Of a DNA stretch of 49,473 nucleotides, positions 1-49,473 are shown piece by piece (position 1 is the first letter of the stretch; every line of letters begins with the position of its first letter). Location of the stretch: NCBI GenBank assembly GCA_900018335.1, contig FIZK01000010.1, positions 1-49,473 on the forward strand, read 5' to 3'. The position numbers and the translations under genes are program-made. Source of the DNA: an uncultured Clostridia bacterium (GTDB lineage Bacteria > Bacillota > Limnochordia > Darwinibacteriales > Darwinibacteriaceae). The notes beneath the pieces were generated by a model that did not search any database, had not been told where the DNA came from, and saw only the letters and a list, made by a program, of their open reading frames with translations.

Positions 1-1811
1 ATCCTGCCGCCTTCAACGGTCACATCCAGCACCAGCTCGCCACCGAAACCAGCGGCGCTGCCCCGGTGTACACCGTCTGCCACTTCAATGGCAAAGCCCT
101 CTGCCATCTGCACAGGTTCCCCAGCGGCCTGTTCCAGAGCCTTCTCCACGCCCTTCATAATGGCTGTGCTGGTGACCGTGGCTCCAGAAACAGCGTCCAC
201 CTGCGGCGAGTTAGCGTCCACGATTCGCTTGGGCATGGCCTCAAAGGCTGGATCGGAAATACCCGGCGTATCAGAATGGGCCAGAACATTTACGGCCGCG
301 ATCTTGCCCCCGTCAATTACCACTTCCAGCTCCAATTTGCCGCCAAAGGAATCTACCTCTGCGTAGTAGGTGCCATCGGCGTATTCTCCCACCTCTTCTT
401 GTGGGAAGAAGGTGCGGTTAAACTGATCCACTGCCCTCTGCACCCCAGTAACCAAAGCACGGGAGGAAATGGTGGCGCCTGAGACGCCTTGAACGTCCAC
501 GCCTAGACTAAAGGCGCTGTCTTTGTCCAGCCCTGTAAACTGCTCCAAGAAGGCAGGTCTGGTGACCAGCTCCCCAAGGCCCGGATCCTCGCCATGCTCC
601 AGGATGCGGATGGTGTGAATCCGGTGCTCTGCATCCAGCACCACGAAGAAACGGATGGGACCGTTAAACCCGCCCTGTTCCGCCACGAAAGCGGTCTGGG
701 CAGGATTACCTTCCTCGTCCCGAACGAGGTAATAGCGGGTTCCGTTCTCTTCGACGACCTCATACTCCTCAGACCCCAGAAGTTCACCAACCGGCAGGTA
801 ATGGCCGTAACTAAACACGGGCTCAACCTGAGGCTCCGGCCCATCCAATAGCACAAACAGAGCCGCAAAAACGACTACCGCGGCGGTCGTGACGGCAACA
901 CCCTTCTTCCAGCTCTCCTGGCTCACAGAAAGGCCGAAAATGCGGGGTATGGTCAAAGATTCTATGGCCGGGGAAAGGGCGTTCATGGTCAGAACGGCGA
1001 AGGTTACCCCTTCGGGCAGCGATGTAAACTGCCTGATCACCATGGTCAAAACGCCGCAGCCAATGCCAAAGATCAGCTGCCCCAAGGGAGTCACCGGTGA
1101 AGTGACCATGTCTGTAGCCATGAACACGGCAGCAAACAGCAAGCCCCCTGCGGAAATGGTGTACCAGGGATCCAAACCCCACAGCAGGGCGAGCACAAAG
1201 GCACTGCCCACATAGCCCAAGGGGTTGCGCCAGTTAATGTGGCCCTTGAAAAGCAGGTAGGCGGCCCCCAGCAGGATGGCAATGACCGAGGTCTCCCCGA
1301 TACTGCCGCCCACATTCCCCCAAACCAAGGGCCAGGAGAAACTGCGGGTGCTTAAGAGGGGAGTAGCCGCGGTTACAGCCTCAAAGGGTGCTGCAAATTT
1401 GACTAATTGAGAGGTAAAGGCCAGCAGCAAAATGGCCCGGGCACCCAAGGCGGGGTTAAAGATGTTGTGGCCCAAGCCACCAAAGGCCAGCTTAACCAAG
1501 GCAATGGCCAGAACTGAACCCACAACGGGTATCCACCAACTCACAGTGGAAGGCAGGATCAAACCCACCAGCAGGCCAGTTACCGCCGCGCTGCCATCGC
1601 CGAAGATCCCCTTCGGTGTCAAAGGCGCCCGCAGGAGGATGGCCTCGGTCAAGACTGCACTGAGCGTGCTGAGTACCAGTACCTTAAGGGCAGCCGGACC
1701 GAAGAAGATCAAGCCAGCTATGGTCGCAGGCGTCAAGGCGATCAGCACATCGATCATGATCTGCTTAATTGTTAAGGGACTACGGAGAAACGGACCCGTC
1801 TTGATCTGCAT
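1..1811 (-). CDS. rnfD/rnfG: RnfD-RnfG fusion: Rnf electron transport complex subunit D with C-terminal FMN-binding (RnfG-like) repeats; runs off the left edge
   Basis: Manual translation from ATG at 1811 (MQIKTGPFLRSPLTIKQIMIDVLIALTPATIAGL...) is open to position 1 with no stop. RnfD/NqrB motifs (GDGSAAVTGLLVGL, GLGHNIFNPALGARA, EAVTAATPLL), then a TM segment and FMN_bind motifs VSGATISS and VSGATVTS. Absent from the ORF track because it has no stop inside the window. Confidence 0.88.
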   Translation of the reverse strand, partial: MQIKTGPFLRSPLTIKQIMIDVLIALTPATIAGLIFFGPAALKVLVLSTLSAVLTEAILLRAPLTPKGIFGDGSAAVTGLLVGLILPSTVSWWIPVVGSVLAIALVKLAFGGLGHNIFNPALGARAILLLAFTSQLVKFAAPFEAVTAATPLLSTRSFSWPLVWGNVGGSIGETSVIAILLGAAYLLFKGHINWRNPLGYVGSAFVLALLWGLDPWYTISAGGLLFAAVFMATDMVTSPVTPLGQLIFGIGCGVLTMVIRQFTSLPEGVTFAVLTMNALSPAIESLTIPRIFGLSVSQESWKKGVAVTTAAVVVFAALFVLLDGPEPQVEPVFSYGHYLPVGELLGSEEYEVVEENGTRYYLVRDEEGNPAQTAFVAEQGGFNGPIRFFVVLDAEHRIHTIRILEHGEDPGLGELVTRPAFLEQFTGLDKDSAFSLGVDVQGVSGATISSRALVTGVQRAVDQFNRTFFPQEEVGEYADGTYYAEVDSFGGKLELEVVIDGGKIAAVNVLAHSDTPGISDPAFEAMPKRIVDANSPQVDAVSGATVTSTAIMKGVEKALEQAAGEPVQMAEGFAIEVADGVHRGSAAGFGGELVLDVTVEGGR

Positions 1812-1822
1812 TCACTTCACTC

Positions 1823-3157
1823 CTAGCTCACTTTTTCCTTGGCTTTCTCAGCGGCTAAGCCCGCTTTACCCTGCTTAATCCAAGTCACCAAGGCCCGCTT
1901 AGCAGGACAGACGTACGAACACAGTGAACATTCGATGCAATCCTTCAGATGAAGCCGCTCGGCCTCCCTATACATGCCCTTCTCCGAATACTCTCCGAGC
2001 AGGTTGGGCGTCAAACCCATGGGGCAGGCCCGTACGCAGCGCTCACAGCGAATGCAGGGGAGGTTTTCATCAAAGGCCGCTTCTTCGCGGGTCAAAGCCA
2101 GGACCCCCGAAAGGTTTTTGACCACGGGCCCGGAAAGCTCCTTTATGGGTGGTCCGGTCATTGGACCGCCGCACACCAGTACTTCCGGTTCGCCTAAGAA
2201 ACCTCCGCAGAAGTTGAACAGCTCCTCAATGGGTGTACCCACACGCACCAGCACATTGCGGGGATCCACAACAGCGCCGCCGCTCACGGTGACCACCCGC
2301 TCATAGGAACTCTTACCCGCACTTAAAGCCTGGTAAACAGCAATGGCTGTATGCACGTTGCTCACCACGCAGCCCACATCATGGGGCAAGCCTACGCTGG
2401 GTACTTCCCTGTTCAGGATGGCCTTGATCAGCTGTTTCTCCGCACCTTGGGGATAGCGCACCTGCAGGACCGCCACGGAAAGCTGATCATAGTCGGCAAT
2501 TGCCGCCTGCACCTGGGAGATGGCGTCGGGTTTGTTGGCCTCAATGCCTATGACCCCCTTGGCAGCTCCGACGGCCTTAATCATGGCCAAAAGGCCCTGC
2601 ACCATCTCGTCGGCCCGTTCGGCCATGAGGCGGTGGTCGCAGGTCAAGTAAGGTTCACACTCCGCCCCGTTGATCAAGATGGTGTCCACGGGCTTAGGCG
2701 GGTTCAGCTTGACATGGGTGGGAAAGCCTGCACCTCCCATGCCCACGATTCCAGCATCTCTTACCGCCTGGCGGATGGTACTAGCCGACAACTTCCTGAT
2801 GTCGGCATGCTTCTCGGCACTGGCCGGCTCGTCACGGCCATCATTTTTGATCACCACACACAGCGTTTTAGCACCGCTGGTCAAAGGTCTCTCTTCAATG
2901 GCCAGCACTTGCCCTGAAACACTGGAGTGCACAGGAGCGGAGATGAACTGCTTGGACTGGCCAATCAGCTGTCCCATCTTCACTTTGTCCCCCACAGCCA
3001 CAACTGGCTCACAGGGAGCACCTATATGCTGCTGCAGGGGGATGACAGCGATGGCAGGCGCCGGCATGACCACAATGGGCTTGTTGTCCGTGGCCGACTT
3101 GCGGTGCGGTATATCTCCCCCTCCACGGGGAAATGTTCTTTGCATCAAGTAGCTCAC
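1823..3157 (-). CDS. rnfC: Rnf electron transport complex subunit C
   Basis: GGAGFPTHVKL, INGAECEPYLTCDHRLM and two 4Fe-4S motifs (CIRCERCVRACP, CIECSLCSYVCP). GTG at 3157 or ATG at 3145 are alternative starts. Confidence 0.95.
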   Translation of the reverse strand: MSYLMQRTFPRGGGDIPHRKSATDNKPIVVMPAPAIAVIPLQQHIGAPCEPVVAVGDKVKMGQLIGQSKQFISAPVHSSVSGQVLAIEERPLTSGAKTLCVVIKNDGRDEPASAEKHADIRKLSASTIRQAVRDAGIVGMGGAGFPTHVKLNPPKPVDTILINGAECEPYLTCDHRLMAERADEMVQGLLAMIKAVGAAKGVIGIEANKPDAISQVQAAIADYDQLSVAVLQVRYPQGAEKQLIKAILNREVPSVGLPHDVGCVVSNVHTAIAVYQALSAGKSSYERVVTVSGGAVVDPRNVLVRVGTPIEELFNFCGGFLGEPEVLVCGGPMTGPPIKELSGPVVKNLSGVLALTREEAAFDENLPCIRCERCVRACPMGLTPNLLGEYSEKGMYREAERLHLKDCIECSLCSYVCPAKRALVTWIKQGKAGLAAEKAKEKVS

Positions 3158-3317
3158 CCTTTCAGATCGGACTGCGAGAAAGTCATCACGAGTACATCGG
3201 AATATATTCCACTATCCGCTATGGAATCCTGCATGGACAACAAGGGTCTTCCAAAACCTATCAGGTCTAAAACCAAACCGCCGAGGAGATGCTACAAGCA
3301 GAAAGGGAGGAATAGCA

Positions 3318-3587
3318 ATGGCCCAAGGTGCAAACACCAACACCAGTAAGCTGAAGACGACCCCGCAGGTTTTCCAAGCTTTAAATCAGTTCAAATACGA
3401 AGTGGCCAGCGAGTTGGGGATCAATCCAGAATACAAGACTGGCTATTGGGGCAACATCACTTCGCGGGAATGCGGTGCCGTGGGCGGCCATATGGTAAGG
3501 CGCATGATCGCCCTGGCGGAACAGGAACTACTCAGAGGGCAGTTCCCCACCTCCCGCCAAAACCCAACCACATTTAGAAGCCCGTAA
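3318..3587 (+). CDS. alpha/beta-type small acid-soluble spore protein
   Basis: FKYEVASELGI...GYWGNITSRECGAVGGHMVRRMIALAEQ matches the alpha/beta SASP signature; RBS-like gaaagggagg upstream of the ATG. Confidence 0.95.
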   Translation: MAQGANTNTSKLKTTPQVFQALNQFKYEVASELGINPEYKTGYWGNITSRECGAVGGHMVRRMIALAEQELLRGQFPTSRQNPTTFRSP

Positions 3588-3593
3588 ACCAAA

Positions 3594-3616
3594 AGAAGCA
3601 CCCACGCGGTGCTTCT
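3594..3616. terminator. bidirectional intrinsic terminator between the SASP and methyltransferase genes
   Basis: AGAAGCACC-cacgc-GGTGCTTCT 9-bp stem; U-tract (TTTT) on the minus side. Confidence 0.75.
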
Positions 3617-3635
3617 TCCATTCTTATCTCCTGCC

Positions 3636-4388
3636 TCATACCTGCCTTCTGACCACAAACTGCCAGCGCTCACCTTCAGTACTCGCTGGACTGGTGGTGA
3701 GGAAATCATAGCAGCCCAAAAGTTCAAAACCGTGGTCCGCACACAGCTGCTCAATCTGCTCAGGCAGCCATATTCGCTGCTGATGCCGCTCGCGAACCCG
3801 TTTGTACAATCCCTCCGCGGTCCGCACAAAAAAGGTCAAATCCATTGTACAGATGCCCTTTTCCGCATCATAGGAGTTGTCCCAAAAATAGGCAAAGTCG
3901 TCCTGGAGATCTGCGTAACAGTTATTGCCGTACACTTCCTCCACTTTCGAAAGGGAGTTAAGGTCAAAGAGCCACAGCCCGCCGGGGGTCAGAAGCCGGA
4001 ATACGGTCTCAAACGCCCGCTCCAGATCGCTTTCTGAGGTCAAATAGTTCAAAACATCGCAGCCGCTGATGGCGGTATCAAAGGCGGCGCCAGGTAGGCG
4101 GCAATCCCTGAGATCAGCCACGTAGAAAGGTATCTCCAGGCCCAGACCTGCAGCTTTCCCGCGCGCTTCAGCGATCATGGCCCACGATAAATCAACACCC
4201 GTAAGCCGCCAGCCCTGCTGGGCCAGGGGTATGGTTAGATTACCGGTGCCGCAGCCTAGATCGATTACGGAATGGGGTGTATGGTGATGGAAGCGGCATA
4301 ATTCCAGAAGATAATCCACCCACTCACCGTAGTCCACTTCCATACAGAGGTCATAGAACCTCGCCAGAATAGAATACGCTTCACGCAT
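3636..4388 (-). CDS. class I SAM-dependent methyltransferase
   Basis: VIDLGCGTGNLTIPLAQQGWRLTGVDLSWAMIAEARGKA; start MREAYSILARFYD at 4388 overlaps the rsfS stop. Confidence 0.88.
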   Translation of the reverse strand: MREAYSILARFYDLCMEVDYGEWVDYLLELCRFHHHTPHSVIDLGCGTGNLTIPLAQQGWRLTGVDLSWAMIAEARGKAAGLGLEIPFYVADLRDCRLPGAAFDTAISGCDVLNYLTSESDLERAFETVFRLLTPGGLWLFDLNSLSKVEEVYGNNCYADLQDDFAYFWDNSYDAEKGICTMDLTFFVRTAEGLYKRVRERHQQRIWLPEQIEQLCADHGFELLGCYDFLTTSPASTEGERWQFVVRRQV

Positions 4389-4734
4389 GCCAGGCCACAG
4401 GCTGGGCGTCAGCCCACAGCCTTTCCAAATCGTAATAGTGACGGTCCTCTTCCAAGAAGACATGGACAATCACTGCACCGTAGTCCAGGAGGATCCAGCT
4501 GTTCCCCGGGCCGCCTTCCTGACGCAGCAGCTCGACGCCCTCCTTGTGCAGCGCGTCGTTTACCGCATCCACAATAACCCGGACCTGAACCTGCGTTTGG
4601 GCACTGCAGATCACAAAAAACTCAGCCTCCACCATCACCTCAGGCATCTTCAGTACCTGCACGTTGTCGGCCTTTTTGCTGTCTGCAGCGCGAGCAGCCA
4701 CCTGGGCTATCCTTACGGCGCTGGGTTGGGTCAA
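4381..4734 (-). CDS. rsfS: ribosome silencing factor RsfS
   Basis: DNVQVLKMPEV...FFVICSAQTQVQVRVIVDAV...WILLDYGAVIVHVFLEEDRHYYDLERLWADA. Confidence 0.95.
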   Translation of the reverse strand: MTQPSAVRIAQVAARAADSKKADNVQVLKMPEVMVEAEFFVICSAQTQVQVRVIVDAVNDALHKEGVELLRQEGGPGNSWILLDYGAVIVHVFLEEDRHYYDLERLWADAQPVAWHA

Positions 4735-5987
4735 ATCCCCACACTCCTTTCCGTATTCAGAGTAAAGTCTTTCCCGATAATAACCGTCACTTCCGAACCT
4801 GCCCCCTCCGCTTCCTGAACGGAAGCACCCAAAAACTCGGCTAAAGGCTTAACCCGCGCCGCGTTCTTAGGGGCGGTCACAACCAAAGTTGAAGCATGAT
4901 CAAAGTGTTCCGCGTTGCCCGTGGAAACCACTGTGTATCCATATTCCCTCAACAGATCACTCACCTGTCCGGCAATACCTGCACGCCCGTTGCCGTTGAG
5001 CACAACCAGCTGCAGAGGCTCAGGCTTGCCCAGGACAACGGTGTCGATAACTTGCCCCGCCTTTTGATCATTGACGATCCAGTACCAGGCATCGTTGATT
5101 ACCTGGCTGTTGCCTGGCAGAACCGCGGTCTGCATGCGGTCCGGGGAGAACTTCCCTGCGGACACAGCCAGGGAAAGCACCATTTCCCAGGGAAGATTGG
5201 TATCCACAATCTTAAAGACTTGGGCCACTAACTGGGGCAGCTTAACCAGACCAGCCGGACTCAAAAGCTTTGAGGCCAGGGCTTGCACAAAGCGCCGCTG
5301 CCGCTCCACCCGCCCGTCGTACTTCTCGCCAAAGGGGTCTACCAACGAGACGTCCCCTAGGCCATCGCGGTAGCGAACGTACTGGAGAGCCTTGGCTCCG
5401 TCCAAAACCTGGGTGCCGGGGAACAGATCAATCTCCAGCCCCTGCGCCTTGTCCACATAATGCATACGCCTCTCCACCGTAATCTCCACTCCGCCCAGGA
5501 TATCCACCAGCTCCTGGAAGCCCTGGAAGTCAGTGTGCACATAGTAGCGCACGGGCACACGCACCAGCTGTGAGACAGCCTCCATAACCAACTTCGTACC
5601 GCCGTGGGCATAAAGGGCGTTGATCCGATCCCAGCGCTGCCGGGACGGCGACCATACCCTGGTGTCCCTGGGAATGGACAAAACCCCCACATCACCAGAT
5701 TCGGTATCTATGGATAGGAGCATGATCGTATCCGCTCTGGTGCTGGCCTCCACAATGTCATCGGTACCCAAAAACAGCACCATGAGACGGCTCTCATCAA
5801 CCCCATCAGCCTGGGTTACCGCTACTTGGCGGTAGTAGGTGAAGCGGGCTGTCAAAACCATGATAATGATGCCAACTGCAAAGAACACGGAATAAAAGAT
5901 GATCTGCCTGCGGCGGTACCGCCGTTTCAAGGCGCGTCGCTCCTCCAGCTCTGCTCTGCGCCTGAGGACTTCTTCTTCTGAAAGCAT
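4731..5987 (-). CDS. LytR-CpsA-Psr (LCP) family protein with LytR_C domain
   Basis: N-terminal TM, RADTIMLLSIDTESGDVGVLSIPRDTRV, ALQYVRYRDG, RVERQRRFVQAL; C-terminal VVLNGNGRAGIAGQVSDLLREYGY. Confidence 0.93.
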   Translation of the reverse strand: MLSEEEVLRRRAELEERRALKRRYRRRQIIFYSVFFAVGIIIMVLTARFTYYRQVAVTQADGVDESRLMVLFLGTDDIVEASTRADTIMLLSIDTESGDVGVLSIPRDTRVWSPSRQRWDRINALYAHGGTKLVMEAVSQLVRVPVRYYVHTDFQGFQELVDILGGVEITVERRMHYVDKAQGLEIDLFPGTQVLDGAKALQYVRYRDGLGDVSLVDPFGEKYDGRVERQRRFVQALASKLLSPAGLVKLPQLVAQVFKIVDTNLPWEMVLSLAVSAGKFSPDRMQTAVLPGNSQVINDAWYWIVNDQKAGQVIDTVVLGKPEPLQLVVLNGNGRAGIAGQVSDLLREYGYTVVSTGNAEHFDHASTLVVTAPKNAARVKPLAEFLGASVQEAEGAGSEVTVIIGKDFTLNTERSVGI

Positions 5988-6009
5988 GGTTTCCCCCCTC
6001 CCATCTAGA

Positions 6010-6663
6010 CTAATTCGCAGCGCCGCTCCGGCTTGGGGGTAGCGCCTGGTTATATAACCGCTGCCTGCGAATATAATGCTCCACCGGTTCTGGTACCAAG
6101 TAGCGGATGGAACAGCCCTCCCTCACCCTCTGCCGAATCTCGGTTGAAGAAATGGCCATGGCCGGGACCTGCAGCATATGAAAACGCTCTTGGTGCCGCG
6201 CCACCCACTGCCGCGTGGACTCGGGGAGGTCTTCCAGGGAAAAACCCGGGCGCGTGGCCGCCACGAAATGGGCGAGGGCCAGGCACTCATCGGAGTCCTT
6301 CCAGCTGGCGATGTCAAAAATGGCGTCGGCTCCAGTAATGAAAAACAACTCCGTTTCAGGACCCAGCTGCTCCCGGAGAGCACGCAGTGTATCGATGGTG
6401 TAACTGATCCCGCCCCGATCGATCTCCAACCTCGATACCTCGAAATAGGGGTTGGTCAAAGTGGCCAGCACGGTCATCATGTACCGATGCTCGGCGTCGC
6501 TGACCTGGGCGTCCCTCTTGTGCGGCGGCCTGCCTGAGGGCAGAAACAAGACCTGGTCCAGCCCAAAGGTGTACCTTGCCCCCTCCGCTGTGACCAAATG
6601 TCCGTAGTGGATGGGATCAAAGGTGCCGCCCATGATCCCCAGCCTCTTCGACTTGCCTGTCAT
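6010..6663 (-). CDS. nadD: nicotinate-nucleotide adenylyltransferase
   Basis: LGIMGGTFDPIHYGHLVTAEGA, LPSGRPPHK, FFITGADAI, ISSTEIRQRVREG. Confidence 0.96.
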   Translation of the reverse strand: MTGKSKRLGIMGGTFDPIHYGHLVTAEGARYTFGLDQVLFLPSGRPPHKRDAQVSDAEHRYMMTVLATLTNPYFEVSRLEIDRGGISYTIDTLRALREQLGPETELFFITGADAIFDIASWKDSDECLALAHFVAATRPGFSLEDLPESTRQWVARHQERFHMLQVPAMAISSTEIRQRVREGCSIRYLVPEPVEHYIRRQRLYNQALPPSRSGAAN

Positions 6664-6677
6664 CTCCTTAGGCTCCT

Positions 6678-6965
6678 TTAGGGCAGTTCAATTTGCGGCT
6701 CTTCGGCAGGGCGGTACAGCAACATAATCCTGCCGATCTTCTGCACCACATGGGCATCCAGGGCCGCGGCGATCTCCTCCGCCAGGTCGCCTGGATCTTC
6801 CAAACAGCTCTTCAGGACCCTGACTTTAATCAGCTCCCTGGCCTCCAAGACGGCATCGAGCTGATTGAGGAACTCCTCCGACAACCCACCCTTGCCAATT
6901 TGAAAAACCGGTTCTAGTTCATTGCCCAGGCTGCGCAAATACGCCCTCTGCTTACTGGTCAGCAT
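6678..6965 (-). CDS. yhbY: YhbY/CRS1 family ribosome assembly RNA-binding protein
   Basis: LTSKQRAYLRSLGNELEPVFQIGKGGLSEEFLNQLDAVLEARELIKVRVLKS. Confidence 0.94.
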   Translation of the reverse strand: MLTSKQRAYLRSLGNELEPVFQIGKGGLSEEFLNQLDAVLEARELIKVRVLKSCLEDPGDLAEEIAAALDAHVVQKIGRIMLLYRPAEEPQIELP

Positions 6966-6974
6966 AGCAAACCC

Positions 6975-8258
6975 TCATTCCATATATTCAAACTCTAATT
7001 CTCCAACCCTAACGGTTGCTCCTTCTGGTACGCCCATTTCCTCCAGCGTTTCATACAAGCCAATTTTTGCAAACAGGTTCTGCAAATAGCGGACTGCCTC
7101 CCGGTTGTTCAGGTCCAGCCTGCGCATGAGCCGCTCCAGGCCTGCTCCTTCCACCACGTATTCGCCATCAACCTCGGTAACCGTGAACTCCTCCAGGGGG
7201 GCCGGCTCTTCTGTGGGCAGCACCAGCTCCTGCACAGGTTCAGCAGCAGGCTCCGCCTTTTTCAGCTCGCGTATTATCTGCCCAACGCGGCGCATCAGGG
7301 CTTCCGTACCCTGGCCAGTGGCGGCGGAGATCACGAAAAACTCCTGTCCTTGGCTGGCCGCCAGTTCCTCCAGCCGCGGCAGGTTCGCCTGGGCTGCAGG
7401 CAGGTCCGCCTTGTTGGCCACAACGATCTGGGGACGCTCCGCCAACTCCGCACTGTACATGCTCAGCTCAGCGTTGATTCTGTGGTAATCGTCTACCGGA
7501 TCCCTGCCTTCCACCCCCGCGGCATCCACCACGTGCAGCAACAGGCGCGTTCTCTCCACATGCCGCAAAAACTCCATACCCAAGCCCACACCTGCATGGG
7601 CACCCTCAATGAGGCCGGGGATATCGGCGAGCACAAACGAACTGCCTTCACCCAAGGCCACAACACCCAGGTTGGGCTTAAGGGTGGTAAAGGGGTAGTT
7701 GGCGATCTTGGGGCGGGCTGCCGAAACCACGGACAGCAGAGTGGACTTGCCCGCATTGGGGTAACCCACCAACCCCACATCGGCCAAGAGCTTCAGTTCC
7801 AACTTAACCCAGAGCCCCCGCCCTGGCTCGCCCCGTTCCGCAAAGGCCGGGGCCTGCCTTGTGGGGGTGGTAAAACGAGCGTTACCCCGTCCACCCCGCC
7901 CACCGGGCAGCACCAAGACCCGCGCTCCGGGTACGGTGAGATCTAAAAGCACCTCGCCGGTTTCGTCATCCTTAACTATGGTACCGGGAGGAACCCTGAT
8001 TTCCAGATCTTCCCCATCTTTTCCCGCCATGTTCTTCGATTTCCCCGGTTCACCCGAGGGCGCGACAAACTTGCGGCGGTAGCGGAAGTCCATGAGGGTG
8101 GACAGACCTTCGTCCACCACGAAGTAGATGCTCCCTCCCCGGCCGCCATCGCCACCCGCGGGGCCCCCTGCAGGAACATATTTCTCTCGCCGAAAACGGA
8201 CAACTCCATCGCCGCCGTCACCGGCTTTTAGATAAATGCGGGCCCGATCGATAAACAT
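6975..8258 (-). CDS. obgE: GTPase Obg
   Basis: MFIDRARIYLKAGDGGDGVVRFRREKYVPAGGPAGGDGGRGG; Walker A GYPNAGKSTLL; Obg C-terminal domain. Confidence 0.97.
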   Translation of the reverse strand: MFIDRARIYLKAGDGGDGVVRFRREKYVPAGGPAGGDGGRGGSIYFVVDEGLSTLMDFRYRRKFVAPSGEPGKSKNMAGKDGEDLEIRVPPGTIVKDDETGEVLLDLTVPGARVLVLPGGRGGRGNARFTTPTRQAPAFAERGEPGRGLWVKLELKLLADVGLVGYPNAGKSTLLSVVSAARPKIANYPFTTLKPNLGVVALGEGSSFVLADIPGLIEGAHAGVGLGMEFLRHVERTRLLLHVVDAAGVEGRDPVDDYHRINAELSMYSAELAERPQIVVANKADLPAAQANLPRLEELAASQGQEFFVISAATGQGTEALMRRVGQIIRELKKAEPAAEPVQELVLPTEEPAPLEEFTVTEVDGEYVVEGAGLERLMRRLDLNNREAVRYLQNLFAKIGLYETLEEMGVPEGATVRVGELEFEYME

Positions 8259-8277
8259 AACTTGTCCCTCCCGAAAA

Positions 8278-8312
8278 AAATCCCCTTTGCACCGAAGCAC
8301 AAAAGGGATTTC
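8278..8312 (-). terminator. intrinsic terminator downstream of rpmA
   Basis: On minus strand AAATCCCTTTTGTGCTTCGGTGCAAAGGGGATTTTTTTC: long stem followed by a U-tract. Confidence 0.75.
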
Positions 8313-8314
8313 TC

Positions 8315-8602
8315 CTACGCAAGTGCGGCATCACATACAACGCTAACCGCTTTTCCGTTCTTTCCTCTGCGTTCGAAGGAAACGTAGCCATCCACCTTAG
8401 CATACAGGGTATCATCCTTGCCCAGGCCCACGTTGATACCGGGTTTTACCCTTGTTCCACGCTGCCGGACGATGATGCTTCCTGCCGTTACAAACTGTCC
8501 ATCATGGCTTTTCACGCCTAGGCGCTTCGCTGCCGAATCTCGGCCGTTTTTCGTGCTTCCGCCGCCCTTCTTGGAGGCGAAAAGCTGAAGATTCATCCTC
8601 AC
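8315..8602 (-). CDS. rpmA: 50S ribosomal protein L27 with cleavable N-terminal extension
   Basis: [29 protein letters not shown]...ATG at 8596 or GTG at 8602; the MNLQLFA leader is the known Prp-cleaved form. Confidence 0.97.
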
Positions 8603-8936
8603 GGTATGGCACCTCCTTCACACGTACATATCGCTTGTATTCCTTCTCCGTGGCTCTGAGCCCTGCATGCAGAACTTCTAGAATGAGCTGAGCCCGCTGC
8701 CAATCCTGGCCAGCCAGCCCGCTGGGGAGCAGGCAGTCCAAAGACCCTTCCTTCTCCTCCACGCTCACCTGGCACTCCAAGCCCACAACTTCCGTGAGCC
8801 CCAGCACAGCGGTCTGCGTCAGGGCTGAGACGGCGGCACAGACAATATCCTCGCCGGGGTCTGCAAATCCGGCATGCCCCCGGGCACGGAAGCCGTGCCA
8901 GCCTTGGTTTGACTTCACAAACTCAACGATGATCAT
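8502..8936 (-). CDS. prp: ribosomal-processing cysteine protease Prp
   Basis: [28 protein letters not shown] (His/Cys motif) between rplU and rpmA; the ORF reads on into rpmA. Confidence 0.93.
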
Positions 8937-8941
8937 GGCCC

Positions 8942-9253
8942 TTAAGCGGAAATGGATTCAATGACCAGCTTGGTGTAGGGCTGACGATGACCTTGCTTCT
9001 TCTTGTAGTTCTTCTTAGGCTTGTACTTGAAAACAATGATCTTCTTCTGTTTTCCCTGCTTCACAGCCTTGGCCACCACTTTAGCACCCTCAACGTAGGG
9101 CTTGCCCACCTGGATCTTGCCATCCTGGCTCACCAACAGCACTCGGTCGAAAACCACTTCGTCGCCTTCGTTCACATCGAGTTTCTCAACGAAAATGGTA
9201 TCGCCTGTGGACACACGGTATTGCTTACCACCGGTTTCGATGACGGCGTACAT
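8942..9253 (-). CDS. rplU: 50S ribosomal protein L21
   Basis: [25 protein letters not shown]...[22 protein letters not shown]. Confidence 0.98.
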
Positions 9254-9391
9254 CTAGTCCACCTCCTTATCCAGACTCGCCATTGAGGTACCCCATGGGG
9301 ATTTATCACCTTTTCTGAGCGGTTTCGGTGCCCGATCATTAAGGGACCAGCGCACCTACATGACACATTCTAACACCAACGTTCGTCCCTG

Positions 9392-11041
9392 TCAATTCCG
9401 GTTTTCCACGGGCCGCGCCAGGGCGCTGGTGCGGTAAACTTCCACCACTTCCACCTCAACTTTTTGGCCAACGAGGGCGCTGCAATCGAGACACTCGATT
9501 ACATACCCATGCAGGCGCGCCAGCCCGCTGCTGCCGTTTTTGGCGTGGGGTTCTAGAATCTCCACGGTCAGCCGCTGGCCCGGAGCCACCGGCAGAGCCT
9601 TCTCCTTGAGCAGCGCCGCATCACCAGCGGTAAGCTCAAACTCCCCTTTGGGAAGGGCATCATCACCCCGCACGAAAACGGCTTTCCCCGTCCCTTTTTC
9701 CAAAAGCTCCAGGTGCTTAGCCCCGGGCCCAATGAGCTGTGCCGCCACAGCCGAATGGCAGCGCACCAACACCGCTTCCACATCCGCTTCTGCGGCTGCC
9801 GTCTGCACTGCCTGGGCTATGCGCAGGGCAGTGGTCTCGTGGGAATCCACCCGCCCGGTGCCGCGGCAGTGGGGGCAGTCCACTTCCAGCATCTCCGCCA
9901 GGGGCCGTTTGGCCTTTTTGCGCACCAGCTCCACCAGCCCCAAACGGGTGAAACCCAGGATTTTGGTGCGGGTCTTATCGGCGCCCAAACTCGCGGCTAG
10001 ACGCTCCAGAACCAGCTCCCGATCAGCCTCCTGGGACATATGTACAAAATCGATGACCACAATCCCGCCTACATTGCGCAGGCGAAGCTGGCGGGCGATT
10101 TCCTCCGCGGCCTCCAAATTAGTCGTGAGCACCGTATCCTGCAGATCCGCACCGCCCACAAACTTTCCTGTGTTCACATCAATGGTGAGCAGGGCTTCGG
10201 TCTGGTTGATCACCAGGTAGCCGCCGCAGTCCAGCCACACCCGGGGGCTGCGAGCCCTCTCCAGGTCTTTATCCAAGCCCAGATAGGTAAAGATCTGAAG
10301 CTTGCCTTGATAGAGCTCAACGACCCCTGAGTTTAAGCCCAGGTCCTGCAGCTCCTTTTCCACCCTGCGCTGCAGCGGCTCACTATCCACCACTAGCTTA
10401 GTATCCGGTGGGTTGTACAGATCCCGCAAAATGCGGTACACCAGATCATGATCTCTGTACAGCAGGGGTCCGGAACCTCTGCTCTGGAACTTCCTCGAAA
10501 TGCGGGACCACTCCTGGAGCAGTGCCTCCAGATCATCCTGGAGTTCTTCCCTATCCGCCCCTTGGGCCATGGTCCGCACAATCAGGCCCATGCCCTCTGG
10601 TTTCAGCTCTTCCGCCAGGGCCTTTAACCTCGCCCGCTCCTTTTCCTGGGGAATCTGCCGGGAAATGCCTATACCGCCTTGGGAAGGGAGCAGGACCAAG
10701 TAGCGCCCGGGAAGGGTAATCCTAGTTGTGACCCTGGGCCCCTTTGTCCCTTCAGCTTCCTTCACCACCTGCACCAACAGGGCATCACCCCTGCGCAGCC
10801 CCTGCGCGCTGTTTTCATCGGGCAGATCCGCCAGGAACAGAAAGGCGTTCTTGGTCAGCCCGATATCCACGAAGGCGGCGTTCATCCCGGGCAGGATGTT
10901 TTCCACCCTGCCCTTATAGATATTGTTCATCAACCTGTCCTGCACATCGTATTCCAGGTAATACTCCACAAGCCGCCCATTTTCCACCAGCGCCCCCTGC
11001 ACATACTGCAGCAGGGAAGAGAAGACTAGCTTTCTGTCCAT
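9392..11041 (-). CDS. rng: ribonuclease E/G family protein
   Basis: NIYKGRVENILPGMNAAFVDIGLTKNAFL; LTIDVNTGKFVGG; GIVVIDFVHM; Zn-link CPHCRGTG. Confidence 0.96.
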   Translation of the reverse strand: MDRKLVFSSLLQYVQGALVENGRLVEYYLEYDVQDRLMNNIYKGRVENILPGMNAAFVDIGLTKNAFLFLADLPDENSAQGLRRGDALLVQVVKEAEGTKGPRVTTRITLPGRYLVLLPSQGGIGISRQIPQEKERARLKALAEELKPEGMGLIVRTMAQGADREELQDDLEALLQEWSRISRKFQSRGSGPLLYRDHDLVYRILRDLYNPPDTKLVVDSEPLQRRVEKELQDLGLNSGVVELYQGKLQIFTYLGLDKDLERARSPRVWLDCGGYLVINQTEALLTIDVNTGKFVGGADLQDTVLTTNLEAAEEIARQLRLRNVGGIVVIDFVHMSQEADRELVLERLAASLGADKTRTKILGFTRLGLVELVRKKAKRPLAEMLEVDCPHCRGTGRVDSHETTALRIAQAVQTAAAEADVEAVLVRCHSAVAAQLIGPGAKHLELLEKGTGKAVFVRGDDALPKGEFELTAGDAALLKEKALPVAPGQRLTVEILEPHAKNGSSGLARLHGYVIECLDCSALVGQKVEVEVVEVYRTSALARPVENRN

Positions 11042-11712
11042 GTGAAACCTCTATTCCCCAAGGGAGGCCGGTAATGGCTCCCCTCTTTTTTGAACTGGCC
11101 CATCCTGGTCACCAGCGCTTCAGCGGGGTTAAAGCCCAAAAGCAGGGCCAGTTCTTCCACCCGCAAATTCGCTTCGCTGCCTAAAGCAGCTAAGCAGTGG
11201 ACTTCCACAGCATCTCCCGTTTCCAAGACTGCAGGCAGCCCATACACCAGGGGCAGCAGATCCACTTGACGGGTCCCCTTCTTAGTCTGCCGCTCCACCA
11301 CGAAGCTATCCTCCGCCTGCAGCCTGCGCCAGCGCTCCTGGATCTCTTCCCTGGCAGCAACTGGCAGATGCAGCTTCCACAAGGCGGCATTGATCCCGCT
11401 CATCAGGGACGGGGCTCCCTGGGGCAGGTGCGCCGCCTGCAGCACACGGAAACCCGGGGGCAGATGACGGTTGAAGAGCTCCATAAACTCTGCAGGTTCC
11501 AACTCTTCAGTGAGGCGGAAATCAGCATACTCGGCCTCCGAGAGCACACCCACGGGCAGGGCAAAGCTGTAGCTCATAATGGGCCGGGGAGAAAAACCCT
11601 CGGAATACGCCATGGGCAGCCCCGCCCGGCGCACGGCCCTCTCCATGGCCCGCACCAAATCGAGGTGGGATAAAAACCTCACCTCCGGCCCCTTTCTGAA
11701 CTGAAAACGCAT
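11026..11712 (-). CDS. TIGR03936-type radical SAM-linked protein (DUF2344)
   Basis: MRFQFRKGPEVRFLSHLDLVRAMERAVRRAGLPMAYSEGFSPRPIMSYSFALPVGV; follows the large radical SAM gene as in related genomes. Confidence 0.9.
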   Translation of the reverse strand: MRFQFRKGPEVRFLSHLDLVRAMERAVRRAGLPMAYSEGFSPRPIMSYSFALPVGVLSEAEYADFRLTEELEPAEFMELFNRHLPPGFRVLQAAHLPQGAPSLMSGINAALWKLHLPVAAREEIQERWRRLQAEDSFVVERQTKKGTRQVDLLPLVYGLPAVLETGDAVEVHCLAALGSEANLRVEELALLLGFNPAEALVTRMGQFKKEGSHYRPPLGNRGFTWTES

Positions 11713-11716
11713 GGTC

Positions 11717-13570
11717 TTACTCACCGCGGCTCGCCTCCACCAACCGGTTGGCCACCGGGTAATTGAAGCACACTCCGCACCTGCTGCACAGATCCCAGCG
11801 GCAATCCGCGGTGGGAACCCCCTGCCGGGCCAGGTTCCACTCCCGCAGGAGAAACTCAGCATCAACCCCGGGGCTCAAATGAGACCAGGGCAGCGCCTCC
11901 GCAGGGTCTATGTCGCGCTGGGCATAATGGACCGCATCGATGCCCGTATCCTTGAAGGCCTGGAGCCAGAGATCAAAGCGCAGCTGATCGCCCCAGCTGT
12001 CGAACTGGCAGCCCAGGTCCACAGCCCGTTCCAGGGCGGCGCCCAGCCTGCGGTCTCCCCTGGAGAACACCGCCTCCAGGAAGCTGTGCTCCACCTGATG
12101 CAAGCTGAACTGAATGCCGGGGTGGCGCAGCCGCTCCATGAGGTAGTTCTGCTTAGAGGTGAGCAGTTCCAGGGAATCCTGCCCCACCCACTGGAAAGGC
12201 GTATGAGGCTTGGGCACAAAGGAAGAGACACTCACGGTCACCTCCGGCCGCTTGCGGGAAGTGCGGAACTCCCTTCCCCAGGACAGAACCTTGTGGGCCA
12301 GATCGGCGATACCATCCAGATCTTCCTCCGTTTCCGTGGGCAGGCCGATCATGAAATAGAGCTTGATGCGGTGCCAGCCAGCCTGGAAAGCTGCCTGCAC
12401 CACCTCTTTGAGATCTTGATCAGACACGTTCTTGTTAATCACATCGCGCAGACGCTGGGTTCCCGCTTCTGGAGCAAAGGTGAGCCCAGTCTTGCGTGCC
12501 TTTTGAATGTCCTGGGCCAGCTCCACGGCGAAGGAGTCCAGCCTCAAGGAGGGCAGTGATACAGACACTCCGCAGCCCTGATAGGCATCGATCAAATCCT
12601 TCACTAGGGAACGAATTTGAGTATAGTCCCCGCTGGAAAGGGAAGAAAGGGAAATCTCATCGTAACCGGTGCTGGCCACAATCTTCGCCACTTGCTCCTT
12701 AAGGAGTTCAGGGTCCCGCTCCCGTACCGGGCGGTAGATCATGCCTGCCTGACAGAAGCGGCAGCCCCTGGTGCAGCCGCGCAGAATCTCCACCATGGTG
12801 CGATCATGGACAACCTCGGCGAAGGGCACCACGAACTCCTCGGGGAAAGGAAGGGCGCCAAGATCAGGCGCCACCCTTTTGTCGATCTGCGCAGGTAGAT
12901 CAGGATAGAGGGGCTCGATCCTCTGGAAGGTCCCGCCTGCATAAATGGGTTGGTAAAAGCTAGGGACATATACCCCGGGTACACGGGCCAGTTCCCTCAG
13001 GATCTCCTTCCTGCTTATACCCTGCTGCTTCTTCTCTTTCACCAGGTCCAGAATTTCGTGGATCACTTCTTCACCCTCGCCCAAGACCACAAAGTCCAGG
13101 AAGTCCGCGAGGGGTTCCACGTTGAAGGCGCAGGGCCCCCCGGCCAGCACCAGGGGATCTCCTTCGTCCCGGGCGCTGGTACGCCTGGGAATCCCAGCCA
13201 AATCCAGCATTTTCAAGATATTGGTGTAACTGAGCTCATGCTGTAGGGTAAATCCCACCAAATCAAAGGAGGCCAGATCCCGGCCCGATTCCAGGGAGGT
13301 CAAGGGGATCCCCCGTTCCTCCATGAGCTTCTGCATGTCCACCCAAGGCGCATAAACCCGCTCGGCCAGGGCATCGCTGCGCCCGTTGATGATGGCGTAC
13401 AGAATTTTGAACCCCAGATGCCCCATGCCCACATCATAGATATCTGGAAAGGCCAAAGCCATTTTTACCCGATCCTCAGACCACTCTTTATGCTGCGCGT
13501 TAACCTCATGATTGGTATAACGAGCCGGCTTGGTCACTAAAGGTAAGAGCGGCACAAGGCGCTGGTCCAT
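11717..13570 (-). CDS. TIGR03960 family B12-binding-like radical SAM protein
   Basis: MVEILRGCTRGCRFCQAGMIYRPVRER (CxxxCxxC), SLPSLRLDSF, TFAPEAGTQRLRDVINK. Confidence 0.93.
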   Translation of the reverse strand: MDQRLVPLLPLVTKPARYTNHEVNAQHKEWSEDRVKMALAFPDIYDVGMGHLGFKILYAIINGRSDALAERVYAPWVDMQKLMEERGIPLTSLESGRDLASFDLVGFTLQHELSYTNILKMLDLAGIPRRTSARDEGDPLVLAGGPCAFNVEPLADFLDFVVLGEGEEVIHEILDLVKEKKQQGISRKEILRELARVPGVYVPSFYQPIYAGGTFQRIEPLYPDLPAQIDKRVAPDLGALPFPEEFVVPFAEVVHDRTMVEILRGCTRGCRFCQAGMIYRPVRERDPELLKEQVAKIVASTGYDEISLSSLSSGDYTQIRSLVKDLIDAYQGCGVSVSLPSLRLDSFAVELAQDIQKARKTGLTFAPEAGTQRLRDVINKNVSDQDLKEVVQAAFQAGWHRIKLYFMIGLPTETEEDLDGIADLAHKVLSWGREFRTSRKRPEVTVSVSSFVPKPHTPFQWVGQDSLELLTSKQNYLMERLRHPGIQFSLHQVEHSFLEAVFSRGDRRLGAALERAVDLGCQFDSWGDQLRFDLWLQAFKDTGIDAVHYAQRDIDPAEALPWSHLSPGVDAEFLLREWNLARQGVPTADCRWDLCSRCGVCFNYPVANRLVEASRGE

Positions 13571-13594
13571 ACAACCACTCCCTTCAAAGCATAG

Positions 13595-14482
13595 CTAGAT
13601 AAACTTGTGCGTTGACAATGCACCGATTTTGCTGGACAATCCATGTTCAAAAAGGGCGCCGATCAGTTCCAGTTCACCAAGGAACCCCGCTGGCTGACCA
13701 TGCAGATCCACAATCCAGATCAGATGGTAGCAGGGGGGCTGAAAGCTGCGCAGCACTTCCCCCAGGGAACTGTCGCTGGTTGCGGCGATATGCTTTACAG
13801 CGAACACCCTCCTGGCGCGCAGCTGCTGCTGCCTGCTGGTGAGGTAACGCATGAATACATAGCCCGCGTTTTCCTGTTCTTTCCTGGCCGCCGCGAACAG
13901 CATCACGCCCGTGAAAAGAACTAATATGAAATTATACCGTCTGTAAAACACGTTGTAAACTCCCCAGGCTGCCAAGAGCACACTGAAAACCTGCCCCAGC
14001 CGGGCTGTCGTACGGGTTGCCTGGGCAAAGCCGCGGAAGCGCACCAGTACGCTGCGGAGCACCCTGCCCCCATCCAGGGGCAGCACGGGGATCAAGTTAA
14101 ACAGGGCCATACCCAGATTAGCCTGGACAAAGAAGTGGAACCAATAGGGGCTAATCTCCACATAAGGAAGCAGGCCGTGGGCCAGACCCACCAGCAGGAT
14201 GTTGGCCAAGGGTCCCGCAGCCGCCACTACCCACTCCATGCCCGGGTTCAGCTGCAGAAAGGCCTCCATCCTGGCCACGCCGCCAAAGGGTAGAAGTTCG
14301 ATATCCACCACGGGCAGCTTGTACAAAGCCGCGGCCAGCACATGAAAGCTCTCATGCCAGAGTACGATGGCGAAGAGAAGCAGGGCTTCCCAGAAACGGC
14401 CCCAAATCAGGGCCGCAGCAAGGAGGAGAATGAAAAAGGGATTCACTTTGAGCGGAATCCCAAAACAGCTGCCTATCCTCAT
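13595..14482 (-). CDS. M50 family site-2 metalloprotease, SpoIVFB-like
   Basis: HESFH zinc motif, VAAAGPLANILL, LIPVLPLDGGRVLRSVL; multiple TM segments. Confidence 0.88.
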   Translation of the reverse strand: MRIGSCFGIPLKVNPFFILLLAAALIWGRFWEALLLFAIVLWHESFHVLAAALYKLPVVDIELLPFGGVARMEAFLQLNPGMEWVVAAAGPLANILLVGLAHGLLPYVEISPYWFHFFVQANLGMALFNLIPVLPLDGGRVLRSVLVRFRGFAQATRTTARLGQVFSVLLAAWGVYNVFYRRYNFILVLFTGVMLFAAARKEQENAGYVFMRYLTSRQQQLRARRVFAVKHIAATSDSSLGEVLRSFQPPCYHLIWIVDLHGQPAGFLGELELIGALFEHGLSSKIGALSTHKFI

Positions 14483-14486
14483 CTCC

Positions 14487-14738
14487 TCACCAGCCGGAGG
14501 GGGTCTCAGTCAACCCCTTCAGCCAGGACTGCCACTGCGGCAGTTTTTCGCTTAGCGCCAGGCGCTCCAAGATGGGCTGGAGGGAGATATCGGTGGTGAC
14601 AACGAAATTTACATACTCCGTTACAGGCTGGACCAGCTCTAGGTCACTGTAGACTAAGACCGCCATGACCGCAAAGATGACCGCCGCCAAAACCAGATGG
14701 CGGACAAAGCGCTCAGCCACAATCAAGCACCTCCTCAC
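14487..14738 (-). CDS. small membrane-anchored protein, possible peptidase-less SpoIVFA/M23-like remnant
   Basis: 83 aa with one TM (HLVLAAVIFAVMAVLVYS); sits directly upstream of the SpoIVFB-like gene in the same orientation. Confidence 0.6.
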   Translation of the reverse strand: MRRCLIVAERFVRHLVLAAVIFAVMAVLVYSDLELVQPVTEYVNFVVTTDISLQPILERLALSEKLPQWQSWLKGLTETPSGW

Positions 14739-14791
14739 CTACCTCAGTATATTACAGGAGGTGCCCGTTCATGCTTCCTGCCCCCTAAAGG

Positions 14792-15058
14792 CTAACGGGT
14801 ACTGCGCTTGACGCTCTTCACGGGGATGTTGGCGATCAGGGCCACAGAATCATCGCCCTTATCGAAGTTAACTTCCAGCCCTTCTTCATCTATCTCCAAA
14901 TACTTGGTGATCACCTGGATTAAGTCCTCTTTCAAAGCCTCCACAAGGCCCGGAGAGAGGCTGGCCCGGTCGTGCACAAGCACTAGACGGAGCCGTTCCT
15001 TGGCACGGTTCCTGCTGCCTTCAAAACCCCCAAATAGCTTGCTGAGAAACTCGAACAT
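14792..15058 (-). CDS. minE: cell division topological specificity factor MinE
   Basis: FLSKLFGGFEGSRNRAKERLRLVLVHDRASLSPGLVEALKEDLIQVITKYLEID. Confidence 0.96.
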   Translation of the reverse strand: MFEFLSKLFGGFEGSRNRAKERLRLVLVHDRASLSPGLVEALKEDLIQVITKYLEIDEEGLEVNFDKGDDSVALIANIPVKSVKRSTR

Positions 15059-15072
15059 GCCGCTCCCTCCTT

Positions 15073-15873
15073 CTATTGGGCCTCGCCGCTGAGCAGCCGC
15101 TTAAACCAGTGCATTACCGTGCGTTCCTGCAAATTCATGAGGGGCACTTCTTCGCCCAGTATGCGGCGGGCAATGTTGCGGTAAGCCTGGCCGGCCCTGG
15201 ATCTGGGATCGGTCACGATTGGTTCACCTTTGTTCGTGGAAACAATGATATCCTGATCATCGGGGACAACCCCTAGAATATCTATGGCGAGGATGTCATC
15301 GATGTCGCTGATGCTCATCATATCTCCCCTGCGCACCATGCCAGGGCGCACCCGGTTAATAATCAGCCGGGGATCGTAAAGCTCAGAAGCCTCCAGCAGC
15401 CCGATAATCCGGTCCGCGTCGCGCACAGCTGCAATTTCGGGGGTGGTGACCACGATGGCAGCATCTGCCCCGGCCACAGCATTCTTAAAGCCGTGTTCTA
15501 TACCTGCAGGACTGTCTAGAAGGATAAAATCATACTCTTCCCGCAGTTCCTCCATGAGCGCCTTCATCTGCTCCGGCTTGACCGCATCCTTTTCCCTGGT
15601 CTGGGGCGCCGGCAGAAGCACCAACCTGTCGCCGAACTGCTTGTCCTTGATCAGGGCCTGCCGCAGACGGCACTGCCCCTCCACCACATGGAGCAGATCA
15701 TAGACAATCCTGTTTTCCAATCCCATGACCACGTCCAGGTTCCGCAGGCCAATGTCGGTGTCCACCAAGCAGACCTTCTGCCCCAGGGCCGCCAAGCCAG
15801 TCCCCAAGTTAGCAGTGGTGGTCGTCTTCCCTACTCCGCCTTTTCCGCTTGTGATCACTATGGCTTTTCCCAA
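15073..15873 (-). CDS. minD: septum site-determining protein MinD
   Basis: GKAIVITSGKGGVGKTTTTANLG, VDTDIGLRNLDVVMGLENRIVYDL. TTG start at 15873 preferred (gggagg RBS); the ORF extends to 15891. Confidence 0.95.
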   Translation of the reverse strand: MGKAIVITSGKGGVGKTTTTANLGTGLAALGQKVCLVDTDIGLRNLDVVMGLENRIVYDLLHVVEGQCRLRQALIKDKQFGDRLVLLPAPQTREKDAVKPEQMKALMEELREEYDFILLDSPAGIEHGFKNAVAGADAAIVVTTPEIAAVRDADRIIGLLEASELYDPRLIINRVRPGMVRRGDMMSISDIDDILAIDILGVVPDDQDIIVSTNKGEPIVTDPRSRAGQAYRNIARRILGEEVPLMNLQERTVMHWFKRLLSGEAQ

Positions 15874-15894
15874 TACCAGTTCCTCCCTCAACCC

Positions 15895-16530
15895 TTAGTG
15901 GTTGTAAACTGAAAGCTGAATCAGATCTCCCACAACCCTGGCGATCTCCGGACCCTGGGGCCGAGGAAGCTTTTCATCCGGTGCCCGAGAAATCAAGTGG
16001 GCAATGCGCAGCTGAGTAGGTTCGAGACGAAAGGCAAAGACGATGGCATCTGTCTTGCCCTCTGCGCCGGCGTGGGCCACGCCCCTTAAGGCTCCCAGCA
16101 CCAAAATGTCCCCCGTGCACACAATCTCCGCACCGGGGTTCACATCGCCCATGACCACTACGTTGCCATCGTAGTGCAGCCGCTGGCCGGAACGGATGGT
16201 GCGCTTCACGAGCAGAGTATTGTCCTCCACTGCTGCCCTCTCTTCGCCTACCAGGGTCTCCCTGTTTACTGGAGACAGCCCCCAGCTGGGCGGCTGCCGG
16301 TCCAGGTTCATCCCGTAGCGGGCAATCAGTCTTTCCATCTCGTCCAGCTGGTGGGCGCTGAGCGTTCCCTGCTTGACCAGAAGTTTAGCTGTGCTGCCTT
16401 GAAAGAAACTCTGGGAGGCAATGAGCTGCTTTTCCAAAGCGTCTAAAACCTCTGCAAAGCGGGCTGCATCTGTTATGGTAACCACCAGTCCGTCACGGCT
16501 GCCTTTGATTGCACACAGCTGAGAATTCAT
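15895..16530 (-). CDS. minC: septum site-determining protein MinC
   Basis: C-terminal TIRSGQRLHYDGNVVVMGDVNPGAEIVCTGDILVLGALRGVAHAG. Confidence 0.94.
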   Translation of the reverse strand: MNSQLCAIKGSRDGLVVTITDAARFAEVLDALEKQLIASQSFFQGSTAKLLVKQGTLSAHQLDEMERLIARYGMNLDRQPPSWGLSPVNRETLVGEERAAVEDNTLLVKRTIRSGQRLHYDGNVVVMGDVNPGAEIVCTGDILVLGALRGVAHAGAEGKTDAIVFAFRLEPTQLRIAHLISRAPDEKLPRPQGPEIARVVGDLIQLSVYNH

Positions 16531-16587
16531 GACCCGTCAACTCCTAACTCCCATTCCTATTTCTTCAGAAGCCCGCAGACTCCTGCC

Positions 16588-18429
16588 TCATTCTTCATCG
16601 GCTGCGATGTCCAAACCGAAATAGGCGTCCAAGATCTTGCGCGCGATGGGGGTTGCCGTGGAGGAACCGCCGCCCCCCTTTTCCACAATGACTGCCACCA
16701 GGATCTCGGGATCGTCAGCGGGGGCAAAGCCCACAAAGAGCCCGTTGGAAATGCTCCCGGTCACCTCCCAGGTGCCAGTTTTGCCGGCTATGGGAATGGG
16801 GAAGTCCCCCATGACAGGACGTGCCGTACCCCGGGGATGGGTTATGGGGGCCCGCAGCGCCTCGAGGAGGGCATCCCAAGTCGAACCCTTCACTTCAACC
16901 TGCCTGGCCAGCTCTGGTTCAGCCCGGAAGACCACAGTGCCGTCCGGGGATTCGATTTCCCTGACAATCTGGGGGGTGTAGATACTCCCCCTGTTGGCAA
17001 TGGCTGCATAGGCCTGAGCCAGCTGCAGCAGGGACATCTGATGGAAGCCCTGCCCGATGGAAATCTGCTCCGTATCCGTGGGATACCAATTCTGTTCAGA
17101 CGTGGGGCGATCCCTAAAGGCATTCCGCTTCCACTCTCTGCTGGGGACAATGCCGCTGGCCTCCGGGGGATACAAGTTCAAACCCGTGGGCTGGCCGAAA
17201 CCAAGGGCCTCCATCCAGGCCGACAGGCGGTCAATGCCCACTTTGGTTCCATTGTCCGCGAAGTAGTGGTTGCTGGACATACCCAGGGCATCGCTGAGGT
17301 CGATACGCCCAAAGGGTGCCAGCCCCATGTTGATCACCCAGTCCTTCACCCCGTACTGGCTTACCCCAGTGGCGTTAAAACGGTCTTTCGGTCCCAACAC
17401 CCCTTCTTCCAAAATGGCCAGGGCCGTAATGGGCTTGAATGTTGAACCCGGCCCGTAGAGCGCTTGGGTCGCCCTGTTAAAGAGGGGCAGCCGCGCATCT
17501 GAGATCAAGGCGTTGTAATAATCATTGCGCCTAGACTGATCGTTAAGCACCTCCGGGTTGTAGCTGGGGATGCTGGCCATTACCAGAATCTCGCCGGTTT
17601 TGGGGTTCATGGCCAGCGCCGCCCCTGTCTGCGTCCCGGGGTTGTCTTCCAAGGTCTGAATATGTTCTAGAAAGGCTTCCTCCGCAACCTTCTGCAGACG
17701 GGCATCCAGCGTCAAAGTGATGTTATGGCCCGGCACAGGATCCAGCACATTCACCGTACTGATGGGGCGGCTGAGGGCATTCACTTCCACCGTCATGGTC
17801 CCGATCTCGCCCCGCAGAAGCTCCTCATAGGTACGCTCAATTCCGCTTTTACCAATCAAGTCGCTGCCGCGGTAAGTTGGGCCGTACGCCTGCAGTTCAC
17901 TGGCGCTGATCACGCCTAGATAGCCTAACACGTGGGCGGCCAGGCTGCCGTGGAGATACTCCCGCACAGGCTCTTCTTCGATGAAGATCCCCGGCAAGCT
18001 GAAGCGGTTTTCTTCAATGGCCACCACCGTCTCTGGCTTCACGTCCCGCTGAATGCGCACGGGCTCATAGGGAAAGCCCCGGCCCTTTTCGATGGCTTCC
18101 TCCAGTTCTTCTTTGGTTAGGCCCAGAAGCTCGCCCAGCCGGTCCATGATGCCGTCATCGTTCTCCGGCAGTCCGCCGGGGACCACGGAAACGGTGAAGG
18201 CCCATTTGCTGCGTACCAGTACCTGCCCGTTGCGGTCCCTGATTTCTCCCCTGGCCGGAAGCAGACGGAGCTGCCGCATGCGGTTTCCGTCAGCCAGGCG
18301 TGAGTAATGCTCGCCCCGGGCCAGCTGCAGGTACCACAGGCGCCCTACGATGACTCCCACACATGCCAACACAATTAGAAAAAGAACGACGAGACGCTTT
18401 TGCCTTTCCTCCCCAGTCACTGACGTCAC
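16588..18429 (-). CDS. mrdA: penicillin-binding protein 2
   Basis: GSTFKP, SSNHYF, KTGTWE motifs; lies next to mreD. Confidence 0.95.
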   Translation of the reverse strand: MTSVTGEERQKRLVVLFLIVLACVGVIVGRLWYLQLARGEHYSRLADGNRMRQLRLLPARGEIRDRNGQVLVRSKWAFTVSVVPGGLPENDDGIMDRLGELLGLTKEELEEAIEKGRGFPYEPVRIQRDVKPETVVAIEENRFSLPGIFIEEEPVREYLHGSLAAHVLGYLGVISASELQAYGPTYRGSDLIGKSGIERTYEELLRGEIGTMTVEVNALSRPISTVNVLDPVPGHNITLTLDARLQKVAEEAFLEHIQTLEDNPGTQTGAALAMNPKTGEILVMASIPSYNPEVLNDQSRRNDYYNALISDARLPLFNRATQALYGPGSTFKPITALAILEEGVLGPKDRFNATGVSQYGVKDWVINMGLAPFGRIDLSDALGMSSNHYFADNGTKVGIDRLSAWMEALGFGQPTGLNLYPPEASGIVPSREWKRNAFRDRPTSEQNWYPTDTEQISIGQGFHQMSLLQLAQAYAAIANRGSIYTPQIVREIESPDGTVVFRAEPELARQVEVKGSTWDALLEALRAPITHPRGTARPVMGDFPIPIAGKTGTWEVTGSISNGLFVGFAPADDPEILVAVIVEKGGGGSSTATPIARKILDAYFGLDIAADEE

Positions 18430-18938
18430 CCCGTTCTTTTCAGCAGTTCATCATAGTAAACCAAGCGTTTATTGAGCCTAACCAAGGGCCTGTATACCAG
18501 CGCGCCTAAAAAGCCGTTGACAACACTCACCGCCAAAATGCCTGTCCAAGTCCCCAAGGTCCATGGGCGGGATAAGCCGAAGGAGGCTGCCCCCAACAGG
18601 TAAAGCACTTCTCCCATGGCCGTTCCCAGCAGCAGGGAGCTGAAACGCACAAGGATGTTCTCGCGGTAAAAGCGCCGCGCAACAAACCCCTCGGCCAGGG
18701 CCATCAACACAAACACACCGGCGTGGAGAGTGAGAAACCTGCCCACAATCAGATCCTGGGCCAGGCCGGCAAAAAAACCGAAGACTGCAGCTTCAGCGGG
18801 CGGCATAATCATGCCCGCCAGCAGCGTGAGCATGAGCATCAGCTCCGGTTTAAAGCCAAAAAAGACGATCCCTGGCACCCCTGCCGTCTGCAGGACCAAA
18901 GTGAGCAGTATCAGCACGCCATACGCTACATATTTCAT
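18426..18938 (-). CDS. mreD: rod shape-determining protein MreD
   Basis: Hydrophobic multi-TM protein between mreC and PBP2; start MKYVAYGVLILLTLVLQT at 18938. Confidence 0.88.
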   Translation of the reverse strand: MKYVAYGVLILLTLVLQTAGVPGIVFFGFKPELMLMLTLLAGMIMPPAEAAVFGFFAGLAQDLIVGRFLTLHAGVFVLMALAEGFVARRFYRENILVRFSSLLLGTAMGEVLYLLGAASFGLSRPWTLGTWTGILAVSVVNGFLGALVYRPLVRLNKRLVYYDELLKRTG

Positions 18939-18939
18939 C

Positions 18940-19782
18940 TCAACTCTCTCCGTTATCCTGCGGCAAAACAATGAGTACGTACTCTAAACGATTGAAGTCC
19001 ACAAAGGGGCGCACCACGGCGGAAAAAGACAGCTCGTATTGGCGAGACTCCACGGCAACCACCTCGCCCACGGGCATGTTCTTGGGGTAAACCGTGCTCA
19101 AACCGGAAGTCACGATCACGTCCCCCACCTCCACCACGGTATCGCGACTCAAAGGCTTGGCAAGTAGGGTTTCACGATCAGCCTGTCCCCCTTCCACCAA
19201 CACCAAATCGCCGGTGGACTGCACCAGACCTCCGGTGGCGCTCTGGGCATCCACGATCAGAAGCACGGTGCTGGAATACCGGGAGACAGAAATCACGGTA
19301 CCCACCACTCCCTCGCTGGTCACAACAGCCATGCCCTCATGGACGCCATGGGCAAATCCCTTGTTCAAAATGATAGTGCTCTCCCAGTTGCTGGGAGAGC
19401 GACCGATCACTTCTGCAACCAGCAGGTCATGCTCCCGTTCATCTTTGAAATCAAGGGCCTCCCGCAACCATTCATTTTCCCGTTTGTAGTTGCGCAGCTC
19501 CAGCACTTCCGCCTGCAGAGCCTGAACCAGCTCCTCCAGCTCCGCATTGCGCTCCTTCAAGGTCCGCATGGTCTGAACTTTGTCCACTTGATGGAGAATA
19601 AAGCGCTGGGCCCTGCTGAACACCCATTGAAAGGGAACCAAGAGATCACGGCCGATGCCTTCCAGCATGCTCAATTTTACCCGAGGTGTGGAAGTGTAGT
19701 GGATTGTACCCACCATAATAACCACAAGCAGAATAATCAGGGGAACCTTCCAGCGCAAAATGTGTTCCAGCACTCGCTTCAC
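18940..19782 (-). CDS. mreC: rod shape-determining protein MreC
   Basis: N-terminal TM, coiled coil, VIGRSPSNWESTIILNKGFAHGVHEGMAVVTSEGVVGTV. Confidence 0.95.
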   Translation of the reverse strand: MKRVLEHILRWKVPLIILLVVIMVGTIHYTSTPRVKLSMLEGIGRDLLVPFQWVFSRAQRFILHQVDKVQTMRTLKERNAELEELVQALQAEVLELRNYKRENEWLREALDFKDEREHDLLVAEVIGRSPSNWESTIILNKGFAHGVHEGMAVVTSEGVVGTVISVSRYSSTVLLIVDAQSATGGLVQSTGDLVLVEGGQADRETLLAKPLSRDTVVEVGDVIVTSGLSTVYPKNMPVGEVVAVESRQYELSFSAVVRPFVDFNRLEYVLIVLPQDNGES

Positions 19783-19810
19783 CGCCTATCATCCCCCCGC
19801 AGCAAACGGG

Positions 19811-20836
19811 CTAATAGCGCTTTTGACCCAGCATAATGCGCTGCAGCACATCGAAGTGCTTCAGGGCCTGTCCAGCTCCTTCCACCACAGCTGTTAAGGG
19901 ATGCTCGCAGATATGCACGGGCATGCCGGTTTCTCTGATCAGGAGCTCATCCAAGCCTTTGAGGAGTGCGCCTCCCCCAGCCAGCATGATGCCCCGATCC
20001 ATGATGTCCGCAGCCAGTTCAGGCGGCGTCTGCTCTAGGGTAACCTTGACCGCATCCACAATGGACTGAATCGGTTCTTCCAGCGCTCTATGGATCTCCA
20101 GGGAGGAAACCACCACCGTCTTGGGCAGACCAGTGACCAGATCCCGCCCCCGCACCTCCAGGGACTCCTCCTCGCGGTCATCCACCAGCGCGTGGCCGAT
20201 CTCCATTTTGATGCGCTCGGCCGTTCGCTCTCCAATGAGGAGGTTATAGGACCGGCGGATGTACTGGACGATGGACTCATCCATCTCATCCCCCGCCACC
20301 CTGATGGAACGGTGGGCCACAATGCCGCCCAGGGAAATAACCGCGACCTCAGTGGTACCTCCGCCAATATCCACAATCATGGTACCGGTGGGATCCTGCA
20401 CAGGCAGTCCTGCGCCAATGGCCGCGGCCATGGGTTCTTCGATAACCCGGGCATCTTTCGCCCCCGCGGACAAGGCGGCATCAATCACCGCCCGCTTTTC
20501 AACCTCCGTAACGCCCGACGGTACAGAAATTACCACTCGGGGCCTTCTGAACCTGGAGCGGCGCGTGGCCTTGTTGATGAAATCCCTGAGCAGGCGCTCG
20601 GTCACCTCGAAGTCGGCAATAACCCCGTCCTTTAGGGGACGGATGGCGATGATGTTGCCCGGAGTCCTGCCCACCATCTCCTTGGCCTTGTTCCCCACAG
20701 CAAAAATCTCGTTGGTATCCCGGTCGATGGCCACCACGGACGGCTCATTGATCACAATGCCCCGTCCCTCCACCAGTACCAGGGTGTTGGCTGTCCCCAG
20801 ATCTATCCCGATATTCTTGCTAAAGCGCCTGAACAT
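19811..20836 (-). CDS. mreB: rod shape-determining protein MreB
   Basis: [45 protein letters not shown]. Confidence 0.97.
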
Positions 20837-20854
20837 GAAGTTTCCCCTTCCTTT

Positions 20855-21541
20855 TTATAGCAGTCCGTGTTCCCGAAAACTGAAATAGCGGTTGTCACCG
20901 ACGATAATATGGTCTAAGACATCGATGCCCAGTACAGCCCCTGCCTCACGCAGGCGTTCCGTTGTAGAGATATCTTCTTTGCTGGGGGTTAGATCCCCGC
21001 TGGGATGATTGTGGACTAAAATCAGGGCAGCGCTGCTGCGTTTGATGGCTTCCTTGAACATTTCGCGGGGATGTACTAAGGAGGCCTGCAGATGCCCGAT
21101 GGAAACAGTCTTCTTGGCGATAACCCTGTTCTTGGTATTGAGCATAATGATCACGAAATGCTCTTTATCTGCCAGGCTCAATTCGCGCAAGACTAACTGG
21201 GCGGCATCCGCGGGGCAGTTGACCACTCCCTGAAACTCCATGCGCGACTCTGCCAGGCGTTTAGCCAGCTCAAAGGCGGCCAGAATATCGGCAGCCTTGG
21301 CCGGACCTATTCCCCTAACCGCGGTAAGTTCTTCGAAACTGGCTGCAGCAAGGTTGGGCAGTGAACCGAAGCGGGCGAGCAGTTTCTCTGCCAGGGACAA
21401 GGCCGATTCTCGCCTGTTCCCGGTGCGCAAGAGGATGGCCAGCAGCTCTTTATTGGCTAAACGCTCCACTCCATGGCGCTTCAACCGCTCCCTGGGACGT
21501 TCTTCCATGGGGACATCTTTCATTCTGATTGGGGTATCCAC
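20855..21541 (-). CDS. radC: RadC/JAB-domain DNA repair-like protein
   Basis: LVHNHPSGDLTPSKEDISTTERLREAGAVLGIDVLDHIIVG. Confidence 0.97.
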   Translation of the reverse strand: MDTPIRMKDVPMEERPRERLKRHGVERLANKELLAILLRTGNRRESALSLAEKLLARFGSLPNLAAASFEELTAVRGIGPAKAADILAAFELAKRLAESRMEFQGVVNCPADAAQLVLRELSLADKEHFVIIMLNTKNRVIAKKTVSIGHLQASLVHPREMFKEAIKRSSAALILVHNHPSGDLTPSKEDISTTERLREAGAVLGIDVLDHIIVGDNRYFSFREHGLL

Positions 21542-21579
21542 TATGCGCTCCTTTCCCCACTCCCTGGGCGGGTAAGGAA

Positions 21580-22152
21580 CTACCTGGAGGGAAACACCTC
21601 GAACCCGAAGGGCCGCAATCTCTCAACAAGCCTGGGCACGGGCAAGCCTACAACATTATAATAACAACCTTTGATGCTTTGTACAAGTAGGCCTCCCAGA
21701 CCCTGAATCCCGTAGGCGCCGGCCTTGTCAAACGGCTCGCCGGTGGCCACGTAGCCCGCAATGTCCGCAGCTGTGAGCTGGCGAAACTGCACCTTAGTTG
21801 TTTCGCTGAAGATATCCGCGTCCTGACCGTTGATCATCAGGGCAACCACCGTGGTAACCTCATGCTCGCGGCCGCTGAGGGCTGTGAGCATGTCCACTGC
21901 ATCGTCGGCATCCTTGGGTTTCCCCAAGATCTGGCCGTCCAGGACCACAATAGTATCCGCACCAAGCACCAAGGCATTGGGGTTCTGCAAGCTTACCGGC
22001 CTGGCCTTGGCCACGGCGTTGGCCTGGGCTGTTTCCAGAGGGCGGCCAGACTGCGCCTCTTCTACGGGCAGCACCTGTACCCGGAACGGCAAGCCAAACT
22101 GCTCTAACAATGCTCTGCGGCGTGGTGATTGCGATGCTAAGACCAAATCCAT
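21580..22152 (-). CDS. maf: Maf nucleoside triphosphate pyrophosphatase
   Basis: LVLASQSPRRRALLEQFGL, LGADTIVVLDGQILGKPKD, GAYGIQGLGGLLV. Confidence 0.96.
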   Translation of the reverse strand: MDLVLASQSPRRRALLEQFGLPFRVQVLPVEEAQSGRPLETAQANAVAKARPVSLQNPNALVLGADTIVVLDGQILGKPKDADDAVDMLTALSGREHEVTTVVALMINGQDADIFSETTKVQFRQLTAADIAGYVATGEPFDKAGAYGIQGLGGLLVQSIKGCYYNVVGLPVPRLVERLRPFGFEVFPSR

Positions 22153-22249
22153 GCGCCATGCACTCCAGTGTTTTTAGGCATCAATTTTATATTCACCCTT
22201 ACGGCCCAATTCCCTTCTCAAAAAAAGAGCCCTTCCAGGACTCTTCCGC

Positions 22250-22444
22250 TCACCTCCGGCGATGGGGGATTGTGGCCGGGCCCTGTTCCGCCCCCATTTC
22301 CAGCAGGTACTTGTCGGCGCTGATTCGGTTCTTGTTGAGCTCCCACCCATCGGCATGCCGGTAACTGTCCTTGGCCCAATCCCAGGGAAAAGTTAACTGC
22401 TCCTCCAGATCCACCCTGCGCTTTTCTGCCTCGCGATCCTGCAC
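22250..22444 (-). CDS. hypothetical small protein (64 aa)
   Basis: MQDREAEKRRVDLEEQLTFPWDWAKDSYRHADGWELNKNRISADKYLLEM; fills the spoIID-maf gap with protein-like composition. Confidence 0.45.
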   Translation of the reverse strand: MQDREAEKRRVDLEEQLTFPWDWAKDSYRHADGWELNKNRISADKYLLEMGAEQGPATIPHRRR

Positions 22445-22461
22445 AGCCTCGCCCCCCTCGT

Positions 22462-23427
22462 TCAGTACACTTCCTGAAGCTCGATGTCCTGATAATAGTA
22501 TTGGAGGATTTCAGAGTAACTATACCCCTTAAGAGCCATGCCCTGGGCCCCATACTGGCTCATGCCCACCCCGTGGCCGTAACCCCAGACGGAAAACACC
22601 ATCTCCTGCCCCAGGATCTCCGCGGTAAACCAAGTTGATCGCAGGGACAAACGTTCCCTGATTTCACGCCCACTAAACCATTTATCCCCCGCCTCCACCG
22701 TCTTCACCCGGCCCGATGGATAGCGCTCGATCACCTTGAAGTTGTTCACCCGCTCCACACCCAGTACTTCCGCGAGTTTCTCCAAGGAGATGGTGGCTGT
22801 GGAGTAGTGCACCGGTGAGTTTGCGCTGAAAGGGTCTTCCACGGAACGCAGGTAGGGCAGTGATTCGTTCCAGTAGTGCTCTGAGTTTTCCGTGCGCCCC
22901 CCGCTGGTGGAATGGTAGACGGCCAGGATGGGTTCCCCGTCGTAGCAGGCAATGATACCGGTGGTCTGCTTCACCGCAGTTCTAATCTTGCGCTGCAGTG
23001 CGCGCCCTACTGCGGCTCCGTGGGTCTCGAGAAATTCGTCCCAGCTAATCCAGGCCTGCCCAGAGCGATAGTCAGAGGAGAGGTGGGCTTCGGGGTGCTC
23101 CGGAATGCGGTCATCGCGCAGAATACGCCTGTAGGCATAGGTTCTGGCAGCCACAGCCTGGGCCTTAAGAGCTTCCAGGTGAAAACTGGGGGGCATCTCC
23201 GCGGCCACTACCCCCTGCACATATTCCTCCAAGGTGAGCGAGATCAGCTTGTTCCTTTTGGTGTCCCACAATCCCACCATGGGGATTTCTCGAGGGGAAA
23301 AAAAAGAGACCGTGCAGCTGCGTACTAATAGTGCCGGCACCCCCACTACAGCCACGGCCAGCAAAAGCAGGGGAAGACACGAGAGCCTCCTGGAACTACG
23401 TCTGCGCCTTCTGCGTTTCTTGCTCAA
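22462..23427 (-). CDS. spoIID: SpoIID/LytB domain-containing stage II sporulation protein D
   Basis: LEEYVQGVVAAEMPPSFHLEALKAQAVAARTYA and YGHGVGMSQYGAQGMA. Confidence 0.95.
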   Translation of the reverse strand: MSKKRRRRRRSSRRLSCLPLLLLAVAVVGVPALLVRSCTVSFFSPREIPMVGLWDTKRNKLISLTLEEYVQGVVAAEMPPSFHLEALKAQAVAARTYAYRRILRDDRIPEHPEAHLSSDYRSGQAWISWDEFLETHGAAVGRALQRKIRTAVKQTTGIIACYDGEPILAVYHSTSGGRTENSEHYWNESLPYLRSVEDPFSANSPVHYSTATISLEKLAEVLGVERVNNFKVIERYPSGRVKTVEAGDKWFSGREIRERLSLRSTWFTAEILGQEMVFSVWGYGHGVGMSQYGAQGMALKGYSYSEILQYYYQDIELQEVY

Positions 23428-23474
23428 AAAAATCCCCTCCCACCCACTTCATAACTATGAAGGGGCGGAGGGGG
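23426..23474 (-). terminator. hairpin with U-tract between the SPOR gene and spoIID
   Basis: Minus strand CCCCCTCCgccCCTTCATAgttATGAAGtgggtgGGAGGGGATTTTTTT. Confidence 0.6.
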
Positions 23475-23494
23475 TTTATGCCTAGAGGCGGCAA

Positions 23495-23977
23495 CTAACG
23501 GACAACTATAGCCTCAAATCCTTTCTGGCGCAGTTCTTGAGCTAGCCGATCGGCGTTTTCCTGTGAACTGAAAGCTCCCGTCTGCACCCGGAAAGGAGGC
23601 CCGGACATGATCACCGCTTCGTAGCCGGCCTCTTTAAGCTGAGCCACAACACGTTCCGCGTTGGCCCGTTCCGAAAAGGCGCCAACCTGCACCTTAAACA
23701 AGGCCGTACTGGGAGCTGCGGGGGTCCGCTCCTCCTGAGGCGCTGGAGGGGTAGGGGCTGGCGACGGTGAATTGAGCACAACTGGCGGTGCGCTGACAGC
23801 CTCCCGAGTCTGCTGCATGGAAGCCCTGTGCTGCTGCTGGAGCGCCTTCACAGCATAGTTCCCGATTAGGTATCCCACCAGGACAAAGATGATACTGAGC
23901 GTGATCAGGCTGATTACGAAATTGGCTGCCTGCCCAGTACCCTGCTTCTTTTTCTTTTTCTTTCTGCTCATACTCAC
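23495..23977 (-). CDS. SPOR domain-containing membrane protein
   Basis: TM segment, proline-rich linker, FKVQVGAFSERANAERVVAQLKEAGYEAVIM...FRVQTGAFSSQENADRLAQELRQKGFEAIVV. Confidence 0.92.
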   Translation of the reverse strand: MSMSRKKKKKKQGTGQAANFVISLITLSIIFVLVGYLIGNYAVKALQQQHRASMQQTREAVSAPPVVLNSPSPAPTPPAPQEERTPAAPSTALFKVQVGAFSERANAERVVAQLKEAGYEAVIMSGPPFRVQTGAFSSQENADRLAQELRQKGFEAIVVR

Positions 23978-24003
23978 TCCCCCTCATCGCTCGTGCACCT
24001 ATC

Positions 24004-25284
24004 CTAGGCAATAATTCCAGATTGGGAGTGCAAAAACCTCTTTACTTCCCCCACCAGGTACAGCGATCCGCACACGCAGACCGGAAAGCTTCTGCCCGCC
24101 TCATCCAGGGCTTGGGCAGGATCGGCGCACGTTACTGCCTCCACGCCGCGGCTCAGGACGTACTCCTGAAGCACTTCCGGCTGCATGGGAGCCAAACGGC
24201 CGCTTTGGGCCGCGGTGAACACGAAACGGCCGGCCACGGGCAGCAGCGGATCCAAAAGGCTCAGGCTCTTGTTGTGCAACATGCCAAAGACAACGGTAAA
24301 CGGCTCCACCGCGCAGCATTCCTGGAGCTGCTTGAGACTGCGGGCCAGGGCAGTTAACCCTTCCTGGTTGTGGCCTCCGTCCAGGATCAACAAAGGCTCC
24401 CGGGATACCACCTCCAGCCTGCCCGGCCAGGTAACCGCCTTCATTCCCTCATATATGGCTGCAGATGGCAAATTATACCCCTGTTTCCTCAGTTCCATGA
24501 GGGCGAGCAGTGCCGTGGCGGCATTCTCTAGCTGATGATCGCCTAAAAGCCCGATTTCCACCTCACCCAGGCCCGGGTAGTTGATGCGCCCGCCATCCAG
24601 GTCCCAGCCGCCGCCCACCCAGGGCACATCCCTGGTGCTGAGGTAAGGAGCTCCCCGGTCTTGGGCCAGTTCCCTGAGCACGCCCTCGGCTTCCGGCAGC
24701 TTAACCCCGCTCACCACCGGAACGCCTGTCTTGATAATGCCGCCCTTTTCCCGGGCAATGGACTCGATGGTGCTGCCCAGGCGGTCTTCGTGGTCGCGAT
24801 GGACGGTGGTGATCACTGTGAGCACGGGTGTAACCACGTTGGTGGCATCCAGCCGCCCGCCCAAGCCGGTCTCTAAAACCACCAAATCCACTCCAGCCTG
24901 GTGGAAATACAGGAACGCGGCGGCGGTGGCCAGCTCAAATTCGGTTACCCTGCCGTACTCGGGGTGCTCTGCTTCCACCTGGCGGCATGCTTCCTCGGCC
25001 CGGGCCACCACGGACTGTAAGTCCTCAGCCGCGATGAGCTCTCCGTTGATCTGGAAGCGCTCCGCATAGGAGACCAGGTGCGGGGATGAAAAGAGCCCCA
25101 CCTGTAAGCCACTCCGCTGCAGCACCGCCGCCAAAGAGGCGGACACTGAACCCTTGCCGCTGGTTCCAGCCACATGGATAAACTTCAAGTCCTGCTGCGG
25201 GTTTCCCAGGGCTGCGCAGACCAAGCCGATCCGCTCCAGCCCCAGGTGACTCCCGAAACGCTCTCTTTCGCCTATGATCTGCAT
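24004..25284 (-). CDS. folC: bifunctional folylpolyglutamate synthase/dihydrofolate synthase
   Basis: IHVAGTSGKGSVSASLAAVLQ, GLGGRLDATNVV, ILDGGHNQEG. Confidence 0.95.
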   Translation of the reverse strand: MQIIGERERFGSHLGLERIGLVCAALGNPQQDLKFIHVAGTSGKGSVSASLAAVLQRSGLQVGLFSSPHLVSYAERFQINGELIAAEDLQSVVARAEEACRQVEAEHPEYGRVTEFELATAAAFLYFHQAGVDLVVLETGLGGRLDATNVVTPVLTVITTVHRDHEDRLGSTIESIAREKGGIIKTGVPVVSGVKLPEAEGVLRELAQDRGAPYLSTRDVPWVGGGWDLDGGRINYPGLGEVEIGLLGDHQLENAATALLALMELRKQGYNLPSAAIYEGMKAVTWPGRLEVVSREPLLILDGGHNQEGLTALARSLKQLQECCAVEPFTVVFGMLHNKSLSLLDPLLPVAGRFVFTAAQSGRLAPMQPEVLQEYVLSRGVEAVTCADPAQALDEAGRSFPVCVCGSLYLVGEVKRFLHSQSGIIA

Positions 25285-25286
25285 GA

Positions 25287-27926
25287 CTAATCCCGCAGCT
25301 CCTGAAGCAGTGCCTCCAGGCGCGCCACCTGCGCTCGATACAGCTCTGCTTTTTCTTTCTCTTTTTCCACCACGTGTTGCGGTGCCTTCGATATAAATCC
25401 TTCGTTCTGCAAGTTCTTTTCTGCCCGTTGCAGTTCACGGCGGGCCTGCTCCAGCTCCTTGCTGATGCGGGCCGCTTCTTCTTCCACATCCACCATGGCG
25501 GCCAAAGGCAGGAAGATGTTGATCCCCTCCACCACAGCACTGAGGCACTTTTCTGGAGTGCGGCCCGGTTCTTCCAGGATGAGTTCTTCCAAGCCGGCCA
25601 GGTGCATGATCTCGCCCTGCGCCTGGGAGAGGATCTCCAAGTCCTCCGGCTCCGCCTGGCAGATGGCTGTAATCCTGCGGCCAGGCGGTACGTGCTTCTC
25701 GCTGCGCAGGGTCCGGATCTCGGTGATTACCTCCATCACCTTATGCATGGCCCTTTCGTGGACCGGCGAGCTGAGCCCAGCGGGCTGGGGCCACGGCGCA
25801 AGCATGATGGTCTCCCCTTCATGGGGCAGATTCTGCCAAATCTCTTCCGTGATGAAGGGCATAAACGGATGGAGCAGCTCCAGTGTACCCTTGAGCACAT
25901 ACCAGAGCACATACTGGGCCACATAGCGCGTTTCGTCTCCAGATTTGCCGTAGAGGCGGGGTTTGATCAGCTCGATATACCAGTCGCAGAGCTCGCTCCA
26001 GACAAAGTCATAGAGGACCCTGGCAGCTTCACCCACATCGTAGCGCTCCAGGAAGCGGGTCACTTCGTTGGCGGTGAACTCAAAGCGGCTCAAGATCCAG
26101 TAATCCGCGGTGGTCAAGGCCAGGGAACCCATGTTCTGCATCCTGGGATTGAAGTCGGTGAGGTTCATCAAAGCGAACCGGGAAGCGTTCCAAATTTTAT
26201 TGGCAAAGTTACGGTAGGCCTCCACCTTTTCCGGGATATAGCGCAGATCGTTACCTGGTGCTACCCCAATTACCAAGCTGTAGCGCAGGGCATCCGCGCC
26301 ATATTCGTCAATGGCTTCGATGGGATCCACGCCGTTGCCTAAGGACTTGCTCATGGCGCGTCCTAATGCATCGCGCACCATGCCGTGGATCAGCACCTGA
26401 TCGAAGGGCTTTTCACCCATGAACTCATAGCCCATGACGATCATGCGGGCCACCCAGAAGAAGATGATGTCCACTCCCGTCACCAAGATGGTGGTTGGGT
26501 AGAAGTGCTTGAGCTCGGGAGTCTCATCGGGCCACCCAAAGACGGAAAAGGGCCACAGGGCTGAAGAGAACCAGGTGTCCAGGACATCGGGATCCTGTGT
26601 GATCTCCTGCGAACCGCATTTGGGGCACTGGCTGGGCTCGCCGGCACTGGCAAATTCTGCACCGCAACCAGAGCAGTACCAGATGGGAATGCGGTGGCCC
26701 CACCAGAGCTGTCTGGAAATACACCAATCCCTGAGGTTGCGCATCCAGTGCAGGTAGTGTTTGGCAAACCGCTCAGGGATGAAGCGAACCTCGCCGTTCT
26801 CCACCGCGGCGATGGCGGGCTTGGCCAGCTCATCCATTTTCACAAACCACTGCTTGGAAACCAAGGGCTCCACCACCGTATCGCAGCGATAGCAGTGGCC
26901 CACGGCATGTTCGTGGTCCTCGATCTTCACCAGGAGGCCCAGCTGTTCCAGATCCCGGATGATCTGCTCACGGGCCTGGTAGCGATCTAGGCCGGCATAC
27001 CTGCCCGCCTCTTCGGTCATGGCGGCACCCTGGCCGATCACCTGCACCTGCTGCAAGCCGTGGCGCATCCCAATTTCAAAGTCGTTGGGGTCATGGGCGG
27101 GAGTGATCTTCACCACGCCAGTGCCGAACTCCATATCCACGTAGTCGTCGGCAATGATGGGCACTTCCCGGTCCACCAAGGGAACCACGGCCGTCTTGCC
27201 GATCAAATGACTGTAGCGCTCGTCTTCAGGGTGCACTGCCACCGCGGTATCGCCTAACATGGTCTCGGGCCGGGTGGTGGCGATCTGCAGATAGCCGCTG
27301 CCGTCGCTCAGCGGGTACTTGATGTGATATAGTTTACCTGCACCCTCTTGGTGTTCCACTTCGATGTCGGAAAGGGTGGTGGAACACTCTGGGCACCAGT
27401 TCACGATGTAGTTGCCCCGGTAGATCCAGCCCTTTTCATAGAGGCGCACGAAAACCTCCCGCACCGCCTTGGAGCAGCCCTCGTCCATGGTAAAGCGCTC
27501 CCGGTCCCAATCTAGGGAGGCCCCCAACCTCTTCAGCTGCTGAAGGATCCGGCTGCCGTATCTCTCCTTCCAAGCCCAGGTGCGGCGGAGGAACTCTTCC
27601 CGGCCCACGTCATGGCGGGTCTTCCCCTCAGTCTTGCGGATGTTCTCTTCCACCTTGGCCTGCGTGGCAATGCCCGCGTGGTCTGTCCCCGGGATCCAGA
27701 CCGTGTTAAATCCCTGCATGCGCCGCCAGCGCACCAGAATATCCTGGAGTGTGTTGTCCAGGGCATGTCCGATATGGAGCTCTCCTGTGACGTTGGGCGG
27801 CGGAATGACAATGCTGAAAGGCCGTTTCTCTGCATCCACCTCAGCATGGAAGTAGCCGTTCTCTTCCCAATATGCATACCACTTGCTCTCAGCTTTCTTT
27901 GGATCGTAGGTTTTTTCCATTGCCAT
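25287..27926 (-). CDS. valS: valyl-tRNA synthetase
   Basis: [37 protein letters not shown]-terminal coiled coil. Confidence 0.98.
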
Positions 27927-27947
27927 CGTGATCAGCCCTCCTCAAAA

Positions 27948-28195
27948 TAAAAAACCCTTCGCCTGGCTAAGGACGAAGAGTCTTTCTCGCGGTACCACCT
28001 TAGTTCCCCCCAGCTAGCCGGGGAGCCCTCGTTGGAGGTTATAACGGAACCACCGTCTTAAGCTACTAAACTTCACCTAAGAAGCTCCGGGGCGACTTCC
28101 ACGGCCACTTCCTTAGAAAGCTTCCACCACTAGGCTTTCCTCTCTGCAAGGGTTAGCTGTGTACTCCTCCCCATCAACGCACCTATCTCAGTTTA
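27948..28195 (-). promoter_or_regulatory. T-box riboswitch leader of valS
   Basis: Conserved T-box AAGGTGGTACCGCG on the minus strand at 28001-27988, followed by a terminator hairpin (CTTCGTCC...GGCGAAGGGTTTTTT). Candidate specifier GTC (Val) in GGAAGTCGCC at 28096-28094. Confidence 0.93.
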
Positions 28196-28224
28196 GCTCA
28201 TCATACAATGTGTCTCTTTGGATG

Positions 28225-28671
28225 TCAAGTACCAGACTTCTCGCGGCATTTGGCGCAAATCCCAAAAAAGCGCAGGCAGTGATCTGTCACCCTAAACCCC
28301 GTCTCTTGATCAATGCGTTCTTCGATGGCTTCCAACAGATCGCTGTGGAACTCACCGATGTAACCGCACTGCTTGCAGATGAGGTGATGGTGGTAATGCT
28401 CCTCCTCATCACCCAGCTTAATCTCGTAGCGGCTCTGGCCATCACCGTAATCAAAGCGGTGCACAATCCCCAGCTTCTCCAGGATCTCCAGGTTCCGGTA
28501 CACAGTGGCCAGCCCTATTTCACTGTGGAGCTCTTTTGTGTGCATGTAGATTTCTTCGGCAGAAAGATGGTCTTCGGCATTGGCTATGAGCACGTCCAAG
28601 ACGGCCTTCCTTTGGGGAGTAAGCCGGTAGGACTCCTCCTCCAGCTTAGCCCTTACCCAATCCTTCAACAT
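28225..28671 (-). CDS. Fur family metal-responsive transcriptional repressor
   Basis: RLTPQRKAVLDVL, GLATVYRNLEILEKLGIVHR, HYHHHLICKQCG...CLRFFGICAKC. Confidence 0.94.
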   Translation of the reverse strand: MLKDWVRAKLEEESYRLTPQRKAVLDVLIANAEDHLSAEEIYMHTKELHSEIGLATVYRNLEILEKLGIVHRFDYGDGQSRYEIKLGDEEEHYHHHLICKQCGYIGEFHSDLLEAIEERIDQETGFRVTDHCLRFFGICAKCREKSGT

Positions 28672-28685
28672 GCCTCCACCCCCTG

Positions 28686-29504
28686 TTAACCAAAGCGCCA
28701 GTAAAAGAACTTAACCATGAGCAGTCCCACTCCCATGAGCGATGCCAGATACACGAGCCAGGACCGCCAGCCGCGCAAATGCCTGCGGCGCCGCACATCG
28801 GTGAAGGGCGACTGCATGAACAAAAAGAGCCAAATCAAGCCGAACACCACAAAGGCTAAGGTGTACAGCCAGGGCAGGGCAGACTCGCCGGCCACTTCCT
28901 TAAACGGCATCAAAAGGCGTTGAGCCAGTGCAGAGAGGGCCAGGTAACCAAGGAACAGCTGCCCATCGTAGCGCAGATTGCGCCTCATCCTCCAGAGGAA
29001 GGAAAAAACGCCATAGTAGAGCAAGGCCGCGTACAAAGGGAGCGGGTGGAGGCTGAACTCGCCCAAACTCACGCCCCAGGGGCTGGTGGTCTCCCTGCCC
29101 AGCACGGTGGATCCCAAATAGGCCAGGGACTGCATGAGTGCTGCCGCGGGAGTCAGGGCGTCCAAGAAGGCGGCCGGATTGGGAGGATATCTCCAAAGAA
29201 AATAGACGGTATACACTCCCACTGCCACCAGGCCAGCGTATTCGTGCAGCTGAACGCCGCTGAACAACACCCAGGGATAAAGAAGCACACGCCAGCCGTG
29301 CACCTGATAGACGCAGCCGATGCGGCCCGCGAGGATGAAAACCAGGGTCGCCTGGACAATGAAGTGAAAGACAAAATCTGCACCGATGCCTTTGCGTTTC
29401 CCTTCCCTCTGCGCTAAGTAGGAGCCGATCAACAAGCCCAGCCCCAGCATGGCACCGTAAGAGTAGACGGGAAGGTTAGCAAAGAAAAACAGAACATTCT
29501 CCAT
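28686..29504 (-). CDS. divergent Lgt (prolipoprotein diacylglyceryl transferase)-family membrane protein
   Basis: Lgt-like layout: YGAMLGLGLLIGSYLA, LAGRIGCVYQV, LGRETTSPWGVSLGEFSLHPLPLYAALLYYGVFSFLW. Confidence 0.75.
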   Translation of the reverse strand: MENVLFFFANLPVYSYGAMLGLGLLIGSYLAQREGKRKGIGADFVFHFIVQATLVFILAGRIGCVYQVHGWRVLLYPWVLFSGVQLHEYAGLVAVGVYTVYFLWRYPPNPAAFLDALTPAAALMQSLAYLGSTVLGRETTSPWGVSLGEFSLHPLPLYAALLYYGVFSFLWRMRRNLRYDGQLFLGYLALSALAQRLLMPFKEVAGESALPWLYTLAFVVFGLIWLFLFMQSPFTDVRRRRHLRGWRSWLVYLASLMGVGLLMVKFFYWRFG

Positions 29505-29593
29505 AGATACTCCTGCCCTTCACTGCTTGTATTCCCTCCAGCGGGCAAAACTCCTCCCGTTTTCCAGTTTTTCCAAAGACCACTCCGCTCCCG

Positions 29594-31024
29594 TTAGTCT
29601 GCCTTTCCCAGCACCTCCCGGAGCAGCTCATTCACCAACTTGGGATCAGCCTTACCTTCGGCAGCCCGCATCACCTGGCCAACGAAAAAGCCCCACAGCT
29701 TTTCCTCTCCAGCCCTGTAGCGGGCTACCAGATCCCCATTGGCAGCCAGGACCTCTTGTACAACCGCTCCCAGCTGGGAGGAGTCCCTGAGCACTTCCCA
29801 GCCTTTCTCCCGCACGATCTCCCTGGGCGACAGGGGCGAGCGGAACAGCTCCTCCAGCACCGCTTTGCTCCGGTTCTGGGTGATCAGCCCTTCCTGTAAA
29901 ATGGTCAAAAGTTCAGCGATGCGCTGCGGCGCCAAGTGCCCGTGTTCCCTGGCCAGACGGGCATAGTCACCCATGAGCAGGTTGACGAGCGCCGTATTGT
30001 CCTCTCCAGCCGCGGCGAGCTCCAGGAAAAGCTGGCCAAAGTCCGGGTAGTTCACCAAGAAAGTGGCTTCGTAGCGGGACAGCCCAAAGTCCCTTTCCAG
30101 GCGATGGAGGCGCTCCAGGGGCAGCTCAGGCAGGGTATCCTTTATCTGGGCCACCCAGGCCGGATCCAGGCGCAGGGGCGGCAGATCAGGATCGGGGAAA
30201 TACCTGTAGTCGGGGGCGTCTCCCTTGGAGCGCATGGGCATAGTCTTGCCGCTGCGCTCATCCCACGTTCTGCTTTCCTGCTTAATTTTTCCACCCCTAT
30301 CCAGCACCATACCCTGGCGGGAAACCTCATACTCCAGAGCCCTCTCCAGAGCCCGGAAGGAGTTGAGGTTCTTGATCTCCACCTTGGTGCCCAAAACCAT
30401 ACTGCCCTCTGGTTTCAGAGAGATGTTGGCATCACAGCGCAGGGAACCCTCTTCCATCTTCGTATCCGAAACGCCAATGCAGCGCATGAGCAGCCTGAGC
30501 TGCTCCAAAAAGAGGCGCGCCTGGCGGGGGCTGGTGATATCAGGTGCCGTGACAATCTCGATGAGGGGAATGCCGGCCCGATTGTAATCCACCAGGGAAT
30601 ACTCGGAATCCACAATACTGCCGCTGCTGTGGATCAGCTTGCCCGCCTCCTCCTCCAAGTGCAGGCGGGTGATGGCCGTTTTACACAGTTCATCGTCGAT
30701 ATAGTATTCCAAAAAGCCGTTGGTGCACAGGGGATAGGTGTCCTGGGTGATCTGGTACGCCTTGGGCAGGTCAGGGTAAAAATAGTTCTTCCTGTCGAAC
30801 CTGCTGAAGCAGTGAACTTCGCAGTTTAGGGCCAAGCCTGCCTTCACCCCGTATTCCACAGCCTTTTCATTCACCACGGGCAGAGTCCCGGGCAGTCCGA
30901 GGCAGACCGGGCAGCACTGCGTATTGGGAGGCGCCCCAAAGGCAGTGGAGCAGCCGCACAGAAACTTGCTGTCCGTGAGCAGAGCCACATGGATCTCTAG
31001 ACCGATGACAACATCATAGTTCAC
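29594..31024 (-). CDS. gatB: Asp-tRNA(Asn)/Glu-tRNA(Gln) amidotransferase subunit B
   Basis: VIGLEIHVALLTDSKFLCGCSTAFGAPPNTQCCPVCLGLPGTLPVVN; MEEGSLRCDANIS. Confidence 0.98.
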   Translation of the reverse strand: MNYDVVIGLEIHVALLTDSKFLCGCSTAFGAPPNTQCCPVCLGLPGTLPVVNEKAVEYGVKAGLALNCEVHCFSRFDRKNYFYPDLPKAYQITQDTYPLCTNGFLEYYIDDELCKTAITRLHLEEEAGKLIHSSGSIVDSEYSLVDYNRAGIPLIEIVTAPDITSPRQARLFLEQLRLLMRCIGVSDTKMEEGSLRCDANISLKPEGSMVLGTKVEIKNLNSFRALERALEYEVSRQGMVLDRGGKIKQESRTWDERSGKTMPMRSKGDAPDYRYFPDPDLPPLRLDPAWVAQIKDTLPELPLERLHRLERDFGLSRYEATFLVNYPDFGQLFLELAAAGEDNTALVNLLMGDYARLAREHGHLAPQRIAELLTILQEGLITQNRSKAVLEELFRSPLSPREIVREKGWEVLRDSSQLGAVVQEVLAANGDLVARYRAGEEKLWGFFVGQVMRAAEGKADPKLVNELLREVLGKAD

Positions 31025-32440
31025 GCTGGGCCCCCCTCTCTACACTCTCTTCCACTACATGGGCCACCTGGAAGATGAGCTCTTCCCGGAAGTGATTGCC
31101 CATGATCTGCAGTCCCACGGGCAGACCCCTCGAATCATACCCGCAGGGCAGGCTCAAGGCGCAGATGCCGCTCAAATTCGCCGTGGCTGTGTACAAATCG
31201 GAAAGGTACATTTCCAGAGGACTGCGTTTCTCGCCGATTCGAAAAGCGGTGCTGGGGGTTGTGGGAGTGATGATCACATCCACCTCTTCAAATGCCCGGG
31301 CCACATCCTGCTTAATTAAGGTGCGCACCCGCTGCGCCTGTTCGTAATAGGCTTCATAGTGGCTGGCACTGAGTACGTAAGTGCCCAGCATGATCCGGCG
31401 CTTGACCTCTGGACCGAAACCCGCCCCCCTGCTCTTGGCAAACATGGTGTTGCTGTCTTCAGCTGCCACTCGCTCACCATAGCGCACGCCATCAAAGCGG
31501 GCTAGGCAGGAACTGGCTTCCGCAGTTACCAGAGTCAGGTAAGTGTCGATGGCATATTGGTTGGTGGCCAGGGAAATGGGCTGAAGCACTGCTCCCTGTT
31601 CTTCCAGCACCTGCAGGGAGCGGCGCACAGCCGCCTCCACTTCCGGCTGCAGGCCTGTACTGAAGAACTCCTCGGGCACCCCAACCCTCAGCCCCTGGAC
31701 CACCTTTGGATCCCAAACGGGAACCTGAAAGGGGCTGGCCCCGGTTGAGGTGGCGTCCCTGGAGTCGGTTCCGGCAATGAGGGAGAACAAAACGGCAGCA
31801 CCTTCCACCGTCCTGGCCATGGGGCCCACCTGATCCAACGAGGGAGCTAGAGCCACCACTCCGTAGCGGGAAACACGACCGTAAGTGGGTTTGAGTCCCA
31901 CCACACCACAGAAAGAAGCCGGTTGGCGGATAGAGCCGCCTGTATCTGTCCCTAAAGACCACGGAGCCTGTTCTGCCGCGACCGCGGCCGCGGAGCCTCC
32001 AGAGGAGCCACCCGCCACCCGCTCCACATCGTGGGGGTTTCTAGTCACGCCGAAGGAGGAATACTCCGTGGAGGAGCCCATGGCGAACTCATCCAGGTTG
32101 GTCTTGCCCAAAATGGGGAGGCCCGCCTGCTTCACCCGCTCCACCACCGTGGCATCGTACAGCGGCGTATAATTCCGCAAAAAGCGTGACGCGCAGGTGG
32201 TGCGCAGCCCCTGCGTGGAGATGTTGTCCTTGATGGCCAAGGGAATTCCATCCCACGGAGACAGGGCCTCGCCCCGGGCGCGGCGCGCATCGGACTGGGC
32301 CGCTTGGGCCAAGGCTCCTTCCTCGTCCACGGTAATAAAGGCGTTGATGACCGGTTGGGTCTTTTTGATCTGCTCCAGACAGCGGCGGACCAACTCAGTG
32401 CTGGATACCTCGCCGGTTTGGAGCAGGTGCGCTAGTTTTC

Positions 32441-32444
<4 letters not shown>
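31014..32444 (-). CDS. gatA: Asp-tRNA(Asn)/Glu-tRNA(Gln) amidotransferase subunit A
   Basis: GIPLAIKDNISTQGLRTTCAS; VAGGSSGGSAAAVAA; GTDTGGSIRQPASFCGVVGLKPTYG. Confidence 0.98.
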
Positions 32445-34745
<2,301 letters not shown>

Positions 34746-36890
34746 CTAAACTTTAGTGATGGGGGCCAGATGAGCCATGACCTTCTTAAGTCCCTGATTG
34801 GGAAAGGCGATGGTCAAAAGCAAGTCTCCCCCTGAATCACTCACGGCCACGACCATGCCGCGGCCCCAGATCTTATGCTCCACTTTATCCCCCACACCAT
34901 ATTCTGCCCCGGCGCCGCGAGCGGGCCTGGCAGGAGCAGTGGTCATGCGGGGAAGGCTCGGGACGCCAGCTCCCTTTTCCTCCAGATACTGGGGATCGAT
35001 CTCCCCTACGAAGCTGGAGACTGCGTTGAGGCGGGTGGCCCCAAACAGGGTGCGCTGCCCGGCGCAGGTCAAGAACAGGCGCTCCTGGGCCCTGGTCATG
35101 GCCACGTACATGAGGCGCCTTTCCTCCTCCAGCTGCCCAGCTTCCTCCGCGGAACGAGCATGGGGAAAGAGCCCTTCTTCCAAACCCACAATGAACACAA
35201 CGGGAAACTCCAGCCCTTTGGAGGCGTGGACCGTCATCATGCTCACGGCATCGGCTTCCGCATCATAGGTATCCACATCGCTGATCAGGGCCACATACTC
35301 CAAGAGGGTTCCCAGATCCTCGAACTGCTGGGCCAGGGAGAGGAACTCCTTCAGGTTCTCTAAGCGCTCTTGGGCATCGCGGTCGCGCTGGGCCTGCAGC
35401 TCCCCTAAATACCCGCTCTCTTCCAGGACAGCCGTGACCAGTTCTGTGACGGTCAGCTCATCTAGCCGGCTGTGCCAACCGTCCACCAGTTCCTTAAAGC
35501 CCTGCAGTGCCCTGACCGCTTTGCCACCGAGGCCGTCCACGCCATCCAGGTAGGAAAGGGCGCTGAAGAGGCTGATCCCAAACTGCTGGGCGTACGCGGT
35601 CAGGCGGGTTATGGTTACGTCGCCGATGCCCCGGCGGGGGGTGTTCACGACGCGCAGAAAACTGATGTCGTTGTGGGGATTGTGGACCAAACGCAGATAG
35701 GCCATGAGATCTTTGATCTCCTTGCGATCATAAAAACGCAAGCCAGCGATGATGCGGTAAGGGACGCCGCTGCGCATGAATTCTTCCTCCAGCACCCGAG
35801 AAAGGGCGTGGGTCCGGTACAAGATGGCCACATCCCGAAACGCCCGGCCGTCCCTTTTCTGCAGCTCCCGGATGGCCTCCGCTGTAAAGCGGGCTTCTTC
35901 CCATTCCGTGGCCCCCTGGAAAAACACCACCTTATCGCCTTCCGCCCGCTTAGTCCACAAACGTTTTTCTTTCCGCTCCGTGTTATTCTTGATCACGGAG
36001 TTGGCAGCGCCTAAGATGTTCTGCGTGGAGCGGTAATTCTCCTCGAGCTTGACCACAGTCGCCCCGGGGAAATCCCGCTCAAACTCCAGGATATTGCGAA
36101 TATCCGCCCCCCTAAAGGCGTAGATGCTCTGATCTTCATCACCCACAACGCAGATGTTACCCGTACGCTGGGCCAGCATGTGGACGAGCACATACTGCGC
36201 CTTGTTGGTGTCCTGATACTCGTCCACCAGGATGTGGTCAAAACGCTCCTGATACTTGCGCTTCACCTCGGGATGTCTTTGGAACATACGCACCACAGCC
36301 ATGATCAAGTCGTCAAAGTCCAGGGCGTTGCTGGCCATGAGCTTCTCCTGGTACTTGGCATACACTTTGGCCACGATTTGCTCCCAATAATCCCCGCCCG
36401 CGGGGTATTCCTCAGGCGTAATCAGCTCATCCTTGGCCCGGCTGATGGCCCCCAGGAGCCCCCTGGGCGGAATGCGCTGGGGATCCAGATTCAGCTCCTT
36501 GCACACTTCCCGGATCACAGCCAGCTGCTCACCTTCGTCGAAAATCTGGAAGCCCGGCCCATAACCAGCATAAGCCGCCTCCGAACGCAGAATGCGCACG
36601 CAGAGGGAATGGAAGGTGCCCATCACCACCTGTCCGGCACTGGGCCCAATTAGGGTGTGCAGGCGGTCGCGCATCTCCTGGGCGGCCTTGTTGGTGAAGG
36701 TGACCGCGGCGATCCTGTACGGAGGAATATGGTGAGCCTTAATCAAATGGGCAATCCGGGTGGTGAGCACCCTGGTCTTGCCACTGCCGGCGCCGGCCAC
36801 CACCAAAAGTGGGCCTTCTACGGTTGTCACTGCCAGTTCTTGGTTGGGGTTTAGGTTCTGCAAATAGTCCATCTTCATCTCCTTAAGCAA
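34746..36890 (-). CDS. pcrA: UvrD/PcrA family DNA helicase
   Basis: LNPNQELAVTTVEGPLLVVAGAGSGKTRVLTTRIAHLI; VDEYQDTNKAQY; MTVHASKGLEFPVVF. Confidence 0.97.
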   Translation of the reverse strand: MLKEMKMDYLQNLNPNQELAVTTVEGPLLVVAGAGSGKTRVLTTRIAHLIKAHHIPPYRIAAVTFTNKAAQEMRDRLHTLIGPSAGQVVMGTFHSLCVRILRSEAAYAGYGPGFQIFDEGEQLAVIREVCKELNLDPQRIPPRGLLGAISRAKDELITPEEYPAGGDYWEQIVAKVYAKYQEKLMASNALDFDDLIMAVVRMFQRHPEVKRKYQERFDHILVDEYQDTNKAQYVLVHMLAQRTGNICVVGDEDQSIYAFRGADIRNILEFERDFPGATVVKLEENYRSTQNILGAANSVIKNNTERKEKRLWTKRAEGDKVVFFQGATEWEEARFTAEAIRELQKRDGRAFRDVAILYRTHALSRVLEEEFMRSGVPYRIIAGLRFYDRKEIKDLMAYLRLVHNPHNDISFLRVVNTPRRGIGDVTITRLTAYAQQFGISLFSALSYLDGVDGLGGKAVRALQGFKELVDGWHSRLDELTVTELVTAVLEESGYLGELQAQRDRDAQERLENLKEFLSLAQQFEDLGTLLEYVALISDVDTYDAEADAVSMMTVHASKGLEFPVVFIVGLEEGLFPHARSAEEAGQLEEERRLMYVAMTRAQERLFLTCAGQRTLFGATRLNAVSSFVGEIDPQYLEEKGAGVPSLPRMTTAPARPARGAGAEYGVGDKVEHKIWGRGMVVAVSDSGGDLLLTIAFPNQGLKKVMAHLAPITKV

Positions 36891-37006
36891 AAAACCTTCC
36901 TGTCCAGAACAGTTTTTCCAGCGGTTCCCTGCAGGTCAGCACGGCTTCAGGGAGAAGTAGGACCTGCAGAAAATACCGACAAAAATGGAAGGAAGGAACA
37001 GTAAAG

Positions 37007-37753
37007 TTGCGGCAGTTATCTATGCTCTCAATCATTCTTCTTGTTGCCATAATTCTCGGAGGGTGCCTCAATGCCCTTCCGCCGACTGGCGACCCCAGCA
37101 GTCCACCGACCGGCGGTGCCAAAGCCTCCCTCACGGGAACAGTCCAGGATGCCCGCTCGGGGTTGAAGCTGTGGGACGGGCAGGCAACCCTCACCCGTTC
37201 TGGCGGACCCAGTCACAGTACCTCCATCAAGGGGGGCGTGTTTGAGTTCCAAAACCTCGCACCTGGTACTTACACCCTCACCATCAATGCGCTGCATTAC
37301 AAACAGCTCCAAAAACAGGTGGTGGTCACGGGCGCGAACATAACCATCTCTGAAAAACTGACGCCGATCTTCTCCGCCGCTGAGCTGGATCTCCTGGCCC
37401 GCCTGGTCCATGCGGAAGCCAAGGGTGAAAGCTACGAAGGCCAGGTGGCAGTGGCAGCCACTGTGCTCAACCGCCTGGTGCATCCCGATTACCCCAACAG
37501 CCTGGAAGGCGTAATCTACCAGGTAATCGTCTCAGGCGGCAGACGGTACTATCAATACGAGCCGGTATTGAACGGCGCCATCAAAAGCCCGGCCAGCCAG
37601 ACGGCGAAGGATGCCGTGGCCGATGCCCTGGCGGGCTGGGACCCCAGCAGGGGCGCCACGGGGTTCTTCGCCCCAGCTAAGGTAGGGTCAGGTTCCTGGG
37701 TGTGGACCAGGACTCCCACCGTTACAATTGGCAACCACCGCTTTTTCAAGTGA
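37007..37753 (+). CDS. lipoprotein with carboxypeptidase-regulatory-like domain fused to a SleB-type cell wall hydrolase
   Basis: Lipobox VAIILGGC; SLTGTVQDARSG...GGVFEFQNLAPGTYTLTI; LARLVHAEAKGESYEGQVAVAATVLNRL. Confidence 0.88.
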   Translation: MRQLSMLSIILLVAIILGGCLNALPPTGDPSSPPTGGAKASLTGTVQDARSGLKLWDGQATLTRSGGPSHSTSIKGGVFEFQNLAPGTYTLTINALHYKQLQKQVVVTGANITISEKLTPIFSAAELDLLARLVHAEAKGESYEGQVAVAATVLNRLVHPDYPNSLEGVIYQVIVSGGRRYYQYEPVLNGAIKSPASQTAKDAVADALAGWDPSRGATGFFAPAKVGSGSWVWTRTPTVTIGNHRFFK

Positions 37754-37761
37754 GCGCAAAA

Positions 37762-37785
37762 ACACCTCCCACTCGCGGGAGGTGT
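37762..37785. terminator. bidirectional terminator between the sleB-like gene and hisIE
   Basis: ACACCTCCC-actcgc-GGGAGGTGT perfect 9-bp stem; U-tract GTTTTTG on the minus side. Confidence 0.75.
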
Positions 37786-37834
37786 CTTCTCGTCCGGAGA
37801 AGTCTCTGGAGGAGAAGCTCTCCGCCTGGGGAGT

Positions 37835-38470
37835 CTAGTTGCCCGACAGGCTGGAGCGGCCCAGGAGCTCTTCCCAGATCGCCTCTAAGTTAATGCGCCT
37901 GAAGACTAAGAGCACTAAGAGGTGATAGAGGAGATCGCTCACCTCGTAAACCAGCTCTTCGTCTTCTTGGTTTTTCCCGGCGATAATCACTTCGGTTGCT
38001 TCTTCTCCAAAAGCCTTCAGTATTTTGTCCAGGCCGTTATCCATCAGGTAGTTGGTATACGAACCTACCTTAGGCGAACGCCTGCGGTCTTCTATGTTGG
38101 CATACAGCCAGGAGAGGGCTTCCCGCTGCGGGAGAAGATCACTCTGGTCAGGGCCATCGGACATAATCAGGTTATGAAAACAAGTGTAAGACTCTCCATC
38201 ATCATCACAGGCACCGTGGCCGTGCTGGTCCACGATGATTAAAACCGTATCCCGATCGCAGTCTGCCGTAATGCGCCGCACTTTTTGGACATTCCCTGAT
38301 TCAGCACCCTTTTTCCAAACCTGTTTTCGTTTGCGGCTGTAAAACCAGGTCTCTCCTGTCTGCAGCGTCTTGTTGAACGCTTCCTCGTTCATGTACGCCA
38401 TCATCAGAACCCTTCCTTGGGTATCCTGAATAATGGCTGGCACTAGACCGTTCTCGTCGTACTTAATCAT
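37835..38470 (-). CDS. hisIE: HisIE-like phosphoribosyl-AMP cyclohydrolase/phosphoribosyl-ATP pyrophosphohydrolase (variant HisI motif)
   Basis: MIKYDENGLVPAIIQDTQGRVLMMAYMNEEAFNKTLQTGETWFYSRKRKQVWKKGAESGN; TADCDRD; HisE part SYTNYLMDNGLDKILKAFGEEATEVIIA...SDLLYHLLVLL. Confidence 0.9.
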   Translation of the reverse strand: MIKYDENGLVPAIIQDTQGRVLMMAYMNEEAFNKTLQTGETWFYSRKRKQVWKKGAESGNVQKVRRITADCDRDTVLIIVDQHGHGACDDDGESYTCFHNLIMSDGPDQSDLLPQREALSWLYANIEDRRRSPKVGSYTNYLMDNGLDKILKAFGEEATEVIIAGKNQEDEELVYEVSDLLYHLLVLLVFRRINLEAIWEELLGRSSLSGN

Positions 38471-38486
38471 AACCTCACCCCCAATC

Positions 38487-39719
38487 CTATTCCCACTCGA
38501 TGGTGGCCGGCGGCTTTGGACTGATGTCATAAACCACCCTGCCAACCCCTTGAACTTCCCCCAGCACACGCGCACTTATGCCGGCCAGTAGGTCGTGGGG
38601 GACGCGCACCCAATCGGCACTCATACCATCCCTGCTCTCCACAAAGCGCAGGCCGACCACGTAATCATAGGTCCTTCCGCCTCGCTGCACCCCAACGCTG
38701 CGCACGTTGGTGAGCACTACAGCGGCCTGCCAAATCTTGTCATACCATCCTGCCCGGCGGAGTTCCTCCATAACAATGGCATCCGCTTTCCTCAAGATGT
38801 CCAGCTTCTCCCGGGTCACGGCCCCCAGAACACGGATGGCCAAGCCCGGCCCCGGGAAGGGGTGCCTCCACAGGATTTCCTTGGGCAGCTGCAGCTTTTC
38901 GCCAAGCTGGCGCACCTCATCTTTAAAGAGCACGGCCAGCGGCTCAACAAGTTCAAAACGCAGGTCTTCGGGCAGTCCTCCCACATTGTGGTGGGATTTC
39001 ACCAGGGTGCCCGGCCCCACACCGCTTTCCAGCACATCGGGGTAGACGGTCCCCTGCACCAAGAACGCCGCATCGCCCAGCTTGGCCGCCTCTTCCTCAA
39101 ACACCCTAATAAACTCTATGCCTATGATCCTGCGTTTTTGCTCTGGATCCTCGATTCCCTCCAGCTTGCTCAAGAAACGGTCCTGGGCCTGCACGTGGAC
39201 TAGGGGAATGCCGAAGCCCTCCCTAAAGGTTGCCACGATCTGTTCACTCTCGCCTGCCCGCATAAACCCGTGGTCCACGAAGATACAGGTGAGCTGTTCG
39301 CCCACGGCGCGATGGGCCAGGACGGCAGCCACGGCAGAATCCACACCTCCGCTCAACCCGCAGATAGCTCGGGCGCTCCCCACCTGGGCGCGGATTTTGT
39401 CCACCGCCTCAGTCAGGAAACGGTCCATGCTCCAATCCCGTTCACTGCCGCAGGCCTCCGACAAAAAAGAGTCCAGCCTGGAATCGGGGGGAAACTCCTC
39501 ACCCAGCTGCAGCATGGGCACGGACAGCTTGGAAAGGAGTTCGTCTAAGCGCGGAGAAACCATCCCCGTGACAATGATCCCGTCAGGCTCGGGCCCCTGC
39601 AGCACCTGAACCGCGGCAGAACCAGGGACGATTTCGCTGAAAACACCCAACTTGCGCACTTGCCTAGCTACATCCTGGGCATGTAGAGAGCCGCCATCAA
39701 CTACTAAGATCCGCTTCAA
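38487..39719 (-). CDS. guaA: GMP synthase with truncated, apparently inactive glutaminase domain
   Basis: ATP pyrophosphatase domain ICGLSGGVDSAVAAVLAHRAVGEQLTCIFVDHGFMR and complete C-terminal dimerization domain ending TIEWE. TTG start at 39719 inferred from ggcggaggg RBS; N-terminal region about 96 aa. Confidence 0.92.
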   Translation of the reverse strand: MKRILVVDGGSLHAQDVARQVRKLGVFSEIVPGSAAVQVLQGPEPDGIIVTGMVSPRLDELLSKLSVPMLQLGEEFPPDSRLDSFLSEACGSERDWSMDRFLTEAVDKIRAQVGSARAICGLSGGVDSAVAAVLAHRAVGEQLTCIFVDHGFMRAGESEQIVATFREGFGIPLVHVQAQDRFLSKLEGIEDPEQKRRIIGIEFIRVFEEEAAKLGDAAFLVQGTVYPDVLESGVGPGTLVKSHHNVGGLPEDLRFELVEPLAVLFKDEVRQLGEKLQLPKEILWRHPFPGPGLAIRVLGAVTREKLDILRKADAIVMEELRRAGWYDKIWQAAVVLTNVRSVGVQRGGRTYDYVVGLRFVESRDGMSADWVRVPHDLLAGISARVLGEVQGVGRVVYDISPKPPATIEWE

Positions 39720-39735
39720 CAAGCAACCCTCCGCC

Positions 39736-40296
39736 TCAATTCTCGAGCACACCCACGTAGGGCAGTTCCCTATGCTTATGATTGTAATCTAAGCCGTATC
39801 CTATAACAAACTCATCGGGTATGGTGAAACCAACGTAGTCAGGGGTGAACTCGGTCCGCCTCCGCTCAGGCTTGTCAAGGAGCACGGCGGTCTTTAAAGT
39901 GGCAGGATTGCGCGACTGCAGCAGCTGATGGAGGTAAGACAAAGTGAGCCCGGAGTCAATAATATCTTCCACAATGAGCACGTGCTTGCCTTCAATGGGC
40001 TGGTCCAGATCTTTGAGCAGCTGAACCACCCCCGAGGTTTCGGTGGCCTGGCCGTAGCTGGAAATGGCCATGAAGTCCACTTCCAAAGGCACGGAAATCT
40101 GCCTGATTAAGTCGCTCATGAACACCACAGCACCTTTGAGAATGCCGATCACCAGAAGGTCTCTGCCCTGGTAATCCCCGCTGATCTCCCGCCCCAGCTC
40201 CTGCACCCGTTGTGCAATTTCTTCTGCGCTGATCAGAACCTTCACTCGCAACCCTATCCCACCTGTTGACGATTTTCGTACTAGTATTTTCGCCAC
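39736..40296 (-). CDS. hpt: hypoxanthine phosphoribosyltransferase
   Basis: VIGILKGAVVFMSDLIRQI, VLIVEDIIDSGLTLSYL, IPDEFVIGYGLDYNHKHRELPYVGVL. GTG at 40245 is an alternative start. Confidence 0.95.
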   Translation of the reverse strand: MAKILVRKSSTGGIGLRVKVLISAEEIAQRVQELGREISGDYQGRDLLVIGILKGAVVFMSDLIRQISVPLEVDFMAISSYGQATETSGVVQLLKDLDQPIEGKHVLIVEDIIDSGLTLSYLHQLLQSRNPATLKTAVLLDKPERRRTEFTPDYVGFTIPDEFVIGYGLDYNHKHRELPYVGVLEN

Positions 40297-40334
40297 CTCG
40301 GACCTGATCCCTTGTAAATCCAGTGTTAACTTAA

Positions 40335-40364
40335 AAAGACCCCGCCTGTGCAGGCGGAGTCTTT
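40335..40364 (-). terminator. intrinsic terminator downstream of groEL
   Basis: AAAGACcCCGCCTG-tg-CAGGCGGaGTCTTT stem with a U-tract on the minus side. Confidence 0.8.
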
Positions 40365-40382
40365 GAGTCGTTTGCTTACAGC

Positions 40383-42008
<1,626 letters not shown>

Positions 42009-42026
42009 TCACCTTCCTCGTTATAG

Positions 42027-42314
42027 TTATTCTACAATTGCCAGCAGGTCAGATTCCCTGAGAATGAGCAGCTCTTCGCCCTTGTACTTGATCTCTGTCC
42101 CAGCATACTTGGCAAACAAAACGGTGTCGCCCTCTTTTACGCTCATGGGCAGCAGCTTGCCGTCGTCGCTGTATTTCCCAGGGCCTACCGCCAGGACTTT
42201 ACCCTGCTGCGGCTTTTCTTTGGCTGTGTCTGGCAAGACGATGCCGCTGGCAGTTTTCTCTTCTGCCTCCACAACCTTGAGAACAATGCGATCTCCTAAT
42301 GGCTTAATGTTCAA
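42027..42314 (-). CDS. groES: co-chaperonin GroES
   Basis: [46 protein letters not shown]. Confidence 0.99.
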
Positions 42315-42342
42315 GTGTGTGTACCCCCTTTGTATCCTCTTG

Positions 42343-42369
42343 TTAGCACTCCTTGTCAGTGAGTGCTAA
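42343..42369. promoter_or_regulatory. CIRCE operator (HrcA-binding site) upstream of groES
   Basis: Perfect TTAGCACTC-N9-GAGTGCTAA. Confidence 0.97.
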
Positions 42370-42479
42370 ATCTATACCATATGTTAATCAACCGCACCAG
42401 TTTTTGCAAACCGTCCCATCTGGCACAAATGGGCTTTTCTGGCCAAAATGGGGCTGTTTTCTAAAATAGCTCTCGAAAG

Positions 42480-43202
42480 CTAGCGTTCTCGTGCCAAGGC
42501 GCCCCATCCCGTTTCCTGGTCCCAAAGCACAACCCCCTGCGAGACACTGCATTCCAGGCAGAAGTGGAGATCATCCCACAGGCCCAAAGCCTGCAGGCGC
42601 CTGCCGTGGGCGCTGTGCGCCAGCTCCTCCAGGGGAACATGCTCATGAAGCAGCATGGCCGCCTGGGCCCCGTCACCGTACTCCCCGGCCTGCAGAAGCT
42701 TGGCCATGAGCCCGGCGCACCAGGTGTCCTCCAAGGAGAACTTACCTTCTAAGCCGGCGGGCAGGAACAGCACATCCCGGCCCTGCCCCTTGAGGTAGTC
42801 CGCCACGGCCTGGGCGGAGCGCAGGCAGGCTAACACCACGGCATCTGCCCCGCGGGCAGCCTGCACCGCCTTGGTGCCGTTTGTTGTGGAAAAGACCAGC
42901 TCGCCCCCTGCGTAGTTCTTTCCGTAGTGCTCCAGGGGTGAATTGCCAAAATCAAAGCCGGGGACCTGCAGCGCATTCCTTTCCCCGGCCAGCAGCAGCT
43001 CAGGATGGGACTTTTTCAGGCTCAGGGCCTCCTCCACCCCGTCCACGGGAAAAAACCTCTCCATGCCGGCTTCTAAGGCAGTGAGGATTGTGGTGGTAAA
43101 CCGGAACACATCGATGACTACGCACACCCAGCCAGCCAGCTGGTGGTGTACCACCTCTTCGGGACTTAGTATAACTTCAACGCGCACGAATATCCCCCTC
43201 AA
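42480..43202 (-). CDS. comB: 2-phosphosulfolactate phosphatase family protein
   Basis: CVVIDVFRFTTTILTALEAG, LLAGERNALQVPGFDFGNSPLEH, VFSTTNGTKAVQAARGAD. GTG at 43187 with RBS aggggg is a possible start. Confidence 0.9.
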   Translation of the reverse strand: MRGIFVRVEVILSPEEVVHHQLAGWVCVVIDVFRFTTTILTALEAGMERFFPVDGVEEALSLKKSHPELLLAGERNALQVPGFDFGNSPLEHYGKNYAGGELVFSTTNGTKAVQAARGADAVVLACLRSAQAVADYLKGQGRDVLFLPAGLEGKFSLEDTWCAGLMAKLLQAGEYGDGAQAAMLLHEHVPLEELAHSAHGRRLQALGLWDDLHFCLECSVSQGVVLWDQETGWGALARER

Positions 43203-44218
43203 TCATCGCCCAGGCGCAGGTTGGCCACGGCGTTCAGGGAGTAGTCGCTGCGCTGGCCGGCAAGGTAGCGGAAATACCCAGCGCTGCCGATCATGGCCGC
43301 ATTATCGGTGCACAAATGCACAGGGGGATAGAGCAGCTCTTTGCCCCTGGCCGCCGCTTCCGCCGCCACATGCTCCCTAAACGTCTTGTTGGCCGCCACA
43401 CCGCCGGAGAGGATCACCTGATCCACTCCGTAAGCCTGGGCAGCCGCCATCAGCTTCTGGGTGAGGACATCGATGATCGCCCACTGAAAACTGGCGGCAA
43501 AATCCGCCAGGGGCACCTCCTGCCGTTTCTGCTTGGCTTCATTCAAGTAGTTCAAAGCCGCGGTCTTCAGCCCGCTGAAGGAGAAATCAAAGCTCTCTCC
43601 GTCCAAAAGTCCCCGGGGGAAAGCTATGGCCTCCTTGTTGCCACCCTGGGCCAGCCGCTCAATCTGAGGGCCTCCGGGGTAGGGCAGGCCCAGAACCCTG
43701 GCCACCTTGTCAAAGGCTTCGCCGGCAGCATCATCCCGGGTGCGCCCCAAGATCTCATATTCCCCTAAACGGGGAATCAACAGCAGATCTGTATGCCCCC
43801 CGGAAACGGTGAGACAGACCAGGGGCGGCTTGATCTCCTGGCCGGTTAAGAAGTTGGCGTAAATGTGCCCTTCAATATGATTGACCCCAACTAAGGGTTT
43901 GTCCGCGGCAAAGGCGAGCGCCTTGGCTGCGGCCACGCCCACCAGGAGGCTGCCCACCAGGCCTGGCCCGTAGGTGACGGCAATCACCTCGATCTCATCC
44001 AGGCCCACCTGCGCCTGCTGCAGTGCTTCCTGGATAACGGGAAAGACGGCCTCAATATGGTGGCGGGAGGCTATCTCAGGCACCACCCCGCCGTACTTTT
44101 GATGAATATCAATCTGGGACAAAACCACGTTGGACAGAATCTCCCTGCCGCCTTTGATCACGGCAGCCGCTGTCTCATCGCAGCTGGTTTCAATTCCCAG
44201 TGTCAGTCCGCTCTTCAC
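43199..44218 (-). CDS. tsaD: tRNA threonylcarbamoyladenosine biosynthesis protein TsaD
   Basis: LGIETSCDETAAAV, GVVPEIASRHHIE, VNHIEGHIYANFL, SGGHTDLLL. Confidence 0.98.
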   Translation of the reverse strand: MKSGLTLGIETSCDETAAAVIKGGREILSNVVLSQIDIHQKYGGVVPEIASRHHIEAVFPVIQEALQQAQVGLDEIEVIAVTYGPGLVGSLLVGVAAAKALAFAADKPLVGVNHIEGHIYANFLTGQEIKPPLVCLTVSGGHTDLLLIPRLGEYEILGRTRDDAAGEAFDKVARVLGLPYPGGPQIERLAQGGNKEAIAFPRGLLDGESFDFSFSGLKTAALNYLNEAKQKRQEVPLADFAASFQWAIIDVLTQKLMAAAQAYGVDQVILSGGVAANKTFREHVAAEAAARGKELLYPPVHLCTDNAAMIGSAGYFRYLAGQRSDYSLNAVANLRLGDD

Positions 44219-44669
44219 CCAATTCCCTCCACATGATCAACGCATCTTCTTTATCGTCCTGGTAGTATTCCCGGCGAATGCCCCTGGGCTCAAAGCCGAG
44301 CTCGGTGTAGAGCGCCTGGGCCCCGGTATTGGACACCCGCACTTCCAAGGTCATGGCCACAACTCCGCGCCCCAGAGCATATCTGGTCAGTTCACCCAGA
44401 AGGCCGCGGCCGATTCCCCTCCGGCGATAGGCTGGCTCAACCGCGATGTTGGTGATGTGGCCTTCGTCGAGGATGATCCACATTCCAGCATAACCCACAA
44501 TGCGCTCGTCCACAACCGCCACGATGTAAATGGCGGCGTCGTTGCGGGTCAGCTCGCTGAGGAAGATGTTCTTGGACCAGGGGTTCGGGAAGCTCCTGCG
44601 CTCCACCAGGTGTACTTGGGGAATATCCGCAACAGTCATGGGGCGATAGGTTACTGTTTGTCCTGCCAC
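44190..44669 (-). CDS. rimI: ribosomal protein S18-alanine N-acetyltransferase
   Basis: GNAT motif NIAVEPAYRRRGIGRGLLGEL, LEVRVSNTGAQALYTELGFEPRGIRREYY; in the tsa cluster. Confidence 0.93.
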   Translation of the reverse strand: MAGQTVTYRPMTVADIPQVHLVERRSFPNPWSKNIFLSELTRNDAAIYIVAVVDERIVGYAGMWIILDEGHITNIAVEPAYRRRGIGRGLLGELTRYALGRGVVAMTLEVRVSNTGAQALYTELGFEPRGIRREYYQDDKEDALIMWRELGEERTDTGN

Positions 44670-45337
44670 TTCCGCTCCGCCTCCGTCAAACGCATGTAAG
44701 TGGGATTCACGGCAACGGCATCGCCCTCTTCGCCAGCTAAATAGCGCTGGTAGCCCAGGTGCGCGGCGGCACTGGGCCGGAGCAGGCTGAGGGCCGGCGG
44801 CGCAAAGACCGCGCTGGAAAGGGCAGCCTCAATCTCCTGCCGGTAGCTCACAGCTCCATCGCCCACAAACAAGAACTGGGCAGCGGATCGGGATCCGCAC
44901 CAGCCCAGTACCTCATCCAGACTGCCGTGGCCCGCTTCAGTGAGCCCGCTCCCCCCCTGGAAGGCCTGCCAGAAGGCGGATCTGCGGCGGGCATCGATGA
45001 GCGCCACCACGATGCCTGGAAACACCTTGAACTGCCAGCCAAAGGCCTCTAAGGTGGTTACTCCCACCAGGGGAATGCCCAGGGCGTAACCGAAGCCCTT
45101 GGCCGTGGCCAGGCCAATGCGCAGCCCTGTGAACGAACCCGGGCCCGTGACCACGCTGATCAGCCCAACTTCTTCCAGTTTGATCCGGGCATGGCCCAGC
45201 AGCTCGTCCACAGCTGGAATCAACCGCTCCGAATGGGTGGTACGGATATTGAGTATGGATTCACCGACCAGTTCTTCGTCTTTGAGCAGCGCCGCGCCTC
45301 CAGTCATGGTCGATGTATCAATGCCTAGGATGTACAC
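44651..45337 (-). CDS. tsaB: tRNA threonylcarbamoyladenosine biosynthesis protein TsaB
   Basis: ILGIDTSTMTGGAALL, VVTGPGSFTGLRIGLATAKGFGYAL. Confidence 0.95.
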   Translation of the reverse strand: MYILGIDTSTMTGGAALLKDEELVGESILNIRTTHSERLIPAVDELLGHARIKLEEVGLISVVTGPGSFTGLRIGLATAKGFGYALGIPLVGVTTLEAFGWQFKVFPGIVVALIDARRRSAFWQAFQGGSGLTEAGHGSLDEVLGWCGSRSAAQFLFVGDGAVSYRQEIEAALSSAVFAPPALSLLRPSAAAHLGYQRYLAGEEGDAVAVNPTYMRLTEAERKWQDKQ

Positions 45338-45803
45338 CGAGACGCCTCCTTACCTGCTCTGCAATTTCCCGGCCGCGGTCCCCGCAGCCGCTGAAAGTAA
45401 GTTTCCGGCCCTGGGACCCCGCTTTTTCCAGGACAATGTCCAAACGCTCCTCGGGCAGCTGCTCGCGGAACAGATCTCCCCATTCCACGACTGTGATGCC
45501 CGAGCCGTAGAAGTAATCCTGGTAGCCTATATTCTCCAGCTCCAGTTCATCCTGGAGGCGGTAAAAATCAAAATGATAAAGCAGCCCGCCTTTTCCCATG
45601 TACTCGTTGATTATGGAAAAGGTTGGGCTGGTCACCATTTCTGCCGGAATACCCAGTGCCGCAGCCAATCCCTTGACAAAAAGGGTCTTGCCGGCGCCCA
45701 GCTCTCCGTTGAGGTTGAGCAGATCGCCAGGACGCAGCAGTTCCCCCACGGCCTCGGCGATGCGCATGGTCTCTTCCGGGCTGTGCGATGCGATTTCCAA
45801 CAA
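45318..45803 (-). CDS. tsaE: tRNA threonylcarbamoyladenosine biosynthesis ATPase TsaE
   Basis: LNLNGELGAGKTLFVKGLAAALGIP, VTSPTFSIINEY, HFDFYRL. TTG start at 45803 inferred from gggaggaagag RBS; the upstream part of the ORF looks like non-coding read-through. Confidence 0.92.
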   Translation of the reverse strand: MLEIASHSPEETMRIAEAVGELLRPGDLLNLNGELGAGKTLFVKGLAAALGIPAEMVTSPTFSIINEYMGKGGLLYHFDFYRLQDELELENIGYQDYFYGSGITVVEWGDLFREQLPEERLDIVLEKAGSQGRKLTFSGCGDRGREIAEQVRRRLGVHPRH

Positions 45804-45856
45804 GTCTCTTCCTCCCTGAGCATGCCGATAGGGGGAGCAGAGGCTCCCCCTCAAGC

Positions 45857-47011
45857 TTAGTGTTCCACCACCAACTGGCCGTGGATCCACACTTTTTCCA
45901 CCCGGGATTGAACGGCGAGGGGATCGCCATCCCAGAGCACCAAATCGGCCATCTTGCCCACTTCGATGGAACCGTAGCGGTCTGCAATCCCCATGATGGT
46001 GGCTGGGTTGATGGTGATGGCCTTCAGAGCTTCTTCGTAGGGCAGCCCAGCTTTCACGGCCTGGGCCGCGGCGATGGGAAGATACCCCACGGGAATTACT
46101 GGGTGGTCCATGGTGATGGCGATGGGAACGCCGCCCTCCCACAAAACCCTCAAGGTCTCCCAGGAAAGTTCCTTCAGCTCCACCTTGGAGCGGTTAGACA
46201 GGGTTGGCCCCACCAGGGCCCATACCCCCGCTTCCCTCAGCTCATCCACGATTTTGTGGCCTTCGGTGCAGTGTTCAATGCTGATATCCAGGTTGAACTC
46301 CCTGGCGATGCGCAGCGCGGTCATAATATCATCGGCTCGGTGGGCATGGGCCCTTACCGGGAGCTCGCGCTTGAGCACCCTGGCCAGCACCTCCAGGCGC
46401 AGATCACGATCGGGCGCTTTGTCCGGATCGTCTTTAGCTTTCTCCAATTTGGCTAAGTAATTCTGGGCCTTAACCAACTGCTCCCGCAGGATGGCCGCGG
46501 TGGCCATGCGGGTAGAGGGTGCTTTCTTCTGGTTGGAGTATACCCGCTTCGGGTTTTCACCAAAGGCGACTTTTAAACCGCCGTCTTCCTTGATAATCAT
46601 CTCTTCCACGGTATTGCCATATAGGTGCACCACCACACCCTGCCCGCCAATGACGTTGGCGCTGCCGGGCAGGACGCACATGGCCGTAACCCCGGCCTGC
46701 AGTGCTTCGGCAATGCCCTCTTCGTGGGGGTTGATGCCGTCCAGAACCCTAAGATGCGGCGTGACGGGATCGGTGGCCTCGTTGCCATCGGAACCTTCCC
46801 AACCCAGGCCTTCCTCCCAGGCACCGGCGTGTCCGTGGGCGTCCATGAGACCAGGGGTCAAAACTTTGCCGGCGGCATCAATGACCTCGGCTTCGGGTGG
46901 AATGTCCACCTGACCGACGGCGGCAATTGTCCCCTCAGCATCAATGAGCACGCTGCCTCCTTGAATGCCGTTGGTTATGGTGTACAGCTTCGCGTTCTTA
47001 ATTACTAGCAA
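45857..47011 (-). CDS. amidohydrolase family protein
   Basis: KVLTPGLMDAHGHAGAWEEG, LPVRAHAHRADDI, ISIEHCTEGHK, GSIEVGKMADLVLWDGDPL. Confidence 0.92.
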   Translation of the reverse strand: MLVIKNAKLYTITNGIQGGSVLIDAEGTIAAVGQVDIPPEAEVIDAAGKVLTPGLMDAHGHAGAWEEGLGWEGSDGNEATDPVTPHLRVLDGINPHEEGIAEALQAGVTAMCVLPGSANVIGGQGVVVHLYGNTVEEMIIKEDGGLKVAFGENPKRVYSNQKKAPSTRMATAAILREQLVKAQNYLAKLEKAKDDPDKAPDRDLRLEVLARVLKRELPVRAHAHRADDIMTALRIAREFNLDISIEHCTEGHKIVDELREAGVWALVGPTLSNRSKVELKELSWETLRVLWEGGVPIAITMDHPVIPVGYLPIAAAQAVKAGLPYEEALKAITINPATIMGIADRYGSIEVGKMADLVLWDGDPLAVQSRVEKVWIHGQLVVEH

Positions 47012-47081
47012 ATTCTCGCCTCCTCATAATGCACATGCTTTTCATGTTCACCGCAGAAGACGAGAATCCTGCCTTAGGTAC

Positions 47082-47798
47082 CTACTGCACTGCAGCCGCC
47101 TGCACAAAATGCCTAAAGATTGCCTGGGCAGCCAAGCAGCGTTCTGCCATGAGTTCGGGATGCCACTGTACTCCCAGGACGAAGCGGTGCCTAGTGCTTT
47201 CCACAGCTTCCACGATGCCATCTGGTGCCGTGGCTGAGATCCTCAGCCCCTGGCCCACCTGCCTGATGGCCTGATGATGGAAGGAGTTTACCCGCAGGCC
47301 GCCGCTGCCCAAAATGCCGCTGAGCAGTGTGGAAGGCTGCACATCTACGTCATGGGTGCCGTACCAGCCCGGTGCCTGCTGCCTATGCTTCAGGGCACCG
47401 TTAACCTCAGCGGGGATATCCTGGATTAGACTGCCCCCAAGGGAGACGTTGAGGACCTGAATCCCCCTGCAGATGGCCAAAAGGGGCAGATCGTGCTCTA
47501 GAGCGAAGGCGGTGACAGCCAGATCCAGTTCATCCCGGAGGGGACTGATCTCGCCGCAGCCCTCTTTGGGCTGCTCTCCGTAGCGAATGGGGTCCACATC
47601 CACGCCGCCGGTGAGGACCACTCCCTGCACCGAGGAAAGGATGGCACCAAGCTGTTCCGCTTGCTGCGGGGGGACGATCAGGGGAACGCCGCCCGCGTCA
47701 GCAATGGCTTGAACATAAGCACGGTGAATAAAATAGCGGTGAGGGTTTTCGCTGTTATACTGGGCGACTAAGCCGATGAGAGGCTGTCTGCTGGACAT
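47082..47798 (-). CDS. peptidase C26 / gamma-glutamyl-gamma-aminobutyrate hydrolase family protein
   Basis: VVLTGGVDVDPIRYGE, LLAICRGIQVLNVSLGGSLIQDI, NSFHHQAIRQVG, GVQWHPE. Confidence 0.92.
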   Translation of the reverse strand: MSSRQPLIGLVAQYNSENPHRYFIHRAYVQAIADAGGVPLIVPPQQAEQLGAILSSVQGVVLTGGVDVDPIRYGEQPKEGCGEISPLRDELDLAVTAFALEHDLPLLAICRGIQVLNVSLGGSLIQDIPAEVNGALKHRQQAPGWYGTHDVDVQPSTLLSGILGSGGLRVNSFHHQAIRQVGQGLRISATAPDGIVEAVESTRHRFVLGVQWHPELMAERCLAAQAIFRHFVQAAAVQ

Positions 47799-47820
47799 GG
47801 AAGCACCTCCTAGAAATAAA

Positions 47821-47843
47821 AAACACTCAACTAGTGAGTGTTT
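47821..47843 (-). terminator. intrinsic terminator downstream of the endoribonuclease toxin gene
   Basis: AAACACTCA-actag-TGAGTGTTT stem with TTTTTTATTT following on the minus strand. Confidence 0.85.
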
Positions 47844-47856
47844 GCCATCAGCTCAG

Positions 47857-48210
47857 CTAGAACTTAACCAGCCCCAGGCTGATCTGCAGGGCTCGATCAA
47901 TTTCAGCCATGGTCTCTTCATCGAGGTGGGCAATCTTCTCTTTCAGCCTGCGCTTGTCGATGGTGCGGATCTGCTCCAAGAGGATCACAGAATCCTTTTC
48001 CAGGGAATAGCTGGAGCTATCCAGCTCCACATGGGTGGGCAGTTTAGCCTTTTTGATGCGCGAGGTGATGGCAGCCACAATCGTAGTGGGACTGTACTTG
48101 TTACCCACATCGTTCTGCAGGATCAAAACAGGCCTGACTCCTCCCTGTTCGGAACCGATGACGGGGTTCAGATTGGCGTAGAACACATCGCCACGCAAAA
48201 CATTGTCCAC
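47857..48210 (-). CDS. ndoA: EndoA/MazF family endoribonuclease toxin
   Basis: [46 protein letters not shown]...[19 protein letters not shown]. Confidence 0.96.
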
Positions 48211-48211
48211 T

Positions 48212-48520
48212 CTATTCAGCCTCCGCCAGCTGGCGCTCGTAGTTTTCTAGTAAGTCTTCGTCGTCCCCCTCTTCAGCAAGGGTGAGGTTGAGTTCCGCCA
48301 TGATCTGGTAGCCTACCCGCAGCTTTTCCTGCAGGCTCTGTAGGCTCCGGGCTTCCCTTTCCATTATATACAACTGCATGGCATTTTGTATAAACTGACT
48401 GCGGTTAATTTTCTCCTCACGGGCAAGGCGGTCGATCTTAGCCAGGAGCGCTGCGGGAATGCTGATCTGAACCCTTTTGGTATCCACTAAGGAAGTCACC
48501 TCGTTTTGACACGAACTCAC
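48212..48520 (-). CDS. ribbon-helix-helix (CopG family) antitoxin, EndoAI-like
   Basis: [38 protein letters not shown] immediately upstream of endoA. Confidence 0.92.
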
Positions 48521-48640
48521 AGTAATTATACAGCCCGGCGCGAATAACTGTCAACAATGGGGAAGTTTGCCTTTTTCCAGGTTTTATGGTACACTCAGTG
48601 CAAAACCAGGGTGCCATTTACATGTTTTGGGGGTTGGAAC

Positions 48641-49315
48641 ATGAACTTGCTTGGTGACCGCCTGCGGCAGAGACGACGCCTACTGGGCTTACGCCAAAAG
48701 GATGTGGCAGGGCCTACCTCCGCAAGTTTCCTCAGCAAAGTGGAAAGCGGCGCTGCCCAGCCTTCCCTGGCCAACCTCAGGGACTGGGCTGACGCCCTGG
48801 GAACCACCACCAGTGACCTATTGGGGGAACACCTGGTCCTGGAGGCGGCTAAGCATTCCATTCTCCTCACGGAACAGTGCCTAGCCTATCTAGATGCCTT
48901 GCCCACTTCCCCCCTCACGAACTTCCTTAGAGAGCTCACCATCAGCGCCACTTCACTGAGCACTCCCATACCTGTCCCGCCCCAAGATCCCTGCCTGGAA
49001 TACCTGACCGCCCTTGTGCACCTGCACCGCGGCACACCACACCAAGCAGAAGAAGTCCTCCTCCAGACCCTGACCCGTGCTCGCACCGCTCCCTGGCGCA
49101 TCTTCCACCTCTCCCTATTATGCCAGATCTACGCGGCGCTAAGCGAACCCGCCAAGCACAGGAAGGCTTCCGACGACCTTAGAGCCGCACTGGCGGAACT
49201 AAACCACCAGCAGCTGCTCCATACTCTACCAGAAGCGCACCTGCTCTCCACCTGGGATCTGGACCTACTCAAACTGAGTTCCTTGCTCAAGTACGCCCGC
49301 CTGTCTCTGGATTAA
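48641..49315 (+). CDS. XRE family transcriptional regulator with helical C-terminal domain
   Basis: GDRLRQRRRLLGLRQKDVAGPTSASFLSKVESGAAQPSLANLRDWADALGTTTSDLL; Leu/Ala-rich helical remainder. Confidence 0.85.
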   Translation: MNLLGDRLRQRRRLLGLRQKDVAGPTSASFLSKVESGAAQPSLANLRDWADALGTTTSDLLGEHLVLEAAKHSILLTEQCLAYLDALPTSPLTNFLRELTISATSLSTPIPVPPQDPCLEYLTALVHLHRGTPHQAEEVLLQTLTRARTAPWRIFHLSLLCQIYAALSEPAKHRKASDDLRAALAELNHQQLLHTLPEAHLLSTWDLDLLKLSSLLKYARLSLD

Positions 49316-49341
49316 CTAGAGAACCCGTTGCACCAAAAAAG

Positions 49342-49473
49342 ATCGAGTAGGTAGCCGCTAGGTGATCAGCCTAGCGGCTTTCCTCTCACAGAACGGTGCG
49401 TACGGGCCACGTACACCGCTCCTGAAGAATCTACCGCCGTTCGTAGAACTGCGACACAATCCCGACACTGTAC
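49342..49473 (-). mobile_element. 3' end of a group II intron (domains V and VI), continuing beyond the right edge
   Basis: Minus strand AGCGGTG-TACG-tggcc-CGTA-CG-CACCGTTCT (domain V: AGC triad, 2-nt CG bulge, GTTC) at 49421-49389, then GTGAGAGG, a perfect 10-bp domain VI stem AGCCGCTAGG/CCTAGCGGCT at 49379-49353, and 3' terminus CCTACTCGAT. Confidence 0.82.

Follow-up and report, generated by a model that had tools for sequence, protein, structure and literature searches.

The glutamine-hydrolysing GMP synthase (GuaA, EC 6.3.5.2) requires a class I GATase (glutaminase) domain with a Cys-His-Glu triad, which in the two-domain enzyme, as in E. coli (1gpm), is fused to the ATP pyrophosphatase (ATPPase) and dimerisation domains. 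In archaea, two-subunit GMP synthases occur (PMC10526850), in which the ATPPase subunit (2dpl, 6jp9) is a chain without an active GATase and the GATase subunit is encoded separately. The triad of GMP synthase was described as invariant in a 2023 review (PMC10526850), and a survey published in 2012 and covering 730 genomes listed the enzyme as 100% fused, with no case devoid of the glutaminase (PMC3376133). According to published work, NH4+ can serve as a substrate in vitro both for GMP synthases and for isolated ATPPase subunits, and the ATPPase does not need the GATase for its activity (PMC10526850); the PfGMPS C89A_C113A variant had the best kcat/Km for ammonia among the enzymes compared (PMC9312489). 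In the related case of NAD synthetase, 44% of the enzymes in the 2012 survey were without a glutaminase, and a glnA mutation, which lessens the competition for ammonia, suppressed nadE mutants with a high ammonia requirement (PMC3376133). In the open-licence literature, no description was found of a GATase-less, truncated or pseudo-glutaminase GuaA.

The locus discussed here lies in a stretch of 49,473 nucleotides (the window) from an uncultured Clostridia bacterium. The guaA gene occupies positions 38487..39719 of the minus strand, as an in-frame ORF recognized by the family profiles, and encodes a GMP synthase of 410 residues with a truncated GATase. This is the position and approximate length given in the first-pass annotation, with the correction that the start codon is TTG; a Shine-Dalgarno-like GGAGGG (39727..39732, minus strand) is found 7 nt 5' of this TTG (39719). 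Directly upstream, across a 16-nt gap, a phosphoribosyltransferase gene on the same strand (39736..40296) was read from its sequence as hpt, and directly downstream lies hisIE (37835..38467, minus strand). The PF00117 search found no HisH-like protein in the window's genome, so that the histidine pathway may be partial or run on ammonia.

The synthase part of the protein is that of a GuaA in every respect surveyed. Residues 101-410 match TIGR00884 guaA_Cterm with 469 bits (cut-off 339), and the C-terminal dimerisation domain (38490..38819, minus strand) matches PF00958 GMP_synt_C with 127.6 bits (cut-off 27). The PP-loop SGGVDS of the ATP pyrophosphatase (residues 123-128, 39336..39353), the lid-loop motif KSHHN (residues 241-245, 38985..38999; role from PMC10526850) and KDEVR (residues 266-270, 38910..38924), a motif of the α12 interface and of substrate contact (PMC10526850), all on the minus strand and located by alignment, are present together with DVLES (DxxES) and the C-terminal KPPATIEWE, and their key positions are invariant or nearly so in an alignment of 32 sequences. 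Curated cut-offs being passed and PP-loop, lid-loop and C-terminal motifs being in place, the protein belongs to the GuaA family by its synthase part, and the earlier view that the ATPPase and dimerization domains are complete was borne out. Both domains align end to end with those of the E. coli enzyme, and the predicted fold matches.

The difference from two-domain GuaA resides in the catalytic half of the GATase, which is missing along with the triad. TIGR00888 guaA_Nterm matches residues 4-55 only, with 29.8 bits against a cut-off of 172. In the alignment with 1gpm, residues 3-55 correspond to E. coli 9-61 and residues 82-410 to 194-525, whereas residues 56-81 (26 residues) stand where E. 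coli GuaA has residues 62-193 (132 residues), a net loss of about 106 that agrees with the roughly 100 residues, including nucleophile elbow and His-x-Glu, reported missing in the first-pass annotation. The columns of the nucleophile Cys, the His and the Glu are all gaps, and the class I GATase with a Cys-His-Glu triad that defines EC 6.3.5.2 is not found in this protein. What is kept is an N-terminal half with the first four strands only (residues 1-79, β1-α1-β2-α2-β3-α3-β4; 39483..39719, minus strand), delimited by AlphaFold2 (block pLDDT 81-92), DSSP, the partial TIGR00888 match and dN/dS. The deletion junction was placed by alignment at residues 73-80 (39480..39503, minus strand); missing there is everything from the nucleophile elbow through His-x-Glu, about residues 85-193 of the E. 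coli enzyme. As a further correction to the first-pass annotation, its segment VPMLQLGEEFP represents strand β4 followed by a new short loop. Judged from its sequence, the GATase is catalytically dead through deletion, in line with the initial reading of an internally deleted, inactive domain.

A gene of this shape could be the product of an assembly collapse, or a pseudogene in decay, and the draft state of the genome (145 contigs) leaves some room for this explanation. Among 60 relatives that were searched and whose frames were read, however, the short GuaA form was found in all five congeners and in nearly all of the family (f1), as expected if the deletion is inherited. The GATase is intact in none of the family members whose guaA could be read; normal GATase domains are met in more distant relatives only. 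Within a single genus (g5) of this family, a full-length but point-dead form (G009, with GIGFGF and FEPD) occurs beside a short one (G015). Furthermore, the guaA frame is open, the ATPPase motifs are complete and dN/dS is low, which together make a collapse or a decaying pseudogene extremely improbable. The guaA of the window is a real, inherited gene, and its product is probably a functional, ammonia-dependent enzyme.

The retained half-domain deserves separate consideration. By the method of Nei and Gojobori, which yields rough values here with dS partly saturated, dN/dS of residues 1-72 was mostly 0.16-0.34, with a few pairs at 0.44-0.57 (two genera); the values are lowest around α1, mostly 0.03-0.18, against 0.03-0.16 in the synthase part, and these ratios indicate that the remnant is under purifying selection. 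The AlphaFold2 model (32 sequences; mean pLDDT 85.7) shows residues 1-90 as a predicted β-α-β-α-β-α-β-α arrangement (DSSP) with block pLDDT values of 81-93, and the best PDB matches of the model are full-length GMP synthases, the first of them with a TM score of 0.88 by query length. In this context one should recall that in known GMP synthases helix α1 of the GATase faces helices α11 and α12 of the ATPPase beside the lid loop (PMC10526850). As α1 is the documented docking face, the kept half is the docking side of the domain and the deleted half its catalytic side. It may be envisaged that the half-domain is retained as a cap over the ATPPase, and that α1, docked on α11 and α12 beside the lid loop, may keep the lid closed over the intermediate. 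On the other hand, purifying selection and a confidently predicted fold, together with the similar halves that a number of other families in the phylum have kept, would also be compatible with a half-domain that has been re-purposed beyond a structural cap, with a new ligand or partner, e.g. in regulation of the ATPPase. In the 32-sequence alignment no new motif was seen to be conserved, apart from the ancestral residues of α1 and β1, and other lineages have apparently dropped the domain entirely, so that it is not always needed; re-purposing is therefore considered unlikely, and the cap remains the preferred reading.

If the enzyme is to be supplied with ammonia by a glutaminase acting in trans, as in the archaeal systems, the source might be a class I GATase encoded on its own in the 9% of the genome that is not covered, the Peptidase C26 protein or an amidase. 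The α1 docking face is kept in the remnant, two-subunit enzymes provide a precedent, and a C26-like protein is encoded about 7-15 kb from guaA in many genomes of the class; in the window, this Peptidase C26 (class I GATase-like) gene lies at 47082..47798, about 7.4 kb from guaA. The TIGR00888 search, which was positive for 14 of 14 controls, among them archaea whose GATase subunit is encoded separately, gave no match over cut-off to a stand-alone GuaA-type GATase in the window's genome (G000, 91% complete), and no GATase gene adjoins guaA in the window. The search for a second guaA or a stand-alone GATase subunit proposed with the first-pass annotation has thus been carried out, and neither was found; the guaA of the window is the only one detected in this genome. 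The PF00117 proteins detected comprise PyrG, in which Cys and HPE are preserved, and Peptidase C26. The latter was set aside as a trans glutaminase, since G066, G059, G056 and G030, in which the GATase is intact, have similar matches near guaA, which means that the presence of C26 does not track the loss of the GATase. No degenerate genome of the class has a GuaA-type GATase over cut-off except G050, where it is the point-dead domain of GuaA itself. A glutaminase in trans is accordingly regarded as very unlikely. The protein resembles the archaeal ATPPase subunit in being a chain without active GATase, but it differs in that half of the ancestral GATase is still fused to it, and in that the separate GuaA-type GATase gene which would place it among the two-subunit enzymes was not found in the 91% complete genome.

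Within the class (73 genomes), guaA_Cterm is over cut-off in 69 genomes and guaA_Nterm in 18. Scoring of the residues classified the GATase as degenerate in 50 and intact in 18 of 68 guaA genes, leaving out G035, with an unreadable N-terminus, and four genomes without a guaA match (G006 and three of family f6). G050 was scored as degenerate although it is over the guaA_Nterm cut-off, as Gly replaces the Cys, and G067 as intact; the guaA of G067 (L177) is split over two frames, probably by a sequencing or assembly frameshift, given that it is nearly identical to the intact G040. On a tree built from the synthase region alone, parsimony requires seven changes between the intact and degenerate states. 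Intermediates exist, namely full-length domains with Cys replaced by Gly (G032, G009, G050), partly deleted domains (G024, family f10) and the half-domain of f1; the full-length GATases with replaced residues include AIGYGM in G050, GIGSGM together with FDPD in G032, and EIHYGS in G036. As a side observation, G006, G037, G042 and G046 have matches to GuaB and PurF, with no guaA over cut-off and no PF00120 match.

In a sample of the phylum (Bacillota), 324 of 399 genomes are over the GATase cut-off. The synthase is encoded in 53 of the 64 weak-GATase genomes examined, and the nucleophile Cys is in place in none of the 30 weak-GATase guaA genes that were read as loci. Frames of 322-352 aa are present in fifteen phylum genomes, and around the six of them examined as loci no GATase was found within about 1.5 kb. 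Outside this sample, the exchange of Cys for Gly at the nucleophile was encountered in full-length GuaA from Tepidanaerobacter sp. EBM-38, a Syntrophomonadaceae MAG and two other Bacillota MAGs (L116, L122, L123, L078). Within the class, several branches have undergone equivalent losses of the GATase, and further lineages of the phylum likewise have dead or truncated domains or apparently none, a repeated loss that is absent from both the 2023 review (PMC10526850) and the 2012 survey (PMC3376133).

A PF00120 glutamine synthetase is found in 18 of 18 genomes with intact and 15 of 50 with degenerate GATase (Fisher p 8e-8, kinship ignored), and in 0 of the 4 class genomes without guaA, in counts that may overlook GSIII-type glutamine synthetases, as the search missed the Bacteroides control. 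When kinship is taken into account, four independent pairs on supported branches remain, two to three of them concordant for glutamine synthetase and none discordant; with only four pairs, the association cannot reach significance. CarA is present in 17 of 18 intact and 6 of 16 degenerate genomes among those with CarB (Fisher p 6e-4, kinship ignored), an association that likewise stays short of significance once phylogeny is corrected for. In ten of the degenerate genomes CarB was found but not CarA, and five of these carB loci were examined. In G011 (L213), pyrB-pyrC-carB-pyrK-pyrD-pyrF follow in order, with no carA among the six frames assigned by NCBIfam, and in G060 (L214) the first four frames are pyrB-pyrC-carB-pyrK, again with no carA among them. 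As read from the frames only, G036 and G065 (L215, L217) are similar to these in order, length and leading residues, and in G054 carB is not among the recognisable pyr frames.

GuaB is found in 70 and PurF in 62 of the 73 genomes of the class, the latter count including a few partial matches to other class II amidotransferases. In the window's genome, which is 91% complete, GuaB is matched but neither PurF nor CarB, and its GuaA may therefore act in salvage and not in de novo synthesis. From the intact GATase of PyrG it follows that some glutamine is still available to the cell. Limnochordia, the class given for this bacterium in its GTDB lineage, abound in thermophilic biogas reactors with high ammonia (PMC11932165), which agrees with an explanation by ammonia supply but is no proof of it.

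Taken together, the protein is very probably an ammonia-dependent GMP synthase derived from an ordinary two-domain, glutamine-hydrolysing GuaA. The enzyme would adenylate XMP with ATP in the usual manner, and the adenyl-XMP would then be attacked directly by free NH3, with neither glutamine nor a channel involved. Ammonia would be abundant for these anaerobes, and, most of them being without a recognisable PF00120 glutamine synthetase, little of it would be drained into glutamine; the loss of the GATase may have been tolerated for these two reasons. A studied parallel is the ammonia-dependent NAD synthetase (NadE without glutaminase), likewise an adenylating amidotransferase that relies on ammonia only. 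There, however, the single-domain form is taken as ancestral in the 2012 survey (PMC3376133), whereas in GuaA the glutaminase has been lost. Carbamoyl-phosphate synthetase without CarA offers a second parallel, in that carB stands without carA in pyr operons of genomes with a degenerate guaA; it differs in that a separate subunit is lost rather than part of a domain, and no CarB match exists in the window's genome.

A wider proposal, to which an even chance may be given, holds that several anaerobic lineages of the Bacillota have rewired nucleotide synthesis from glutamine to free ammonia. The glutaminase of GuaA would have been eroded stepwise, from an exchange of Cys for Gly through partial deletion and the half-domain to complete loss; the pyr operon would have lost carA, a PF00120 glutamine synthetase would often be absent, and the half-GATase would be kept as an ammonia-adapted lid over the ATPPase. 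For the 410-residue protein itself, the top NCBIfam match is 'glutamine-hydrolyzing GMP synthase'; such names, given by whole-protein homology, probably do not apply to these proteins, and metabolic models of biogas communities would be misled by them. The genomes hold a natural series from active to point-dead, half-deleted and absent GATase, replicated in several lineages, by which the worth of glutamine channelling to the cell, and the part of the GATase that the synthase still needs, become directly testable.
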